Of a DNA stretch of 64,000 nt, positions 1 through 64,000 are shown one piece after another. The stretch's first letter is position 1; each line of letters starts with the position of its first letter. The DNA comes from Ruminococcaceae bacterium BL-6 (GTDB lineage: Bacteria; Bacillota; Clostridia; Oscillospirales; Acutalibacteraceae), in the NCBI GenBank assembly GCA_902810075.1, contig LR778135.1:248001-312000 (forward strand), read 5' to 3'. Made by a program: the position numbers and the translations under genes. A model generated the notes under the pieces. It was not told the DNA's origin. It did no database searches and saw only the letters and a list, made by a program, of their open reading frames with translations.

Positions 1-880
1 CACCGCGATGTTCCTGCTGGTCGGCCTCGCCGAGGTTTCGAAAGCAATGACCATCAGTCAGGCATATATCGCGGTGCTCTGTGCAGGCGCCTGGACCTTT
101 CTTTACCGCCTGCTGCGGGTATGGCTGTATGCAAGGAAGTATCACGTGCATCCGGTGCCGGAAGACCAGATTAAACCAATAAAACAGTCTTTCCGGGACA
201 ACTGGATGTCCTTGCTGATGTTAGTCGGGATTGCAATTCCGCTGTTTTTGACCATGGGTCCCATCGCGGCCATCCTGACCTCTATGAAATCTTTTGGGAA
301 GGCCGGCGTAGGTTCCATCAATATCGTTCTTTGGGTCCCTATCCTCGTCAGTGTGATCTGCCTGATCATCGGCAGAAAGAATCTGCCCCATAAGGCAGGC
401 GAGTGGGTCGGCCTTGCAAAAGGGAGCCAGCAGACTTTCACTACGGTTGGCGGAGTTCTGCTTTTTGCCCTGGCTGCCAGTAAGGTTCTGACGATGGTTG
501 GGTTTGACCGTGATTTGAAGGTAGTGCTGAATTCCCTTTCTCTGCCCAATTTGATCATGATCATTCTAACCTGCATCATGGTGGCGCTTGTGGCGGGCCC
601 TTTGAGCGCTGTTGCGACGACTGCTGCGGTGGGCCAGGTGGCCTATTCCATCATGGTCGGTGCGGGCGTAAGCCCGATTGCCGCGGTAGCCGCATTTATG
701 ATCTGCATTTCCACCGAGGGAGCATCTCCTCCAAGCTCGTCGCCGATTTTCATTTCATGCGGCCTGGCTGGCGTGGACGACCCGGCGGTGATCTTCAGAC
801 CCCTCATCACCGACTATATCGTGCCTTTGCTCGGTGTGGCGACATTGGTGGCCGTTGGAATTTTTCCTGTTATTCCCTAG
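1..880 (+). CDS. TRAP transporter large permease (DctM family), 5'-truncated by window edge
   Basis: The open frame enters from outside the window and ends at a TAG at 878-880. About 290 residues are visible, with some seven to eight hydrophobic segments. The C-terminal motif GPLSAVATTAAVGQ and the later STEGASPPSSSPI stretch are typical of the DctM/large-permease subunit of TRAP transporters, which drive import of carboxylate-type substrates using an ion gradient and a periplasmic binding protein. The binding protein would lie upstream and is not seen. The neighbours downstream (amidohydrolase, Ldh-family dehydrogenase) suggest import of an amide- or hydroxy-acid-type compound for catabolism; the substrate cannot be read from sequence. 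The stop codon is shared with an IS insertion: its T and A are target-site bases and its G is the first base of the element. Confidence 0.85.
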   Translation, partial: TAMFLLVGLAEVSKAMTISQAYIAVLCAGAWTFLYRLLRVWLYARKYHVHPVPEDQIKPIKQSFRDNWMSLLMLVGIAIPLFLTMGPIAAILTSMKSFGKAGVGSINIVLWVPILVSVICLIIGRKNLPHKAGEWVGLAKGSQQTFTTVGGVLLFALAASKVLTMVGFDRDLKVVLNSLSLPNLIMIILTCIMVALVAGPLSAVATTAAVGQVAYSIMVGAGVSPIAAVAAFMICISTEGASPPSSSPIFISCGLAGVDDPAVIFRPLITDYIVPLLGVATLVAVGIFPVIP

Positions 881-1724
881 AGTGTGTATGCAAACCATCA
901 AGATAACCAAAGCAGAGCTGCGGCAAGGAGAGTAACAGCAAGAAAAGAGGCCGCTCGCTTCTCGTATCTTGTTGCAAAACGGCGATGGTTCTTGAGTTTC
1001 AAGAATAAATTTTCGACCAAATGCCGTTCATTGTAAATGAGCCGGTCAATAGTTCGCGGGTGCTTCGCGATAACACGGCTGGGAATTACAACCATACCGC
1101 CGCGTTTTTCAATCCAGCGAACAAATTTATCGCTGTCATAGCCTTTATCAGCAAGAATCAGTTTGCCCCGCAAATCAAATGGTTCCAGTAAGGTTTTCGC
1201 AAGACAAATATCGTTACGGTTTCCACTCGAGAGAATAAACCGCAAAGGGTTTCCAAGACCGTCAACCACAGCATGGACCTTCGTAGTCAGTCCACCCCGG
1301 CTTCGTCCGGTTTCCTCTTCGTGGAGCCCTTTTTTAAACCGCTGCCGTGCTGGTGCACCTTAATGGTAGTGCTGTCCAGCATGAGTGCGGTTTCGTCCAC
1401 AATATCCTGCTCAACAAGAGCGGTAAACAGTTTTTCCCAAACTCCTTGTTGTGTCCATCGGCGAAATCGGCTATAGACACTGCTCCACGACCCAAAACGT
1501 TCCGGCAAGTCTCTCCACGGAATCCCAGTGTTTAGCCAATAAATTATGCCATTGAGCATTAACCGGTTGTCTTTTGCCGGTCGGCCTCCCTGCGGTTTCT
1601 TTTCCAGTGGCAGCAATTTCTTAATTTTATTCCATTGTTCTTCGCTTAACTCATGTCGTCTCATGTCTTTAATTTTACCATATTATGCACTTTTACTACA
1701 ACCTTTAGGTTTGCATACACGCTC
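880..1724 (-). mobile_element. IS5-family (IS427-like) insertion sequence, 845 bp
   Basis: The ends carry imperfect inverted repeats: the left end reads GAGTGTGTATGCAAACC and the right end, reverse-complemented, GAGCGTGTATGCAAACC (one mismatch). Both ends are flanked by TA (878-879 and 1725-1726), the 2-bp duplication expected for IS427-type elements. Between the ends lie two overlapping transposase frames on the minus strand. Removing the element and one TA restores an uninterrupted CCC-TAG-CGT junction, so the host TRAP gene lost nothing. The element looks intact. Confidence 0.9.
898..1664 (-). CDS. IS5-family DDE transposase, two frames joined by -1 frameshift
   Basis: The first frame (1664 to 1287, 125 residues) starts MRRHELSEEQW and carries the DUF4096-type N-terminal domain plus the first catalytic Asp (MLDSTTIKVHQHG). 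The second frame (from about 1320 to 898) carries the second Asp (LADKGYDSD) and the catalytic Glu region (YNERHLVENLFLKLKN). A canonical slippery heptamer A-AAA-AAG at the overlap allows a -1 shift; the shifted reading gives GRSRGGLTTKVHAVVDG, the conserved IS5 junction. This is the usual two-ORF expression strategy of IS427-type elements, so the gene is probably functional rather than broken. Confidence 0.88.
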
Positions 1725-1759
1725 TAGCGTTACGGTAGCGTTACGGAGGGATTATTAAA

Positions 1760-1999
1760 ATGAAGAAAACAGAGAAGATTTTGGATTGTCTTTGCGTGAT
1801 CTGCACAATTGTTTTTTTTCTGGCAGTTGCCCTCATGGTTTTTGCACAGGTGCTTGCAATTATCACGTTGAACGGGCCACTGTCCGTCGCATTATCCGAC
1901 GCCATTTCGGAACCGGCGAGCATCGTTTCGGCTGTGGCCACGGTCATTGCAATCGTATTGTCCTATATGCGGGGACAGATGAAGTCCACCTCCGCCTGA
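1760..1999 (+). CDS. Small two-helix membrane protein behind the TRAP permease
   Basis: This 79-residue protein has a strong ribosome binding site (GGAGGG, 10 bp before ATG). It has two hydrophobic segments, residues about 10-38 and 50-70, and a short basic tail. The N-terminus (MKKTEKILDCLCV, then a long helix) resembles the start of DctQ-type TRAP small permeases, but those are about 160 residues with four helices. It sits about 35 bp after the TRAP permease stop once the IS is removed, so it was probably in the same operon. It may be a miniature DctQ-like subunit or an unrelated membrane peptide; no firm family assignment. Confidence 0.6.
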   Translation: MKKTEKILDCLCVICTIVFFLAVALMVFAQVLAIITLNGPLSVALSDAISEPASIVSAVATVIAIVLSYMRGQMKSTSA

Positions 2000-2078
2000 G
2001 CTTTTACAGGACTGCATAGCAGATCGCGGGATATGCCAATACGCACGGGCCGGATCGAGAACAATAGGAGGAAAAATC

Positions 2079-3230
2079 ATGCTGGATTTATTAATCATCA
2101 ACGGTCATGTCATCGACCCGCTGAATCAAACTGACGAAATTCGATCGGTCGCCGTCTATAACGGCAGAATCACAAAATATGAAGAGGGGGAAGACGCAAA
2201 GCATACCGTTGACGCTGCCGGGCGCTATGTGTTTCCGGGGCTGATTGACGCGCACGCGCACATGTTTCCCCAAGGGACCGAAATCGGAATCTACCCGGAC
2301 CTCGCATATCTGCCCGCGGGTGTAACCAGCGCGGTGGATGGGGGCTCGGCCGGAGTGGCAAACTACCGGCTGTTCCGGTCCGCGGTTATCGCGAGAAGCA
2401 AAGTGACCATCAAAAGCTTTCTGCAAATGTGCTCTGCGGGCCTTGTCACGACCAGTTATCATGAGTGCATCGATCCGAAGTATTTCAACCCGGAAAAGAT
2501 CGGCCGGATTTACCGGGAAAACAAGGATAACATTCTGGGCCTTAAAATCAGGCAGAGCGAGGAGCTGACAAACGGCCTTGGAATCGAGCCGTTAAAGGCG
2601 ACGGTGGCGATCGCAGACAAGATAAAATGCCCGGTGGAAGTGCATTGTACGAACATTCCGGTCCCAACAGAGGAAGTGCTGAAGGTCCTTCGCCCCGGCG
2701 ACATTTTTGAGCACGTTTATCAGGGCGTAAAAAATACGATCCTTGATGAAAACGGGCGGCTGTATGACTGCGTTCCCAAGGCGAGGGAACGCGGGATATG
2801 GTTCGATTCGGCGGAAGGGCGCAGGCACGGGGATTTCGACGTTATGGAGGCGGCGATGAGGCAGGGATTCATCGCCGACATCTGCAGCACGGATTTGGTG
2901 CTGGGGAGCATGTTCCGACGTCCCGTTTTCTCTCTTCCCAATCTGATGTCCCGGTATATTTGCATGGGGATCCCCATGCGGCAGGTAGTTGGCATGGCAA
3001 CAGAAAATCCGGCCCGTCTCATGCACATGGAAGGAGAAATCGGTTGTCTTTCCGTGGGCGCGCGTGCCGATGTCGCTGTTTTTGACTGGACACAGCGCCA
3101 TCAGACGTACCGGGATTGGAAGGGAAAGCCGTTCGAAGCGGATCGTCTTTTAAAGTCGGAAATGACCATCAAGGACGGGGATATCGTCTATTGTGCACCG
3201 GATTACATTTATGAACCTCAATTCGAATGA
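2079..3230 (+). CDS. Amidohydrolase/deacetylase-family metallohydrolase (dihydroorotase-like)
   Basis: This 383-residue cytosolic enzyme has an amidohydrolase-superfamily TIM barrel. The N-terminal beta-sandwich leads to the metal motif GLIDAHAHM (about residues 55-63). The likely carboxylated lysine is in GLKIRQSE, metal/substrate His residues are in VEVHCTN and IFEHVYQG, and the catalytic Asp is in ADICSTDL. The C-terminus returns to the beta-sandwich (GCLSVGARADVAVFDW). It resembles the EF_0837/AHA_3915-type amidohydrolase family often encoded near transport and sugar-acid genes. The start has a good GGAGG site at 2068-2072. Its place between a TRAP importer and an Ldh-family dehydrogenase suggests ring opening or deacylation of an imported compound; the substrate is unknown. 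Confidence 0.85.
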   Translation: MLDLLIINGHVIDPLNQTDEIRSVAVYNGRITKYEEGEDAKHTVDAAGRYVFPGLIDAHAHMFPQGTEIGIYPDLAYLPAGVTSAVDGGSAGVANYRLFRSAVIARSKVTIKSFLQMCSAGLVTTSYHECIDPKYFNPEKIGRIYRENKDNILGLKIRQSEELTNGLGIEPLKATVAIADKIKCPVEVHCTNIPVPTEEVLKVLRPGDIFEHVYQGVKNTILDENGRLYDCVPKARERGIWFDSAEGRRHGDFDVMEAAMRQGFIADICSTDLVLGSMFRRPVFSLPNLMSRYICMGIPMRQVVGMATENPARLMHMEGEIGCLSVGARADVAVFDWTQRHQTYRDWKGKPFEADRLLKSEMTIKDGDIVYCAPDYIYEPQFE

Positions 3231-3417
3231 ATGATCTTCTGGGCCTGTCAGGGCAAAGCCGTTTTGTGAATGATGGATGGGGAGAGCCTGTCTGATGTGA
3301 AAGAGAAAAGTAAGTTGTATGCTGAATTGCACCGGAGGACAGGTCTTTTAAATTGTGTTCAGTTTGATTAACAGTTAACGCTGCCTGCCAAGTTATAAAC
3401 AAACGGAGAAAGGGAGT

Positions 3418-4506
3418 ATGGTTGCACAGGTTTTTGCTATGTGCATATTATACAGGGCTTTTATCATGTATGATTCAGTTAAGCTCAAGCGATTTTGCTC
3501 CGCGGTCATGCAGATGACCGGGTTGAGTGCCGAGGAGAGCGAACTCTTCGCAGAAAGTTTAGTCAGCGCCGATATGCGTGGCGTGGCTTCCCACGGTGTA
3601 ACCCGCCTGACCGCTTATTCCCGCCGGGTGGCTGAAAGGCTGGTGGACCCACATGCTCGGATGACTGTGATCGGTGACGGCGGTTCGCTGCTACTGTTGG
3701 ATGGCAACAACGCCATAGGCGTGACGACTGCCTACCGTGCCATGACCCTTTGCATCGAACGCGCCAAAGAAAACGGCCTTTGCTTTGCCTCGGTTCGGGG
3801 CGGAAACCACTTTGGTTACGCCGCGTTTTACACGGAGCTGGCCGCTAAAAACGGCATGATTGGCGTTGCCATGTCCAACGCTCCCGCAGCTATGGCGCCC
3901 ACCGGCGGAAAGAAGGCCATAATTGGTACCAATCCGCTCTCTGTGGCCATTCCGGCCAAGAGCCACCGGCCGTTTGTTCTCGACATGGCCACCAGCGTGG
4001 TAGCCCGGGGCAAAGTTACTCTGGCCAAAAAGGAAGGGCACTCCATTCCTCTGGGCTGGGGCGTCGACAGCGATGGAAAGCCTACCCGGGATCCTGCCCG
4101 GGTTTCCACTGTGCTTCCCTTTGGCGGCGTAAAAGGGTACGCAATTTCGATAATCATCGAAGTGCTCTGTAGCTGCCTGAGCGGTGCCAAGGATGGCCTT
4201 CATATCGGCTCCATGTACGATTACAGCGGCACCAGGCAGGACTGCGGGTTCTTTGTGGGGGCGATCGACTACGCCAGGATTATGCCCGCTGAGGTGTTCG
4301 AGCGGAAAACCGCCCAGCTGTTTGAAACGATCAAAAACTCCCCTTGCGCCGAAGGCTGCGACGAAATATACATTCCTGGGGAAATCGAATGGCGGCGCAT
4401 GGACGAGGCCAGGGAAAAAGGGATTTCCCTTCCGGCGGCGGTAGTCGATGAATTGCAGGCACTGGCCGAGAAATATCAGGTCCCTTTCGACTGCGAAAGG
4501 GATTAG
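3418..4506 (+). CDS. Ldh-family (malate/L-lactate/ureidoglycolate-type) NAD(P)-dependent oxidoreductase
   Basis: The product is 362 residues, the normal size for the non-Rossmann Ldh2/MDG2 dehydrogenase family (AllD, YbiC, ComC). Family marks include GVASHGVTRL with the conserved His near residue 60, GGNHFGYAAFY with the second conserved His, and the nucleotide-binding/dimer stretch GTNPLSVAIPA followed by FVLDMATSVVARGK. It would oxidise a 2-hydroxy acid to a 2-oxo acid. The ATG at 3418 has a good GGAGAAAGGGAG site; an internal Met at 3466 matches the family N-terminus but has no clear binding site. It is the last gene of the catabolic cluster and is followed by a terminator. Confidence 0.85.
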   Translation: MVAQVFAMCILYRAFIMYDSVKLKRFCSAVMQMTGLSAEESELFAESLVSADMRGVASHGVTRLTAYSRRVAERLVDPHARMTVIGDGGSLLLLDGNNAIGVTTAYRAMTLCIERAKENGLCFASVRGGNHFGYAAFYTELAAKNGMIGVAMSNAPAAMAPTGGKKAIIGTNPLSVAIPAKSHRPFVLDMATSVVARGKVTLAKKEGHSIPLGWGVDSDGKPTRDPARVSTVLPFGGVKGYAISIIIEVLCSCLSGAKDGLHIGSMYDYSGTRQDCGFFVGAIDYARIMPAEVFERKTAQLFETIKNSPCAEGCDEIYIPGEIEWRRMDEAREKGISLPAAVVDELQALAEKYQVPFDCERD

Positions 4507-4546
4507 TGTCAGACGCCGATTTGAAACGGCTTATCCTTGCGAGCAA

Positions 4547-4585
4547 AAAAGATAGGAGACATGGGAAACCATGCCTCCTATCTTT
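4547..4585 (+). terminator. Intrinsic terminator after the Ldh-family gene
   Basis: The inverted repeat GATAGGAG-N2-CATGG / CCATG-N2-CTCCTATC closes on a GAAA-like loop and is followed by TTTAT. It lies 45 bp after the stop codon. Confidence 0.75.
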
Positions 4586-4674
4586 ATGTCAGAATATCAG
4601 ATAGAATCGGGAATTTTTTCCGGATTCTAAGCACTTTTGACGCGGGACGGCGCAATTTGGCCGAAACAGACTAA

Positions 4675-5500
4675 GAGCCTGTATTCACAAGCGTTTAAGC
4701 AGTGTATGAAAGTGAGAGATTTTAACGATAGTTTCAGCAGAATCGGTAGTAATTTCATAATCCTTGCTGAGACGACGGGAGTTATTCAGCCAACTAAAGG
4801 TACGCTCAACCACCCAACGCCAGGGAAGCTTTTCCCACTGGTGCGGTTTGATTTTTTCCGAAATGTCCACGCCAAGGCCAAGGGCCTTATCCACATCAAG
4901 AACAAAAGTACCGCGATATCCCGCGTCAGCGCAGAATCTTTGGATGGATGAGTAGCGCTTAAAAGCAAGTTTTGCCGGTTCAATGCCCGACTTCGTGTCA
5001 TGAATATTCGCCGCATGGACGACGACTGCAAGCAGATTTCCCATCACGTCTACGACGATGTGCCGCTTGCGTCCTTTCGTTTTTTCCCTCCGTCAATACC
5101 GCGTTTCTCGCTTGCGGCTACAGTCTTGACACTTTGAGAGTCGATAATTCCATAGCTCGGTTCTGCTTTTCGGCCCGCATCTTCACGCGTCTTTACCACC
5201 ATATGTTGCAATATTCTATTCCAAAGGCCGCTGATCCGAGCGCGCCGATAGAAACTGTGTACTGTTGAATAGGGTGGAAAGTCATGCGGTAAATGACGCC
5301 ATTGACAGCCTGTTTTGACAAAATACAAAACGGCATCCGTCAACTCGCGTTTTGACCACTTATATTCTCTTAACCCAGAATATAGTGGTTCTATCTCTGC
5401 CCATTGTTTGTCGGTCAGGTCGCTTGGGTATCCCTGCCTTCGCTTTTCATCTTTTTTCATATGCTCATTTTATCATATCTTCGCTTGTGAATACAACTTC
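4675..5500 (-). mobile_element. IS5-family (IS1031-like) insertion sequence, 826 bp
   Basis: The ends are GAGCCTGTATTCACAAGCG (left) and GAAGTTGTATTCACAAGCG (right, reverse complement), identical over the inner 14 bases. A 3-bp TAA is duplicated on both sides (4672-4674, 5501-5503), matching the TNA target duplication of IS1031-type elements. The element lies in the intergenic space behind the Ldh-family gene and is unrelated in sequence to the IS at 880-1724. Confidence 0.88.
4685..5460 (-). CDS. IS5-family DDE transposase, two frames joined by -1 frameshift
   Basis: The first frame (5460 to 5050) begins MKKDEKRRQGYPSDLTD and contains the first catalytic Asp (GIIDSQSVKT). The second (about 5080 to 4685) contains DAGYRG and the Glu motif WVVERTFSWLNNSRRL. 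At the overlap, GGG-AAA-AAA-CGA allows a one-base backward slip on the A6 run; the shifted product reads GGKKTKGRKRHIVVDVMG, the conserved IS5 sequence at this point. Total coding length (about 255 residues) is normal. A real one-base deletion cannot be excluded without comparison to other copies. Confidence 0.85.
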
Positions 5501-5560
5501 TAAGTCCCTTGATGGCTCAAACGAGGCTTAAGAACTTCATCTATGAATTTTTCGCGCTGT

Positions 5561-8500
5561 TCACGGCTTGCGCAGCCTTGGAATGAGGAGCACCGCCAGA
5601 ATCCAGAAGAGCTCGTACAGCACGAGGGCGGTGGTGGTGAGCTGCCGGAGCCCGGAATACAGCACAAGGAACGCGACGAGCACGAAGCCGAGGATGACCC
5701 CGACGCTCTGAAGCGCCGTTGCGAGGGTCACGTTGCTTTTTTCGCGTACACACGCCACCAGCAGGCGCATCATCGCCGTGGGGCGGCCCTTCGTTACGAA
5801 CAGGGCGTCCGCGTTCTCCGCTGTCTCTCCGGTCAGCTTCTGGTAGACGGCGCCGAGCCGTTCGGGAAGGATGCGCACGGAATGGGAGTCGATGCCGAAG
5901 CATTCCGCAAGGAAATCCGGGGTGACATTCGGGTCGCTGGTGCGCACGATCAGGCTGATGCCGTTCTGCTCCATGCGCTGCAGCTCCAGTGCGCGGCGCT
6001 TGTCGGAGTTATAAGAGATCACGAACATCGCCACCAGCTCCCCGGCGGAGGCCAGGTACACCACTTTTTTTCCGCCGAGCAGGTATTTGCTTTCATAGTC
6101 GTGCGAGGGCGGCTCGATGCCGTGCTGCTCCAGAAGGTGCCGGTTCCCCACCAGGGTGCGCCGGCCCGCCACCCAGCCCGCGACGCCGCGCTCGTCCTCG
6201 TAGCTGATGTTTTCCGCCTTGGGCAGGATTTCCCGCCGGTTTTTGATGATCTGGTCGAACAGGTCGCTCAGCGGCCCGCCCGTCATTCCCATCATGGCCG
6301 TCGCGTCCAGAATCGCCTCGTCGATCCGCTGGCCGCCGAAGGTCTTCAGGCCGTTCAGGATCACCGTTCCTCTGGGGAACAGGTCCTTCGCGTCCATCAG
6401 CACGGCGTTGGTGTTGCAGAAATGCTCCACCGACGGGTACCCCACCAGCATGGTTCCGCAGCGGCGGGCCAGGCCGCACAGCCGGCTCATGGGAAGATTC
6501 GTGCTCAGCATATTGGTGAACGGCGCGCCGATGCACGCGGCCGCGGCAAAGGCGGTGACCGCGCCGGAAAAGCTTTTGGTCAGGATCAGGCTGGCAGCGC
6601 ACAGCAGAAGCGAGCACACGAACAGCACGGGGGCGGTCGTCTGCGAAGCGAGCTCGCCGGGGTCCGGCTCATAGGAATTGCGCAGGAAGTTCCGAAAAAA
6701 TCCCGTTTTCCTCTGATAGGCGATGACCGGCTCGCCCACGACGCATCCCTTTGCGAGCTGAAGCGCGGTGTTGTAATCGTCGAAAAGCTCCACGCCAAGC
6801 TTCGGCTCGGGGGAGATCAGGTAGATAAAATTGCTGCGGATGCGGCGCACCATGCAGAGCTTTCCCACTGTGTTCAGGAAAAGTCCGCCGGTTGCCAGCA
6901 CGGCGTAGACATGGATCTGGGCGCCCATTACGGCGCCCTGAAAAAACGGTACGACAATGCTCTGAAGAAGGACGGCGGCCGCCGCCACGGCGACGGCGCT
7001 GTCCGAATTGGCGTGCAGGCTCGCGAGCGCGCGGATTCCGCCGGAAACCGTGACCCAGCAGAACGCGATGGAGAGCGACAGAAAGCACAGGTTGACGATC
7101 AGATAAGCCAGGGGGTCGACCTGTATGCCCGAAAGAAACGGCAGCAGCGCCGATTTTTCACCGAGAAAGCCCCACAGCAGCAGAAAGGCCGTGCTGATCC
7201 CCGTCACCAGCAGGCGGAGGGTCAGGCGGTGGGACTGCGCGCCGAGCTCGTGCAGGATCGACGGCGCATCCCCCGGCGCGCTGTAATCGTCCAGCTCGCT
7301 CTGCGCTTCGGAGGATGGTTCGTCGCCGGGCTCGTTATCTTCCTCCGTTTCCCCGGTGAACCGGAAGCTGTGCGCCCCCTTTTTCTTTCTCCCTTTCTTT
7401 TTTTCCGCCGGCGGCTCTTGCTCTTCGGCAGGCTGCGGCTTTGTTCCGCTTTCCGGAACAGGCGGGGAGAATTCGCGCGCAGCCTGCTCGAACGCCGCGG
7501 TAAGCTGGTCCGTTTCCACGACGTGGATGTTCCGGCTCTGCGGCAGGTATTTCGGGGAAGCGTCGATCAGCTCCCGGATTTTCTGTTTTTTCTCCCGGAC
7601 CTTTTGTTCTTTTTCCAAGGGTGTTTCTTCTTTATGTACGGGCCCGTTTTCCGGGGCCTGCTCCGCTTTCGGCGGTTCCTTTTTGATTGGTTCTTCTTTT
7701 TTGATTGTCGGGGGCTCCCGCTTGATAGGCTCCGTTTTTTTCACCGCCGGAGCCTCACGCACGACGGAAGCCTTCGGATTTTCGGGGGCGTCTGCCGGCT
7801 GGGCTGCATCCTGTTTTACCGGCCCTTCTCCCGCCGGAGGATTCGGGTTTGCGGAGCCTTTCGGTTTTTGGGGAATGTCCGCCGGCCGAGGCGCCTCCTG
7901 CTTCGCAGGCTCCGCCTTTTTTGCCGCCGGGGTCTCATGCTGCATGGAATCCTTCGGCTTTTCCGGGGAGTCTGCCCCTTCGGCCGGTTCCTGCTCTCTG
8001 GATTTGGCCGGACCTCCCGGGGCGGAGGCTTCCGGCTTTGCAGAAGCTTTTTTTCTTTTTGGATGATCCGCCGTTCCCGCCGCTTTCTTCGGCGTTTCCG
8101 GCATCGCCGCCTCGATCGCTTTGGCCGCCTGCTCCAGGTCGGAAAGCTCGGTTCCCTTCGGGAACGGGAGCGGCTGCTTCTTCAGTTTCGGCTTCGGCCT
8201 TTTCCCGTTCGGAATCCGGAATTCCACAGTGCGGTCGGATGACGAGTAGATATCCCGCGGGCTTTTTCCGGGTTCATTTTTGAGCACCTGCATCGGGGGG
8301 GATGTCTTCAGATGCTCAAACCGCTCCGCAATCTCGTCTTCCACGTCGCTTTCCGAGGATCCGTCGAACAGGTACGAGAATGTGGGGGTCGGGCCTTTTT
8401 TCTCTTCGGAATCCGGGGCGTCGTATCCCTTTTTATATTCGTCCACCGGCTTGAGCTGAAGGCCGTAATAAATGTCTTCCTCTTCTTCGAATTCGTCCCT

Positions 8501-8911
8501 GCGGCGCTTCTTCTTTTGGCGGCGCCGCTCCAGAAAACCGCTCAGGCCCCGCTTTTCGGCGGGGCCGCTCTTCGGCTGCGGGGGGTCCGCGGAAAAGCGG
8601 ATCTCCCCGTTCCTGGCCGGCGGCGCGGGGGGCTGAGCCGGCATTTCCGGCGGCGCCGCCGGCTGGGTGATCTCCGGCGCGGGTGCGGGCTGCACCGGCT
8701 GTTCCGGCTGCGGGGCCGGGTGCCTTCTGTCCGGCTGGGGCTGCGGCCGGGCGGGGGGCTCCGGCGTGGGGGCCGTCCTTTTTTCCGGCTGCTCCGCTTC
8801 ACCGATCAGCTGCTCGTAGGTCTTTCCGTTGAACCTCCTTTTGGCCTGAGCCAATTTTTCATCAACAGAACGATCCTGCGGCAGCGGGTCCTTTTTTTTG
8901 TCTTTCTCCAT
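5561..8911 (-). CDS. P-type ATPase-like membrane protein with degenerate catalytic motifs and a long disordered N-terminus
   Basis: The product is 1,116 residues. Residues 1 to about 540 are low complexity, rich in Pro, Ala, Glu and Lys (repeated PKPEPP-like and KKEEPIKKEP stretches), with a short basic RRRQKKKRRR patch near 130. From about 555 the fold looks like a P-type ATPase: paired membrane helices, an actuator-like loop, helices near 755-800, a cytosolic P/N-domain-like region, and two C-terminal helices. At the place of DKTGT the sequence is LMDAKDLFPRG (about residue 839); N-domain similarity is visible in AGWVAGRRTLVGNRHLLEQHG. TGD is replaced by RTSDPN (about 990), and no GDGxND is present. 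It should be unable to form the phospho-enzyme, so a scaffold or sensor role is inferred. It lies 43 bp behind rlmB on the same strand. Confidence 0.75.
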   Translation of the reverse strand: MEKDKKKDPLPQDRSVDEKLAQAKRRFNGKTYEQLIGEAEQPEKRTAPTPEPPARPQPQPDRRHPAPQPEQPVQPAPAPEITQPAAPPEMPAQPPAPPARNGEIRFSADPPQPKSGPAEKRGLSGFLERRRQKKKRRRDEFEEEEDIYYGLQLKPVDEYKKGYDAPDSEEKKGPTPTFSYLFDGSSESDVEDEIAERFEHLKTSPPMQVLKNEPGKSPRDIYSSSDRTVEFRIPNGKRPKPKLKKQPLPFPKGTELSDLEQAAKAIEAAMPETPKKAAGTADHPKRKKASAKPEASAPGGPAKSREQEPAEGADSPEKPKDSMQHETPAAKKAEPAKQEAPRPADIPQKPKGSANPNPPAGEGPVKQDAAQPADAPENPKASVVREAPAVKKTEPIKREPPTIKKEEPIKKEPPKAEQAPENGPVHKEETPLEKEQKVREKKQKIRELIDASPKYLPQSRNIHVVETDQLTAAFEQAAREFSPPVPESGTKPQPAEEQEPPAEKKKGRKKKGAHSFRFTGETEEDNEPGDEPSSEAQSELDDYSAPGDAPSILHELGAQSHRLTLRLLVTGISTAFLLLWGFLGEKSALLPFLSGIQVDPLAYLIVNLCFLSLSIAFCWVTVSGGIRALASLHANSDSAVAVAAAAVLLQSIVVPFFQGAVMGAQIHVYAVLATGGLFLNTVGKLCMVRRIRSNFIYLISPEPKLGVELFDDYNTALQLAKGCVVGEPVIAYQRKTGFFRNFLRNSYEPDPGELASQTTAPVLFVCSLLLCAASLILTKSFSGAVTAFAAAACIGAPFTNMLSTNLPMSRLCGLARRCGTMLVGYPSVEHFCNTNAVLMDAKDLFPRGTVILNGLKTFGGQRIDEAILDATAMMGMTGGPLSDLFDQIIKNRREILPKAENISYEDERGVAGWVAGRRTLVGNRHLLEQHGIEPPSHDYESKYLLGGKKVVYLASAGELVAMFVISYNSDKRRALELQRMEQNGISLIVRTSDPNVTPDFLAECFGIDSHSVRILPERLGAVYQKLTGETAENADALFVTKGRPTAMMRLLVACVREKSNVTLATALQSVGVILGFVLVAFLVLYSGLRQLTTTALVLYELFWILAVLLIPRLRKP

Positions 8912-8954
8912 TTTTTATTTCCACGCTCCCGTTTTATTTCTGCTTTGATCAGAG

Positions 8955-9728
8955 TTACCTTGCCCGGATCCCGCGGCGCTGGCGCACCACCTCGTAGCAG
9001 AGGATGCCGCAGGCCACGGAGGCGTTGAGGGAATTGATTCTGCCCAGCATGGGCAGGGAAACCACGAAATCCGATTTTTCCCGGACGAGCCGGCTCACGC
9101 CGAAGCCCTCCGACCCGATGACGAGGGCGGCGGGCCCCGTGAAATCGGCGCTGCACCAGTCCTGCCCATCCAGGTCCGCGGCGTAAATCCAGACGCCGCG
9201 CTTTTTCAGGTCATCCAGGGCCGAAGCGATGTTCGTCACCCTGGCCACCGGAACGTATTCCACCGCCCCGGCGGAAGCCTTTCCCACCGCGTAGGTGAGC
9301 CCCGCGGCGCGGCGGCGCGGGATGATGACCCCATGGGCGCCGGCGCATTCCGCCGTGCGCAGGATCGCCCCCAGATTGTGCGGGTCCTCCAGCTCATCCG
9401 CCACCAGAATGAACGGCGGCTCGCCCCGCTCCTGCGCCACGCGGAAAATATCGTCGACCGTAGCGTATTCCTTTACGGCCGCGAGCGCCGCCACGCCCTG
9501 ATGCTTTGCATGGCCGCACAGATAGTCCAGCTTTTTTTCGTCTACCTCTTTTACGGGGATGCCCTTTTCTCTTGCCCGCGCGATGATTCCCGCGACGGAG
9601 CCGGTCCTGCGGCCTTTCGCCACGAGCAGGCTGTCGATCGGCCGGCCGGCGTTCAGCGCCTCGCTGACGGCGTTCCTTCCGGCGATGACATCGTCGTTGC
9701 GCGGAGATGCGGCTTTTTTCTCTTCCAT
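8955..9728 (-). CDS. rlmB: 23S rRNA 2'-O-ribose methyltransferase, TrmH/SpoU family (RlmB-like)
   Basis: The predicted protein is 257 residues. The N-terminal substrate-binding domain (VIAGRNAVSEALNAGRPID) is followed by the SPOUT knot motifs ILVADELEDPHNLGAILRTA, LVIGSEGFGVSRLV and LPMLGRINSLNASVA, which bind S-adenosylmethionine and give the trefoil knot. It methylates a ribose in rRNA (G2251-type in E. coli). The frame is open to 9809, but the start at 9728 (MEEKKAASPRND) has an AAGGGG site and fits the family. It leads an apparent two-gene unit with the degenerate P-type ATPase. Close relatives (TrmH-like tRNA methylases) cannot be separated by motif alone. Confidence 0.88.
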   Translation of the reverse strand: MEEKKAASPRNDDVIAGRNAVSEALNAGRPIDSLLVAKGRRTGSVAGIIARAREKGIPVKEVDEKKLDYLCGHAKHQGVAALAAVKEYATVDDIFRVAQERGEPPFILVADELEDPHNLGAILRTAECAGAHGVIIPRRRAAGLTYAVGKASAGAVEYVPVARVTNIASALDDLKKRGVWIYAADLDGQDWCSADFTGPAALVIGSEGFGVSRLVREKSDFVVSLPMLGRINSLNASVACGILCYEVVRQRRGIRAR

Positions 9729-9912
9729 GATTGAACTGCCCCTTAACTGTGATCCGGCTTTTATCGCATTTCCGATGCGGAACCTGTTCCCGGGTCCGCG
9801 ATCATCCATGAAATCGCTGGAATTATTGTAGATATAATCAATTTATTATAGCATAAAAAAGAGCAGTTGGGAATGATCCTGTCGGAAAATAGCGAAGCGG
9901 AAGGAAACGCCG

Positions 9913-10179
9913 TCACAGGGTCGTCAGCAGATAGAGCAGTACCCCCGCGGCCGCCAGAAGAAGCGGGATTCCCGCCCGCGTGACCCAAAAGGTGAACCGC
10001 CGCCTTTTTTTCATGCCGGACGGCGCATCCAGCTTCCTCAGAATCTTCCGGGCCTCTTTTTCCAGAAGCTCCCGTTCCGCCCTGGCGTATTCCGGCCGAA
10101 CCACCAGATAGGCCCGCTCGTAATAGACGTTCCCCGTCTCCTTCACTTCGATGATCTGTCTGCTGACGCCGCGAATCAT
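9913..10179 (-). CDS. Small conserved-looking membrane protein, unknown function
   Basis: This 88-residue protein starts MIRGVSRQIIEV behind a GGGGGG site. Residues 1-60 are charged and helical (RAERELLEKEARKILRKL), and residues about 66-86 form one membrane helix preceded by KKRRR, suggesting the N-terminus is cytosolic. I do not recognise a family. It is upstream of rlmB on the same strand with a 184-bp gap. Confidence 0.6.
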   Translation of the reverse strand: MIRGVSRQIIEVKETGNVYYERAYLVVRPEYARAERELLEKEARKILRKLDAPSGMKKRRRFTFWVTRAGIPLLLAAAGVLLYLLTTL

Positions 10180-10297
10180 AGATGCGCCCCCCGTTTTTGT
10201 GTTTTCCTTATTTTTGTCAGGATACAAAAAAAATATACAGCTCAAAATTGTGGAAAAGCATGGGCAGACAGGCGTTTATACGGTTTGTATTTACATT

Positions 10298-10428
10298 GGT
10301 TGACATAAAATCAGTGGAGAACCGGGTGGATACTGTGGAAAACTCGGTGGAAAATGTGGATAAGTCCCCGGGAAAAGAACGGTTCGAAAGATATGCACCG
10401 ATTGTGAATATGTTTTTTTATGTCAACC
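10298..10428. other. DnaA-box-like cluster inside a 13-bp inverted repeat
   Basis: Perfect inverted repeats GGTTGACATAAAA (10298-10310) and its complement (10416-10428) enclose five 9-mers resembling the reverse complement of the DnaA box: AGTGGAGAA (10313), GGTGGATAC (10325), TGTGGAAAA (10334), GGTGGAAAA (10346) and TGTGGATAA (10355, a perfect box). Spacing alternates 12, 9, 12, 9 bp. No dnaA or rpmH gene is nearby, so this is not an obvious oriC; a DnaA-titration or regulatory site is possible. Reading the region as a protein gives a low-complexity VENxVD peptide with no clear binding site. Confidence 0.5.
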
Positions 10429-10523
10429 GCAGAATGGCCGCAAAACGGATTCGATTTAACATACAGTATTGAAACCTTTACGAAACCTTTACGGGCGGGG
10501 GTGTTTTTCTTTTCCGCGGGCTG

Positions 10524-10732
10524 TGTTATAATAACCTCACGGCGTAAGCGGAAGCAAAGCTTCCGACGCCTGAGAGAACATTGAAGCATTTCATGTTATA
10601 ATAACCTCACGGCGTAAGCGGAGGCGAAGCCTCCGACGCCTGAGAGAGCATTGAAACATGCCTTGCGGCATGTTATAGATAACCTCACGGCGTAAGCGGA
10701 GGCAAAGCCTCCGACGCCTGAGAGAGCATTGG
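10524..10732 (+). repeat. Three tandem copies of the promoter-hairpin repeat
   Basis: Units start at 10524, 10594 and 10671 (periods 70 and 77 bp). Each begins TGTTATA(AT/GAT)AACCTCA, forms a bulged hairpin whose inner stem differs between copies (CGGAAGC/GCTTCCG in the first, CGGAGGC/GCCTCCG in the others), and continues TGAGAGARCATTG. The second copy ends in a compact inverted repeat, AACATGCC/GGCATGTT. Extended -10 boxes (TGTTATAAT) mark the first two junctions. The array lies upstream of the 8-oxoguanine glycosylase gene in the same orientation. Confidence 0.8.
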
Positions 10733-10908
10733 TGAGCGCTCCGCGTCTCTCGGAATCTTATGGTTCTGACCGATCACTTCGCGGTGGGAAGCAAAGCTGA
10801 GCGTTGAACCATAATTGAATTTTATATATCTGCGGCTTTATGTGTCAAATCGGCGCCTTGCTTTGCGGCAGGTATTGAAAAAATAATAAGGAAAGGGGGA
10901 AACGGCCG

Positions 10909-11745
10909 ATGGACTTCCGGATGACTGCGCGGGGGGCGGAAATTCCCGCCTCGCCCGAATTCGATCTCGCCCAGACGCTGGACTGCGGGCAGTGCTTCCG
11001 GTGGGAGCTTTTGCCCGACGGCTGCTGGCGGGGGGTCGTGTCGGGCCGCCGCGTGAAGATCCGCGAACAGGATGGCAGGGTGATCTTTTTCGGCGTCGGC
11101 GGCCGGGAGTTCGAGCGGGTGTGGGCGCCGTATTTCGATTTGGATTTCGACTATGCCGCCGTTCGCCGTGTCCTGTCGCGCAAAGACCCGGTGCTGCGGA
11201 GGGCGGCCGAATTCGCGCCGGGGATCCGCCTGCTTCGGCAGGACCCGTGGGAGGCCCTCTGCTCGTTCATTATTTCGCAGAACAACAACATTCCGCGCAT
11301 CAAGGGGATCGTCGCCCGCCTTTGCGGACAGTTCGGGGATGACCTGGGCGGCTATTCGTCGTTTCCCGGCCCGGAGCGGCTTGCGCCGCTCTGCGAGCAG
11401 GAGCTCGCCCCCATCCGCTGCGGGTTCCGCGCGAAATACATCCTGAGCGCGGCCCGCAAGGTCGCTTCCGGCGAGGTGGACCTGGAAGCCCTGCGCGCCG
11501 CGCCGATCGAAGAGGCCCGCGCATCGCTGACGACGATCTACGGTGTGGGCGCGAAGGTGGCGGAATGCGAGCTGCTCTACGGCCTTCACCGGCTGGAGGC
11601 GTTCCCGATGGACGTTTGGATGAAGCGCGCGATGTCGGTTCTTCTGCCGGGGCGCACCCCGCAGCAGCTCGGGAAATACGCGGGCATCGCGCAGCAGTAC
11701 CTGTTCCATTACAGCCGCTGCAACGCCGGCCTTTTTTCCGCGTGA
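10909..11745 (+). CDS. 8-oxoguanine DNA glycosylase/AP lyase, OGG1 type
   Basis: The product is 278 residues. The N-terminal OGG_N-like domain (DLAQTLDCGQCFRW) precedes the HhH-GPD glycosylase core. SQNNNIPRIKG (residues 124-133) matches the damaged-base pocket of OGG1, YGVGAKVAECELL holds the catalytic Lys216 in the helix-hairpin-helix, and AFPMDVWMKR holds the catalytic Asp235. It removes oxidised guanine opposite cytosine and nicks the strand. The start has a GGAAAGGGGG site. The preceding 360 bp hold the tandem hairpin repeats and a further stem-rich stretch but no gene. Confidence 0.9.
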   Translation: MDFRMTARGAEIPASPEFDLAQTLDCGQCFRWELLPDGCWRGVVSGRRVKIREQDGRVIFFGVGGREFERVWAPYFDLDFDYAAVRRVLSRKDPVLRRAAEFAPGIRLLRQDPWEALCSFIISQNNNIPRIKGIVARLCGQFGDDLGGYSSFPGPERLAPLCEQELAPIRCGFRAKYILSAARKVASGEVDLEALRAAPIEEARASLTTIYGVGAKVAECELLYGLHRLEAFPMDVWMKRAMSVLLPGRTPQQLGKYAGIAQQYLFHYSRCNAGLFSA

Positions 11746-11870
11746 CCCGAGAGGCGGCGGGGGAGGAACAGAAGCAGGTTCGCCGTCATGCGGAATTGCC
11801 GCGGGAAAAGAAAAAATTCTGTAAATTATCTGATATACTTTTCACAAGAGAACTTTTTTCCTTCCTTCTG

Positions 11871-12005
11871 TGATATAATAACCTCACGACGTAAGCGGAG
11901 GCAGAGCCTCCGACGCCTGAGAGAACATTGAACCATGATGAGCTTTGCGGATTTGGAAAAATTTCCGCACAAGTGTTCATCCTGCTTTATAATCATGGTA
12001 TAATA
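11871..12005 (+). repeat. Promoter-hairpin repeat upstream of fba
   Basis: A full copy: TGATATAATAACCTCA, hairpin with CGGAGGC/GCCTCCG, TGAGAGAACATTGA, then an inverted repeat ACCATGAT ... ATCATGGT that encloses GCGGA/TCCGC. It ends in an extended -10 box TGG-TATAAT (TATAAT at 11999-12004), well placed to start transcription of fba about 80 nt before its ATG. Confidence 0.75.
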
Positions 12006-12088
12006 AAAAAAGAAATTCTGGGAGAAAAAACCGGACCGGAGCGAATGCGCCTTCTGGCGCATGCCGTAAAAAACTGAGGAGTGATTTT

Positions 12089-13027
12089 ATGCCATTGGTA
12101 AACACGACAGAGATGTTCCAAAAAGCGTATGCAGGTGGCTACGCGGTCGGCGCCTTCAACGTGAACAATATGGAAATCGTTCAGGGCATTACGGAAGCGT
12201 GCGGGGAGCTGAAATCCCCCGTGATCCTTCAGGTTTCCGCGGGCGCGCGCAGATATGCGAACCACACCTACCTCACCAAGCTGGTGGAGGCGGCCGTCAT
12301 CGAGAACCCCGATATCCCGATCGCGCTTCATCTGGATCACGGCCCTTCCTTTGAGCTGTGCAAGGCCTGCGTCGACGGTGGATTCACCTCCGTGATGTTC
12401 GACGGCTCCTCGAAGCCGTATGAAGAGAACGTCGCAGAGGCCAGAAAAGTGGCGGAATACGCCCACAAATACAATGTGACGGTGGAAGCCGAGCTGGGCC
12501 AGCTCGCCGGCATCGAAGACGCCGTCCATGTCAAGGAAGAGGACGCTCTCTTCACCGACCCCGGCCAGGTGGAGGATTTCGTGAAGCGGACCGGCGTAGA
12601 TTCCCTCGCCATCGCCATCGGCACCAGCCACGGGGCCTATAAGTTCAAGCCCGGCCAGAAGCCCCAGCTCCGCTTCGACATTCTGGAAGAGGTCTCCAAG
12701 CGCCTGCCGGGCTTCCCGATCGTCCTGCACGGCGCGTCTTCCGTGATTCCGGAGTTCGTCAAAACGATCAACCAATACGGCGGGAATATGCCCGATGCCA
12801 TCGGGATCCCGGAGGAAATGCTGAAAAAGGCCGCGAAAATGGCCGTGTGCAAGATCAACATCGATTCCGACCTCCGCCTTGCCATGACGGCCTCGGTACG
12901 CAAATATCTGGCGGAGAACCCCGCTCATTTCGATCCCCGCCAGTATCTCGGGCCTGCCCGCACCGCCATCAAGGATATGGTCGCTCATAAGATCACCGCG
13001 GTGCTCGGTTCCGCGGGGAAAGCCTGA
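12089..13027 (+). CDS. fba: Class II fructose-1,6-bisphosphate aldolase
   Basis: The product is 312 residues, normal for class II zinc aldolases, which interconvert fructose 1,6-bisphosphate and triose phosphates in glycolysis and gluconeogenesis. The catalytic Asp83 and zinc His84 lie in LHLDHG, an acidic pair in VEAELGQLAG (about 133-135), and the other zinc His residues in IGTSHGAYK (181) and IVLHGASS (214). The ATG has a GAGGAGTGAT site. It is a single-gene unit between the promoter-hairpin repeat and a terminator. Confidence 0.96.
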   Translation: MPLVNTTEMFQKAYAGGYAVGAFNVNNMEIVQGITEACGELKSPVILQVSAGARRYANHTYLTKLVEAAVIENPDIPIALHLDHGPSFELCKACVDGGFTSVMFDGSSKPYEENVAEARKVAEYAHKYNVTVEAELGQLAGIEDAVHVKEEDALFTDPGQVEDFVKRTGVDSLAIAIGTSHGAYKFKPGQKPQLRFDILEEVSKRLPGFPIVLHGASSVIPEFVKTINQYGGNMPDAIGIPEEMLKKAAKMAVCKINIDSDLRLAMTASVRKYLAENPAHFDPRQYLGPARTAIKDMVAHKITAVLGSAGKA

Positions 13028-13050
13028 TTCCCCTTTCAAAAAAACATTCA

Positions 13051-13088
13051 GCCGCCGCAAAGCGCAGACGCGCCCTGCGGCGGCTTTT
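13051..13088 (+). terminator. Intrinsic terminator after fba
   Basis: GCCGCCGCA (13051-13059) pairs with TGCGGCGGC (13076-13084), followed by TTTT. Confidence 0.85.
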
Positions 13089-13137
13089 CTATGCGCTGAA
13101 CGTTTTCCACCGGAAAAACGGGAATGGTGGAAAACGT

Positions 13138-14565
13138 TCAGCCTGACAGGCCGAGAAGGGCCTCGGCCTCCTTCCGGGAAAAATGCCGCAGGGTAAAACA
13201 GGCCCCGCGCTCCGTCCCGATGCACAGGCGCAGGCTGCACCGCCCGCTGACCCGCTGAAAGGGGTTCTGGCGGATGACGAGGCACTGCAGGGATTCCCGC
13301 GGGATCACAGCGGTGAAGAGCTGGTCGCGGATGTACCCGCAGGCGACCAGATTTTTGCCGGAAACGGCCAGAAACGATTCTTTCCACGCGGCGATGTGAA
13401 GCGCCGTATGGTATAGCGGAAAAACGAGCAGAAAAAGCACGAGCGGGGCGAAGAACGGCGCGAAGGCCCGGCACAGCAGAAACAGGATCACGACCGCCAG
13501 CAGGTGACAAACGGGCAGAAGCAGAAAGCTTTTCAGCGCGGTGCGCGGCGGGGAGATTTTCTTTTCGTGCCGCCCGGTCAGAAGGCATTCGGCATCCATC
13601 GGGTAAATGCGGTTCAGGTGGAATTCCAGCTCCTCCTCCGAAACCGCGGCGAGCAGAAGACTGCGGTCGTCCTTCTCCCTGCCGGAGCCGATCGTGTGCA
13701 GATAGACCGAGGAAAGCCGCAGCATGCGCATCATCAGGGTCTGGCGCACACTCACCGCGCGCACGGCCCGGTCCTTCAGGTACTGGCGGCTTCGGAACAG
13801 GATGCCGCGCTCGATCAGGATGCCGCGCGGGGTCTTCCCGGCGGAAAACGAGCCGTAGCGGAAGAATTGCGTGACAAACGCGGCGAACCACCCGAACGCC
13901 AGCAGCCAGCCGAGGAACGCCACCGTGGGGGGAAGGCCGAGCGCCACCAGGCGGGAGCTTTGATTCGCGGCGGCGTACAGGCTGCGCGAAAGCTCTTCGC
14001 CCAGAATTTTTCCGGTGCGGTCGAGCAGAATGCCGACGAGAACCAAGCCGGAAGCCGGGTTCGACCACGAGGCCGCCATCAGGAAAATACGGGCCTGGCT
14101 CGCCCGGTAGCGGTAATGCACGTCCTTTTTCATCCTGCGCCACCACCTGGAGAGCATTGCCCTGTTCAGATACAGGTCCGCGCTGGGCTTTTTGGAGTCG
14201 GCGGCGGGGGTATCCAGAATCAGCTGAGACGCCCCGAACGCGCCGAGCAACGGCGTGGAACGGATCATCGCCGAGGTGAGGCAGTCGGCGGGCAGAATTT
14301 TCTGCCGGCGGTAGAACAGGCCGCTTTTCAGGCGCAGATACGGCCGCTTTTCTCCCGCACCGCCATCCCGCGGCCCGATGCCGTAGCCGCTCGTATCATA
14401 CTGGAAAAACGACAGCCCCGCGATGAGCAGAAGGCCCGGCAGGTTGCCCCACGCCACCTTCGAAAGGGGCTCCCGCAGGATCGCCTGAATCACCGGGACC
14501 GCCAGCAGAAAGAAAAACCTGGAAAAATAACGCCATACGGAAACCGGGTGGGGCCGCTTATCCAT
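13138..14565 (-). CDS. Membrane protein with repeated bacterial PH (DUF304/YdbT-like) domains
   Basis: The product is 475 residues and starts eight bases inside the upstream gene (shared ATGGATAA), indicating translational coupling. Hydrophobic pairs near residues 15-50, 190-230 and 365-410 alternate with beta-rich PH-like segments such as GILIERGILFRSRQYLKDRAV and AVIPRESLQCLVIRQNPFQ. This alternation matches the YdbT family (bPH_2 domains on membrane anchors). In Bacillus subtilis ydbS-ydbT are adjacent and help resist certain bacteriocins; that role is family knowledge and not shown here. Confidence 0.82.
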   Translation of the reverse strand: MDKRPHPVSVWRYFSRFFFLLAVPVIQAILREPLSKVAWGNLPGLLLIAGLSFFQYDTSGYGIGPRDGGAGEKRPYLRLKSGLFYRRQKILPADCLTSAMIRSTPLLGAFGASQLILDTPAADSKKPSADLYLNRAMLSRWWRRMKKDVHYRYRASQARIFLMAASWSNPASGLVLVGILLDRTGKILGEELSRSLYAAANQSSRLVALGLPPTVAFLGWLLAFGWFAAFVTQFFRYGSFSAGKTPRGILIERGILFRSRQYLKDRAVRAVSVRQTLMMRMLRLSSVYLHTIGSGREKDDRSLLLAAVSEEELEFHLNRIYPMDAECLLTGRHEKKISPPRTALKSFLLLPVCHLLAVVILFLLCRAFAPFFAPLVLFLLVFPLYHTALHIAAWKESFLAVSGKNLVACGYIRDQLFTAVIPRESLQCLVIRQNPFQRVSGRCSLRLCIGTERGACFTLRHFSRKEAEALLGLSG

Positions 14566-15001
14566 GGCGCGCCTCCGCGATCCGCTCCTTCAGCAGCAGG
14601 GCATCCCGGCACGAAAGCTGGCGGATGCGGACAGGGGAGCCGACCGGCTGAACGGTGAGCGTGCACAGGCCGAACATCCGCTGCAGCGGCGTCTGTGAAA
14701 CGGAAACGGTGAGGATGTGCTCGGGACGCAAAACGGTTGTAAAGCGGAACAGCACGCCGCTCCTCCAGAAAAGGAATCCGCTTTCCAGGCGCACCAGGCT
14801 GTATCGGTAAAGGCGCGGAACGTAATAAAAAAGAAACGATAAGTAGAATAACGCAACGATCATACTCAGAATAAAGCCGGGCAGGGGAGAAACCGAAAGC
14901 AGGATTCCGCACAGGAAAAACAGGGGCACGACCGCGAGGGTCCCGTCCGTGCGGAGCAGCGGGACCGAAGCTTTTCCCAGCGTTATCTTCAAAAAAATCA
15001 C
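14558..15001 (-). CDS. PH-domain membrane protein, YdbS-like
   Basis: This 147-residue protein has two close hydrophobic segments (about 22-60) followed by one bPH_2-type domain (ESGFLFWRSGVLFRF, LRPEHILTVSVSQTPLQRMF, LCTLTVQPVG). It is the short partner of the downstream YdbT-like protein, with which it overlaps by 8 bp; the pair is the usual ydbS-ydbT arrangement. The ATG at 15001 is preceded by a weak site in an A-rich leader. Confidence 0.82.
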   Translation of the reverse strand: MIFLKITLGKASVPLLRTDGTLAVVPLFFLCGILLSVSPLPGFILSMIVALFYLSFLFYYVPRLYRYSLVRLESGFLFWRSGVLFRFTTVLRPEHILTVSVSQTPLQRMFGLCTLTVQPVGSPVRIRQLSCRDALLLKERIAEARHG

Positions 15002-15030
15002 CCCGGTTTATTTTACCCGAAAAAATCGGA

Positions 15031-15738
15031 TTATGAGAGGGCGAACCGGGAAAGCGCCCCGGCATCCAGAACGGTGATTTTCCGGTAGCGGGTTTCGACC
15101 CAGCCGTTTTTGGCGAACCGGGTCAGAATCCGGCTGACCGTGACGCGCGATACCCCCGCGAGATTTGCCAGATCTTCGTGGGAACAGTTGACGACTTGGG
15201 GAAACGTTTTCGACCGTTCCGAAAGCTCCGTCAGAATCTGAGCGACGCGCCGGTCCGCCGCAAGGAAGGTCATGTTGTCCACCTGCGCCGAAAGCATGCG
15301 GATGGTTCTGGCGAGAAATTTCAGCAGGTTCACCGCCATCATGGGCTCCTCGCGGAAGCAGCGTGTCAGAAGGAGCTGGTTCACCGGGATGATCTCGGAT
15401 TCCTCCAGCGCCGCGGAGGAAGACACCCGGGGCAGCCCGTCGAAAAACGCGGCTTCCCCGAAAATGTTGTTTTTTTCCAGAATGGTCAGCGTCTTTTCCA
15501 GCCCGTTTTCCGAACTGATGAAAATCCGCACGCGGCCGCTTTTCAAATAGTAAAAGTGATCGGCGGTCTCCCCCTGGCGGTAGATCATCCCATTCTTCTG
15601 GTAAATTTTCGGCGTCTCCAGCTTTTCCAGGATACTCCAGGAATCCTCTTTGGGGGCGATGCGGATGTCCGGGTCAAAAATAGGCCGATTCAGAAATACC
15701 ATCCCCTGTTCCCGATTATTTTGCCCCAATTGTATCAC
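15031..15738 (-). CDS. Crp/Fnr-family transcriptional regulator
   Basis: About 235 residues. The cyclic-nucleotide-binding-type domain spans about 40-150 (YRQGETADHFYYLKSGRVRI, NNIFGEAAFFDG), then a long dimerisation helix and a Crp-type winged HTH (about 180-225; CSHEDLANLAGVSRVTVSRIL). No N-terminal cysteine cluster is seen, so it is not an FNR-type Fe-S sensor, and the cAMP-binding residues are not obviously conserved. The frame opens at a GTG (15738); an ATG at 15702 is an alternative start but its GGGG sits too close. It is divergent from leuCD, which is a natural candidate target. Confidence 0.88.
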   Translation of the reverse strand: MIQLGQNNREQGMVFLNRPIFDPDIRIAPKEDSWSILEKLETPKIYQKNGMIYRQGETADHFYYLKSGRVRIFISSENGLEKTLTILEKNNIFGEAAFFDGLPRVSSSAALEESEIIPVNQLLLTRCFREEPMMAVNLLKFLARTIRMLSAQVDNMTFLAADRRVAQILTELSERSKTFPQVVNCSHEDLANLAGVSRVTVSRILTRFAKNGWVETRYRKITVLDAGALSRFALS

Positions 15739-15763
15739 GGTTTACATTCTTTGCGCAAGAAAA

Positions 15764-15773
15764 ATGAGATAAT
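15764..15773 (+). promoter_or_regulatory. Possible extended -10 for leuCD
   Basis: TGAGATAAT fits an extended -10 (TGn plus GATAAT at 15768-15773), 27 bp before the leuC ATG. No good -35 at standard spacing is seen; TTTACA at 15741 is 21 bp away. The spacing would suit an activator such as the divergent Crp-type protein, which is inference. Confidence 0.35.
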
Positions 15774-15799
15774 GGGAAAAAATCCGGGAGGCTGACAAT

Positions 15800-17071
15800 A
15801 TGGGCATGACGATGACGCAGAAGATCCTGGCGGCGCACGCCGGGCTTGGCCGGGTGGAAGCCGGGCGGCTGATTGAGGCGTCGCTGGATCTGGTGCTGGG
15901 AAACGATATCACGAGCCCTGTCGCGATCGACGAGTTCGAGAAATGTGGGGCGAAAGGGGTGTTCCGGCGGGATAGAATCGCGTTGGTGCTCGACCATTTC
16001 ACCCCGAATAAAGACATCAAGGCGGCCGAGCAGTGCCGCCGGACGAGGGAGTTCGCGGACCGGTACGGGATCACTAATTTCTTCGACGTGGGTCGGATGG
16101 GGATCGAGCACGCGCTTCTGCCGGAGCAGGGCCTTGTCGGCCCGGGCGACTGCGTGGTGGGCGCGGATTCCCACACCTGCACCTACGGGGCGCTCGGCGC
16201 GTTCTCCACCGGGGTCGGCTCCACCGACATGGCGGCGGCCATGATCACCGGAAAAGCATGGTTCAAGGTGCCGTCCGCCATCCGGGTCGAGATTACCGGG
16301 AAGCCCGGCAAATGGGTTTCCGGCAAGGATGTGATCCTGCACCTGATCGGGGAAATCGGCGTCGACGGCGCTTTGTATCAGTCGCTGGAATTCACGGGGG
16401 ATGGGCTTCGCCGTCTTTCGATGGACGACCGGCTCTGCATCGCCAATATGGCGGTTGAGGCGGGCGCCAAAAACGGGATTTTCCCGGTGGATGACACGAC
16501 GCTGGACTACTGCCGCGGCCGGTTCGCGCGCGAGCCGGTCATTTATCAGGCGGACGGCGACGCCGAATATGACCGCACGGTTTCGATCAACCTTTCCTCG
16601 CTGCGGCCTACCGTGGCGTTTCCGCATCTGCCCGGGAACACGAGGACGATCGACGACGCCGGCACCGTAAAGATCGACCAGGCGGTCATCGGCTCATGTA
16701 CGAACGGGCGCATGGAGGACCTGCGGACCGCGGCGGGAATCCTGAAAGGGAGAAAGGTTGCGGACCGCGTGCGCTGCATTGTGATCCCGGGGACGCAGCA
16801 GATCTACCTTCAGGCTGTGCGCGAAGGGCTTGCGGAGATTTTCGTGGAGGCCGGTGCGGTGTTCTCCACCCCCACCTGCGGGCCGTGCCTGGGCGGGCAC
16901 ATGGGCATCCTCGGGAAGGGCGAGCGCGCGGTTTCCACGACGAACCGCAATTTCGTCGGGCGCATGGGGCATGTGGAATCCGAGGTCTACCTTTCCAGCC
17001 CGGCGGTCGCGGCGGCGAGCGCCGTGACCGGATACCTGACCGACCCGGAAACACTGACAGAGGAGGACTGA
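15800..17071 (+). CDS. leuC: 3-isopropylmalate dehydratase large subunit (aconitase superfamily)
   Basis: The product is 423 residues, the size of the LeuC2/homoaconitase-type large subunit. The three 4Fe-4S cysteines are in SCTNGR (about 299) and CGPC (about 359 and 362). The start [28 protein letters not shown] and [17 protein letters not shown] are diagnostic. With the small subunit encoded 3 bp downstream it would isomerise 2- to 3-isopropylmalate in leucine synthesis. No leuA or leuB is in the window, and this subfamily also includes homoaconitase and methylmalate-type enzymes, so the substrate is not fully certain. Confidence 0.92.
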
Positions 17072-17074
17072 CGG

Positions 17075-17557
17075 ATGGACGCACATGGAAAGGTACATAA
17101 ATACGGCGACAACGTGGATACGGATGTCATTATCCCGGCGCGCTACCTGAACACCGCTTCCCACAAGGAGCTGGCCGCGCACTGCATGGAGGACATCGAC
17201 CCTGATTTTGTGAAGGCGGTGAAGCCGGGAGATATCATCGTCGCGGATAAGAATTTCGGGTGCGGTTCATCGCGCGAGCACGCCCCCATCGCTATTCAGG
17301 CGAGTGGCGTGTCCTGCGTGATTGCGAGCACCTTCGCGCGCATCTTTTACCGCAATTCCATCAATATTGGCCTTCCGATTCTGGAGTGCGGAGAGGCCGC
17401 GCGGGAAATCCGGGACGGGGACGAGGTCCGGGTGGATTTCGACACCGGGAAGATCGAGGACGTGACGACCGGAAAAACTTACCGGGCGCAGCCGTTCCCC
17501 CCGTTTATCCAGAATATCATCCGGAAGGGCGGGCTGCTCAACAGCATCCGAAAATAG
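17075..17557 (+). CDS. leuD: 3-isopropylmalate dehydratase small subunit
   Basis: This 160-residue swivelling domain begins 3 bp after leuC with a GAGGAC site overlapping the leuC end. Family motifs are [30 protein letters not shown] (substrate-binding loop) and [14 protein letters not shown]. It forms the active heterodimer with LeuC. The transcript ends at the following strong hairpin. Confidence 0.94.
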
Positions 17558-17570
17558 CGGCTCCATCTAA

Positions 17571-17608
17571 AGAGACGGACGGTGCAGTTTTCTGCACCGT
17601 CCGTCTCT
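17571..17608. terminator. Bidirectional terminator between leuD and the chemoreceptor gene
   Basis: A near-perfect palindrome: AGAGACGGACGGTGCAG pairs with CTGCACCGTCCGTCTCT around a TTTT loop. T-runs are present on both outer sides when read in each direction, serving the convergent genes. Confidence 0.88.
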
Positions 17609-17626
17609 TTGAATTTCCAGTGGGGG

Positions 17627-19594
17627 TTACCCCTCCTTCGCTGCCATCTGGGGTTCTGCCTGCGCGGGGATAGCCGCCTTATCCGGCTCCTGCGTCTCGC
17701 GCAGCTTGAACTGAGAGACAAGCGACCTGAGCATCTGGGCCTGGCTGGAAAGCTCTTCGCTCGCCACGGCGCTTTGCTGCGCGGTGGCGGTGTTTGTCTG
17801 GACGACGCTGGAAATCTGGTCTGCCGAAGCGGTCAGTTCGCCCACGGCCTTTTCCTGGTCCTTTGTCACGTCGGCGATTTCGCCGTGCTCCCTCTGCGTT
17901 TCCTTGATGCTCTTGACCACCTTTTGCAGGGATTCCAAAGTGCTGTTCGCCATTTTGGAGCCGTCCGCGACCGCCTTCAGGGAATCCGCGATGAGCGTGG
18001 AGGTGTCCTTCGCGGATGTCGCGCTCTTGGAAGCGAGGTTGCGCACCTCGTCGGCAACGACGGCGAAGCCCCTGCCGGCAGAACCGGCGCGCGAGGCCTC
18101 GACAGCCGCGTTCAGCGCCAGGATGTTGGTCTGGAAAGCGATATCTTCGATCGTCTTGACGATCTTGCTGATCTGCCCGGACGTTTCCTCGATCTTGTTC
18201 ATGGCGTTGACCATCTTGTGCATCAGGTCGTTGCAGTTCGTAACCTGTTCCACGGTCATCGTGGTCCATTCGCCCGCCTGTACGGCGTTCAGCGCGTTTT
18301 CCTTCACCTTGTCGGAAATCTGGTTGATGCCGGCGGCCAGCTCTTCGATGGCGCTCGCCTGCTCGGTGGCGCCCTGCGATAGGGCCTGAGCCCCGTTCGA
18401 GACCTGATCCGCTTCCGTCGCCACCTGGCTCGACGCCTGGTTGATCTGGACCAGCGTCCGGTTCATCGAGGAGATGATCTTCTCCAGGGATTCGATGATC
18501 GGCGCAAAATCGCCCTCATAGGTGCGGCCCTTCGTATCGATGTTGAAGTTCCAGTGGGACAGCTCGTTCAGCAGATAGATCTGATCGCCTACGAATTTGT
18601 TCATTTCACCGACGATCGCCTTTGTGGAATCCGCCAGAACGGCGATTTCATCGTTTGTGTTGATTTCCGGCACGGGGGTTTTGAGATCCCCTTTCGCCAA
18701 GCCCTCCAGCCGCTCGCAGCAGAGATGGATCGGCTTTGCGATCGCGTTGCCCAGGCGCAGGGAGAGGAAGAAACCGATCACGATGAAGATCAGCGCGATC
18801 AGGGCGATCACGATCAGGGCGGTCCTTCCGGCCTGATTGAATTCGCTCTGCGGGACGGCGATCCCGACGCTCCAGCCGTTGGTGTCCGGCACGGGGGCAT
18901 AGCTTAGGATGATGGGCGTCTTGCCGGACTGGAACGATTCGGAACCCGTTTCCCCGCCCGTCATTTTCTTTTTGAGCGCATCCGTGACGGAGATATCGTT
19001 TCCGCCCAGATTCGTGCCGTTTTTGTCGATCAGATAGGCGGAGCCGGAATCGCCCACATTAATGGAGGAAGCGATCTTGTTCAGAAGGGCTTTCGGCATG
19101 GTGAAGCAGACCGCGCCCTTCACTGTTGAGCCAGAGACACCTCCCGCCCACAGGGGAGCGGCGATCACAACCGACGAATTCTCACCGGCCAGGCCGGAGA
19201 TGTAGGTTTTTCCCTGCAGCGCCGTCTTGAAATATTCCTGGTCCGCGTAGCTGGTGCCGGTGAAAAGGCTTGCCCCGTTTGTCCCCAGCACGTCCCCGCT
19301 TTCAAATCCGTATGCGGAGACCTGCCGGTCGAGAATGGACTTTTTCTGTGCGACCGCAACCGCGTCATCCGCCAGGACAGAATTGTAGCCTGCGTCGACC
19401 GCGGCGTTGGTATAGCCCTTCACTTCCTGATGAATCCGGTCCGCTGTCATGCCCGCCGTTTCCATCATTGATTTTCGCAGAGTGGCGTTGGAAACTTTGA
19501 CGGTTAAAATGGAGTTTGCAATTCCAAACGTTATACTGAGAAAAACAATGATTGCCAGAACAATAAGCGTGATCCTTGATCGAATACTTTTCAC
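17627..19594 (-). CDS. Methyl-accepting chemotaxis protein with extracellular dCache-type sensor
   Basis: The product is 655 residues. TM1 is at about 8-30 and an extracellular Cache-like sensor at about 35-270 ([44 protein letters not shown]). TM2 is at about 275-300, then HAMP, a second linker domain and a C-terminal signalling coiled coil with the hairpin tip [19 protein letters not shown]. It signals ligand binding to CheA/CheW. The start is GTG at 19594 with an AAGGAAG site. Upstream lies a MITE-like element and a sequence motif also found before mgtA. No sigma-D promoter was found for this gene. Confidence 0.92.
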
Positions 19595-19648
19595 TTTACT
19601 CAGCTTCCTTTATGATCGAGTCGTTTTGGGGGATCTTCCTCCGCCCGG

Positions 19649-19935
19649 GCCTTGTTTGAAAAATCAAGGAACCAGTCTGTTTCGGCCGAAATTGCGCCGC
19701 CCGGCGCCAAAAATGCTCGGAACACGAAAAGAATTTTCCTTCTTTGGCACAATTTCATACGATTCTCATATTAAAACGCAAATCAACCCGTATTTTAATA
19801 CCTGCCGCAGAGAGGCAGGTAGCGGCGTATGCCGCTGGAGAGCCGTTCCATACAGATCTCGCAAAAACATATTATGCTTTTGCACGGAGATCAGTATGAT
19901 CGAAAATCCGTCGTTTTTTATTTTTCAAACAAGGC
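19649..19935. repeat. MITE-like element with 16-bp perfect terminal inverted repeats
   Basis: GCCTTGTTTGAAAAAT at 19649-19664 is repeated in inverted orientation at 19920-19935, bounding 287 bp with no plausible gene. Inside are stacked hairpins: CCTGCC/GGCAGG, AGCGGC/GCCGCT and GATCTC-GCAAAA/TTTTGC-GGAGATC (19800-19905). Single copies of the terminal motif occur near mgtA (49880) and the CNNM-type gene (63686). The remaining 19936-20296 is AT-rich and shows no gene. Confidence 0.5.
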
Positions 19936-20296
19936 TTGGTATTTTGTTTCACAGAAGAATCAAAAAATTTTTGGATAAGGTATAGATAACCTTTTCCCTC
20001 ACAACTAATTTTCGTCACTAAAAACAGATACTTTAGAGCAATTTAACACTTTTTTTACATGTTTTAATAAATATGTAAAAAATTGGAAGAAAGAATGAAA
20101 ACAAGATCGCTTTTTCCATATTTTTCTAAATTTCCCGGATGACGCTTCAAAGGAAAAATAGAAATCGGTGCTTTCATCATAAAAAAATCAGCCGTGCCGC
20201 GCGCTTTTTGCAGCGGAGCCTGGGATCCTCGAAACGGCTTGACGAACCCTTTGTTTTGCTATATAATCACTTAACGAGATGTTTGCGCAAAAAAGG

Positions 20297-20372
20297 CGAG
20301 GTGTAGCGCAGATGGTAGCGCGCCTGCTTTGGGAGCAGGATGCCGCAGGTTCAAGTCCTGTCACCTCGACCA
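20297..20372 (+). tRNA. tRNA-Pro (anticodon TGG)
   Basis: A full cloverleaf: acceptor CGAGGTG/CACCTCG, D-arm GCGC/GCGC, anticodon stem CCTGC/GCAGG around TTTGGGA (anticodon TGG, proline), T-arm CAGG-TTCAAGT-CCTG, discriminator A and an encoded CCA end. It is followed directly by a terminator. Confidence 0.95.
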
Positions 20373-20402
20373 TGGGCAAGTCCTATAGGACTTGCCCATT
20401 TC
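20372..20402 (+). terminator. Intrinsic terminator of tRNA-Pro
   Basis: ATGGGCAAGTCC pairs perfectly with GGACTTGCCCAT around TATA and is followed by TTTCTT. It overlaps the last base of the tRNA. Confidence 0.88.
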
Positions 20403-20587
20403 TTATGCAAATGTTTTTTGTTTTTCACGACTTTGAAAGGGCTTTTAAGCGATCACGTCCAAAGTTATGTGGTTTTCGATTATTTTTAAAGGCTCAATGT
20501 CAATAGTTGCCTTCCAGAGGGAAACTTTCACTTGTTTTTGCGGGTTAAGTGAAAGGATGTTTTTTCTATTTTAAAGGAGGCAACAAG

Positions 20588-21487
20588 ATGACAGAAGAAA
20601 ATTATAAGTATCGCACGAGTCCTCTTTTTCTTCGCAATCAGTTCAAAGGAAAGGGGAAACTGCAAATTCCGGTTATCCCTAAATTTCAAATTCAACCGAA
20701 CGATTTCAACGATTTGCTTCTCATTGGATTTGATAAAATCAGTATAAATGATACAAAATATTTCAACCGGATGGTTCATTTCTTCCTGTATGATTATAAA
20801 TTTGAGCGTGTCTGGAAAAATTCCGATACCGATCTGGAAAAGCTAAAACACTATCGTGCGGTGCTCTCTCCTGATTTCAGTATGTATGTCGAAATGGCGC
20901 CTGTTGTGCAGCTTTATAACACGTTCCGGAACCGCTGGTGCGGCGCCTATTTTGCCTCCAAGGGAATCCGTGTCGTTCCGACCGTCAGCTGGGGAAACGA
21001 AAATACGTTTGAATTTTGCTTCGACGGAATCGAAAAAGGCTCGGCGGTAGCGGTGTCCACCTATATGGTGTCGGAGCATGACAACCGCCAAGACCAAAAA
21101 GAGTTTTTTCTCAAGGGTTATAACGAAATGCTTCGCCGGATTGAACCGGAAAAGATTATCTGCTACAATGCGCCGCTCCCAGAGATGCAGGGCGATATCG
21201 TGTTTGTCGACTATGAACTAAGTTCGTGGAAGTACATGAACGATGATCCGTATGCACCCTCAAAATACGTGAAATACATCTGCGGAGAAGAACCCGTTCC
21301 GATAGGAAGCAACCTCATCATTAAAAGCGGATATATTGTAAGTGAGAATGATGGGGATTATAATAGCATTATACAAACCGGAATGGGCAGCGCCTATGGT
21401 GGACAGTGGAAACCCAGCCCTAATAAACCAATGGATCAAAGATTTCTTGGCCAACCCGGTGAGATAAAGGTAACGTATAATAAATAA
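20588..21487 (+). CDS. DUF4417-family protein, C-terminus truncated by a frameshift
   Basis: A 299-residue protein starting MTEENYKYRTSP behind a perfect AAAGGAGG site. The middle (FSMYVEMAPVVQLYNTFRNR, RVVPTVSWGN, GSAVAVSTYM) matches the DUF4417 family, typical of mobile elements and of unknown function. The C-terminal tail (KPMDQRFLGQPGEIKVTYNK) normally runs into a longer extension; here a TAA stops it. Translation in another frame continues GEKFETKIGDEGRAIKERH. The break is at TATAATAAATAAAGGGG, which would be in frame if a 4-bp ATAA repeat were removed. Composition is more AT-rich than neighbouring core genes. Confidence 0.7.
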   Translation: MTEENYKYRTSPLFLRNQFKGKGKLQIPVIPKFQIQPNDFNDLLLIGFDKISINDTKYFNRMVHFFLYDYKFERVWKNSDTDLEKLKHYRAVLSPDFSMYVEMAPVVQLYNTFRNRWCGAYFASKGIRVVPTVSWGNENTFEFCFDGIEKGSAVAVSTYMVSEHDNRQDQKEFFLKGYNEMLRRIEPEKIICYNAPLPEMQGDIVFVDYELSSWKYMNDDPYAPSKYVKYICGEEPVPIGSNLIIKSGYIVSENDGDYNSIIQTGMGSAYGGQWKPSPNKPMDQRFLGQPGEIKVTYNK

Positions 21488-21695
21488 AGGGGAAAAATTC
21501 GAAACAAAAATTGGAGATGAAGGCAGAGCAATCAAAGAAAGGCATAATACAGATCATAATAGACCAGACAAACATAGTAATCCACATGACCATAATATTG
21601 ACTGGTCAAATGGATATCCAGATCCCGGATCCCCGATTAACTATCCCGGTGGAGCGCCGGAATTTAAATCCCTTTTGTGCAAGGAGTTATTCGCT
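21488..21695 (+). pseudogene. Frameshifted C-terminal extension of the DUF4417 protein
   Basis: An open frame without its own start encodes ETKIGDEGRAIKERHNTDHN, then DKHSNPHDHNIDWSNGYPD and INYPGGAPEFKS. His/Asp/Pro-rich tails of this type end many phage- and island-encoded proteins. It is in frame with the next gene and would be joined to the DUF4417 protein by deleting four bases at about 21479-21486. Confidence 0.6.
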
Positions 21696-21977
21696 ATGTG
21701 TGAAAAATCATATGACATCCAGCAGCAAAATTTAAATTTTCAGACAATCAGCGAGTTTAAATGGTGTATGAAAGCTCACGGTGAACTTGAATTCGTCTGG
21801 AACAATAAATCTTACAGTATTACACATCCTAACGGAAAGATTAGCCTTTGCCAAGGTAATCATTATGCTGAAGCCTTTGACGTAGAAACTCCCGATGAAA
21901 TTTTGAACTGTTTAATTGACGGAATAAAACTTCGCGACATTATTACAAAGGTAAAGGTAATAGATAGAACGGTTTAG
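21696..21977 (+). CDS. Small hypothetical protein downstream of the DUF4417 gene
   Basis: A 93-residue protein starting MCEKSYDIQQQNLNF with AAGGAG 9 bp upstream. It is mixed alpha/beta (ISEFKWCMKAHGELEFVWNN, then AEAFDVETPDEILNCLIDGI) with no membrane segment. The size, the coupling to a larger partner and the immunity-like look suggest an accessory or immunity role, but I do not recognise the family. The upstream tail fragment reads into it in frame, so a longer fused start is possible. Confidence 0.55.
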   Translation: MCEKSYDIQQQNLNFQTISEFKWCMKAHGELEFVWNNKSYSITHPNGKISLCQGNHYAEAFDVETPDEILNCLIDGIKLRDIITKVKVIDRTV

Positions 21978-22490
21978 GGTATCTTTTTAAGTAGCATTAG
22001 CAGCAACATTAATTGGGATAATCCAGACGCCCCCCTTGAATTGACAGGACAATATAACCCGGATACTCTTTTGGTGTAAATACTGCTTGCCGATTGCCTG
22101 AAAACCATTGATATTACTGGATTTCTCCAAGTCCTATAATTCCACCCCGACCAACAAGCGAGCCGCATGAATGCTGGAGAATCCGGTATCCATGCGGCTT
22201 TTCTTTGTTCGCAATCTGTTTCAAGTCCTCGATTGGGAGTCGATTTTTTCCAGCCGTTCTTTGTCTAAGCTGAATCGTTCTGCGTGCTTTTCTGACGCTC
22301 TTTGGTCACGGAAGTATATCGCAAAGAAAAGGGGTTACAGAATGAATTCTGTAGCCCCTTGCAATTATGATGAAATGTGATATAATAAAATATATTTGAA
22401 CAAATTAGAAATTAAATTAATCCAATATAACTATATCACAATATTTTGCCGTTGTCAAGAGCTTTTCAAAAAATTTTGGAGATGTTTTCA
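21978..22490 (+). other. Gene-poor AT-rich stretch with two terminator-like hairpins
   Basis: No convincing gene. GCCGCATG/CATGCGGC followed by TTTTCTTT (22162-22206) is a terminator for the block above. AAGGGGTTACAGAAT/ATTCTGTAGCCCCTT (22329-22360) is a second strong stem. Short open frames here (22171-22380 plus, 21974-22168 minus) lack support; one frame encodes a fragment INWDNPDAPLELTGQYNPD that may be a gene remnant. Confidence 0.5.
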
Positions 22491-22985
22491 ATGCCGTTTT
22501 TTAAACAATTTAATGAAGTAAATGTCTTACTGCAAAAAAACCGAGTTCAGAAACTGCTTGATTTAAACAGCGGACTGAAGGACTATGACCTTATCCTTAC
22601 CCCCAAGAATGTCGAAGAAATTCTTGTATCCAGAGACCGGGCCTTAAAAAATCAAGGCAGAGTGGAACTGGATACAAAAGTCACACGGGAAATTATAAAA
22701 AGACTGTCGGAATCTTCTTATATTACTCAGAATAATTTTTTAAGCTGCATTAACGATGTCTATGAAACTTTTCACTTTATCAAGAACGAGACTTCCGATT
22801 TCATCAGCGACGAGGATATCCTTGTTGCCGTGATGGTTTATTTTGAGAAAGTCTGCCACGGGTCAGTGGAATTATTGATGGGGAAAGGCGTGGAAAAAAT
22901 CGTCGAGAATTTTAAAAATCAAAAAGGATTGACTGAGATTGAAAAATCGGAAGAGGAGGAAGAATATTGGAATTTCGACAAATAG
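22491..22985 (+). CDS. DUF6323-like hypothetical protein
   Basis: A 164-residue soluble helical protein starting MPFFKQFNEVNVLLQKN, with GGAG 9 bp upstream; the frame is open further 5' but without a better start. Motifs such as LTPKNVEEILVSRDRALKNQGRVE and ITQNNFLSCINDVYETFHFIKNE recall the DUF6323 family, seen beside DUF6179 in Clostridia. Its 3' end overlaps the next gene by 19 bp, indicating coupling. Function unknown; the family assignment is from memory and moderate. Confidence 0.6.
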   Translation: MPFFKQFNEVNVLLQKNRVQKLLDLNSGLKDYDLILTPKNVEEILVSRDRALKNQGRVELDTKVTREIIKRLSESSYITQNNFLSCINDVYETFHFIKNETSDFISDEDILVAVMVYFEKVCHGSVELLMGKGVEKIVENFKNQKGLTEIEKSEEEEEYWNFDK

Positions 22986-24391
22986 ATGAAATGGCATTAA
23001 TCAAAGAGGAAGACTCAAGTGACCGCCGGAAGTTTTTGTCCCTTTTGAATGCAAATTATCAGTCGGGATTGCTTCAAGAGCAGGAATTTCTGGAATATCA
23101 GACCGAGGTCGCATCCATACTTACTGACCTGATCCGTCTCTATACATCCGGCGACAGCAGTTCTGTAAAAGAGGAAACGGCAGCACAGATTCTTAGTTCC
23201 ATTTATTACGCGCTGGATGCTTATACGGCCCGTATGGATGGTTCCAGCGAATTGCTTCATGTACTGAGGGAGAATGGCGTTCACCAAATTTATAACGAAG
23301 GGGTCAAAATGATTCGCACCTGTCTTGATGAAACAAAAAAGAAGTTCAAGAGGATTGCTGAAAACAAACTAAACATACCTCTGATGCCGTATAATGATAT
23401 GCTCGACAGTGCCATCCCGGAGTATCTCAGCGCATATGATGTTGAGTTTAATGCCCAGGATACAAGCTGCAGCATGGATTACCCCCTTATTTTCGATAAC
23501 ATGTCAATCAGGGGGATTTTTTATATCCGGCAGTATCTTGAGATACTTCAGATCGAAACAGAGTTTTGCAGGCTTCTGAATCAAAGTGAAGTTTTGAGAA
23601 CGCTTTATCGCTATGGGGTAAAATTTGATATGGATATTATCAATGTGCCGGTCAACTTATTTGAGATCCTTTTTGACCAATTGGTATTCACCGTGCTTTC
23701 AGGCAATGAAAAAATGGATCTCGCGATTACTCCGCTCCAGTGCCAACAGATGGCGGATAATCTGTCCCGCATGGACCGCCCGAAAATCGAGGAGCGCATC
23801 CATGCCTCGGTCAACAAAATCGTCACGGCGTTTCGGATAGAAAGCCCGGGCCTTCTGACATATCTGCATCGATACCGGCAGCAATTTGCAGGGCGTGTCG
23901 TCAGCGCGAACGGACATGGGAATATCATGAATATCGTACTCGTGGAAGGTGAAAATGTCCATGCGAATAAAAATATATTCACGGATGGAGATCGGATGAA
24001 CAATTTGAGATTTTCCCGTATTACCGAACTTGTGGCGGAATGTGACCGCACGGAAGAAAAAATCAAGCTGATATCAGACAACGTTCACTCTGCTAAAGAT
24101 TTTATCGATCTTCTGGAGGCGGATTGTTTATATGGGGACGAGTTCAGAGCGCTATATGATTCTCTCGGCGATACAGAGCTGGCTGTCTTGGGAAGAGTGA
24201 TTTTCAGTGATGAGTTGCATCAGAGCCGGCTGCATTTTACGCCTTCCCTTTTCGACCGGTATGAAAGGAGTTCGGAAACAGACTGGAAAAAGTACTTTGT
24301 GAATTTCCTGCTTTCTATAAAGGAAATGAGACGAAGTCACATCGAACAGTCGATTAATAATTTGGTCATCCAAGATGATATTTTATACTAA
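22967..24391 (+). CDS. DUF6179-like hypothetical protein
   Basis: A 474-residue, largely alpha-helical soluble protein starting at a TTG (22967) with GAGGAGGAAG just upstream; ATG at 22988 is an alternative. It has no transmembrane segments, obvious nucleotide-binding loop or metal cluster. It resembles the DUF6179 family in length and in pairing with the smaller DUF6323-like protein. The two probably act as a complex. It lies in an AT-richer block after tRNA-Pro, consistent with acquired DNA. Confidence 0.6.
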   Translation: MEFRQIDEMALIKEEDSSDRRKFLSLLNANYQSGLLQEQEFLEYQTEVASILTDLIRLYTSGDSSSVKEETAAQILSSIYYALDAYTARMDGSSELLHVLRENGVHQIYNEGVKMIRTCLDETKKKFKRIAENKLNIPLMPYNDMLDSAIPEYLSAYDVEFNAQDTSCSMDYPLIFDNMSIRGIFYIRQYLEILQIETEFCRLLNQSEVLRTLYRYGVKFDMDIINVPVNLFEILFDQLVFTVLSGNEKMDLAITPLQCQQMADNLSRMDRPKIEERIHASVNKIVTAFRIESPGLLTYLHRYRQQFAGRVVSANGHGNIMNIVLVEGENVHANKNIFTDGDRMNNLRFSRITELVAECDRTEEKIKLISDNVHSAKDFIDLLEADCLYGDEFRALYDSLGDTELAVLGRVIFSDELHQSRLHFTPSLFDRYERSSETDWKKYFVNFLLSIKEMRRSHIEQSINNLVIQDDILY

Positions 24392-24498
24392 GAATCATTG
24401 TTTGGATGTCAGGGCTTCCTGTGATTGGACAATTTGGTTAAATTGGAAATAGATTTTCATTTAGTACGTTCAAAAGCCTTAAAATCTGCCGGCATCAC

Positions 24499-24534
24499 AA
24501 GACAGCCACGAGTTTTATTCTCGCGGCTGTCTTG
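24499..24534. terminator. Bidirectional terminator between the DUF6179-like gene and the ABC exporter
   Basis: AAGACAGCC-A-CGAG pairs with CTCG-C-GGCTGTCTT around a TTTTATT loop, placed between convergent genes. Confidence 0.7.
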
Positions 24535-24551
24535 CGTTTCCATATCAATTT

Positions 24552-26288
24552 TCAATCGGCTTTATATGCCTGTGAAAACTGGCTGTTGTAAAGATCGGCA
24601 TAATAGCCCTTTTTCTCCAGCAGCTCCTCATGATTGCCGCTTTCCACGATATGCCCCCGATCCATTACGATAATCAGGTCCGCGTTGCGGATGGTGGACA
24701 GCCGGTGCGCGATCACGAAGCTGGTCCGTCCCGCCGTAAGGCGGATAAAAGCCCGCTGGATCTTCATTTCGGTATAGGTGTCGATGTTGCTGGTGGCTTC
24801 GTCCAGGATCAGCATGGGCGGGTTCGCCAGCATCACGCGGGCGATGGTGAGAAGCTGCTTCTGGCCTTCGGAAATGCTTCCGCCGTCCGCCGTGATCCTG
24901 GTGTCGTAACCGTCTTCCAGCCTTCGGATGAACCCGTCGGCGCCCGCCTCCTTTGCGGCCGTGACGATTTCTTCCATCGCGGCGGACGGTTTCGCATAGG
25001 CGATATTGTCCCGTATGCTGCCGTCGAAAAGCCAGGTGTCCTGAAGAACCATGCCGAATTGGGCGCGCAGGTTGTCCCGGGTCAGCCTGCGGATGTCGAC
25101 GCCGTCGATCCGGATGCTGCCGCCGTTTACGTCGTAGAACCGCATCAGCAGGTTGACGAGCGTCGTTTTCCCCGCCCCCGTTTTTCCCACGATGGCGATG
25201 CTGCTGCCCGGCTTTATGTCGAGGGTGAAACGCCCGATCAGCTTCCGGTCCGGGCGGTAAGAAAATGAAACGTCGTCGAACTCCACCCTGCCCGTGCAGT
25301 TTTCGAGGCTCACGGCATCCTTCGGGTCGGGCGTTTCCGGCTCCAGATCGAGAATGTGAAACACGCGCTGCGCGGAGGCGACCGCGGCCTGCATCTGCGT
25401 CAGCACGTTGGTGATGTCGTTGAAGGGCTTTGAAAAAATAACGGCGTAAATCAGGAAGCTCGAAATATCGCCCGCCGTGAGCAGTCCGCGAATAGCGGCC
25501 ACGCTGCCGCAGACGCCGATCACCGCGTAGGCGACGTTGTTGACCACGCGCGTGGAAGGATTGGAGAGCGACGAAATAAACTGCGATTTCACGCCGGTTT
25601 CATACAGCTTCGCGTTGATCTTTTGGAATTCTTCCTTTGCCCTGGATTCATAGCAGAACGATTTTACGACCTTCTGTCCCTCAATCATCTCTTCCGAATA
25701 CCCGTTCAGCCGGCCCAGGTAGGCGGCCTGCTCGCGGAAAAGCTGCTGCGACCTCGTCGTGATGAACCTTGCGGTAAAATAGGACGCCGGCGCGGAAAGA
25801 ACGACGATCAGCGCCATAACGGGGTTGAGAAAGAGCATGAACGCGACGGCGCCCAGAATGGTGAAGATTCCCTGCAGCAGCGCCATAAACCCCTGCAGCA
25901 GCCCATCGGAAATGATGTCCACATCGTTGATGAAGCGGCTTGAAATATCTCCGTGCGCGTTCTGGTCGTAAAATCCGAGAGGGAGGACGGCGAGCTTGTC
26001 GAACAGGACGGTCCGCAGGTGATTGACCGTAAAATAGGAAATCCGGTTCGTGAGGTAATTGAGCAGCCAGAGGAACAGATTTCCGCACAGATAAACGCCC
26101 GCCAGAAGGAACAGCAGGCGGGCGCCGCCGGATATTCCTTTCGCAACCATGCCGTCGATGGCGCGCCCGATGATGAGCGGAGCGTAAAGCGTGCAGACGA
26201 CGCTGATCAGGGCGCTTAAGACGGAGAGCAGCATCAGCCTTTTGTATTTCCCCACATATTCCAGAAGCCTGAATATCGTTTTCTTCAT
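24552..26288 (-). CDS. ABC exporter half-transporter, consensus-site subunit
   Basis: This 578-residue protein has six membrane helices (about 15-310) fused to an ATPase domain. Walker A is VGKTGAGKTT (about 365), and Walker B with intact catalytic Glu is MLILDEATSN. Its signature is degenerate (SISEGQKQLL rather than LSGGQ). It overlaps the upstream subunit gene by 4 bp (ATGA). Together they form a heterodimeric type IV exporter like TM287/288, BmrCD or LmrCD: this subunit supplies the hydrolysing Walker B and the partner supplies the good signature. The substrate (drug, lipid or peptide) is not evident. Confidence 0.92.
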   Translation of the reverse strand: MKKTIFRLLEYVGKYKRLMLLSVLSALISVVCTLYAPLIIGRAIDGMVAKGISGGARLLFLLAGVYLCGNLFLWLLNYLTNRISYFTVNHLRTVLFDKLAVLPLGFYDQNAHGDISSRFINDVDIISDGLLQGFMALLQGIFTILGAVAFMLFLNPVMALIVVLSAPASYFTARFITTRSQQLFREQAAYLGRLNGYSEEMIEGQKVVKSFCYESRAKEEFQKINAKLYETGVKSQFISSLSNPSTRVVNNVAYAVIGVCGSVAAIRGLLTAGDISSFLIYAVIFSKPFNDITNVLTQMQAAVASAQRVFHILDLEPETPDPKDAVSLENCTGRVEFDDVSFSYRPDRKLIGRFTLDIKPGSSIAIVGKTGAGKTTLVNLLMRFYDVNGGSIRIDGVDIRRLTRDNLRAQFGMVLQDTWLFDGSIRDNIAYAKPSAAMEEIVTAAKEAGADGFIRRLEDGYDTRITADGGSISEGQKQLLTIARVMLANPPMLILDEATSNIDTYTEMKIQRAFIRLTAGRTSFVIAHRLSTIRNADLIIVMDRGHIVESGNHEELLEKKGYYADLYNSQFSQAYKAD

Positions 26289-28015
26289 TGCTTCGCCTCC
26301 TCGCTGGAAAGCTGGGAAAGGCAGATTTCCCGGTATGTGCCGCAGCTTTGGAACAGCTCGCTGTGCGTGCCGGTCCCAACGATCCTGCCGTCTTCAAACA
26401 CAAGGATCCGGTCGGTGTCCTTCACAACGCCCACCCGCTGGGATACCAGAAGAACCGTCTGGGTTTTGCTGTTTTCCCGGATCGCCCTGCGCAGCCTGGA
26501 ATCGGTCAGAAAATCCAGCGCGCTGGATGCGTCGTCCAGAATCAGGATCTCGGGGTTTGCGACGACGGCGCGGGCGATGGTCAGTCTCTGCCGCTGGCCG
26601 CCGGACAGGTTCGCGCCGCCGCGCTGCACCGGAAAATCGTATTTCTGCGGGAGCGTTTGAATAAATTCATCCGCCTGGGCGATTTCCGCCGCTTTTCGGA
26701 CCGCCCGGATATCCGCCCGCTCGTTTCCCCAGCGGATGTTTTCCGCCACGGTGCCGGAAAACAGAAGCGCGTGCTGGGACACGATGGCTGCTTTTTTGCG
26801 AAGATCCTGAAGAGGATACTGTTTTACAGGCACGCCGTCGACCAGAATCACCCCGGATGTCGCGTCGTAAAAACGGGCGATCAGATTGATGAACGTCGAT
26901 TTCCCGGAGCCCGTTCCGCCGATGATTCCGATGGTTTCACCCCTTTGAATCGCCACGCTGATCTGTTCGAGCGCGCGGCCGCCGGCACCGCCATACCCAA
27001 AGGAGACGCCGCGGAATTCCACCGCCGGCGCGGACGGAACAGGCTGGATGGCGCCGGCCGTGTCTTTCATGTCGGGCTGCGTGTCCATGACCTCTTTCAC
27101 CCGCGCTCCGGACGCCATTGCCTTGGTGATGAGGATGACCAGATTCGATATAAAAAGCAGAGAGACCAATATCTGGTTGGCATACTGGATAAAAGCGATG
27201 ATCTGGCCCTGGGCGAGCCGGCCGGCCCGAATCTGGATATTTCCCGCCCACAGAATCAGCACGATCGCGATATTGACGATCAGCGAGGTCATGGGGTTGA
27301 ACAGAGCTGAAATCCGGCCGATGGCAAGGCCGTTTTCCGTCAGCTCGCCGTTCGCCCCGCGGAAACGCTCCGTTTCTTCTTTTGTTTTGGAAAAGGCGCG
27401 GATGACGCGGATTCCCGACAGATTTTCCCGCAGAATGACGGCGAGCCCGTCGAGCTTCTTCTGGTAGGAACGGTACAGCGGGGCCACGTTTTTCGACAGA
27501 AAGTAGATGATCCCGGCCAAAACGGGGGTCGCGGCAAGCAGGATCAGGGCGATCCGGGCATCCAGCAGGAACGACATGATGATCGACCCGATACAGATAA
27601 ACGGCCAGCGGATCAGCACGCGGATCATCATCGCCACCATCTGCTGAAGCTGATTGATATCGTTTGTGATCCGGTTGGTCAAAGTCGGCGCGCCGAACCG
27701 GTCCGACTGGGAATAGGAAAAGGACAGGATACGGTCGAAAACCGCGTTTCTCAAATCGGTTCCGAAGCCCTGCGAAGCGCGTGCCGCACAATATTGGCAG
27801 ACCACCGCGCAGCCGTATCCGCACAGCGCCAGCGCCACCATGATGCCCCCCATTTTCAAGACATAACCCGTGTCGCGCCGGGAAACGCCGTTATTGATGA
27901 TCAGGGCCATGATGGTCGGAAGAAGCAGCTCTAAAATGGCCTCCATGAATTTGAAGATCGGTCCTACGATACATTCTTTTTGATACTTTTTTAAGTATGA
28001 CGTCAGATGAAACAA
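26285..28015 (-). CDS. ABC exporter half-transporter, degenerate-site subunit
   Basis: A 576-residue half-transporter with six helices and an ATPase domain. Walker A is IGGTGSGKST (about 363) and the signature is canonical (NLSGGQRQRL), but the Walker B catalytic Glu is Asp (ILILDDASSALD). That is the pattern of the TM287-like partner in heterodimeric exporters. It is the first gene of the pair and is transcribed away from a LysR regulator encoded 134 bp upstream, suggesting regulation by that protein. Confidence 0.92.
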   Translation of the reverse strand: MFHLTSYLKKYQKECIVGPIFKFMEAILELLLPTIMALIINNGVSRRDTGYVLKMGGIMVALALCGYGCAVVCQYCAARASQGFGTDLRNAVFDRILSFSYSQSDRFGAPTLTNRITNDINQLQQMVAMMIRVLIRWPFICIGSIIMSFLLDARIALILLAATPVLAGIIYFLSKNVAPLYRSYQKKLDGLAVILRENLSGIRVIRAFSKTKEETERFRGANGELTENGLAIGRISALFNPMTSLIVNIAIVLILWAGNIQIRAGRLAQGQIIAFIQYANQILVSLLFISNLVILITKAMASGARVKEVMDTQPDMKDTAGAIQPVPSAPAVEFRGVSFGYGGAGGRALEQISVAIQRGETIGIIGGTGSGKSTFINLIARFYDATSGVILVDGVPVKQYPLQDLRKKAAIVSQHALLFSGTVAENIRWGNERADIRAVRKAAEIAQADEFIQTLPQKYDFPVQRGGANLSGGQRQRLTIARAVVANPEILILDDASSALDFLTDSRLRRAIRENSKTQTVLLVSQRVGVVKDTDRILVFEDGRIVGTGTHSELFQSCGTYREICLSQLSSEEAKQ

Positions 28016-28149
28016 AACAATCCCCCCATCACTTTTCGGGTTCTATTATAAACTCAATGCTTTCATATGGAAAATACATATTTTTGTGGTATGATATATA
28101 AAAAAAGTATGGGAATCCATAAAAGGCTCCGCCTGAAGGGGGAAGAAAT

Positions 28150-29016
28150 ATGAATTTGAAACAGCTGGAATACTTTATGACAATCGCGGAAGAGCATCAG
28201 ATCACGGCCGCCGCGAAAAAACTGCATATCGCCCAGCCGCCGCTGAGCTATCAGCTGAGCCTGCTGGAAAAAGAGCTTGGCGCCACCCTGATCAAGCGCG
28301 GGCCGAGGAACGCGGAGCTGACCGACGCGGGCAAGCTGCTGTACAGGCGGGCCGGGCAGATTCTGGCCATGACCTCCGCCACGGTACACGAGGTGGAAAG
28401 CTACGGCAAGGGCATGCGCGGCGTGCTGTCGATCGGGGCCATCACCTCGTCGGGCGGGATCGTGCCGAACCGGCGCATGCTGGAATTCACGCAGCGATAC
28501 CCGGATATCCGGTTTGAGATCCACGAGGGAAACACCTTTGCCGTCATCGATATGCTGGAAAAGGGGATCATCGATCTGGGCATCGTGCGCACACCGTTCC
28601 CGAACGACCGGCTCCACTGCCGCTATTCCAGCCCCGAGCCGATGGCGGCGGTGATGGCCCCGGAGCGCGTCTGCGGCAGGGACGCGGGCCGCGTCACGCT
28701 TCGGGAGCTCGAAAGCGAGCCGCTGATTATTTACCGGCGGTACGAATCCCTTATTCGGGAAGCGTTTTCAGGGGAGGGCTTACATCCCTTTATCTGCTGC
28801 CTGAACGAAGACGCCAGAACAACTTATACCTGGGCGCTGAAAGGCTTTGGCGTCGGCATGATCCCCAAATCCATTCTGCGCGTGCTGAATCCGATCGGGC
28901 TGATCTGCAAGGATATCGTGAGCGGCAGGCTCACGACACAGATTGCGGTCATATGGGAAAAAGGCCGGTACCTTTCCCCCCTGGCACAAAGGTTTGTCGA
29001 GTTGCTGGAAGAATGA
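28150..29016 (+). CDS. LysR-family transcriptional regulator
   Basis: 288 residues. The N-terminal winged HTH (MNLKQLEYFMTIAEEHQIT, AAKKLHIAQPPLSYQLSLLE) is followed by a periplasmic-binding-protein-like effector domain (GVLSIGAITSSGG, IDLGIVRTPFP, GVGMIPKSILRV). The start has a GGGGGAAG site. It is divergent from the ABC exporter; the shared 134-bp spacer contains a -10-like TATGAT at about 28090 for this gene. It is expected to autoregulate and to control the exporter in response to a small molecule. Confidence 0.92.
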   Translation: MNLKQLEYFMTIAEEHQITAAAKKLHIAQPPLSYQLSLLEKELGATLIKRGPRNAELTDAGKLLYRRAGQILAMTSATVHEVESYGKGMRGVLSIGAITSSGGIVPNRRMLEFTQRYPDIRFEIHEGNTFAVIDMLEKGIIDLGIVRTPFPNDRLHCRYSSPEPMAAVMAPERVCGRDAGRVTLRELESEPLIIYRRYESLIREAFSGEGLHPFICCLNEDARTTYTWALKGFGVGMIPKSILRVLNPIGLICKDIVSGRLTTQIAVIWEKGRYLSPLAQRFVELLEE

Positions 29017-29063
29017 TCTGATGGATCATCAATCCCGGCGGCGGGGTCGCCCGACCGTTTTGA

Positions 29064-29252
29064 TTATTGTTCCTGCTCTTCGCCGTCCCGGTCCAGGTGG
29101 TCTAAAGCGTAGCGGCAGCACTGCAGCACCAACAGATTAAACGAAACATTATTTTTTTCCGCCGTTTTGTTTAGCTCTTCGAAAAGCTCCTCCGTGAAAC
29201 GGATGGTTCTTGGAATATTGGCATTTGAGAATGGCTTGATAATTTTGAACAT
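29064..29252 (-). CDS. Small ribbon-helix-helix (Arc/CopG-like) protein
   Basis: 62 residues. The segment NIPRTIRFTEELFEELNKTA, then NNVSFNLLVLQCCRYALDHL, fits a ribbon-helix-helix DNA-binding fold, in which the beta strand contacts DNA as a dimer. The C-terminus is acidic. AGGAAGG lies about 11 bp before the ATG. It is separated from the upstream TnpB-like gene by a terminator, and no toxin partner is evident, so a stand-alone repressor is more likely than an antitoxin. Confidence 0.7.
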   Translation of the reverse strand: MFKIIKPFSNANIPRTIRFTEELFEELNKTAEKNNVSFNLLVLQCCRYALDHLDRDGEEQEQ

Positions 29253-29460
29253 GAAAACACAACCCTTCCTAAATATTGAAATTGTAACCGATTTAAAAAT
29301 GCTAATAAAATATAACCTCTATTGGTTGTGATCTTGGTTATGAATAAGAAGAATGTAAAAATATAAACACAAAAGGCTTTTCCGCGGCACACAGATGTGA
29401 AAGAAATCTTATGAAATTTGCCGGTACGGTGTCCAGACGTGATTTTTATAAAAACGCAGA

Positions 29461-29497
29461 AAAAGGGCTGTCTCACAAGTAATTGTGAGACAGCCCC
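29461..29497 (-). terminator. Strong terminator after the TnpB-like gene and its structured 3' region
   Basis: Read on the minus strand, GGGCTGTCTCACAA pairs perfectly with TTGTGAGACAGCCC around TTAC, followed by TTTT. It closes the transcript about 120 nt after the TnpB-like stop codon. Confidence 0.88.
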
Positions 29498-29604
29498 ATA
29501 TTTAAATAGCTGCACTTGCAACGGTAAAACCGTTTCCGCTCTGCGGATTTGCTCTGCACATGGGATTCCCCGCATGTCCGGAGGCATGATGCGGCAGCCA
29601 GAGC
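29498..29604 (-). ncRNA. Candidate structured RNA directly 3' of the TnpB-like gene (guide-RNA-scaffold-like)
   Basis: On the minus strand, starting 15 nt after the stop codon, the sequence folds by eye into consecutive stems. An outer stem GCTCTG/CAGAGC (29599-29604 with 29551-29556) encloses CCGCAT/ATGCGG and a small GGG/CCC hairpin. Then come TCCGC-aga-GCGGA and, immediately adjacent, AACGGT-ttt-ACCGTT. About 22 unpaired nt (29498-29519) follow before the terminator. In TnpB and TldR loci the omega/guide RNA lies at the 3' end of the gene, with the guide after the last scaffold stem; by analogy the 22 nt would be the guide. That is inference, since no transcript or homologues could be checked. 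Confidence 0.5.
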
Positions 29605-29619
29605 ATCCAAAATGAAAAA

Positions 29620-31155
29620 TTACTTTAAGATCAGCCGCACGGCGGACCGGAGATCGGGCGATTGGCAAAGCTTTTTCCAGACGGCATATTTTTTAGGGTC
29701 GTTTTGGAAAGCGCCGCCCAAATCCCGGAGATACCGGCTCAGCTCGTCGTACATCGGCTGATAATCCGTCATGTTCTGCGGCAGGGTGCACTCAAAGCCC
29801 AAAGTTCTGTTATAAAACAAAAGGGAGTCCTTTTGCTTTATAACGGTGAGCGGGACCTTGTCGCGCTGATATTTGATGAGCCTTCCGGCGAGGTTTTCGC
29901 TGCCGATCCATTCGGCCTCCGAGGCATAGCCGCATTCAATGCATGCGAAAAGCTCGCTTGAAATCCTGTTCCGGAAAGTCCGGTTCGCACAGCGGGGACA
30001 GGTGAAAAAAAGCCCGTTGGCGCTTACCTCGACGGGCGGCGGGAGCCTCTTTTCGGGCAGCTTGTATTTTAAAATGCCTGCGAGCGCCGCATATTGCCCG
30101 TTGGAAAGGCAGCGTCCGTCCTGAAGCGGCATCCGGTCGTTTTTTCCGCCGTTTGCTTCCAGAATCACCTGGGAACGGTTTTCCCATGCCGTTTTCACGA
30201 TCCTGTTGCAAAGGGAATATAAAATCTGATTCGGCGCGGCCTGCTCCGCGATTCTGCCGTGCTTCAGGAATTTTCCGCCGCGGTCGAAAACGGTGTAATT
30301 CAGCCCGCCGAACGGGCTTCTGGAGACGCCCATCGTGGAAGTGGTGGAAAGGACCGGGGCCGGCCCGCACTGCATGTTCACCATCAAATAGTAGCGGCCC
30401 TTCTTTTTGGTCAGGCGCGCGGTGTGCAGCAGGCCCGGGTTTTCGAGGGCTTTCTTCAAGTCTTCGTACTGCCTTTTTCCGAAAGCGAGCGGCACGATCA
30501 CGTATCTTTTTTTTCCCGCCTGATTGGATACGGCGGGCATGCCCTTCGCCACATACCGAAGGCTCAGGCTGCTGGTCACGGTTTTGCTGAAATATCCATC
30601 CAAAGAATTCAGCAGGTAAAGCTTTGCGTAAAACCGGTCCTTGAATTTGTCGTAGAGCAGGCAGTAATCGCGGTTCACGGCATATCGGCCGAAGTACAGC
30701 GAGCGCGGCCTGCCCGCCCGTTCGATCACTTTTGAGCAGTCGGATTCGAATTTTCCGCGGCTCGTTTCTTCCTTTTCAAAGCGTTTGATGCAGCGGGAAA
30801 CGGCGGCGTGGTAATCAGCCGGATCGAGATACGCGAGCGGATACCGCGCGCGGGGGTTCTTCCGTTTCTGTTCGATATAGGATGCCGCCAGGGAGGCGAA
30901 TTCGATTTTCAGCGAATCCTTAAAGGGCTGCACGTGAAATTCGTTCAGGTCTTTTCCCGTCTTTTTGTCGATCAGGGTAAGGAGCTTCCGCTGCGAAATC
31001 TTCGTTCCGGACTCCACCAGCGTGTCGACCTGATACTCGAAACGGGTGAGAAGCATCTGCAAAGCCCGGGAATACCGCAGAAGGGCGCGGTCCATCCACG
31101 CGCATTTGCGCTTGCTGGGCCGGTAAAGCTGAAGCATCAGTGTTTTGTAAGCCAT
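29620..31155 (-). CDS. TnpB/Cas12-like protein with substituted RuvC catalytic residues (TldR-like candidate)
   Basis: Counting from the likely start MAYKTLMLQLYRPSKRK, the protein is 511 residues (the frame is open to 31212). It has an N-terminal beta strand plus helical bundle and a WED-like barrel (KRYVIVPLAFG, ARLTKKKGRYYLMVNM). A split RuvC domain follows, with a four-cysteine zinc ribbon (CPRC at 386/389, CIEC at 405/408), then about 85 extra residues. RuvC-I reads MGVSRSPFGGLNYTVFD, with Ser278 where active nucleases have Asp. RuvC-II keeps Glu333 (QVILEANGG). RuvC-III reads CGYASEAEWIGSENLA, with Glu where the DxN Asp residues are expected. DNA cleavage therefore looks lost, as in nuclease-dead TnpB-like repressors. 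It lies about 97 bp behind the SpoIIE-type gene, same strand. No IS605 ends or TnpA are seen. A naturally divergent but active TnpB is the alternative. Confidence 0.7.
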   Translation of the reverse strand: MAYKTLMLQLYRPSKRKCAWMDRALLRYSRALQMLLTRFEYQVDTLVESGTKISQRKLLTLIDKKTGKDLNEFHVQPFKDSLKIEFASLAASYIEQKRKNPRARYPLAYLDPADYHAAVSRCIKRFEKEETSRGKFESDCSKVIERAGRPRSLYFGRYAVNRDYCLLYDKFKDRFYAKLYLLNSLDGYFSKTVTSSLSLRYVAKGMPAVSNQAGKKRYVIVPLAFGKRQYEDLKKALENPGLLHTARLTKKKGRYYLMVNMQCGPAPVLSTTSTMGVSRSPFGGLNYTVFDRGGKFLKHGRIAEQAAPNQILYSLCNRIVKTAWENRSQVILEANGGKNDRMPLQDGRCLSNGQYAALAGILKYKLPEKRLPPPVEVSANGLFFTCPRCANRTFRNRISSELFACIECGYASEAEWIGSENLAGRLIKYQRDKVPLTVIKQKDSLLFYNRTLGFECTLPQNMTDYQPMYDELSRYLRDLGGAFQNDPKKYAVWKKLCQSPDLRSAVRLILK

Positions 31156-31251
31156 GTTCCATTCCATTCCGATTCCGCCGTTTGATATGCCGCCGTACCA
31201 TACGGGAAACATATCATGCTTTTGCGCGCCGCCTCGAGGGCTTGCGAAGTG

Positions 31252-31914
31252 TCATCGGTGAACCCGGAAAACAAGCGCCGAAAGGTCATCCTTCGGCTTC
31301 CCGAAGGAAAGGGAATCGCCCGCCGCGAGCAAAAGGCGGGCCAGCTTTTCCGCGGTTACCCGGGGGCCCCAAGCGTTCCCCATGTAGGACGAAATCCGGC
31401 TGAGGGTCCAGCCGCTTTTCAGATCCCGCTCCGCCCCCGCGCGCAGCATGCCGTTTCCGACGGCGACGATCGTATCCGCATCCCGGACATTTGAAATTCC
31501 GCTCCGGATGATCCTGCCCTGCCTGGTTTTCCGTTCCGTTTTCAGCCCGGCCGGCTTTCCCCGGCGAAGAAGGATGACATCCGGGGTTTCCATCTGGGAA
31601 ATAAAGATCGTTCCGCTGTAAATGACCTGCAGGATCGTGAAGGCGGAATGATCGACGCTTTCGTTTCCGCCGGCGGGCTGCGATTCCACGATCATGTCGG
31701 CGATCTCTTCGATCGGCTCTCCCCTTGCGAGCATGGCCGACATCATTTTGACGGCCAGCGAGGCCAGCATGGCCGCCTTGGCGCCGCCGCCCCTGCCGTC
31801 CGCCAAAATGGCCGTGACGCCCGCTTCGCTCCGCACGATTTCGATCCGGTCCCCGCACAGCTTCCCGCCGGATTGGTTGACACAGTCTCCGTACGCGTCA
31901 ATTCGGGCGGCCAT
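31252..31914 (-). CDS. SpoIIE/PP2C-type serine phosphatase-like protein linked to the sensory hydrogenase
   Basis: 220 residues. The PP2C/SpoIIE fold is shown by VTAILADGRGGGAKAAMLAS (metal-binding Asp near residue 39, here DGRGGG rather than DGMGSG), ESVDHSAFTILQV, and DTIVAVGNGML with a late KPKDDLSALVFRV (metal Asp). It overlaps the upstream hydrogenase gene by 17 bp, so it is translationally coupled. Group C sensory hydrogenases are commonly encoded with protein kinases or phosphatases, consistent with dephosphorylating a regulatory protein in response to H2. The target is unknown. Confidence 0.85.
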   Translation of the reverse strand: MAARIDAYGDCVNQSGGKLCGDRIEIVRSEAGVTAILADGRGGGAKAAMLASLAVKMMSAMLARGEPIEEIADMIVESQPAGGNESVDHSAFTILQVIYSGTIFISQMETPDVILLRRGKPAGLKTERKTRQGRIIRSGISNVRDADTIVAVGNGMLRAGAERDLKSGWTLSRISSYMGNAWGPRVTAEKLARLLLAAGDSLSFGKPKDDLSALVFRVHR

Positions 31915-33625
31915 TGTCTTCCCCTTTTTTTGAAATGATGTTTTTGGTCAGCTGGCGCAGCGCCACTTCCGTTTCGGATGTGGTTTCGCCGAGAAGGTTG
32001 GCGATTTCCTGCACGGCCCGCATCTGCCGGCTGACCGCTTCGTTTGCGAACGCGACGGTCTCTTCCGCGGTGCGGCGCTGATTTTCCCGGATCTGCTCTT
32101 CGCGCGTGATGTCTTCCAGCAGGACGAACAGAAAATGGCTGTTTTCAACGAGAACGACGGTCTGTTTCACGATCAGGTTCAGGTTTTTATAAGTCTGCTT
32201 GTGGTTCAGGATATTTTTCCCGCTCGTCAGCACCTGCTCGAAATCCGGGCTGGGAAGAAAACGCCGGATCGGCTGGCCGACGGACTTTTCATCCAGATGA
32301 AGCAGCCTTTCCGCCGAGGGGTTGAACTGATCGATGTTCAAGGAAGCGTTCAGGATCAGAATACCGGTGGGGGAATTCTCCACGACCGCGTTGGACATGC
32401 TTTCCGCAAGCTCCCGCATATACGGGATGCACATGCGGATATCGGCTTTTCCCTGCAGCACGGCGATCGCTTTTTCGCGGCAGCTGTTATACCCGCAGCA
32501 GCCGCAGTTCAGCTCTTTGTCCGGCGAGGTTTTCCCGGTGGAAGCCAGCACCCTTTGAATATCTTTCTCGTCGATCGTGACCGTTTTCCCGGAGCGGATG
32601 CGGAATTTCTTTGAAAACGGTGCGGCTACCCCTTCCGTAAGCGCGGCGGCGGCCTCGTTTCGGCGCTTCACGTTCCGGATCAGCACGTCTTTGGATTTCA
32701 GGAAGCTCGCGTGCATCATCCTCAATACCGGGCCGCCCAGGCATCCGCCGGTGCAGGCGTTCAGCTCCAGAAAATAGCCGGAAAGATCGTCGCGCACGAT
32801 GGAATCCAGGACTTCGATGCAGCGGTCGACCCCGTCGACGCTGAGGCATTCGTATGCCTTGCGCTCTTCCCGACGCAGATTCTTGATGATCCCGCCGGGG
32901 GCGGGGTAATACCGCGGGAGCGTATTGGTCAAAGTCCTGCCGTTGCGGTCCTGCTTCGAAAAATCGATGCCTTGCTCCTGAAACCATTTTTCCAGCTCTT
33001 CGAAGGTCAGAACGGCAAACAGGGCGTTGCCGTTGTCCGGGTCGAGACATTCAAATTTTTTGGAGATGCACGGCCCGATAAAAACGATCTTCGCCCTGAC
33101 CCCATAAATTTCCTTCATCATGCGGGAATGCGCGATCACCGGGGTCACGACCGGCGCGAGCTGAGGCACCAGGGACGGGTAATTCTTTTCGATCAGCAGG
33201 TTGACGGAGGGGCAAGCCGAAGTGAGGATGTTTTTCATTCTGTGCTTTCGGACCAGCTTTTCATATTCCCGCGTGACCTGCTCCGCGCCGATGGCCGTTT
33301 CTTCCACATGGGCGAACCCGAGCTGCTTCAGCGCGGCTGAGATTTCCAGGATCCCGCATTGCTGAAACGCCGCGATATAGGACGGCGCCAGCGATACATA
33401 CAGCTTTTCGCCCGATTTGATCGCCTTTTTCACCTTCGGCAGGTCGCTGTTGATCGATTTTGCGTTCTGCGGACAGATCAAAAGACAGTTGCCGCAGTAG
33501 ATGCATTCGTCGCCGATGATGTGGATCTGCTCATCCCGGTATGCGATCGATTTTACGGGACAGTTCCGTATGCACTTATAGCAGTTCTTGCAGTTCGACT
33601 TATTTAATTTAATGATGTCTTCCAT
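31898..33625 (-). CDS. Sensory (group C-type) [FeFe] hydrogenase with PAS domain
   Basis: 575 residues. Two N-terminal 4Fe-4S ferredoxin clusters (CKNCYKCIRNCP, CIYCGNCLLICP) precede the H-cluster domain. L1 is LTSACPSV, with Ala in place of the proton-relay Cys of catalytic enzymes; L2 is GPCISKKFE; L3 is NACTGGCLGGP. A further Cys cluster (CGCCGYNSCREKA, about 390) and a PAS domain (about 430-530) follow, then a coiled coil. The Ala substitution and PAS fusion are marks of HydS-type H2 sensors. It leads an operon with the SpoIIE-type phosphatase and perhaps the TnpB-like gene. A promoter-hairpin repeat lies directly upstream. Confidence 0.9.
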   Translation of the reverse strand: MEDIIKLNKSNCKNCYKCIRNCPVKSIAYRDEQIHIIGDECIYCGNCLLICPQNAKSINSDLPKVKKAIKSGEKLYVSLAPSYIAAFQQCGILEISAALKQLGFAHVEETAIGAEQVTREYEKLVRKHRMKNILTSACPSVNLLIEKNYPSLVPQLAPVVTPVIAHSRMMKEIYGVRAKIVFIGPCISKKFECLDPDNGNALFAVLTFEELEKWFQEQGIDFSKQDRNGRTLTNTLPRYYPAPGGIIKNLRREERKAYECLSVDGVDRCIEVLDSIVRDDLSGYFLELNACTGGCLGGPVLRMMHASFLKSKDVLIRNVKRRNEAAAALTEGVAAPFSKKFRIRSGKTVTIDEKDIQRVLASTGKTSPDKELNCGCCGYNSCREKAIAVLQGKADIRMCIPYMRELAESMSNAVVENSPTGILILNASLNIDQFNPSAERLLHLDEKSVGQPIRRFLPSPDFEQVLTSGKNILNHKQTYKNLNLIVKQTVVLVENSHFLFVLLEDITREEQIRENQRRTAEETVAFANEAVSRQMRAVQEIANLLGETTSETEVALRQLTKNIISKKGEDNGRPN

Positions 33626-33752
33626 ATGATTTCCACCGAACGGCCGCAGGCAAATTTCGGCTTTCTTAAAAGCCTGTTCCTGTTTTTTTTGAGGAGAGCA
33701 GTCACGCGTTCGGAAGCCTCGCTTCCGCTGGATCGCTTTCTATTGATATAAA

Positions 33753-33882
33753 TGTATTATAACATGATTGCAATATTTTAAAGCGGTAAAATTTCCGACC
33801 CCGCAAAGCTCATCATGTTTCAATGCTCTCTCAGGCGTCGAAGGCTTTGCCTTCGCTAACGCCGTGAGGCTATTATAACATG
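33753..33882 (-). repeat. Promoter-hairpin repeat upstream of the sensory hydrogenase
   Basis: Read on the minus strand it begins TGTTATAATAGCCTCA. The inner stem CGAAGGC/GCCTTCG differs from other copies on both sides (compensatory). Then come TGAGAGAGCATTGA and an inverted repeat AACATGAT ... ATCATGTT, ending in an extended -10 (TGT-TATAAT at 33756-33761). The 5' UTR that follows contains another CGGAAGC/GCTTCCG stem (33700-33735). Confidence 0.75.
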
Positions 33883-33982
33883 AAAGCCCTCGGATTTGAT
33901 ACGATTCGGATAAAGAAATATTTGTCTTTTTCCATCCGGCGGATGCTCGTAACCGTAGCCGCCGAAATGCACGGAACGCCCG

Positions 33983-34041
33983 CCAATGCTCTCTCAGGAG
34001 TCGGAAGCTTTGCTTCCGGCTCCTGGGGTTATTATACCATA
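33983..34041 (-). repeat. Diverged single unit of the promoter-hairpin repeat
   Basis: On the minus strand: TGG-TATAAT followed by AACCC, then CAGGAG-c-CGGAAGC-aaa-GCTTCCG-a-CTCCTG and AGAGAGCATTGG. The outer stem is CAGGAG/CTCCTG here instead of GGCGT/ACGCC elsewhere, a complete compensatory change. The rest of 33626-34321 has no convincing gene. Confidence 0.7.
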
Positions 34042-34321
34042 TCCCAATGGGCAGGAAAAGCAAATGCGGACGATAAGGCAATCTTCATAAAAATTCTATC
34101 ATTGTTAAATATGGTTTTTTAAGAACGGCGCTTTTGACACACGCGGCATTTTTTCAAAATGCCTGAAAATATAGGCGCTATGCGGGATTTGAAGGATTTT
34201 TAGAAAGATGAACCGCCATTGATCCGCTCAAAACGCCCCGTCTGGGCCGGATTTCGTTGACGGACCGTAAAAGGCATGCTAAGGTCATAAATGAGAGATT
34301 TTAAGGATCGGAGGGATCAGT

Positions 34322-34579
34322 ATGAATATTGTTGTTTGCGTAGGGAGCTCGTGCTATTCGAAAGATTCCTGCGGCGTGATACGAGAGCTCCGGAAGCTGA
34401 TACAAAAATACGATTTGAGCGATGTCACAGTAAGCGCTTCGTTCTGTTTGGGACACTGCAGCCGCGAGGGTGTGGCTGTGGAAATCGGCGGCGAGCGGTT
34501 GAACGGCGTCACGGCGGAGAATGCGAAGAATATTTTCGAGAAATACATTTTAAGCTCTGTGGCCTGTTCATCCCGGTAG
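34322..34579 (+). CDS. Small thioredoxin-like [2Fe-2S] ferredoxin (NuoE/HydC C-terminal type)
   Basis: 85 residues. The fold and spacing VVCVGSSCYSKDSC ... SFCLGHCSREGVAVEIGG match the thioredoxin-like 2Fe-2S domain of NuoE and HydC subunits, with cysteines near 6/11/17 and 42/46. It starts behind GGAGGG and ends 68 bp before the hydrogenase gene. It probably passes electrons to that hydrogenase. Confidence 0.85.
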   Translation: MNIVVCVGSSCYSKDSCGVIRELRKLIQKYDLSDVTVSASFCLGHCSREGVAVEIGGERLNGVTAENAKNIFEKYILSSVACSSR

Positions 34580-34647
34580 ATACAATTGCGGGGGAGCCGC
34601 TTTCCGGTTGAGCAGGAGCCGGAAGCCTATGGAAAGGTAAGAGAGAA

Positions 34648-36063
34648 TTGAAACTGTTTGATACCAATGTGCAGCAGCTGAAATATGAGGTATTGAAAGA
34701 AGTGGTCCGCCTTGCATCCCGGGGGGAGCTGAAAGAAAAGCTTCATGAGATACCAAAGAAAATCGTGCCGGGCCCGAAGGCCACGCTGCGCTGCTGCATT
34801 TACTGCGAAAGGGCGATTATAGAAGAACGCGTGAAGCTGGCGATGGGCGGGAACAAAAACGACCCGAACGTGGTGGAAGTGGTCGACATCGCCTGCGACG
34901 CGTGCCCGACGGGCCGCATGTACGTGACCGAAATGTGCCGCGGGTGCGTCGCGCATCGCTGTCAGGCCGCCTGCCCTGTCGGGGCGATCAGCATCGTCGA
35001 CCACAAGTCCGTGATCGACCGCGCGAAATGCAGGGAGTGCGGCTTATGCATGAAGGCGTGCCCTTACAACGCGATCGCGGAGCAGGAGCGCCCCTGCATC
35101 CTCGCGTGCAAGGCAAAGGCCATCTCGCTGGATGAGAACAACAAGGCGAAAATCGATCCCGAAAAATGTGTCCGCTGCGGGGCGTGCGTGCGTCAGTGCC
35201 CGTTCGGGGCGATCGTTGACAAGTCGTTCCTGCTGGATGCCGTCCGCCTGCTGCAGAAGTCGGGAAACGGGAAGAATTTCAATTTGTACGCCGTGGTGGC
35301 TCCCGCCATCGCAAGCCAGTTTTCCTACGCAAAGCTGGGGCAGGTCGTGTCCGGGTTAAAGAAAATCGGTTTTTGCAGCGTCGTCGAAGCGGCGCTCGGC
35401 GCGGATATCGTGGCGGAGAAGGAATCGAAAGAGCTTGCGGAAAAGGGGTTCCTCACGACTTCGTGCTGCCCGGCCTTTGTGCAGTACGTCAGGTCCGCTT
35501 TTCCGAAACTGGCCGGAAATATCTCCGGCAACGCTTCCCCGATGGTGGAAACGGCAAAGCTGATCAAACAGAAAGACAAGACGGCGAAGGTTGTGTTTAT
35601 CGGCCCCTGCATCGCCAAAAAAATGGAATTTCAAAAAAAGGAGCTTGCGGGAGCGGTCGACTGCGTGATCACCTTTGAGGAACTGCAGGCGCTTTTGGAC
35701 GGGTTGGACGTCAACCTGCAGGAGCTTCCGGAGGAAGACCTGGCTGACGCCTCTTACTTCGGCAGGATCTTTGCCAAGCACGGGGGCGTCACCGAAGCCG
35801 TCCTGCATGCGCTCGAGGAAAGCAAAATCGATTTTCAGGTCAATCCGACGATGTGCGACGGGCTGGAAGAATGCCGCGCGGCGCTTTTGAAGGCCAACGC
35901 GGGAAAGCTGGATTCCAATTTCATCGAGGGCATGGCCTGCCCGGGCGGGTGCATCGGCGGCGCCGGATGCATCAGTTCGAGCCATGCGGCGAAAAACAAG
36001 ATGAACCTGGACAATTATGCCAAAAAAGCGCTGGATCTTCCGGAACCTGTTTTAACCAGGTGA
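34648..36063 (+). CDS. [FeFe] hydrogenase, catalytic domain with multiple 4Fe-4S clusters
   Basis: 471 residues, starting at TTG with GGAAAGG 8 bp upstream. The N-terminal region has many cysteines, including CRGCVAHRCQAACP and two ferredoxin motifs (CRECGLCMKACP, CVRCGACVRQCP). The H-cluster motifs are TTSCCPAFVQY (L1, with the proton-relay Cys present), FIGPCIAKKMEF (L2) and EGMACPGGCIGGAGC (L3). It would make or oxidise H2 with ferredoxin during fermentation. It forms an operon with the small 2Fe-2S protein and the Cys-containing protein downstream, and is divergent from the sensory hydrogenase operon. Confidence 0.93.
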   Translation: MKLFDTNVQQLKYEVLKEVVRLASRGELKEKLHEIPKKIVPGPKATLRCCIYCERAIIEERVKLAMGGNKNDPNVVEVVDIACDACPTGRMYVTEMCRGCVAHRCQAACPVGAISIVDHKSVIDRAKCRECGLCMKACPYNAIAEQERPCILACKAKAISLDENNKAKIDPEKCVRCGACVRQCPFGAIVDKSFLLDAVRLLQKSGNGKNFNLYAVVAPAIASQFSYAKLGQVVSGLKKIGFCSVVEAALGADIVAEKESKELAEKGFLTTSCCPAFVQYVRSAFPKLAGNISGNASPMVETAKLIKQKDKTAKVVFIGPCIAKKMEFQKKELAGAVDCVITFEELQALLDGLDVNLQELPEEDLADASYFGRIFAKHGGVTEAVLHALEESKIDFQVNPTMCDGLEECRAALLKANAGKLDSNFIEGMACPGGCIGGAGCISSSHAAKNKMNLDNYAKKALDLPEPVLTR

Positions 36064-36115
36064 CACAGGAAAGAGTGCGACTTACAGTTTAAGAATTAAA
36101 GGGGGCCTTTCTGTC

Positions 36116-36463
36116 ATGCTGTGCAAAGACTGTGATTATTACCATGAGATTTCCAAGGATCAATCGGGCGTCTCCTTTTGCGAGTTTGCCGATATGCTGT
36201 TTCTGGATGACGTTGAAAACCTGAACGTCGAATATCCCTGCAAAGAGATCGATTTCGACGAGTATCTGCAGAAAGAATCGGCCGGTGACGCGGCGGCGGC
36301 GAAAAAGTACGTGAAGCCGGAGCTGTTCCGGGAACTGAAGGAATGCGGGGTCTGCATGCTCCGGTTCCCCGACGGAATGATCAAAAAATGCTTTCAGGAG
36401 CAGTCCCGGAATTCCAGCGCGCCCGATCCGGTCTCAGGGGCTGCGCGGATCCGGAAAAGATAA
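36116..36463 (+). CDS. Cys-containing hypothetical protein in the hydrogenase operon
   Basis: 115 residues. An N-terminal CKDCDYYHEI motif, a later FCEF, and CGVCMLRFPDGMIKKC suggest a metal or Fe-S site. The middle is acidic. It has a good AAAGGGGG site and lies 52 bp after the hydrogenase, before a terminator. I do not recognise the family; an accessory role is inferred only from position. Confidence 0.65.
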   Translation: MLCKDCDYYHEISKDQSGVSFCEFADMLFLDDVENLNVEYPCKEIDFDEYLQKESAGDAAAAKKYVKPELFRELKECGVCMLRFPDGMIKKCFQEQSRNSSAPDPVSGAARIRKR

Positions 36464-36509
36464 GCTTCTCCCATTTTGAATCGTTTTGTGTTTCCGCTTT
36501 TTTCCTGAT

Positions 36510-36549
36510 AGGCCAGCCGTCCGGCTCACAAGCTGGACGGCTGGCCTTT
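36510..36549 (+). terminator. Terminator of the hydrogenase operon
   Basis: AGGCCAGCCGTCC pairs with GGACGGCTGGCCT and is followed by TTTG. A strong 13-bp stem. Confidence 0.82.
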
Positions 36550-36611
36550 GCGTTGATATTTGCGACTTATTTACTCTCCCGAAGCGTTTTTCTTTTTGAA
36601 TCGTCCGATGT

Positions 36612-36752
36612 TTAATTCAGATCGATTAAGCCGTCTGCATTACCATCATTTATGTACATTTCTTCGGTTTGCTGCTGTGCGTTTTGAAGTACGGAGATTG
36701 CCTTTGTCATTTCGTGGAAAAGGATGCAATACATTTCCCTGCAATCAGGCAT
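36612..36752 (-). CDS. Small 46-residue protein divergent from the XRE regulator
   Basis: Minus-strand frame MPDCREMYCILFHEMTKAIS, continuing with VLQNAQQQTEEMYI and ending LIDLN before TAA. AAAGGAG lies 13 bp upstream of the ATG. It is helical and acidic, and resembles the very short proteins (MPDYKEMYLTLF-like) that accompany XRE regulators in Firmicutes accessory regions. Function unknown. The divergent arrangement with shared operator-like repeats supports it being a real gene. It is below the usual length cut-off. Confidence 0.6.
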   Translation of the reverse strand: MPDCREMYCILFHEMTKAISVLQNAQQQTEEMYINDGNADGLIDLN

Positions 36753-36788
36753 CCTGCATCACCCACTCCTTTCAACGTATAGTATCAT

Positions 36789-36844
36789 TCAATTGCTTAT
36801 TATTAATGATACAATGATTATTATAAGATGTCAATTGTCAATTG
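36789..36844. promoter_or_regulatory. TCAATTG repeats in the divergent promoter region (likely XRE operators)
   Basis: TCAATTG occurs at 36789-36795, 36831-36837 and 36838-36844, the last two in direct tandem. They lie between the 46-residue gene and the XRE gene and surround -10-like ATTATA/TATAAG sequences. This fits autoregulation by the adjacent XRE protein (inference). Confidence 0.5.
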
Positions 36845-36900
36845 ATAGATGATGTATATCGGATGGCTGATGCGATACACTTTTATTGAGGTGATCGCAT

Positions 36901-37152
36901 ATGGCCCGAAGCACGAAAGTTGCCCTTGAAAACAGAGACAAATACATCGCCCTCGGCCTGAATATTGCGTATTATCGCAAACGGGAAGGCATGACGCAAG
37001 ACCAGCTTGCCGAAAAAGCCGGTATCAGCCGCTCCTATCTTGGGGAGATCGAGGCGCCGAATATGATAACGACGATGTCGCTGGAAGTCCTTTTCAACCT
37101 TGCGAATGCGCTGAACATACCCGCGTCAAAGCTGCTGGAGTTCAGGGACTGA
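36901..37152 (+). CDS. XRE-family helix-turn-helix regulator
   Basis: 83 residues: a Cro/C1-type HTH (ALGLNIAYYRKREGMTQDQL, AEKAGISRSYLGEIE) covering almost the whole protein, ending NALNIPASKLLEFRD. GAGGTG precedes the ATG. It lacks an effector domain. The divergent small gene and tandem TCAATTG repeats suggest it represses its own region. Confidence 0.88.
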   Translation: MARSTKVALENRDKYIALGLNIAYYRKREGMTQDQLAEKAGISRSYLGEIEAPNMITTMSLEVLFNLANALNIPASKLLEFRD

Positions 37153-37178
37153 GAAAAACGAAAACTTGTGCCGGAAAA

Positions 37179-37220
37179 GCCGGAAATCCAGCCCTGTGGG
37201 TCGGATTTCCGGCTTCTTTT
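37179..37220. terminator. Terminator between the XRE gene and the methyltransferase gene
   Basis: GCCGGAAATCC pairs with GGATTTCCGGC and is followed by TTCTTTT. It lies between convergent genes. Confidence 0.8.
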
Positions 37221-37278
37221 GTACGCGGATGGCGAGAATCCGCCGGTTCTTCTTTTCAGGGGACTGTTCCTCCTTCCG

Positions 37279-37878
37279 CTACAAATACCGCCTGACCCGT
37301 TTGCAGTAATCCTCATAATCCTTTCCGTAATGCGCTTTCAGAAAAGCCTCTTCCCGCAGGATCTGCCTGTGGATCGCAAGGGCGAACAGCACGAGCACAC
37401 CGAGCAGCAGCCAGTTGGGGTACTGCAGGAACATGCCCGAAAAGAACAGCAGAAACGCGACATAAATTGGGTTGCGGCTGACGGCGAACATCCCGGAGGT
37501 GACCAGACGGTCGGGATTCTTTTCATCGATTCCGATGCGGAAAGAATCGCCGAAGGATTTCAGGGCCGCGGCGAATCCGATCAACGCGATCATGCAGAGT
37601 GTCAGCCCGATCCGTCTGGTGATCCTGCTGATCCAGAACGGCTTTGCGAGCGCTTCCGGAACGGGAAGGCCGAAAGTGCAGGCGAGGACCGCATAAACGA
37701 AGATCAGGAAGATGGGGATCAGAAGAAAATCGCTTTTATCCGTTTCCCCGAACACGACGGCTTTGATGCCCCGCCGATGAAGCATCAGGCTTCTTCCGGC
37801 CAGCAGGACAAAAAACAAAAACAGGACAAGCGCGCTCCAATATCGGAACAAAGAGATCCCCTCCTTCCGCAATTCCAC
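37279..37878 (-). CDS. Isoprenylcysteine carboxyl methyltransferase-like (ICMT/PEMT) membrane methyltransferase
   Basis: 199 residues with about five membrane helices. The C-terminal SAM-binding pattern LVTSGMFAVSRNPIYVAFLL, then REEAFLKAHYGKDYEDYCKRV, is typical of the ICMT/PEMT family (HPxY replaced by NPIY). The bacterial substrates are mostly unknown; phospholipids or small isoprenoids are possible. It is a single gene. Confidence 0.82.
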   Translation of the reverse strand: MELRKEGISLFRYWSALVLFLFFVLLAGRSLMLHRRGIKAVVFGETDKSDFLLIPIFLIFVYAVLACTFGLPVPEALAKPFWISRITRRIGLTLCMIALIGFAAALKSFGDSFRIGIDEKNPDRLVTSGMFAVSRNPIYVAFLLFFSGMFLQYPNWLLLGVLVLFALAIHRQILREEAFLKAHYGKDYEDYCKRVRRYL

Positions 37879-38103
37879 TGCGAACCGGATTTGTTCCTCC
37901 TCCGAATCCGTCTTTCTTTTAGTATAGCAGGGAAATCCCGATTTTCAATCAAAAATGGGGATAATATGGAATAAAACCCGGGATTTTTTGGCGCATATAA
38001 TAAGCTCTTTGCATCATTTAAAAACTTTTCGGCTTCAAAGCTTGCCCTGCAACGGATTTCCATATGGATGCGCGAAATCTGCATTGCCTTTTTCCCGGCG
38101 CCG

Positions 38104-38117
38104 TGTTACCGTTAAAA
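38104..38117 (+). promoter_or_regulatory. Possible catabolite-response element upstream of the alpha-galactosidase gene
   Basis: TGTTACCGTTAAAA differs by about one position from the cre consensus TGWNANCGNTNWCA. It lies 59 bp before the galactosidase start, where CcpA control would be expected. A weak match alone. Confidence 0.3.
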
Positions 38118-38176
38118 GGACAGAAACCGCACGCGCGGTTTTCTCCGCGCGGCGGATTTGGAGGAGGACAAGATCC

Positions 38177-40300
38177 ATGGCGATTCATGTTTTTTTGGAT
38201 GGCGGAACGCTTTATCATCCCGTTTTCAAGCTTGACGCAGCCGAAAGCTCCTATGTTTTCGGCGTGGGGAAAAGCGGCCTGCTGACGCATCTCTATTACG
38301 GCGGCCCGCTTTCGGACGGCGAGGTCCCGGCGCTGCTCCTGTGCGAGAGCCGCGCAAGCTGCCGCGGCAAAGAGGACGCGGAGCTTCCGCCCGACCGCGC
38401 GGCTTTCGAATATCCCGCAAGCGGCAGGAGCGGCTTTCGCCCGGCCGCGTTCAGCGTGCTTTACGGCGACGGCGACAATGTTGCGGAGCTGCTCTACAGC
38501 TCTTACCGGATCATCCCGGGCAAACCCGGCATCAGGGGGCTGCCCCACACCTACGAGGAATCCGATAAAAAGGCCGAAACCCTCTGCGTCACCCTGAAGG
38601 ATCCGGTGAAAAATCTTCGCGTGGAGCTGTTCTATTCCGTATTTCAGGGGTTGAACGCCGTTTCGCGCTGGGCCGAGGTGAAAAATGAAGGCTCTTCTTC
38701 CGTGACCCTGAAAAAGGTCATGAGCGCGAGCCTCAGCCTGCCGGACCTCGACCGGGATTTCATCCACCTTCACGGAGCCTGGGGCGGGGAATTCCTTCCC
38801 GAAAAGGTCCCCTGCTCCCACTGCACCCAGTCCGTCTCCAGCTTTCTGGGCGCTTCGGGGGCGGAGCATAACCCGTTCGCGGCGTTCGCCTCCCGGGGCT
38901 GCACGGAAACGGCGGGCGAGGTCTACGGGATCAGCCTCGTGTACAGCGGCAACTTCGTCATCGAGTCGGACGGGGATTTTTGCGACCGGCTCCGCGTCAA
39001 CGCCGGCATCCATCCGCGGGCGTTCAGCTGGCGCCTTGAGCCGGGCGAGACCTTTGAGGCCCCGGAGGCCGTCCTCGTCCGCTCGGGCCGCGGCTTCGGG
39101 GAAATGTCCCGCACCTATCACGACCTGTACCGCAGGCACCTCTGCCGCGGCAGGTGGCGCGACCTTCCCCGCCCCGCTCTTCTGAACACCTGGGAGGCGG
39201 TGTACTTCAAATTCAACCGGGACCGCCTGATGGAGCTTGCAAAGAGCGCGGCGCAGCTCGGCATCGAGCTGTTTGTGCTGGACGACGGCTGGTTCGGGCA
39301 CAGGGACGACGATACATCCTCGCTCGGCGACTGGTACGTGAACGAGAAAAAGCTCGGCTGCACGCTGAAGGAGCTGACGGAGGACGTCAACCGGCTGGGG
39401 CTGAAATTCGGCATCTGGGTGGAGCCGGAGATGATCAGCCCGGACAGCGACCTTTACCGCAGCCACCCGGAGTGGGCCCTCCGCCAGCCGGGGCGCAGCG
39501 CGACGCTCGAGCGCAGCCAGCTGATCCTGGACCTTTCGCGCCCCGAGGTCCGCAAGTACATCGTGGAGCGCATGACGGACATCTTCGGGAGCGGGAACAT
39601 CTCTTACGTCAAGTGGGATATGAACCGCAACATGTCCGAGATCGGCTCCTCGTACCTTCCCGCGGACCGCGTGGGCGAGCTTCCCCACCGCTACATGCTC
39701 GGCCTGTACGAGATCATGGACACGCTGACCCGCAGGTTCCCCGGCCTCCTGTTTGAAAGCTGCGCGAGCGGCGGCGGACGCTTCGACCCCGGAATGCTGT
39801 ATTACATGCCCCAGATATGGACCAGCGACAATACGGATGCCGTCCAGCGCCTGACCACGCAGTACGGCGCTTCGTTCGTCTACCCGCCCGCCGTGATGGG
39901 CTGCCACGTTTCGGATGTGCCGAACCAGCAGATCGGCCGTGTCACGCCGATCGAGACGCGCGCCGCCGTCGCCATGGCCGGCGGCGGGTTCGGGTATGAG
40001 CTGGACCCGGGGAAGCTGAGCCCGGAGGACCGGGAAGCCGTAAAAAAGCAGGTGGCGCAGTATAAAAAATACCGGTTTCTGTACCAGGAAGGGGACCTGT
40101 ACCGCCTAGCATCCCCCGTCGAAAGCAACGAGCCCGCCTTCATGGTGGTCTCGAAGGATAAAAAGCACGCGGCCGTCTCCTGCTTCCGCATCCTCTGCGG
40201 CGTGGCGAACGGCGTCACTGCCGTAAAGCTTCAGGGCCTTGAGAAAGGCTGGAACTACCGGGATGCCGAAACCGGAAACGTTTTTCCGGCTCGTTCCTGA
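38177..40300 (+). CDS. Alpha-galactosidase, GH36, with C-terminal frameshift
   Basis: The ATG at 38177 has a GGAGGAGG site; 707 residues are read before TGA. The GH36 catalytic barrel shows LFVLDDGWFGHRDDDTSSLG, the nucleophile Asp in YVKWDMNRNMSE, and the acid/base Asp in WTSDNTDA, with FESCASGGGRFD and GIWVEPEMI. It hydrolyses alpha-galactosides such as melibiose and raffinose, normally in the cytosol. The family C-terminus is missing: after ETGNVF the frame reads PARS-stop, while another frame continues SGSFLMKAGLKLPAAKGDF to a stop at 40372-40374. One T lost from a T6 run near 40280 explains this. Activity may survive; a sequencing error is also possible. Confidence 0.9.
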   Translation: MAIHVFLDGGTLYHPVFKLDAAESSYVFGVGKSGLLTHLYYGGPLSDGEVPALLLCESRASCRGKEDAELPPDRAAFEYPASGRSGFRPAAFSVLYGDGDNVAELLYSSYRIIPGKPGIRGLPHTYEESDKKAETLCVTLKDPVKNLRVELFYSVFQGLNAVSRWAEVKNEGSSSVTLKKVMSASLSLPDLDRDFIHLHGAWGGEFLPEKVPCSHCTQSVSSFLGASGAEHNPFAAFASRGCTETAGEVYGISLVYSGNFVIESDGDFCDRLRVNAGIHPRAFSWRLEPGETFEAPEAVLVRSGRGFGEMSRTYHDLYRRHLCRGRWRDLPRPALLNTWEAVYFKFNRDRLMELAKSAAQLGIELFVLDDGWFGHRDDDTSSLGDWYVNEKKLGCTLKELTEDVNRLGLKFGIWVEPEMISPDSDLYRSHPEWALRQPGRSATLERSQLILDLSRPEVRKYIVERMTDIFGSGNISYVKWDMNRNMSEIGSSYLPADRVGELPHRYMLGLYEIMDTLTRRFPGLLFESCASGGGRFDPGMLYYMPQIWTSDNTDAVQRLTTQYGASFVYPPAVMGCHVSDVPNQQIGRVTPIETRAAVAMAGGGFGYELDPGKLSPEDREAVKKQVAQYKKYRFLYQEGDLYRLASPVESNEPAFMVVSKDKKHAAVSCFRILCGVANGVTAVKLQGLEKGWNYRDAETGNVFPARS

Positions 40301-40395
40301 TGAAAGCCGGCCTGAAGCTCCCCGCCGCAAAAGGGGATTTCAGGAGCCTGCGCATCTTCCTTGAGAAGGTTTGAGCGGGCCGCCGAATTTTGATA

Positions 40396-40432
40396 GGGCT
40401 CCCGGGCCGGGTTCCGGTCCGGGAGCCCTTTT
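40396..40432 (+). terminator. Terminator after the alpha-galactosidase gene
   Basis: GGGCTCCCGG pairs with CCGGGAGCCC and is followed by TTTT. It immediately precedes a promoter-hairpin repeat remnant. Confidence 0.85.
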
Positions 40433-40434
40433 GC

Positions 40435-40526
40435 GATAATAGAGAGCATGGAACCATGGTGAGCTTTGCGTGTTTGAAAATTTTCCGCATCAAAACGGCC
40501 GTTTTGCTTTGCAATCATGGTATAAT
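40435..40526 (+). repeat. Promoter-hairpin repeat (right half) upstream of mgsA
   Basis: The first hairpin is absent: ATAATA joins directly to GAGAGCATGGA. The second part is present, ACCATGGT ... ATCATGGT enclosing a TTTGCG/CCGCA-like stem, and ends in an extended -10 TGG-TATAAT (40521-40526). That would start the mgsA transcript about 100 nt before the gene. Confidence 0.7.
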
Positions 40527-40633
40527 ATAACTATAAAGGCCGGACTTTACAGGAGGTACGGGTACGCGGATATTTTAAGGCCGGTCGCATCGAAATGAAA
40601 ACCGCTGATGAAAATAATGATGGATGGGTGAAA

Positions 40634-41122
40634 ATGATGAGTGATGAATTTATCACGTTTACAATCGGGAAGCAGAAGACGATCGCCCTGATCGCCCACG
40701 ACGGGAAGAAGCGGGAAATGATCGAGTGGTGCGCGGAAAACCAGGATATCCTGAAAAACCATTTTCTGTGCGGAACCGGAACGACGGCCCGGCTCGTGGC
40801 GGAAAAGACCGGCCTTCCGGTAAAGGGCTACAACAGCGGCCCTTTGGGCGGCGATCAGCAGATCGGCGCCAAAATCGTGGAGGGGAACATCGATTTCGTG
40901 ATCTTCTTTTCCGACCCGCTGGAGGCGCAGCCCCACGACCCCGACGTAAAGGCGCTGCTGAGGATCGCGCAGGTTTACGATATCCCGATCGCCAACAACA
41001 GGGCGACCGCGGATTTCCTGATCCATTCCACGCTGATGAATCAGGAATATGAACATAAGGTCATCAATTTCAGGCAGAAAGTCATCGACCGGGTAAACGA
41101 CAGCAGCCAGCTGATCAAGTGA
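40634..41122 (+). CDS. mgsA: Methylglyoxal synthase
   Basis: 162 residues from the chosen start; an upstream ATG at 40595 is possible, but GGATGGG sits better for 40634/40637. Family motifs: TIALIAHDGKKREMIEWC, LCGTGTTARLV, YNSGPLGGDQQIG (phosphate binding), FFSDPLEAQPHDPDVKALLR (catalytic Asp) and IPIANNRATADFLI. It converts dihydroxyacetone phosphate to methylglyoxal, bypassing lower glycolysis when phosphate is short. It is followed 20 bp later by a Crh-like gene, whose Bacillus counterpart inhibits MgsA. Confidence 0.95.
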   Translation: MMSDEFITFTIGKQKTIALIAHDGKKREMIEWCAENQDILKNHFLCGTGTTARLVAEKTGLPVKGYNSGPLGGDQQIGAKIVEGNIDFVIFFSDPLEAQPHDPDVKALLRIAQVYDIPIANNRATADFLIHSTLMNQEYEHKVINFRQKVIDRVNDSSQLIK

Positions 41123-41142
41123 GAAAGCACGGGGAACAAGCT

Positions 41143-41376
41143 ATGATTACGGTAAAAATACTGATTGACAGCGCCGAAAAGGTGAAAAAATTCTCTGCCA
41201 TCCTCTCCAAAGAGAATGTGGAATGCGAGCTGATCGAGGGATTCCGCATCGTCGACGCGAAATCCGTCATGGGGATTTTCAGCATGGACTTGAGCAAGCC
41301 GATCCAATTGAAGATACACTCCGACAACCGTGAGATCCTGGATCACCTGAAAGAGTTTGTCGTCGCGGGGGCGTGA
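41143..41376 (+). CDS. HPr-like (Crh-like) protein lacking the phosphorylatable histidine
   Basis: 77 residues of HPr fold. The second half keeps the Ser46 motif (DAKSVMGIFSMDLSKP), the site of HPr kinase phosphorylation. The region of the PTS histidine (GLHARP in HPr) reads SAEKVKKFSA, with no His. It cannot act as a PTS phosphocarrier but could still be a regulatory partner, as Crh is in Bacillus subtilis. The start at 41143 has GGGGAAC upstream. It is in an operon with mgsA; a role in controlling methylglyoxal synthase is the natural inference. Confidence 0.8.
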   Translation: MITVKILIDSAEKVKKFSAILSKENVECELIEGFRIVDAKSVMGIFSMDLSKPIQLKIHSDNREILDHLKEFVVAGA

Positions 41377-41433
41377 CCCGGCGCGGGAGCGGCCCTTCCG
41401 GCCTGCTGTCCAAAAATCTCTGATCTTTGCAGT

Positions 41434-41476
41434 AAAAAATCTGTGCCGGAGAGGAAAACCGGCACAGATTTTTTGC
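41434..41476. terminator. Bidirectional terminator between the Crh-like gene and the EndoQ-UvrD gene
   Basis: AAAAATCTGTGCCGG pairs with CCGGCACAGATTTTT, with T-runs on both sides, between convergent genes. Confidence 0.85.
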
Positions 41477-41492
41477 CTTTTATACTGATCCG

Positions 41493-44400
41493 TCAAAAGA
41501 AGCTGATCTGCTCGAATTCGGGCGCTTTTTTCCGCTCGAAAGCGGTTCCCGCCGAAAAAAGTTCCGCGGGCAGGCCGGAAAGGAAGGGGGAGCGCGCGGA
41601 AGATGTCAGAAGGATCAGCTCCTCCCGCGCCCTTGTCATGCCGACATAGAGCAGCCGGCGCTCTTCGCCGGGGTCGCACCCGCCGTTCCGATTTTTCAGG
41701 GGGATCGTCCCGTCGTTCACACCGCTGACGAACACGACGGGAAATTCCAGCCCTTTCGCCGCGTGCAGGGTCATCAGCGACACCGCGTTGGGAGAGTACC
41801 TTTTTCCCCCGCTGCGCACCACGTCGCCCTCGCGCCCGATCAGCAGGTTCTGCAGGAAAGCGGGCATTTTTTCGTGAAGGACGGCCACATTGGAAAACAG
41901 CTCCATGCTTTTGACATCCTGCAGGCCGTTGTCCTCGATCCAGCTTTCCACCAGCTTCTGCGGCTTTTCCTTACGGACAAGGGGCTCGTATTTCCGGAGC
42001 AGCCTTGCAAATTCCCGCGGCTTCTTTTCATCCGCTGGAAATCCTTCCGCGATCCGGAACAGGGATTCCACCGTCTGATCCGAGCCGGCGTAATCCTCCA
42101 GGATATTCCGCAGCCGGTCGCCGGCCCCCCATTCCTTCAGGCACAGACGGAGAGAGACGAGGTCGGCGGGGTGGAGCAGAAGGTGGAAAAAGGCGGTTGC
42201 CCTGCGCACTTCGCGGTCGGAAAGGAATTTGTCCCGCCCGGCGACCAGATACGGGATGCCCTCTTTCAGAAGGCACTGCTCCAGAAGCTCCGCCTGCCGG
42301 TTGGTGCGGTACAGCACGGCGATGTCGGAAAAGCTTCTCGCGTTCCCCGAGCCGGGATTTTTCCCTTCCGCTGAGGATGAAGCGTGGGCCTGAAGCATAT
42401 CGATGCCGCCGATCATGCGGTTGATCTCCTTCGCTACGAAGATCCCTTCCGGAAGGTCCCCGTTCGCTTCCAGAAGGCGCACCATGACGCCGCTTTCCTT
42501 CTGCGCTTTCAGGGGCGGCTCCACGCAGCCCTGTTCCGGAAGGACGGACCGGGCGCATCCGAGAATCTCGGGGGTCGAACGGTAATTGAGCGCCAGCCGG
42601 ATGCTCCGCGCCCCGGGGAAATCCGTAAAGAACCGCTCGAAACAGCGGGAATCCGAGCCGCGGAAGCCGTAAATGGACTGGTCGGGGTCCCCGATCACGA
42701 AAATCCCGGCGCTGTCCCTGCCCCATTCCCGGATCAGGCGGTACTGGACGGGGCTGACATCCTGAAATTCGTCCACGAGAAGGTAGGTAAAGGAATTCCG
42801 GAGCTTTTTCTCTTTTCTTCTTTCCAGCTTTCCATCCTGGAGCAGTGTGAGCGCGTTCAGGAGGATGTCGTCGTAATCCAGCACGCCATAGCGCGCGAGC
42901 CGCTCGCGGTAGCGGCCGCAGACTTCGGGCGGGACATCCGCCTCCTCACGGGTGCGCGCGCCGCTTTTGATCAGGGAGATCCCGCGCAGCACATCCCGGG
43001 GCGAAGCCTTGAGATGAAGCTCCTTCAAAAGATCCCCGATGATGGAAAGCGCATCCTGCTCGTCGATCACCGTGGGCTCGGCCGTTCCGTTTTTCAGGAT
43101 CTGCAGGCAGATGGAATGGAACGTCCCGATGGTCATCGCTCTTACAGTTCGTCTGTCGCCGAAATAGGCAGTCAGACGGCCGCGCATTTCATCCGCCGCC
43201 CGGTTCGTGAAGGTGACGGCGGTGATTTGGGAGGGATTCACGCCGCATTCTTGGATCAGATGCGCGGCCCGGCTCACCAGCGTCTTCGTCTTGCCCGTTC
43301 CGGGCCCCGCGATCACCGCGACGGCGGGGTCCCTGGCCAGAACGGCCTCCCGCTGCTCGGGATTCAGACCGGAGAGCATGTCCGGCGCTTTTTCCGCGGA
43401 TGCGCTCTGCACCTCGCCGTCCGACGTGCCCGGCGCCATCCGTTTCACAGCCCTTTCTTTGACGGCTTTGGGAAGAGCGGGAGCTTTCCGCTTTTCCTCC
43501 TGAAAGAAGTATATCTGGCCGGAAAGGCGGCCGATCTCCTCCTGATCGAGGATTTTGACCTTCCCGTACACTCCGTCGTACCCGGGCAGGACTTCGACTT
43601 CTCCCGCGCGGAGCCGCCGGATGCCCTCCGCGACCAGCGGGCCGGCTTTTTGCCGGATGTCGCCGAGCGGCGCCTCCCGAAGGAGAAAAAGCTCCGGGCC
43701 AAAGGCGCGCAGTAAATCTTCATATCTGCTCCCGGCTTTTTTGCTTGCGTTGGAAACCCCGATGGAGGCCGCAATCACCTCGCGCAGGGGAATCAGGCGT
43801 TCAAAGTGCTTGGCCGACGGGGGGACAAATCCCTCGCCGCGGTCCGCAAGCGATTCCACCCGGTGCAGCACGCCCACCGTGATCCTGCCGCCGCATACGG
43901 GGCAGACGCCCGAAACGGCCTCGGTGTCCTCCGGCTTCAGGCACACCTTGCAGTTCCGGTGGCCGTCGTAGTGGTATTTTCCCTCTTCGGGGAAGAACTC
44001 GACCGTGCGGCCGAATTCTTTCGCGCCCTTGTTTTGAAGGGCGCGCGAAATCTCGGAATAGGAGAGGCCGGTGTCGAACAGGTTCGCTTCCCGCGCAAGG
44101 TTTTTCGGGGAATGGGCGTCCGAATTCGAGACCAGCGTGAAGCGGTCGAGCGCGGAAAGGCGCCAGTTCATCGGCGGGTCGGACGAAAGCCCGGTCTCGA
44201 GCGCGTGGATGCAGCCCGTCAGGTCGCCGAAGCATTCCTCGATGGTGTCGAAGCCCGAATAGGCGCCGAACAGCGAGAAATGCGGCGTCCAGATGTGGGC
44301 GGGGATGAACACGGCGTCCCTGCACACATCCAGCGTGATCTCGAGAAGGTCCCTGCTGTCCAGCCCCAGGATCGGCCTGCCGTCGGAATGCAGGTTGCCG

Positions 44401-44774
44401 ATGGCCTCCAGCCGGTGCGCCAGGGCCTCCGCGTCTTCCAGGCTGGGGAGGAGGATCAGGTTGTGGATTTTCCGGACCTTCCCGTTCTTTTTGTAGATGG
44501 AGCTGATCTCCCCGGAAACGAGAAAGCGCGGCCTGCGGGAATCGTATGCGGCGCCTTCCCGCATCCGGAATTCATCCCGGAGCCGATAAAGCCCTTCTTC
44601 CGCGGGAACCAGCTTTTCTTTCAGCTCTTCACGCCAGGCCGGATGGGTAAAGTCGCCCGTCCCGATCACGTCGAGCCCTTTCCGGCGCGCCCACAGCTCC
44701 AGAAATTCGGGGACGCACTCTTTGCTCGTCGCCCGGCTGTATTTGGAATGGATATGGAAATCGGCAAGAAACAT
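41493..44774 (-). CDS. EndoQ (PHP-type endonuclease) fused to a UvrD/PcrA-type helicase
   Basis: 1,093 residues from MFLADFHIHSKYSRATSKEC. Residues 1 to about 400 are an endonuclease Q/PHP domain: metal motif FHIHSKYS, GTGDFTHP, PAHIWTPHFSLFG, SNSDAHSP, plus a Cys4 zinc site (CKVC and CPVCGG). A linker at about 400-475 leads to a superfamily 1 helicase: AGPGTGKTKT (Walker A, about 490), VDEFQDVSPVQ, GDPDQSIYGFRG, LTLNYRS-like LALNYRSTPE, and MTLHAAKGLEFPVVF with VGMTRAREEL. EndoQ nicks 5' of deaminated bases and abasic sites, so this is probably a one-protein repair machine that nicks and unwinds. The frame is open to 44879, but family similarity begins at 44774. An extended -10 from a promoter-hairpin repeat lies about 30 bp upstream. 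Confidence 0.88.
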   Translation of the reverse strand: MFLADFHIHSKYSRATSKECVPEFLELWARRKGLDVIGTGDFTHPAWREELKEKLVPAEEGLYRLRDEFRMREGAAYDSRRPRFLVSGEISSIYKKNGKVRKIHNLILLPSLEDAEALAHRLEAIGNLHSDGRPILGLDSRDLLEITLDVCRDAVFIPAHIWTPHFSLFGAYSGFDTIEECFGDLTGCIHALETGLSSDPPMNWRLSALDRFTLVSNSDAHSPKNLAREANLFDTGLSYSEISRALQNKGAKEFGRTVEFFPEEGKYHYDGHRNCKVCLKPEDTEAVSGVCPVCGGRITVGVLHRVESLADRGEGFVPPSAKHFERLIPLREVIAASIGVSNASKKAGSRYEDLLRAFGPELFLLREAPLGDIRQKAGPLVAEGIRRLRAGEVEVLPGYDGVYGKVKILDQEEIGRLSGQIYFFQEEKRKAPALPKAVKERAVKRMAPGTSDGEVQSASAEKAPDMLSGLNPEQREAVLARDPAVAVIAGPGTGKTKTLVSRAAHLIQECGVNPSQITAVTFTNRAADEMRGRLTAYFGDRRTVRAMTIGTFHSICLQILKNGTAEPTVIDEQDALSIIGDLLKELHLKASPRDVLRGISLIKSGARTREEADVPPEVCGRYRERLARYGVLDYDDILLNALTLLQDGKLERRKEKKLRNSFTYLLVDEFQDVSPVQYRLIREWGRDSAGIFVIGDPDQSIYGFRGSDSRCFERFFTDFPGARSIRLALNYRSTPEILGCARSVLPEQGCVEPPLKAQKESGVMVRLLEANGDLPEGIFVAKEINRMIGGIDMLQAHASSSAEGKNPGSGNARSFSDIAVLYRTNRQAELLEQCLLKEGIPYLVAGRDKFLSDREVRRATAFFHLLLHPADLVSLRLCLKEWGAGDRLRNILEDYAGSDQTVESLFRIAEGFPADEKKPREFARLLRKYEPLVRKEKPQKLVESWIEDNGLQDVKSMELFSNVAVLHEKMPAFLQNLLIGREGDVVRSGGKRYSPNAVSLMTLHAAKGLEFPVVFVSGVNDGTIPLKNRNGGCDPGEERRLLYVGMTRAREELILLTSSARSPFLSGLPAELFSAGTAFERKKAPEFEQISFF

Positions 44775-44805
44775 GAAACACACCCGCATTTCTGATAAAT
44801 TCAGA

Positions 44806-44944
44806 CCTATTATAACATGATGGAAGGCAAGGCAGCCATTTTTGCGCGGAAAAATTCCCAACTCCGCAAAGCTCATCATGGTTCAATGTTCTCTCAGGCG
44901 TCGGAAGCTTTGCTTCCGCTAACGCCGTGAGGTTATTATAACAT
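44806..44944 (-). repeat. Promoter-hairpin repeat upstream of the EndoQ-UvrD gene
   Basis: Minus strand: TGTTATAATAACCTCA, hairpin GGCGT-tag-CGGAAGC-aaa-GCTTCCG-ACGCC, TGAGAGAACATTGA, ACCATGAT ... ATCATGTT enclosing GCGGA/TCCGC, then extended -10 TGT-TATAAT (44809-44814). It is a full-length copy. Confidence 0.78.
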
Positions 44945-45033
44945 AAAATTCCGAGATGCTCTCTTCTCTGCAGAATTTTATCAGAAGCGGCATGGAATCT
45001 TCATAAAGATCATTTACTTTTTCATTTCAGAAG

Positions 45034-45265
45034 AAGATTCTTCTAATCACCACATTGCCCCTCAGGCCGGGGCAGGCCCATACTTTCTTGCAAGAAGAAA
45101 GTAAGCAAAGACTTGCCAAAGGCTCTGCCTTTGGGAACCGTACATCCCGGCGGTTAGGTGTAACGCGCCTTTGAATCGGACAACGACGCACTCGCTGAAG
45201 GGCGCGGCGCGCCGTTGTCCGGCGGCGCGATCTTGAACTAAGAGCATTTGCTGTTCGGTAGCTTG
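45034..45265 (-). repeat. Long hairpin-rich intergenic repeat, copy A
   Basis: About 230 bp closely matching 45792-46024. It contains ACTTTCTT/AAGAAAGT, CCAAAGGC/GCCTTTGG and CGGACAACG/CGTTGTCCG stems. A 61-residue open frame in it (45062-45247) is shared with copy B and is best regarded as spurious, because hairpins explain the sequence. Confidence 0.75.
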
Positions 45266-45399
45266 CTGAAATTAACCGATCAGATTGCGCGAGAATAGCA
45301 AGGTGCTGTTATAAGTCGACGCTGTCTCTTGAACTCTTAAATTTTATGTTTGCCATCTTAAACTGAAGGCCAGACTGCACAAAATTTCCGAAAGCGCCA

Positions 45400-45615
45400 C
45401 TGCAAGGCGGCGCGGTCTGTGCGCCGGCTTGTCTTTGGCGCGATTCACTCGGCTTCCTGTGTGGGCTGCCCCAGTTTCCAAAGGCGGAGCCTTTGTGTCG
45501 TTGAGAAGGGGGCCAGGGGGAGAGAATCGAAACTCTCCCCCGGAAGGCCTTTGCCTACTTTCGTCCTTCCACGAAAGTAGGTGCCCGCCCCGGCACGAGG
45601 GGCGAAGTAAAAATT
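45400..45615 (+). repeat. Related hairpin-rich sequence between the two long repeats
   Basis: It contains CCAAAGGC/GCCTTTG (about 45477-45496) and CTACTTTCGT/ACGAAAGTAG, then GCCCGCCCCGGCACGAGGGG. These resemble the stems of copies A and B in inverted order. Similarity is diverged and judged by eye. The rest of 44945-46184 has no gene. Confidence 0.5.
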
Positions 45616-45791
45616 TGATGAATCAAAATGAAAATCGATCTCAATTGAAAATAAAACAAAAGCTCATTCTTGAAATTTGCAGAAATTCACAGAACCCATA
45701 CCTGTTTTTCGTACCTTAATTCCTTTATTCTCATTTTTGATATCATCATAAGTATTTTGATACGAAAGATATTTTCTTTTCCGTTTTGAAG

Positions 45792-46024
45792 AAAAATCTT
45801 CTAATACCCACATTGCCCCTCGGGCCGGGGCAGGCCCATACTTTCTTGCAAGAAGAAAGTATGCAAAGACTTGCCAAAGGCTCTGCCTTTGGGAACCGCG
45901 CCGCCCGGCGGTTAGGTGTAACGCGCCTTTGAATCGGACAACGACGCACTCGCTGAAGGACGCGGCGCGCCGTTGTCCGGCGGCGCGGTCTGAAGCTGAG
46001 AGCATTTGCTTTTTGGAAGCTTTG
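45792..46024 (-). repeat. Long hairpin-rich intergenic repeat, copy B
   Basis: Direct repeat of copy A, same orientation, starting AATCTTCTAATACCCACATT and running through the same three stems to AGAGCATTTGCT. A 113-residue open frame overlapping it (45664-46005) shares the copy-A peptide and is unlikely to be a gene. Confidence 0.75.
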
Positions 46025-46184
46025 TTTAAAACTGAAAACCGAATCTGACTTTTTTCTTTTATAAAAGAAAAATTTTTTTCAAATCGTCCCGTGACATAAG
46101 GGGCTGGAATGGGACGTCAGAGATCGGCTTCTTTAAAAGGGTGGAAAAAAGCGCCGGATCGATCAATCCGGCGCCGAGAGGAAT

Positions 46185-46451
46185 TTACATTCCGTGGTGG
46201 ACTCTGTCGCGCAGCTCCGCACGTTTCGCGTTGTTCCAGCGGTCGGTGGTTCCCACCAGATAGCCGGTGATGCGGCGGATGCGCTCGAATGGCACGGGCT
46301 GAAGCTGGTACGCGAGGTCGACGTAATCGCCGTCCACCTTGATCTGGAGCGATTTCAGCTCGCGGTCGGGGTTCTCGCTTTTCAGATGCCCGAGATACGC
46401 GTCGATTTCCTTCTGTTCCAGTTTTCCACCCGTCACGGTAATTTCTGTCAT
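46185..46451 (-). CDS. Small protein resembling the C-terminal segment of anaerobic ribonucleotide reductase-family proteins
   Basis: 88 residues starting MTEITVTGGKLEQKEIDAYL behind a perfect AAGGAGG. The C-terminal part RIRRITGYLVGTTDRWNNAK and RAELRDRVHHG matches short Clostridia proteins labelled anaerobic ribonucleoside-triphosphate reductase. It has no glycyl-radical motif and cannot be the reductase itself. It has its own strong promoter. Function uncertain. Confidence 0.65.
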   Translation of the reverse strand: MTEITVTGGKLEQKEIDAYLGHLKSENPDRELKSLQIKVDGDYVDLAYQLQPVPFERIRRITGYLVGTTDRWNNAKRAELRDRVHHGM

Positions 46452-46477
46452 GGCGTTTTCCTCCTTATGTTGCTTTT

Positions 46478-46506
46478 AAAATACACCATGTTGTGGTGAA
46501 TGTCAA
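46478..46506 (-). promoter_or_regulatory. Promoter with internal palindrome for the 88-residue protein gene
   Basis: Minus strand: TTGACA (46501-46506), 17-bp spacer, TATTTT (46478-46483). The spacer is mostly a palindrome, CACCA-N5-TGGTG (46485-46499), positioned to act as an operator. Confidence 0.6.
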
Positions 46507-46635
46507 GCAAAGACACAAAATAATGTAAAAATTTAACCCGTTGCGGAGACTTGGCAATCCGGCGGGCATGTGGTACAATAAAGCCGTGTTTCATCAAAAG
46601 GGGGCACGGGCGGAAATATGGAAAGGAAGATCAAA

Positions 46636-47643
46636 ATGGATCGGGTCACACTTGGGAAGACGGGAATCACCGTCAATAAAAACGGATTCGGCGCGCTTCC
46701 CATCCAGAGGATCGGGAAGGATCAGGCGGTTGCCCTGCTGAGAAAGGCGTTCCAAAACGGGATCCGCTTTTTCGACACCGCCCGTTTTTATACGGACAGC
46801 GAGGAGAAAATCGGCTGCGCGCTCGCGGATGTGCGGGACCAGGTGTTCCTTTCCTCCAAAACGGCGGCGGAGACGCCGGAAGAATTTTTCAGCCAGCTTC
46901 ACACTTCGCTCCGCGGGCTGAAAACCGATCATCTCGACCTGTATCAATTCCACAATCCGGCGTTCTGTCCCAAGCCGGGCGACGGCAGCGGCTTGTATGA
47001 GGCGATGCAGAGCGCGAAGGCACAGGGCCTGATCCGCCATATCGGCATCACGAACCACCGGCTTCCGGTCGCCGAGGAGGCGGTGCGCTCGGGTCTGTAT
47101 GAAACGTTGCAGTTCCCGTTCAGCTATCTCGCCGCGCAGAAGGATGAGGAGCTTGTCCGGCTCTGCCGCAGGGAAAACGTCGGATTCATCGCGATGAAGG
47201 CGCTTGCCGGCGGGCTGATCACCAATTCGGCGGCAGCCTACGCCTATCTGGCGCAGTTCGACAATGTGCTGCCCATCTGGGGGGTTCAGCGGGAAAAGGA
47301 GCTGGACGAGTTCCTCTCCTATATCGGCCATCCGCCGGTGATGGACGAAACGCTTTCCGCGGTGATCGAGAAGGACCGCAAAGAGCTGGCGGGCGATTTC
47401 TGCCGGGGCTGCGGCTACTGCCTGCCGTGCCCGGCCGGGATCGAGATCCCGACGGCCGCCAGAATGTCCCTGATGATCCGCCGTGCGCCGGTGAAAAATT
47501 ATGTTAACGCAGAGTGGAAGGAAAAAATGGAGCGCATCGAGTCGTGCATCCACTGCAACCACTGTAAAGAGCACTGCCCTTACGGGCTCGACACCCCGAA
47601 GCTTCTCCGGGAAAATCTGGAGGATTACCGCCATTTTATCTGA
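46636..47643 (+). CDS. Aldo/keto reductase with C-terminal 4Fe-4S ferredoxin domain
   Basis: 335 residues. The AKR barrel (GFGALPIQRI, FFDTARFYTDSEEKIG with catalytic Asp/Tyr, LDLYQFHN, GFIAMKALAGG) is followed by cysteine motifs FCRGCGYCLPCPAGIEI and CIHCNHCKEHCPYGLDTP. The start at 46636 has AAGGAAG; an ATG at 46618 is also open. The enzyme probably couples carbonyl reduction to ferredoxin or NAD(P)H. Substrate unknown. Confidence 0.9.
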   Translation: MDRVTLGKTGITVNKNGFGALPIQRIGKDQAVALLRKAFQNGIRFFDTARFYTDSEEKIGCALADVRDQVFLSSKTAAETPEEFFSQLHTSLRGLKTDHLDLYQFHNPAFCPKPGDGSGLYEAMQSAKAQGLIRHIGITNHRLPVAEEAVRSGLYETLQFPFSYLAAQKDEELVRLCRRENVGFIAMKALAGGLITNSAAAYAYLAQFDNVLPIWGVQREKELDEFLSYIGHPPVMDETLSAVIEKDRKELAGDFCRGCGYCLPCPAGIEIPTAARMSLMIRRAPVKNYVNAEWKEKMERIESCIHCNHCKEHCPYGLDTPKLLRENLEDYRHFI

Positions 47644-47752
47644 CTGGGGCCAAAAAATCCTCCGCCCCGGTCGGAACGGAAGATTTCTACGGCTGTAAAG
47701 GGAAGCCCCAGCGGGGCTTACATTTCATCCTGTAAAAAGGGGAAAATTATTT

Positions 47753-48517
47753 CTACAGGATAAGGTCGTAGATGATTTTGCCCAGCAGAAGCAGGACGGA
47801 AACGACCAGCATCGGCTTGATCACCTTTGCGCTGTAGCGCAGCGCGAGCCCGGCGCCGAGCCAGTTTCCGGCGATTCCGGCGGCGGCGGCCGGCAGGCCG
47901 ATGGAATAGATGATTTTTCCGTGGACGGCGAACGTGATGAAGGCCGCCAGATTCGAGCAGAAATTGATCAGCTTCGCGTTTCCGGAAGAGGTGACGGCGT
48001 CGAAGCCGATGATTCCGGTAAAGCAGAAGATCAGGAAGGTGCCGGTGCCCGGCCCGAAAAATCCGTCGTAAACGCCGATCCCGAATCCGCACAGCATGGC
48101 GAGCACGATAATCGTGAGGTCGGATTTCAGCTTGAACTGTCCCGGCTGCGGATCTTTTTTGAACAGGATCAGGACCGTGATGACGGGAACGACGGCGATC
48201 AGAACGTAGCTCAGGTATTTCTCGTCGACAAAAAGGTTCAGGCGCGCGCCGAGGAAAGAGCCGATCAGGGACATCACCGAAGCCGCAATCGCGCTTTTCA
48301 GATGGATTTTCCCTTTCTTCAGGTACCGCAGGCCCGCCACCAGGGTACCGAGGGTGGAGGAGCATTTGTTCGTGCCGGTGGCAAGGTGCGGGGGCAGGCC
48401 GATCGCAAGGTATGCGGGCAGGGTGATCAGCCCGCCGCCCCCCGCGATGGCGTCGATGAGGCCGCCCAGGAAAGTGCAGGCGCACACGAACAGAATGCTC
48501 AGAAGCTGGTGATCCAT
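47753..48517 (-). CDS. TSUP (TauE/SafE)-family membrane permease
   Basis: 254 residues with about eight hydrophobic segments. Family repeats FLGGLIDAIAGGGGLITLPA and LCGFGIGVYDGFFGPGTGTF are clear. TSUP proteins move sulfonates, sulfite, thiosulfate or other organic anions. It is a single gene with no neighbour to indicate a substrate. Confidence 0.88.
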   Translation of the reverse strand: MDHQLLSILFVCACTFLGGLIDAIAGGGGLITLPAYLAIGLPPHLATGTNKCSSTLGTLVAGLRYLKKGKIHLKSAIAASVMSLIGSFLGARLNLFVDEKYLSYVLIAVVPVITVLILFKKDPQPGQFKLKSDLTIIVLAMLCGFGIGVYDGFFGPGTGTFLIFCFTGIIGFDAVTSSGNAKLINFCSNLAAFITFAVHGKIIYSIGLPAAAAGIAGNWLGAGLALRYSAKVIKPMLVVSVLLLLGKIIYDLIL

Positions 48518-48776
48518 GGAAAAAACGTCTCCCTCTCTTCAATTTTCGGCCGGATCCGGAATCGCAAAGGGATTTCAGGCTGCCGGATCAGAAGCGCCAA
48601 AAGTACTTCCATTATAGGCGAGTGAAAGAAAGGGTTCAATAGACATTCGGAAATATTTGGGCGGATATTTGGAAATCCGGGGGAAAATGTCGGAAAAATC
48701 CCTTTTTTCCGTCGAAACGGGAACGGAGTTCCCCCAAAGACGAAATTCCATCCCGATTTTCCATCTTTTCGCGCAA

Positions 48777-48805
48777 TTGACTTCTTTGCCGGGTTATACT
48801 ATAAT
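48777..48805 (+). promoter_or_regulatory. Sigma-A promoter of the L,D-transpeptidase gene
   Basis: TTGACT (48777-48782), 17-bp spacer, TATAAT (48800-48805). It lies about 75 bp before the start codon. Confidence 0.75.
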
Positions 48806-48880
48806 AATAAAATAAAATGGTGGATTCTGCCGTACGCAAAGATTTTCCCGGCGGAACTCCGGAAAGGAAGGGCGGGTTTT

Positions 48881-49516
48881 ATGCATATCATAAGAACGGG
48901 AAGGACACCGCGGCAAAAGCGGCGTTTTCGCAAGGGGCTGAGCGCTTTTCTGATTGTTGCGGGAGCGGCTCTTTTCTGCGTGCTCTTTTCTTTTTACACC
49001 GGTTCCGGGACAACCCTCCCCACCGGTACGGACTCCCGCGCTTCGGCACAGCCGGAATCCTCGCTTTCTTCCGCCGTTTCGTCCCAGGCCGTATCCTCCG
49101 AGGAAAGCAGCGCGCCGCAGGTCGGCCTTTCCGAGGCGAGCAGTCCGCTTTGGATTCAGGTGACGCTGGCGGATCAGAACGTCACGGTTTTTGATTCGGA
49201 AAACCGCGTTGTGGAAAGCTTTGTTTGCTCTTCGGGCGAAGAGGGCAGCGAAACCCCGAAAGGGACTTATCGGATTCAGGAAAGAGGGGAGTCCTTTTTC
49301 AGCAAGACCTATCAGGAGGGCGCGTATTACTGGACGCAGTTCCAGGGTGATTTTCTGTTCCACAGCATCCCCTTCGACAAAAACAAGGAGATCAAGACAC
49401 AGGAGGCGGGCAAGCTCGGAACAAAAGCATCCCACGGCTGTATCCGCCTTTCGATCGAAAACGCAAAATGGATTTACGACCATATCCCGCGGGGGACAAA
49501 GGTTGTAATCGAATAA
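48881..49516 (+). CDS. L,D-transpeptidase (YkuD domain), membrane-anchored
   Basis: 211 residues. A basic N-terminus and one membrane helix (about 18-40) are followed by a Ser-rich linker (about 45-85), then the YkuD domain (WIQVTLADQNVTVFD, ETPKGTYRIQERGE, DFLFHSIPFDK, KASHGCIRLS with catalytic Cys near 187). It makes 3-3 cross-links in, or attaches molecules to, peptidoglycan outside the cell. GAAAGGAAG precedes the ATG. Confidence 0.92.
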   Translation: MHIIRTGRTPRQKRRFRKGLSAFLIVAGAALFCVLFSFYTGSGTTLPTGTDSRASAQPESSLSSAVSSQAVSSEESSAPQVGLSEASSPLWIQVTLADQNVTVFDSENRVVESFVCSSGEEGSETPKGTYRIQERGESFFSKTYQEGAYYWTQFQGDFLFHSIPFDKNKEIKTQEAGKLGTKASHGCIRLSIENAKWIYDHIPRGTKVVIE

Positions 49517-49531
49517 ATCAGAAAACTTCAA

Positions 49532-49557
49532 GCCGCCGGAGATCCGGCGGCTTTTTT
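49532..49557 (+). terminator. Terminator after the L,D-transpeptidase gene
   Basis: GCCGCCGGA pairs with TCCGGCGGC and is followed by TTTTTT. Confidence 0.9.
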
Positions 49558-49623
49558 CGGCTTTGCTGAAGGGATTTTTACAGAAAAGGAAAGTGACAGA
49601 TTTGTAAAATGGCATGAAAGTGA

Positions 49624-49651
49624 TTGACATTTGCGGTTGGGCTGATATAAT
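49624..49651 (+). promoter_or_regulatory. Consensus promoter of the mgtA leader
   Basis: Perfect TTGACA (49624-49629) and TATAAT (49646-49651) with 16 bp between them. It predicts a start near 49658 and a leader of about 265 nt before mgtA. Confidence 0.85.
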
Positions 49652-49682
49652 GATCCTAGCCAATCAAGAAGGAAGTGAGACA

Positions 49683-49793
49683 ATGGATGGCAATCCTCGA
49701 AGTCGTTTAAACGGCTTCAACCCCCAGTGCAGAAACATAGACCGATTAGCCGGCGCTTTTCGCGGACTGCTGTCCATTGTGCATTTATGCTGA
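49683..49793 (+). CDS. Putative 36-residue leader peptide upstream of mgtA
   Basis: ATG with GGAAG 7 bp upstream encodes a 36-residue peptide beginning MDGNPRSRLNGFNPQ and ending LLSIVHLC before TGA. It is too short for normal annotation but has a better ribosome binding site than many genes here. The start region ACAATGGA (49680-49687) is exactly complementary to TCCATTGT (49773-49780) near the peptide's end, so the RNA can close on itself and hide the start codon. A terminator follows 27 nt later and then mgtA. This is the layout of an attenuation leader; a structured RNA without translation is the alternative. Confidence 0.6.
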   Translation: MDGNPRSRLNGFNPQCRNIDRLAGAFRGLLSIVHLC

Positions 49794-49819
49794 TGGGCTG
49801 AATTTTCCGTGCGTAAAAT

Positions 49820-49843
49820 CCCGCCTTTCGGGGCGGCTTTTTT
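49820..49843 (+). terminator. Leader terminator between the peptide and mgtA
   Basis: CCGCC (49821-49825) pairs with GGCGG (49832-49836) around TTTCGG, followed by six T residues. It is inside the mgtA transcript leader, so readthrough must be controlled. Confidence 0.65.
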
Positions 49844-49879
49844 GCTGCCTTTTTATGTCTTCATTGGGGAATCCTAGGT

Positions 49880-49900
49880 CTTGATTTTTCAAACAAGGCC
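49880..49900 (+). repeat. Recurrent dyad motif near mgtA, chemoreceptor and CNNM-type gene
   Basis: CTTGATTTTTCAAACAAGG plus CC, 21 bases in all, is identical to the minus-strand sequence at 19648-19668, 54 bp before the chemoreceptor start. Here it lies 23 bp before mgtA. A variant is at 63686-63707. The partial dyad CTTG...CAAG suggests a binding site or a mobile-element end. Confidence 0.5.
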
Positions 49901-49923
49901 TAATTAAGAAGGGAATGATTCCA

Positions 49924-52569
49924 ATGAATTTCATGGGCAGGAAACCTCTCGGCAGAGAGATCCAGAAGAACAGGCACGACACCGAAACGAAGCTTCGCAC
50001 CTTTGCTTTCCTGACGACGGAGGAGCTCTTTTCACGCCTGTCCGCCACGCAGGAGGGCCTTACGAGTGAAGAAGCGGAAAACAGACGGGATGAATTCGGG
50101 AAAAACGTCATCACCACAAAAAATGAAAATACGACGCTGCGCAGACTGAGCGGGGCGGTCGTCACCCCGTTCAACATCATTCTGCTTGTCATCGCCGTCG
50201 TCACTTATTTTACGGATGTCGTCACATCGTCAAAGCCCGATTACCTCACCGTCGTCATCATTTTATTTCTGATCCTGCTTTCCAGCGCGGTCGCCTTCGT
50301 GCAGAGTCAGCGCTCCAACACAGCCGCGGAAAAGCTTTCCAGAATGATCTCGAACAAAGCGGATGTCCGGCGGGATGGGAAACTGAGCGGGATTCCGATG
50401 GACGAGGTCGTTCCGGGCGATATTGTGCGGATTTCCGCGGGCGATATGCTGCCGGCGGACGTGCGGTTTTTGAGCACAAAGGACACGTTTGTCGCCCAGG
50501 CGGCATTGACGGGCGAATCCAATCCGGTGGAAAAATTCAGCGACATACGAAACGGACGGGACGACGGGCTGACCGACCTGAAGAATATAGGCTTTATGGG
50601 CTCCAACATCATAAGCGGCAGCGCCACCGCGGTGGTGCTGGGAACCGGCAACGACACATATTTCGGTTCGATGGCAAAATCCCTGTCCGGCAGCAGGGCG
50701 AAAACCAGCTTTGAGCGGGGCGTGGACTCGGTCAGCAGGCTCCTCGTTCACATGATGCTGGTCATGGTGCCTATCATACTTCTGATCAACGGCTTTTTGA
50801 AGGGCGAATGGCTGAGCGCACTGCTTTTTGCCGTCAGCATCGCGGTGGGGCTCATGCCGGAAATGCTGCCGGTGATCATGACCTCGACGCTGGCCAAAGG
50901 CGCGGTTTCCATGTCGAAGCAGAAGGTCATCATCCGCACGCTCAGCGCAATCCAGACGTTCGGGGAAATGGATGTGCTCTGCACCGATAAAACCGGGACG
51001 CTGACCGAGAATAAGATCGTGCTGGAAAAACACATGAACCTGCGGGGCGAGGATGACATCCGCGTCCTGCGCTATGCTTACCTGAACAGCTATTTCCAGA
51101 CGGGCCTTAAAAACCTGCTTGACCTCGCGGTGATCAATCGGGCTGTCCAGAGCGGCCTGGAGGATAAGCTGAAAGACTATCAATGCGTGGATGAGATCCC
51201 CTTCGATTTCTCCCGCAGAAGGATGAGCGTGGTTTTGGCGGGCCGGAACGGGAAGCGGAAGCTGGTCACAAAAGGGGCGGTGGAAGAGATTATCGCCATT
51301 TCGTCCTTTGTGGAGCTGGATGGACATATTCTGCCAATGGATGAAGAAAACCGGCGCCGCACGATGGCCACCTATGAAAAGTACAACGCCGACGGCCTTC
51401 GGATGATTGCCGTCGCGCGGAAAAACGAGGTGCCTACCAGCGGGGTCTTCGGCGTGGCCGATGAGCGGGATATGATTCTGATGGGCTTTGTAGGCTTTCT
51501 GGACCCGCCCAAGGAAAGCGCCGGCGCCGCCATCGCCGCTCTTCGGGAGAACGGGGTGCGGACGGTTGTCCTTACCGGGGACAGCGAAGGCGTGGCCGCA
51601 AAGGTTTGCGGAAAGGTGGGCGTGAGAACCTCTCCCATTCTGACGGGCAGCGATATGGAGCGGATGGATGACGCCGCGCTGCTGGACGCGATCAAGACCT
51701 GCGACCTGTTTGTCAAGCTGTCTCCGACCCAGAAGGAGCGCGTGGTGAAGGCGTTTCAGAAGGCGGGACACACGGTCGGGTACATGGGCGACGGCATTAA
51801 CGACGCGCTTCCGCTGCGCCAGTCGGATGTGGGGATTTCCGTGGACAGCGCCGTGGATATCGCGAAGGAGACCGCCGACATTATTTTGCTGAAAAAGGAT
51901 TTGATGGTGCTTGAGAAGGGCGTCATCGAGGGCCGCCGCACTTTCGGAAACATCACCAAATATATCAAGATGGCGGCGAGCGGAAATTTCGGCAACATGA
52001 TTTCGGTCATCGCCGCCAGCATCTTCCTGCCTTTTCTGCCGATGCTGCCGGTGCAGATCCTGACGCAGAACCTGCTGTGCGATTTCTCTCAAATGGGCAT
52101 ACCGTTCGACAGCGTGGATCAGGAGTACCTGAAAAAGCCGCGCAAATGGGAAACGAAGTCGATCAGGTCTTTTATGGCCTATATGGGCCCGCTCAGCTCT
52201 GTATTTGACATTTTGTGCTTCGCCGTCATGTGGCGGGTGATCGGGGCGGATACGGCAGGGCTTTCCCAGCTGTTTCAATGCGGATGGTTCGTGTTCGGAA
52301 CGGTATCGCAGATATTGGTGATCCACATGATCCGCACATCCCAGATCCCGTTTCTGCAAAGCAGGCCGTCGGCTCCGCTGCTGGCATCCACGTTCGCCGT
52401 TTCGGCGGTTGCGGTCGCCGTGGGATTCAGCGGGCTCGCGCGCGGCATCGATATGATGCCGCTGCCCGTCTCCTTTGTGCCGTGGCTCGTACTGATTCTG
52501 GCTGGATACTTTCTGGCCGCTCAGCTGGTCAAAAAATTTTATGTCGGGAAATACGGGGAATGGCTGTGA
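49924..52569 (+). CDS. mgtA: Magnesium-translocating P-type ATPase (P3B, MgtA type)
   Basis: 881 residues. The actuator motif ALTGESNPVEK, phosphorylation motif CTDKTGTLTENK (Asp near 355), VLTGDSEG, and hinge motif GYMGDGINDALPLRQSDVGIS are all intact. The membrane motif SIAVGLMPEMLPVIMTSTLAKGA is typical of MgtA/MgtB, which import Mg2+ under limitation. AAGAAGGGA sits 9 bp before the ATG at 49924. The long leader with a peptide and terminator suggests regulation by Mg2+ or a related signal. Confidence 0.95.
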   Translation: MNFMGRKPLGREIQKNRHDTETKLRTFAFLTTEELFSRLSATQEGLTSEEAENRRDEFGKNVITTKNENTTLRRLSGAVVTPFNIILLVIAVVTYFTDVVTSSKPDYLTVVIILFLILLSSAVAFVQSQRSNTAAEKLSRMISNKADVRRDGKLSGIPMDEVVPGDIVRISAGDMLPADVRFLSTKDTFVAQAALTGESNPVEKFSDIRNGRDDGLTDLKNIGFMGSNIISGSATAVVLGTGNDTYFGSMAKSLSGSRAKTSFERGVDSVSRLLVHMMLVMVPIILLINGFLKGEWLSALLFAVSIAVGLMPEMLPVIMTSTLAKGAVSMSKQKVIIRTLSAIQTFGEMDVLCTDKTGTLTENKIVLEKHMNLRGEDDIRVLRYAYLNSYFQTGLKNLLDLAVINRAVQSGLEDKLKDYQCVDEIPFDFSRRRMSVVLAGRNGKRKLVTKGAVEEIIAISSFVELDGHILPMDEENRRRTMATYEKYNADGLRMIAVARKNEVPTSGVFGVADERDMILMGFVGFLDPPKESAGAAIAALRENGVRTVVLTGDSEGVAAKVCGKVGVRTSPILTGSDMERMDDAALLDAIKTCDLFVKLSPTQKERVVKAFQKAGHTVGYMGDGINDALPLRQSDVGISVDSAVDIAKETADIILLKKDLMVLEKGVIEGRRTFGNITKYIKMAASGNFGNMISVIAASIFLPFLPMLPVQILTQNLLCDFSQMGIPFDSVDQEYLKKPRKWETKSIRSFMAYMGPLSSVFDILCFAVMWRVIGADTAGLSQLFQCGWFVFGTVSQILVIHMIRTSQIPFLQSRPSAPLLASTFAVSAVAVAVGFSGLARGIDMMPLPVSFVPWLVLILAGYFLAAQLVKKFYVGKYGEWL

Positions 52570-53039
52570 ATCATGGAGCGGTCTTGTCCTTCTTCCCCGT
52601 CTGTGACGGGAAAGAGGGGCATTTTTTATATGCAAGCTCAATGGAATCGCTTCACATCCTGGCCAAGAGGCCGGCGGGCTGTAACGAAATCGTCTGATGA
52701 ACGGGATGGCTCTTTCCCGCATATTCTATATCTGAACTTCGGTCGGCCCCGGCCGGATCGGTTCGGCGGTACCCGGGTTTCCGTGTGCTTTTCTAACGGA
52801 TTTCAGCTCAGACGTTATTTTTCATTTTCACGGAATTTCACACAAGTGAAATTTAAGGAGAAAGCGTTAGCAAAATGCACAGAAAAAATCGAAAAAATTT
52901 AAAATTCTACGAATATCACTAAAAATTCTATGGATTATTTTATACTTGATAATTCTCTCGTGAAATGATTATCAAAGAAATCATGCTATATTAGTAGGAA
53001 AGTCGATGAGTCGATTATTTGAATCAAGGAGTTGGTTTC
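52570..53039 (+). other. Intergenic region with an inverted repeat upstream of the pyrophosphatase gene
   Basis: 470 bp without a gene. CCCGTC/GACGGG followed by a later T-run (about 52598-52628) may end mgtA. AATTTCAC/GTGAAATT is a short stem at about 52837. A perfect 8-bp inverted repeat, TTGATAAT (52946-52953) and ATTATCAA (52968-52975), lies just upstream of a TATATT -10-like box at about 52987 and could be an operator for hppA. Confidence 0.5.
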
Positions 53040-55130
53040 ATGCAAGTCACGTTTTTTCTGATCGTATCCATTGTGATTTCCCTCATCTCCTTTGTATTCG
53101 CCCGATGGCTTTCCGCCTGGGTCAAAGGACAGCCGGCTTCCAGCGAGCGCATCGAACGGATCGGGGAGCTGATCCGCAGAGGGGCCTATACCTTCCTGCG
53201 GCAAGAGTACAACATTCTCGCAAGGTTTGCCGGAATCGTGGCGATCCTGATTCTCCTGTTCCTTCCCGCTCCGATCTGGAAGGGGAACTGGAGTGCCAAC
53301 CTGTCGATGGCGGTTTCGTATCTGTGCGGCACGGTCTTTTCGGCCATCGCCGGATATGTGGGGATCAGCATCTCCACCATCGCCAACGTCAAGACGGCGG
53401 AAGCGGCCCGCAAGGGGATCAAGCCGTCGTTCATGGCCGGGTTCCGCGGCGGCGCGGTCATGGGCATGGCGGTGGTCGGCGGCACCCTGCTCGGCGTTTC
53501 GCTCGTCATGCTGATCACGGGTGACACCAACTCGCTGCTCGGCTTCAGCTTCGGCGCAAGCTCTCTGGCGCTGTTCGCGAAAGCCGGCGGCGGCATCTTT
53601 ACGAAGACGGCCGATATCAGCGCGGACCTTGTGGGGAAAGTGGAGCTCGGGATCCCGGAGGACGATCCGAGAAACCCGGCGGTCATCGCGGATAACGTGG
53701 GAGACAATGTGGGCGACGTGGCCGGCATGGGCGCGGACCTGTTCGATTCCAACGTGGCCTCTCTTGCGGCGGCCCTCGTGCTGGGCGTTTCGCTCGACAA
53801 GGTCGCGGGCGGCGGCAAGTTCACCAGCATGGTTTTCTGCTATGCCGCGGCGGGCCTGCTTTCTTCGGTGATCGGCGTCGCGACGGCGCGGATGGGAAAA
53901 CAGGGGAATCCCACGCGCGCGCTGAACAGCAGTACTTATGTTACGACCCTGGCTTTTCTGCTTCTGACGGCCCTGTCCAACGTGGCGTTCGGGTTTGAAT
54001 GGCGCGTCTGGGGCGCGAGCGCGGTCGGCCTTCTGGTCGGCGTGATTATCGGATTTGCAAGCGACTATTTTACGGATGACACGAAAAAGCCGGTCCATAA
54101 CGTGGCAAAGGCGTCGGAGACCGGCCCGGCGTTCACCATTCTGTCCGGCGTGTCCTACGGTTTTATCAGCTCGCTTCCCTCGATGGTGGGCATTGCGGTT
54201 TCCGCCCTTGCGGCGTATAAGTTCTGCTATCCCATCGGCGGGATGGATTACGCCATGTACGGCATCGCCATGTCGGCCGTGGGCATGCTGTCGATCGTCG
54301 GCATGATCGTTTCCAACGATGCGTACGGCCCCATTGTGGACAACGCGCGCGGCCTGGCGGAAATGGGGGAGCTCGGGGACGATGTCCTCGAAGTGACCGA
54401 CTCGCTCGACAGCGCGGGCAACACGGTCAAAGCCGTCACAAAGGGCTTTGCCATCGGCTCCGCCGGGCTGACGGTCATCTCCCTGCTGGGCGCGTTCATC
54501 AGCGAGGTGAATTCCTCCGCGGCGGCCCTCGGGCTTTCCGAGAAGGTCACCGGTTTCGATGTGATGAACCCGCTCGTATTTTTCGGGCTGCTGGTCGGCG
54601 CGTCGATCCCCGCGATTTTCTCGGCGATGCTGATGCTCGGCGTCACCCGCAACGCGCAGCGGATGGTTTCTGAAATCCACCGCCAGTTCCGTGAAATCGC
54701 CGGCCTGAAAGAAGGAAAAGAGGGCGTTTCCCCCGAATATGACAAGTGCATCGAAATCGCGACCGCCGGCTCGCTCAAAGAGCTGATCCCGGCCGGCCTC
54801 GTCACGATTCTGGCGACCATTGCGGTCGGCTTCATCGGCGGCGTTCAGGCGGTGGGCGGCTTCCTCTGCGGCAACATTGTCACGGGCCTGTTCCTTGCCC
54901 TGTTCATGAGCAACTCCGGCGGGCTGTGGGATAACTCCAAAAAATACGTGGAATCCGGCCATAACGGCGGAAAAGGCTCCGATGCGCACAAGGCGGCAGT
55001 CATCGGGGATACGGTGGGCGACCCGTTCAAGGATACGGCAGGTCCCTCCATCAATACCCAGATCACCGTTGTTTCGCTGATTTCTTCCCTGATGGCCACG
55101 ATGTTCCTGACGATGTCGATTTTCCACTGA
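53040..55130 (+). CDS. hppA: Membrane-bound proton-pumping pyrophosphatase, K+-independent type
   Basis: 696 residues with about 16 membrane helices. AAGGAG is 9 bp before the ATG at 53040; the earlier TTG is unlikely. Catalytic motifs: EDDPRNPAVIADNVGDNVGD (DNVGDNVGD loop) and VIGDTVGDPFKDTAGPS. The residue pair that separates subfamilies reads GNTVKAVTKG near 460: Lys, as in K+-independent enzymes, not Ala. It hydrolyses pyrophosphate and exports H+ (possibly Na+), conserving energy in an anaerobe. A strong terminator follows. Confidence 0.95.
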   Translation: MQVTFFLIVSIVISLISFVFARWLSAWVKGQPASSERIERIGELIRRGAYTFLRQEYNILARFAGIVAILILLFLPAPIWKGNWSANLSMAVSYLCGTVFSAIAGYVGISISTIANVKTAEAARKGIKPSFMAGFRGGAVMGMAVVGGTLLGVSLVMLITGDTNSLLGFSFGASSLALFAKAGGGIFTKTADISADLVGKVELGIPEDDPRNPAVIADNVGDNVGDVAGMGADLFDSNVASLAAALVLGVSLDKVAGGGKFTSMVFCYAAAGLLSSVIGVATARMGKQGNPTRALNSSTYVTTLAFLLLTALSNVAFGFEWRVWGASAVGLLVGVIIGFASDYFTDDTKKPVHNVAKASETGPAFTILSGVSYGFISSLPSMVGIAVSALAAYKFCYPIGGMDYAMYGIAMSAVGMLSIVGMIVSNDAYGPIVDNARGLAEMGELGDDVLEVTDSLDSAGNTVKAVTKGFAIGSAGLTVISLLGAFISEVNSSAAALGLSEKVTGFDVMNPLVFFGLLVGASIPAIFSAMLMLGVTRNAQRMVSEIHRQFREIAGLKEGKEGVSPEYDKCIEIATAGSLKELIPAGLVTILATIAVGFIGGVQAVGGFLCGNIVTGLFLALFMSNSGGLWDNSKKYVESGHNGGKGSDAHKAAVIGDTVGDPFKDTAGPSINTQITVVSLISSLMATMFLTMSIFH

Positions 55131-55155
55131 TTCTTTTTATTGAAAATAAAAAACG

Positions 55156-55204
55156 ATGTACCCCGGCTTTCCATCCGCAGGACGGAAAGCCGGGGTACAT
55201 TTCT
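55156..55204 (+). terminator. Terminator of hppA
   Basis: ATGTACCCCGGCTTTCC pairs perfectly with GGAAAGCCGGGGTACAT and is followed by TTCTTG. Confidence 0.88.
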
Positions 55205-55309
55205 TGTCCGGCGAAATCCCGCGGCTGTGCCGGGATGTCCGGAAGGAAATATGATTTAAAGTTTATCCCCAAGAAGGATTCCCGGCTTTGCCGGGAAGGG
55301 AATTACTGC

Positions 55310-56551
55310 TCACAGCGTTTCCAGGCGGGAAAGAAGGGCTTTCCAGACTTTCTGGACGCGCAGGAACTGAGCGTAATGCTTTTTTACGTTTTTGTCATAA
55401 TGGGCAAGCTCCGCAGAGAGCTTCTGAAATTCTTTTCTCTGGAAATGGTCGCATACCTTCGGAAGAACGTCGTCCAGCGCGGCGGTCATATGGCGGATGG
55501 AAGCGTCGTACCCATCCCGGTCGGTGATGTAGAGCAGCAGCGGCTTGTAGCGCACCCAGCCGACGCAGGCCCGGTAAAAGCGGGAGACGATCTTGCCGGA
55601 ATTGATTCCGATGGCGTTCAGCCGGATGGGCAGGACGCCGTCCAGCAGGTGGTGATAGGCGGAGAAACCGTCGTGGAAGGTATAGCACGGCACCCGCAGC
55701 ACCGTGCGTTCCCCGAGCAGCGTGCTCAGAAAGGTGTCCTCGCCCCTTGCCCCGGGCGGGTTGTAGAACGGGAACGTGCGCTCGGGCCGCGTCAGGTTGA
55801 TGCACAGATTACTTCCGGAAATGAATTTGCAGCCGTTGATTTCCGGGACCTCTTCCGGTGTTTTATGGATGAGGACCGAGGTGTCGGCGTAGGTGACCCC
55901 GTCGTTTTCCATAATGGTCCGGATCGAATTCCAGTTGATGACGTCGTTGCTGATCGCCCCGATCAGCCGGCGGAAGTCCCGCTCGCTGAACTGTTCGTCA
56001 AATTGGATGTACGGCACCGGGGAAATGTATCCGCAGTGGTATCCGTAAGTGATATCCGCGTTTCCGATGCTCGCCAGATGGTACGGCAGCACATACTGGC
56101 CGCTCCACAGGGCGCTGCCCCGGTTGTTTGTGACGGCCAGCGGATATTCGTCGTCATCCAGAAACAACAGGTAGTCCATATGGCTTTCCAGCGCCGCATA
56201 GAGCACGGCGTTGCGCTTTGCCGCGTAGCCGGTGCCGAAGACCAGCTTTGCCTCGGCTTCGGTCAGCACGCCCTGACGAATCAGCTCCTGTGATTTTTTC
56301 AGAATCCTCTTCTTGCCGATAAAGTAGATTTCATCCAGAACATCCACCACTTCCTGGGTCAGGTTCGTGTAGTCGGTGGACTGGGTGTTGGAATAGTCCA
56401 CGTCGTACGCTACAAACAGGCTGAGGCTGACATTCTCGGTGCCGGGAATCCTGGATTCCTTCCAGCTGTAAATATAGGTGTTCAGCACCTTGCGGAAATT
56501 TTTCCGCCCGGTTGCGAATCCGATTCCCAGCCTGATTTTCTGGTCCGCCAT
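55310..56551 (-). CDS. GT-A glycosyltransferase-like protein
   Basis: 413 residues from MADQKIRLGIGFATGRKN, with AAAGGAG upstream; the longer open frame has no better start. A nucleotide-sugar-transferase-type fold is suggested by GTGYAAKRNAVLYAAL and the acidic LLFLDDDEYPLAV (DxD-like, about residue 132), with a later GARGEDTFLS. There is no membrane segment. The acceptor is unknown. It lies behind the FtsA-like gene on the same strand with a 73-bp gap, so the two may be co-expressed. Confidence 0.6.
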   Translation of the reverse strand: MADQKIRLGIGFATGRKNFRKVLNTYIYSWKESRIPGTENVSLSLFVAYDVDYSNTQSTDYTNLTQEVVDVLDEIYFIGKKRILKKSQELIRQGVLTEAEAKLVFGTGYAAKRNAVLYAALESHMDYLLFLDDDEYPLAVTNNRGSALWSGQYVLPYHLASIGNADITYGYHCGYISPVPYIQFDEQFSERDFRRLIGAISNDVINWNSIRTIMENDGVTYADTSVLIHKTPEEVPEINGCKFISGSNLCINLTRPERTFPFYNPPGARGEDTFLSTLLGERTVLRVPCYTFHDGFSAYHHLLDGVLPIRLNAIGINSGKIVSRFYRACVGWVRYKPLLLYITDRDGYDASIRHMTAALDDVLPKVCDHFQRKEFQKLSAELAHYDKNVKKHYAQFLRVQKVWKALLSRLETL

Positions 56552-56624
56552 GTTTGATCTCCTTTCCTGCCGGCTTTGGATCGGCCGGCATTTTCCCGGC
56601 GAAGCCGGGGGTGTCGGTTTCGGT

Positions 56625-58739
56625 TCATGGTTTGGGCGGGGTATCTGCGCCATCCCAGTAGATATCGACGCTGTCCCCATCCGCAAGCGGCTGAAGATAC
56701 GACGCGGCGCGCCCGTTGATATGAAGCACGATGTTGCCCTGCGGCTTTGAAAGGTCCACATCCACCAGGTTGAGCATGTCGATCAGGCAGTAAGGCGTTT
56801 TGTCGGGCTTTGGGCCGAGCTCAAGCTCGGCGCGGTTCAGCGTCAGGCGGATCCGGCCCGGCCGGAGGGCCGAATCTTCGGGGGGCGCGGCGGGCTCCCG
56901 TTTTTCCTCCGCCCGTGCCGGAACCCCGGGTTCCCCGCCTGACGGGCCGCCGTCTTTTTCCGGGGCGGCCTCGATGCGGTCGCCGTCGGAAAGCTTGTCG
57001 TCCGGGCGGGCGGGCGAGCCGTTGATCAGATAGGCCCGCTCCCGCGGTTCCCCGCAGGAGGCGAGAAGCTCGCCGAGCGTCCCGACGGAAACGGTGTGCA
57101 CCTTGTCGCGGGTCATCAGACGCTGCCCCGGAGCTGCCGGGCAGCCGTTGACGACGGCCCTGGTGCCGAGCGGGACAGGCCGCCCGAACAGGAACGCCGT
57201 GCCCCGGGATTCGGGCTTCACCAGGTCTTCGAGCACGGGGCGGGCATCCTCGCCCGGGGCGGCGGGCTCGAACACGATCGCGTCCCCGGCGTGCACCAGC
57301 GTGGACAGGCTGCTTTCCGCCCCGTTGAGCAGGATGCGCGCGAGGCGCGGATGGCCGCCATAGACGACGCGGTTCTCGCCGTTCAGCTCGACGATCATGC
57401 TCTTTCCGGAGCGGCTGATCATCTGCTGGTAGCTGTACCCGTTCATCAGAAGGACATCCAGAATAGTCAGGCTGCCGCTGCGGAACAGGTTCGCCTTTTT
57501 GCCGTTCAGCGTGATGGAAAAGCTGTCGTTGATCAGGTTCAGCGCCGAGGAAATCGCGATGCCGAGGGGGGTCGCCATTTCCGGGCCGGTCAGGTCCATG
57601 TCGGGGGCGTCCACATAGGTCATGAAATTGTTCCCGCCCAGCGCGACGCGGGACGGCGGAAGGCGCAGAAGCTCCGCCACGCACGCGCACAGGCCGGGCA
57701 GCTTGCTTCCGCCGCCCACCAGGAACACCGCGGAGGGCGGCTCGCCGTTCGCCTCCAGAATCCGCCCGGTGATCTCCTCGCACAGGCGCCGCATGACCGG
57801 CTCGGTTTTGCCCTGCAGCTCCTTTGCGGAAACGGTGTGCTCCAGCCCCAGAATATCCCGGAACGAAATGTCGTCTTCCCCGGACAGCTTCATTTTCATC
57901 TGCTCCGCCGTGGCGAAATCCACCAGGTATTCCTTCATGACGGCTTCCGTCACCTCGTCCCCGGCCACGGTCGCCATGGTGTAGCCCACCACGCCGCCGT
58001 CCCGGGAAACGGCGATGTCCGACGTGCCCGCGCCGATGTCGACGAGCGCAAGGTTCAGCAGCCGCAGGTTCCGCGGGATCGCCGCATTCATCGCGGCGAT
58101 CGGCTCGAGCGTCAGGCTGGAGACCTCCAGCCCCGTTTTCCGCATCGTCGTGTAAAGGCTGTCCACCACCTCGCGCGGCAGAAAGGTGGCGATGACCTTG
58201 ACGCCGAGGCGCCGGCCGCGGTGGTCGAGCAGGTTGGAAATGGGATAATCGTCCAGCGTGTACTGAACGACGGAATACCCGGCCAGGTAGAAGACCGGCT
58301 GTTCCTGCTTCGCCGTTTCGGGGTGGAACTGGCGCTCGGCCGCCTCGATCGCGCCGGCTTCCAGCTGGCAGAGCAGCTCCTGGTTCACCACCTGCGGCTC
58401 TTTCAGGGAAAGCTCGTACGATGCCTGCTGCGTTTTCAGCGCGCGGCCCGCCGCGGCGACGCACACATGGCGCAGGACCAGGCCCGTTTTTTCCTCGAGC
58501 CTCTGCCTGACCAGCCGGGCCACCCGGCTCACCTGCTCGATGTCCTCGATCTGCCCGTCGATCATGGCGCGCTGGGTGTGCTCCACCGTCTCCACCGCGG
58601 AGACACGCAGCTTTTCGCCTTCCGGAACCCCGACGATCCCGATGACGCTGCGCGTGCCGATATCAAGCGCAAAAATGTAGTCGCCGTGTGATCCTTCGCC
58701 GGCTGTTTCCGCTCTGCCGACCTGATTTTCTTTCAGCAT
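56625..58739 (-). CDS. FtsA/PilM-like actin-fold ATPase with an extended C-terminus
   Basis: 704 residues. The actin-type core (about 20-400) has FALDIGTRSVIGIVG (phosphate 1), LVDIGAGTSDIAVSRDG (phosphate 2) and VFLVGGGSKLPGL (adenosine), with an SHS2-like insert after residue 85. The C-terminal 300 residues contain three similar beta-rich modules, each ending in a GD turn: HAGDAIVFEPA, LSDGDRIEAAPE and LADGDSVDIYWDG, with NG-rich strands as in ThiS/ubiquitin-like beta-grasp folds. There is no membrane anchor helix. FtsA relatives of this length exist in Clostridia; the role (division, pilus or sporulation) is not established. Confidence 0.78.
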   Translation of the reverse strand: MLKENQVGRAETAGEGSHGDYIFALDIGTRSVIGIVGVPEGEKLRVSAVETVEHTQRAMIDGQIEDIEQVSRVARLVRQRLEEKTGLVLRHVCVAAAGRALKTQQASYELSLKEPQVVNQELLCQLEAGAIEAAERQFHPETAKQEQPVFYLAGYSVVQYTLDDYPISNLLDHRGRRLGVKVIATFLPREVVDSLYTTMRKTGLEVSSLTLEPIAAMNAAIPRNLRLLNLALVDIGAGTSDIAVSRDGGVVGYTMATVAGDEVTEAVMKEYLVDFATAEQMKMKLSGEDDISFRDILGLEHTVSAKELQGKTEPVMRRLCEEITGRILEANGEPPSAVFLVGGGSKLPGLCACVAELLRLPPSRVALGGNNFMTYVDAPDMDLTGPEMATPLGIAISSALNLINDSFSITLNGKKANLFRSGSLTILDVLLMNGYSYQQMISRSGKSMIVELNGENRVVYGGHPRLARILLNGAESSLSTLVHAGDAIVFEPAAPGEDARPVLEDLVKPESRGTAFLFGRPVPLGTRAVVNGCPAAPGQRLMTRDKVHTVSVGTLGELLASCGEPRERAYLINGSPARPDDKLSDGDRIEAAPEKDGGPSGGEPGVPARAEEKREPAAPPEDSALRPGRIRLTLNRAELELGPKPDKTPYCLIDMLNLVDVDLSKPQGNIVLHINGRAASYLQPLADGDSVDIYWDGADTPPKP

Positions 58740-58984
58740 CCGTGTGGCCTCCGCTCCGTTTTTCCTCTTTTTTCGCCGAACAAACCATGATTTTGTTCCA
58801 TTTTACTACATTTCAAAAACAAATTCAACAACCGTCCATGAAGGGAGGACGGCGGCCCGCTCGTTCCCCGGGGCGGTTCTGATGCGTTTTCACCGGAAGA
58901 TACGGTCCGGCCGATCCGGGCGAGACGCCGCTCTGTTGATTTTTCCGCGGCTTCGTAGTATCATTTTCCCTGTGCCTGCGCACA

Positions 58985-59024
58985 GTCAGTCGCAAAATCC
59001 TGACTATAAAGAAAACTACGGAGG
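58985..59024 (+). promoter_or_regulatory. preQ1-I riboswitch (translational) upstream of queT
   Basis: Stem GTCAG (58985-58989)/CTGAC (59000-59004) encloses a loop beginning TCGCA. An A-rich tail TATAAAGAAAACTA follows and runs into the ribosome binding site CGGAGG. Stem, UCGCA loop and tail closely follow the compact preQ1-I aptamer of Thermoanaerobacter tengcongensis, in which the tail pairs with the loop and hides the Shine-Dalgarno. An extra hairpin CTGTGC/GCACAG lies just upstream. Control of a queuosine-precursor transporter fits. Confidence 0.65.
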
Positions 59025-59033
59025 AATGAAACC

Positions 59034-59570
59034 ATGAAAACAAACATATCCCGCCGCGCCCTGTTTCTGGTGCAGGGTGCGCTGATCGCCGCGTTTTACA
59101 TCGTGGCTACGCTTCTTGCTTCGGCGCTGGACATCGCCTACGGCCCGGTCCAGTTCCGCATTTCCGAGGCCCTGACGATCCTGCCCGTGTTCACACCGGC
59201 GGCAATTCCGGGCCTCGCCGTCGGCTGCCTGTTCTCCAACTTAGGCAGCCCCTACGGAATCGCGGACTGGGTCTGCGGAACATCCGCGACGCTTTTGGCC
59301 GCCGTTGCGACCCGCATGCTGCGCGGCGTGCGCTTCCGCGGCCTTCCGGTTCTGGCCGCCCTCCCGCCGGTCTTTTTCAATGCGGCGGTCGTCGGGGCGG
59401 AGATCGCCTTTTTTCTGCCGGAGGGCTTTTCCATGGCGGGGTTTCTGGGCGCCGCCCTTTCGGTGGGCGCGGGCGAGCTCGCCGTCTGCGTGCTGCTGGG
59501 CCTTCCCCTTGCGGCGCTGCTGGAGCGCACGGGCGCGGCGAAAAAGCTTTTTTCGGGCCGCGGGGAATAG
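59034..59570 (+). CDS. queT: Queuosine precursor transporter, QueT family
   Basis: 178 residues with about five membrane helices, an S component of an ECF-type transporter. Diagnostic: VQFRISEALTILPVFTPAAI, GLAVGCLFSNLGSPYGIADWV. It imports preQ1 or a related precursor for the queuosine tRNA modification. The ATG is 9 bp after the GGAGG that forms part of the riboswitch. Confidence 0.92.
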   Translation: MKTNISRRALFLVQGALIAAFYIVATLLASALDIAYGPVQFRISEALTILPVFTPAAIPGLAVGCLFSNLGSPYGIADWVCGTSATLLAAVATRMLRGVRFRGLPVLAALPPVFFNAAVVGAEIAFFLPEGFSMAGFLGAALSVGAGELAVCVLLGLPLAALLERTGAAKKLFSGRGE

Positions 59571-59600
59571 CTCCCGCTGCTGCAAAACAGCCGCAAAAAG

Positions 59601-59644
59601 CCGGGACGGCCATGCTAAATGGATTGGCCGTCCCGGTTTTTTTA
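59601..59644 (+). terminator. Terminator of queT
   Basis: CCGGGACGGCCA pairs perfectly with TGGCCGTCCCGG and is followed by seven T residues. Confidence 0.92.
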
Positions 59645-59813
59645 CGCTTAAATTCAGGGACTCAGAAAGTTTTGGTCAAGCTTTTTCAAAAGCCTGCCGG
59701 TTTGGGGTGGCGCTCCAAGCCCTGAAACGATCGGCGGAAACCGGCTGATTTCGCCCCGTTCAACTTTTTTAAATAAATTTTACAGTAAATTTCACAATTT
59801 TATCACTATCCTC

Positions 59814-59841
59814 TAAATACTTTCAGAACAGCGGCCGATGT
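59814..59841 (+). promoter_or_regulatory. Sigma-D (sigma-28)-type promoter of the second chemoreceptor gene
   Basis: TAAA (59814-59817), 16-bp spacer, GCCGATGT (59834-59841), against the flagellar sigma consensus TAAA-N15-GCCGATAA. It lies about 120 bp before the start codon. The rest of 59645-59961 shows no gene. Confidence 0.65.
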
Positions 59842-59961
59842 TTTATAAGGACAGTGGCAATATCATCAGAAATATCAATAGAAATATTTTTTCTAATGTC
59901 CAAATGTCTGAAATGAAAACTGTCTGGAATAAAAACATTCGATCAGAGGGGGTAATTTGGA

Positions 59962-61968
59962 ATGGGCAAAAAGGGGCTTATGACAAAAATACTGCTGTTT
60001 ATCGGGCTTCCCGTCACGATTATTTATATCGTTGCGGTTTTCCTGATTATGCAGACGGTCGGCAATTCCGTTTCCAATCTGACGTCCGAGGAGCTGACGG
60101 CCAAATCCCAGTCCGCTTCTTACGCGATCAACAACTATTTTTCAAAATACGAGACCATCGTGGCGCAGATGGCCGCGAACGACCAGCTGCAGCAGTATTT
60201 TGCGCAGCCGATCGAGGCGAAAAAGGCCAATACGAAAAGCGGGTACGGCGGAATCAAGGATACGATCCAGAACATCTACAAGACCGATCCCGACAACCTC
60301 TCTTCGGTCTGGTTCGGCGACTGCACCGCCAACCAGATGATCTCCAAAAACAAGGACCAGCCCTACGATAAAAAACTTTCGGAAAGGCCGTGGTATCAGC
60401 CTGCCGTGGAGAAAAAGGGCACGGTGCTGGTCGAGCCGTATCAGGACAGCGTGACCAAAAAAATCGTGATGACGATCGTATGCCCGATTTACAAAACCGG
60501 GACGGAGGAATTGTACGGCTTCGCCGGGATCGACATCACGCTGGATCAGCTGTACAGCACGATGAAAAGCTATAAGCTGGGCCAATCCGGGTTTTATATC
60601 CTGACAAGCGCGGGCGGCCAGCTGATTTACCATCCGGATGAAGCCCTGAAAAACACAAGCGTTGCCAAATCGAAGATGTCCGGCAATGTGATTCAGGCCA
60701 TCCAGTCCAAAAAGCCCGGGTTCCTTTCTTACACCGCGCGGGGCGGGAAGAATTACGGATACGTCTCCACCATCGGCGACACCGGTTGGACGGTTGCGAC
60801 CGGCCTGCCGGAAAACGAATACCAAAGCCCCTATTACACCGTATTCCGCTCGGTGCTGACGATTTTCCTGATCACTCTTGCAATCATTTTCCTCCTGATC
60901 ATTCTGATGGCCAGAAGCATCGTCCATCCGCTGAAAAAGCTCAGGGAAGCGGCCAACCAGATCGCGGGCGGAAATCTGGATGTCCATGTCGACGTCCGGT
61001 CTTCGGATGAGGTCGGCCAGGTGTCCGACGCGATTTCCCGCACGGTGGACCGGCTGAAGCAGTACATCGAATACATCGACGAAATCTCGGCGGTGCTGGA
61101 TCGGATCGCTTCCGGCGATCTGACATTCGAACTGCACTGCGATTACCGCGGCGAATTTTCAAAGATCAAAGCTTCTTTTGAAAACATCAAATCCAGCCTT
61201 GTCGGCCTGTTTTCGGAAATCTCCGCCTCCGCCAACCAGGTGGACAGCGGTTCCGCTCAGCTTTCCGACGCTTCTCAGGCCCTGGCCCAGGGGGCTGCCG
61301 AGCAGGCGAGCTCCATCGAGGAGCTTTCCGCCTCCGTCACGGAAATTTCGCACGAGGTGGACGGCAACGCGGGCAGCGCCGCGACCGCGAAAGACCTGAT
61401 CAATACCATGACGGACGAATTCCAGGACGGGAACCGGCTGATGCAGCAGCTGATGGGCGCCATGGACGATATCAGCACGTCTTCCGAACAGATCGGAAAA
61501 ATCGTCAAGGCGATCGAAGACATTGCGTTCCAGACCAATATCCTTGCCCTGAACGCGGCCGTGGAAGCGGCGCGGGCCGGAAGCGCGGGAAGAGGGTTTG
61601 CCGTTGTTGCGGAAGAGGTGCGGAACCTTGCGGGGAAGAGCGCGGAAGCGGCGAAAAACACGACGGACCTGATCCAGCATGCCATTCAGTCCGTCCAGCA
61701 CGGCTCCAAGATCGCCAAAGACACGGAGCAGTCCATGAATACGGTGCTTCAGTCTTCCGGCCAGTCGACCGACCTGATCCAAAAAATCGCGGAAGCCTGC
61801 CGGAAGCAGTCGGTCTCCATTCAGCAGGTCACGCAGGGCCTCGACCAGATTGCGAAGGTCGTCCAGACCAATTCCGCCACATCGGAAGAGAGCGCGGCTG
61901 CCAGCGAGGAGCTTCGGAGCCAGTCCCGGTCGCTTAAAACTTTGGTTCAGCGCTTTAAGCTCGAATAG
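59962..61968 (+). CDS. Methyl-accepting chemotaxis protein with dCache sensor
   Basis: 668 residues. TM1 is at about 8-30, a dCache_1-type extracellular domain at about 35-285 ([65 protein letters not shown]), TM2 at about 290-315, then HAMP and the signalling domain with tip [19 protein letters not shown]. The dCache motif YxxxxK-like region around WYQPAV suggests amino acid or similar small ligands (inference). It has no C-terminal CheR tether. A sigma-D promoter upstream points to co-regulation with flagella. Confidence 0.94.
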
Positions 61969-62010
61969 GTTTTGTCCGGCTAGCTGGGAATGTGATTTAA
62001 ATATATAGAA

Positions 62011-62056
62011 AAGAGCTGTCTTTCACAGTTGTGCTGCGAAAGACGGCTCTTTTTTT
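62011..62056. terminator. Terminator between the chemoreceptor and the CNNM/CorC gene
   Basis: AAGAGC-T-GTCTTTC pairs with GAAAGAC-G-GCTCTT and is followed by seven T residues, between convergent genes. Confidence 0.85.
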
Positions 62057-62161
62057 AATGTCTGTTTGTCTGTTTCTTCAATCGGGATTTCCAGGCCGGA
62101 GGCCTCGCTATTTCGATTCCGGCGGTTTTCCCCCGAGCTCTTTTCTCACGATCAGGCGGAT

Positions 62162-63616
62162 TCAGAGGCCGTCGCCGGAGGAATCGCCCGGCTCCGGCTT
62201 TTTGCCGTCCGGCGGCGCCCCCGCCGCATCCTCGGGAGGGGGGAGCTCTTTGACGATCAGCAGCTTTGCGATGCGGTTTTCCTCCACCTTCTGCACGGTG
62301 ATCGACAGGTTCGCGATATGGATGCAGGGATGCTCGCCCTGCTTCGGGATGCGCCCCAGCATTTCCATCACCAGGCCCGCGATGGTGTCGTAGTCCCCTT
62401 CCGGGAGGGTGACGCCGACAAGGTCCGAAATTTCGTCGATGGAGGTGCTGCCGTCCACGGTAAAGGTGTTGTCGCTGACGCGCTGGATTTCCTCTTCCTC
62501 GTGGTCGAACTCATCCTGGATGTTGCCGACGATGGATTCCAGCAGGTCCTCCAGCGTGATGATGCCGGAGGTGCCGCCGTATTCGTCCACGATCACGGCG
62601 ATCTGCACGCGGTGGTCGGTCATTTCCTTAAAGAGCTCGGTGCACCGCTTCGTTTCCGGCACAAAATACGCCGGGCGCATGATGTCGGTGATCTTGACGT
62701 CCCCGTTGATCTCGCTGCCTACATATTTGAGCAGATCCTTGACATAAATAATCCCGAGGATCGTGTCCAGGTCTTCGTGGAACACGGGCAGGCGGGAATA
62801 TCCGTCCGCAATGGCAAGGCTCACCACATCCTGTATGGTGCTCGTGTCCTCCACGGCCGAAACCTCGGTGCGGTGGGTCATGATCTCATCCACGGTGGAG
62901 TCGGTGAAATCGAAGATGTTTTCGATCATGTCCTTCGCGCTTCCGCCGATCACGCCCTTTTCTTCGCCGGCGTCCACCATCATCAGAATTTCTTCCTCGG
63001 TGACGGTTTCTTCCGATGAGTTCGGGTCAAACCCCAGAATTTTCAGGACGAAGTTTGTCGATACGGTCAGAAGCGAAATGAATATGTTGAAGATTTTGGA
63101 GGTGGCGATCAGCACGCCCACGAACTTGAAGGCGAGGGGCTCGGCCCGCTGCATGGCGATCTTTTTCGGCACCAGCTCGCCCAGAACCAGCGAAAAATAA
63201 GAGAGGATCAGGGTGATGAGAAACGTCGAGATCCCGTGGATCATCGACGGGGAGAAAGGGAGAAAAGTGAGAAGCCCCGCCAGCCGGTCGGAAAAGCTTT
63301 GCGCCGCGGAAGCGGATGTGAGAAAGCCGGCCAGGGTGACGCCGATCTGGATCGTGGACAAAAACCGGCTGGAGTTTTCCGTGAGCTTCAGCACTTTCGC
63401 GGCTCTTTTGTCGCCATCCTCCGCCATTTTCTTGATCTTGTTGTCGTTCAGGGTAATGACGGCGATTTCGGACGCGGCAAAAAAAGCGTTGACTAAAATC
63501 AGAACGAAAAGCAGAAGGATGGATAAAGCCGGGTGTGTATCGGCAGGCAAATCGGCCTGCTGCACGCTCATCAGTATGGGCCCCGGCAGAAGACTGCCCG
63601 CAGGTTCGGGAGGCAT
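62162..63616 (-). CDS. CNNM/CorC-type membrane protein (hemolysin III-like family, UPF0053)
   Basis: 484 residues. An N-terminal DUF21 domain with three to four helices (about 30-200; FFAASEIAVITLN, SYFSLVLGELVPKKIAMQ) is followed by a CBS pair (about 225-345; IMTHRTEVSAVE, DGYSRLPVFHEDLD) and a CorC_HlyC domain (about 360-445; VDGSTSIDEISDLVGVTLPE). The family is linked to Mg2+ and Co2+ efflux or homeostasis. AAAGGGGAAAA precedes the ATG. A variant of the mgtA-associated motif lies 70 bp upstream, which would connect two magnesium-related genes if it is a regulatory site. Confidence 0.9.
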   Translation of the reverse strand: MPPEPAGSLLPGPILMSVQQADLPADTHPALSILLLFVLILVNAFFAASEIAVITLNDNKIKKMAEDGDKRAAKVLKLTENSSRFLSTIQIGVTLAGFLTSASAAQSFSDRLAGLLTFLPFSPSMIHGISTFLITLILSYFSLVLGELVPKKIAMQRAEPLAFKFVGVLIATSKIFNIFISLLTVSTNFVLKILGFDPNSSEETVTEEEILMMVDAGEEKGVIGGSAKDMIENIFDFTDSTVDEIMTHRTEVSAVEDTSTIQDVVSLAIADGYSRLPVFHEDLDTILGIIYVKDLLKYVGSEINGDVKITDIMRPAYFVPETKRCTELFKEMTDHRVQIAVIVDEYGGTSGIITLEDLLESIVGNIQDEFDHEEEEIQRVSDNTFTVDGSTSIDEISDLVGVTLPEGDYDTIAGLVMEMLGRIPKQGEHPCIHIANLSITVQKVEENRIAKLLIVKELPPPEDAAGAPPDGKKPEPGDSSGDGL

Positions 63617-64000
63617 GAAGTTTTCCCCTTTCAGATTTTAAAAATTCGGCCCAGCGGCCTCGGCCCGGTTTGAAGAATAAAAACGATAATTTTTCAAACG
63701 AGGCCTACAGGTTCAGTTAATTTTAATTATATCTTATTTTCCCGGGCCGTGTCAAACCGTCTTCCCCATATCTGCGCTTCTCTGTGCCGATTTGCGGCGC
63801 AGAGCCGGGGATGTGACCGGTTCTGCGGGCTTTACACGGAACAATCGAAACCGATATCGGGCAAATCGGCGCAATTTCCGCGGGAAGGATGGATCGATAC
63901 AGGGCGGAGCGGCTTTCCGGCTGCTTTTTGGCGGAAAGATGGACGGATCGCTTTCCATCATAATATTTTGAGACTAAATTATAAAAATAAAAAAGTCGAA
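63617..64000. other. Intergenic end of window, no supported gene
   Basis: It contains the recurrent motif variant ATAATTTTTCAAACGAGG (63686-63703, continuing CCTA) and an AT-rich promoter-like stretch (63715-63735) upstream of the CNNM-type gene. A 69-codon minus-strand open frame (63752-63961) has no ribosome binding site or recognisable content. Confidence 0.5.

Follow-up and report, generated by a model that had tools for sequence, protein, structure and literature searches.

The question raised by this locus is what role a TnpB-like protein that has lost its nuclease site might play at the end of a row of hydrogenase genes. The window analysed here is a stretch of 64,000 nt from Ruminococcaceae bacterium BL-6. 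From its letters, a preliminary description had taken the product of the gene, termed dTnpB below, for a nuclease-dead TnpB/Cas12-like protein and a candidate RNA-guided regulator. It is apparent from the data below that dTnpB is probably an RNA-guided transcription factor of hydrogenase genes, which would act through a guide RNA and a TAM-like box and is likely an activator. The features on which this proposal builds are listed in Table 1.

Table 1. Features of the dTnpB locus, in window coordinates
Feature	Position	Strand	Basis or remarks
Intrinsic terminator, 13-bp hairpin plus T run, ending the RNA	29459..29496	(-)	Fold
Predicted guide TATTTAAATATG; approximately first 7 nt match the target	29497..29508	(-)	Tail after scaffold
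Predicted guide RNA scaffold: hairpins plus pseudoknot (loop GCTGC with 3′ GCAGC)	29509..29610	(-)	Comparative alignment
dTnpB, nuclease-dead TnpB/Cas12f-like protein	29620..31155	(-)	Fold and RuvC residues; complete protein
Additional domain at the C-terminus of dTnpB; HicB-like fold, middling score	29623..29886	(-)	Structure match
RuvC-III Glu codon of dTnpB	29911-29913	(-)	In place of Asp
RuvC-II Glu codon of dTnpB	30157-30159	(-)	Catalytic Glu kept
RuvC-I Ser codon of dTnpB	30322-30324	(-)	In place of Asp
SpoIIE-type (PP2C-like) phosphatase	31252..31914	(-)	PF07228, 30.4 bits; dTnpB neighbour
Group C-like sensory [FeFe]-hydrogenase	31898..33625	(-)	Fer4, H-cluster domain, C-x2-C-x4-C-x16-C, PAS
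Predicted promoter downstream of target: weak -35 TTTTCC (34059-34054), -10 TATAAT (34036-34031)	34031..34059	(-)	
Predicted target: TAM-like flank AAAAAACCA (34120-34112) plus 7-nt guide match TATTTAA (34111-34105)	34105..34120	(-)	
Thioredoxin-like [2Fe-2S] protein, divergent from sensory genes	34322..34579	(+)	21.4 bits, below 24.8 cut-off
[FeFe]-hydrogenase, divergent from sensory genes	34648..36063	(+)	Domain match

The open reading frame around dTnpB extends from 29620 to 31212 on the minus strand. The start Met used by most homologues corresponds to position 31155 here, and residues are numbered from the Met at 31167 (515 aa). The structure was predicted with confidence, and from residue 1 to approximately residue 438 it resembles Cas12f and TnpB; the closest solved folds are those of Cas12f1 and nuclease-deactivated Cas12f (PDB 7wju, 9i8y and 9n9c), and the best sequence matches to Cas12f lie between RuvC-II and RuvC-III. 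In an alignment with AsCas12f1, the Asp residues of RuvC-I and RuvC-III fall on Ser282 and Glu419 of dTnpB, and the RuvC-II position is occupied by Glu337. The intact D-E-D site expected of an IS605/IS607 TnpB nuclease is absent, and the Cys4 ribbon is intact. Approximately 80 residues of the protein's own follow the Cas12f/TnpB-like part. The nuclease-dead TnpB/Cas12-like assignment, the zinc ribbon and the extra C-terminal region of the preliminary description were all confirmed.

An intact RuvC-I Asp, which would have spoken against that assignment, was sought in the relatives as well. In an alignment of 116 homologues and the query, Asp was found at RuvC-I in none of the 116 rows with a letter there; RuvC-II is Glu in 89 rows, and RuvC-III is Glu in 83 and Asp in 13. 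Among the ordinary TnpBs that served as controls for this motif check, P0117, P0118 and L122 have both the RuvC-I and RuvC-III Asp, and L118 has that of RuvC-I only. When the alignment was used as a query against 7997 candidates, 93 members were obtained before a drop to an E value of 4e-12, and because of this drop the family looks discrete among the candidates scored. Judged from these alignments, the predicted nuclease death of dTnpB is inherited and is no recent accident.

The dTnpB gene is the last in a conserved row, sensory [FeFe]-hydrogenase, SpoIIE-type phosphatase and dTnpB, which is kept down to approximately 24% identity and bears out the preliminary remark that the gene neighbourhood differs from that of known dead TnpBs. 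The phosphatase gene lies upstream of dTnpB on the same strand in 19 of 19 loci, and upstream of the phosphatase lies a relative of the hydrogenase-PAS gene, which is labelled as such in 18 of them and was located by a search in the remaining one (L052). Little space separates these genes, and in L051, L052 and L060 there are overlaps of 4 nt; between the phosphatase and dTnpB genes of L053-L055 lies a gene for an aldehyde-alcohol dehydrogenase (Pfam assignment made on L053). Seven further loci (L131-L136 and L145) were found, five of them with the same order; L145 is a fragment at a contig end, and in L135 dTnpB stands elsewhere, with neither hydrogenase neighbours nor a phosphatase beside it.

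The hydrogenase of the window has the features of group C sensory enzymes, namely an H-cluster domain, a C-terminal 4Fe-4S motif and a PAS domain. A looser form of the C-terminal Cys motif is present in 22 of 22 relatives (PAS was scanned in the window protein only). Genes resembling those for NuoE, NuoF and HydA, of the electron-bifurcating hydrogenase type, precede the sensory hydrogenase gene in many loci. Across 21 loci (L052, L003, L131, L135 and L145 were left out), the identities of dTnpB correlate with those of the hydrogenase-PAS protein (r 0.978) and of the phosphatase (r 0.871).

Full-length dTnpB was found in 15 of 391 class genomes, one copy in each, a patchy distribution; named carriers of homologues are Caproiciproducens, Christensenella and an Oscillospiraceae MAG. 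None of three same-genus genomes has dTnpB, nor does any of them have a close relative of the window's hydrogenase-PAS gene. A mobile setting, named beforehand as evidence that would count against a regulatory role, left no sign: the copies are single, the gene row is the same in all loci read other than L135 and the fragment L145, no repeat (CRISPR) array was detected at 28000-34400 of the window and no relatives of dTnpB were found in viral contigs. Independent domestication of dTnpB, as suggested earlier, is a plausible hypothesis.

Several other sequences were observed in these searches. A 62-aa ORF with a ribbon-helix-helix look (by eye) and no Pfam match lies just downstream of the terminator, at 29064-29252 on the minus strand. 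L001 and L002, from the window's own genome, exceed the PF07282 cut-off with open frames of 387 and 426 aa and are probably ordinary TnpBs. G528:C56:4378-4998 and G601:C75:2982-3368 each have one internal stop and match the middle of the family profile; they are possibly decayed members outside the class. A FuFi-1 RNA (Rfam RF02986, 79.6 bits) is situated at 4584-4795 on the minus strand of L003, in the neighbourhood of a close relative's dTnpB locus.

A structured RNA was detected directly 3′ of dTnpB, at first in 19 loci and finally in 26 of 26; those of L135 and L136 were first recognized by eye, and the search pattern was widened afterwards. Its architecture comprises GGTGC-loop-GCACC, a hairpin CTTAC-AGA-GTAAG or TCCGC-AGA-GCGGA, a variable third hairpin and GTGCAGC, the GCAGC of which pairs with GCTGC in the first loop to form a pseudoknot. 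In an alignment (A2) of 25 of the 26 RNAs, L064 being left out, 96.3% of cells in the two hairpins and the pseudoknot are paired, as against 85.6% in shuffles and 18-54% in slid structures. The pseudoknot is 100% paired, with GC/AU exchanges, and cells without a pair are confined to the first hairpin and come, by our reading, from rows with another first-loop length (L057, L058, L135 and L136). Cells changed on both sides number 54, versus 18.8 in shuffles, and 10 of 15 pairs show such changes, versus 6.0, although related sequences may outscore these shuffles without structure. Further pair types of the RNA gave no excess over shuffles (92 of 500), and the folding energy of the window scaffold was no better than that of shuffles (z -0.87; -1.73 and -1.23 at two other loci).

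In 24 of the 26 rows, the tail that follows GCAGC reads TAT[CT]T; L136 has TATTA and L135 has GATTA, and variation is greater beyond. After the tail comes a terminator-like hairpin, the sequence of which differs among loci. In a search of the 391 class genomes with an RNA model (R1, for which 14 of the 15 strong loci had served as the training set), the 15 strong matches fell in the 15 genomes with full-length dTnpB, one in each. Four weak matches were also obtained, and no TnpB-like ORF was seen near them. In the RNAs of TnpB, TldR and Cas12f, the guide stands at the position of the 3′ tail. The arrangement of TldR type, a guide RNA gene that adjoins the protein gene and carries its guide at the 3′ end, was found here in silico.

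When loci were searched with their own tails, boxes were found upstream of hydrogenase genes, with a common 5′ flank that had not been selected for and that is mostly AAAAACC[AGT]. The box is usually preceded by AAAAACCN; some sites in L133, L134, L065 and L143 have ACC or GCC only. A search with the flank alone recovered many of the boxes, together with tandem partners in L053-L056. In the window, the predicted target has the sensory genes on one side and the divergent [2Fe-2S] and hydrogenase genes on the other.

The correspondence was evaluated in 20 of 22 loci, L064 (a near copy of L061) and L052 (hydrogenase missed by ORF calling, no promoter) being left out. A match of 6-10 nt to the locus's own tail was found next to CC in 15 of the 20, and the remaining 5 fell below 6 nt. 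The summed match next to CC is 126, while permuted guides gave a mean of 59.8 and a maximum of 80 in 400, and other offsets along the RNA (-40 to +8) a maximum of 71. When guides were swapped among 16 loci, own guides scored 107 versus a mean of 75.8 (sd 5.9), and 1 of 20000 swaps scored as high; when each family was represented by a single locus, 2 of 720 did so in each of three choices. In the table of 16 sites, the distal box was taken where boxes are tandem, and some sites were first seen by eye. The most telling case is L136, which has a variant guide, TATTAAATAA, and a promoter with AAAAACCG-TATTAAATAA, a 10/10 box. These comparisons lend strong support, at the level of sequence, to the view that guides and boxes change together between lineages.

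Not every locus conforms. The own-guide match next to CC is 3 nt only in L057 and L058, where no convincing box was found, and 5 nt only in L055 and L056; in L062 it is 4 nt, and the flank-defined box breaks at position 4. The own guide of L052 matches its AAAAACCA box over 4 nt only (by eye). For single loci, the fraction of permuted guides that were as good is 0.105 in L004, 0.09 in L055 and 0.255 in L062. In the window's own genome of 3.43 Mb, AAAACCNTATTTA occurs once (reversed control, also 1), and AAAACCATATTTAA occurs once exactly and once with a mismatch (control, 4 matches); since control counts are similar, the uniqueness of the box is mild support only.

Some further boxes and tails were noted. 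In L136, a second, inverted box, ACCGTATTAAATAT, was seen by eye near the first, at approximately 1965-2015, and suggests possible paired binding. Two TATCTGT boxes, 14 bp apart at 55 and 69 on the minus strand of L058, are situated upstream of a HydC-like gene and match 7 and at least 6 nt of the own guide, without a CC flank. L135 encodes a distant dTnpB (9145-10728, minus strand) with the RNA tail GATTAAATAAGG; an exact search of this 19.5-kb locus for [GT]ATTAAAT returned the RNA alone, so its target may be elsewhere.

The position of the boxes relative to predicted promoters was determined for 22 sites from 17 loci, four proximal tandem sites being kept outside the test. L061 and L064 (near copies of L132), L052, L057 and L058 (no accepted box), and loci without a promoter region were not part of this set. 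The -35 hexamer was sought 12-75 nt from the box. It is apparent that the predicted -35 hexamer follows every distal box (18 of 18) at a distance of either 39-42 or 52-54 nt; in shuffles, a mean of 6.9 and a maximum of 10 (of 200) fell in two such 4-nt windows. Because several promoters of one family are alike, a thinned set of 10 sites was prepared, in which two pairs are still 0.52 and 0.59 alike, and the -35 was sought at 12-90 nt; 10 of 10 sites fell in the windows, versus a mean of 4.4 and a maximum of 7 (of 150) in shuffles. For each of the four proximal tandem sites, the distance to the -35 is 23. In the window, 52 nt separate the first guide-matched base from the -35; the weakness of this -35 and the 486 nt between the box and the start of the hydrogenase gene speak against the proposal.

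Other elements share these regions. Rex-like boxes (motif TTGACAAn..TTAACAA) overlap or follow the same hydrogenase promoters in L053-L056, L132 and L138, so these promoters may be under layered control by redox state and H2. Downstream of the predicted promoter and ahead of the sensory hydrogenase gene, at 33821-34018 of the window, there are two 35-nt repeats, 86% alike, each of which starts a GC-rich hairpin followed by TATTATA; a third similar hairpin was seen by eye near 33700.

These results are best explained by an RNA-guided transcription factor of a new class, which resembles TldR but has activator-like geometry. This reading builds on the computed loss of the RuvC site, the fold, the gene row, the RNA structure, the guide-box correspondence and the box-promoter geometry. 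RNA loading, DNA binding, activation and H2 control of dTnpB are steps that we infer. The sensory hydrogenase-phosphatase-dTnpB row is followed by a predicted guide RNA of approximately 115 nt before the terminator hairpin; its pseudoknotted scaffold would bind dTnpB, and its short 3′ tail would serve as a guide with a working length of approximately 6-10 nt. The complex would recognize the TAM-like flank and the guide-matching box upstream of hydrogenase promoters and, RuvC being dead, would bind without cutting. Because the box stands at fixed distances upstream of the -35, the outcome would most likely be activation of transcription in the manner of class I activators, and not a block to polymerase. 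The H-cluster/PAS protein and the phosphatase would probably signal the H2 level to dTnpB, closing a feedback loop, and a hydrogen sensor may thereby have dTnpB as its output arm.

The most prominent alternative is that the same RNA-guided binding serves repression, dTnpB hindering polymerase or an activator at hydrogenase promoters as a TldR would. The TldRs described in the available text of PMC13418256 do repress, and the window box lies between two divergent units, where negative feedback would make sense. The 18 distal sites, however, stand 39-54 nt upstream of the predicted -35 without overlapping the promoter, and a spacing confined to two narrow windows, with the proximal sites all at 23, is not needed for occlusion. 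The geometry of the predicted sites therefore speaks against repression of TldR type, which we consider unlikely here. The analogy to TldR drawn in the preliminary description holds for the dead TnpB and its guide RNA, but the direction it implied may be wrong, site geometry pointing to activation.

The remaining alternatives dispense with RNA-guided control of these promoters. If the boxes belonged to an ordinary DNA-binding protein, their likeness to the RNA tail would be due to chance, and dTnpB and its RNA would act otherwise; the shortness of the matches, the failure of several loci and the presence of the Rex-like boxes, which show other factors at these promoters, fit such a view. It is improbable, given that permuted and slid controls score below own guides and that guide and box co-vary, the L136 variant included. 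A small, structured RNA with a terminator could also act as antisense by pairing with mRNA, dTnpB being its chaperone, but the boxes are upstream of a predicted promoter on the same strand, so they are mostly not transcribed from it, and a TAM-like flank is unexpected for RNA pairing; this we regard as very improbable. Hardly credible is the view that dTnpB has no regulatory role and is a TnpB in decay, a mobile TnpB or the effector of a CRISPR Cas12f system. The Cas12f/TnpB fold, the source annotation 'putative transposase' and the patchy distribution are in line with it, whereas the conserved full-length frame, the fixed gene row, the co-inheritance with the hydrogenase, the conservation of RNA and box and the lack of a repeat array in that part of the window all oppose it.

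The proposal of a natural RNA-guided activator may be extended to a complete route in Clostridia, from H2 through the H-cluster/PAS protein and the phosphatase to dTnpB with its guide RNA (upstream site, fixed spacing, a guide of 6-10 nt and a HicB-like contact domain) and on to the genes for hydrogenase and, in certain species, for alcohol dehydrogenase. This full chain is a serious possibility, though we advance it tentatively. There is a real chance that dTnpB is an upstream RNA-guided activator. If true, a metabolic, chromosomal class with upstream-activator geometry would be added to RNA-guided transcription factors; the targets of TldRs described in the available text of PMC13418256 are flagellin genes. 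It would also offer a candidate, testable answer to how sensory [FeFe]-hydrogenases relay the H2 signal to transcription, a route left open for putative sensory enzymes in the available text of PMC6776011, PMC8163306 and PMC13104023, and would be of consequence for the balance of fermentation, for H2 transfer between species and for the formation of methane.

Guide-using dead TnpB repressors (TldR) and dCas12f complexes in the PDB are already known. TldRs reportedly were presented by Wiegand in 2024 as TnpB-like, nuclease-dead repressors. No hydrogenase-linked dead TnpB was found among the open-literature matches listed, the dead clades of Wiegand 2024 and Altae-Tran 2023 lying outside this comparison; PMC11728337, as far as its available text goes, deals with an ordinary tnpB of B. 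subtilis. dTnpB resembles TldR in its TnpB/Cas12 fold, lost RuvC residues, adjoining guide RNA gene, TAM with short seed and chromosomal target. It differs in standing in a hydrogenase row, whereas TldR accompanies fliC, csrA or oppF; in its extra HicB-like domain and its linked sensor and phosphatase; and in a box upstream of the -35 at fixed spacing, with guides that match only 6-10 nt. One TldR in the available text of PMC13418256 works with guides as short as 6 nt.

Cas12f1 and deactivated Cas12f provide the closest solved folds, and 9n9c is likewise called nuclease-deactivated. Unlike Cas12f, dTnpB has no CRISPR array at 28000-34400, has lost its catalytic residues and has a C-terminal domain of its own. 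Natural dCas12f works with a sigma factor, whereas no sigma factor gene is present in the conserved dTnpB row. The group C systems of PMC6776011 share with this row an H-cluster/PAS protein beside a Ser/Thr phosphatase, which, in the available text, 'may modify downstream regulators'. L053-L056 are near an aldehyde-alcohol dehydrogenase gene, as is reported there for Ruminococcus albus, in which a cluster with hydrogenase and alcohol/aldehyde dehydrogenase genes changes 111-fold in co-culture (PMC6776011). In that account, as far as it is available, the DNA-binding regulator is left open, whereas here dTnpB and its guide RNA follow the phosphatase.
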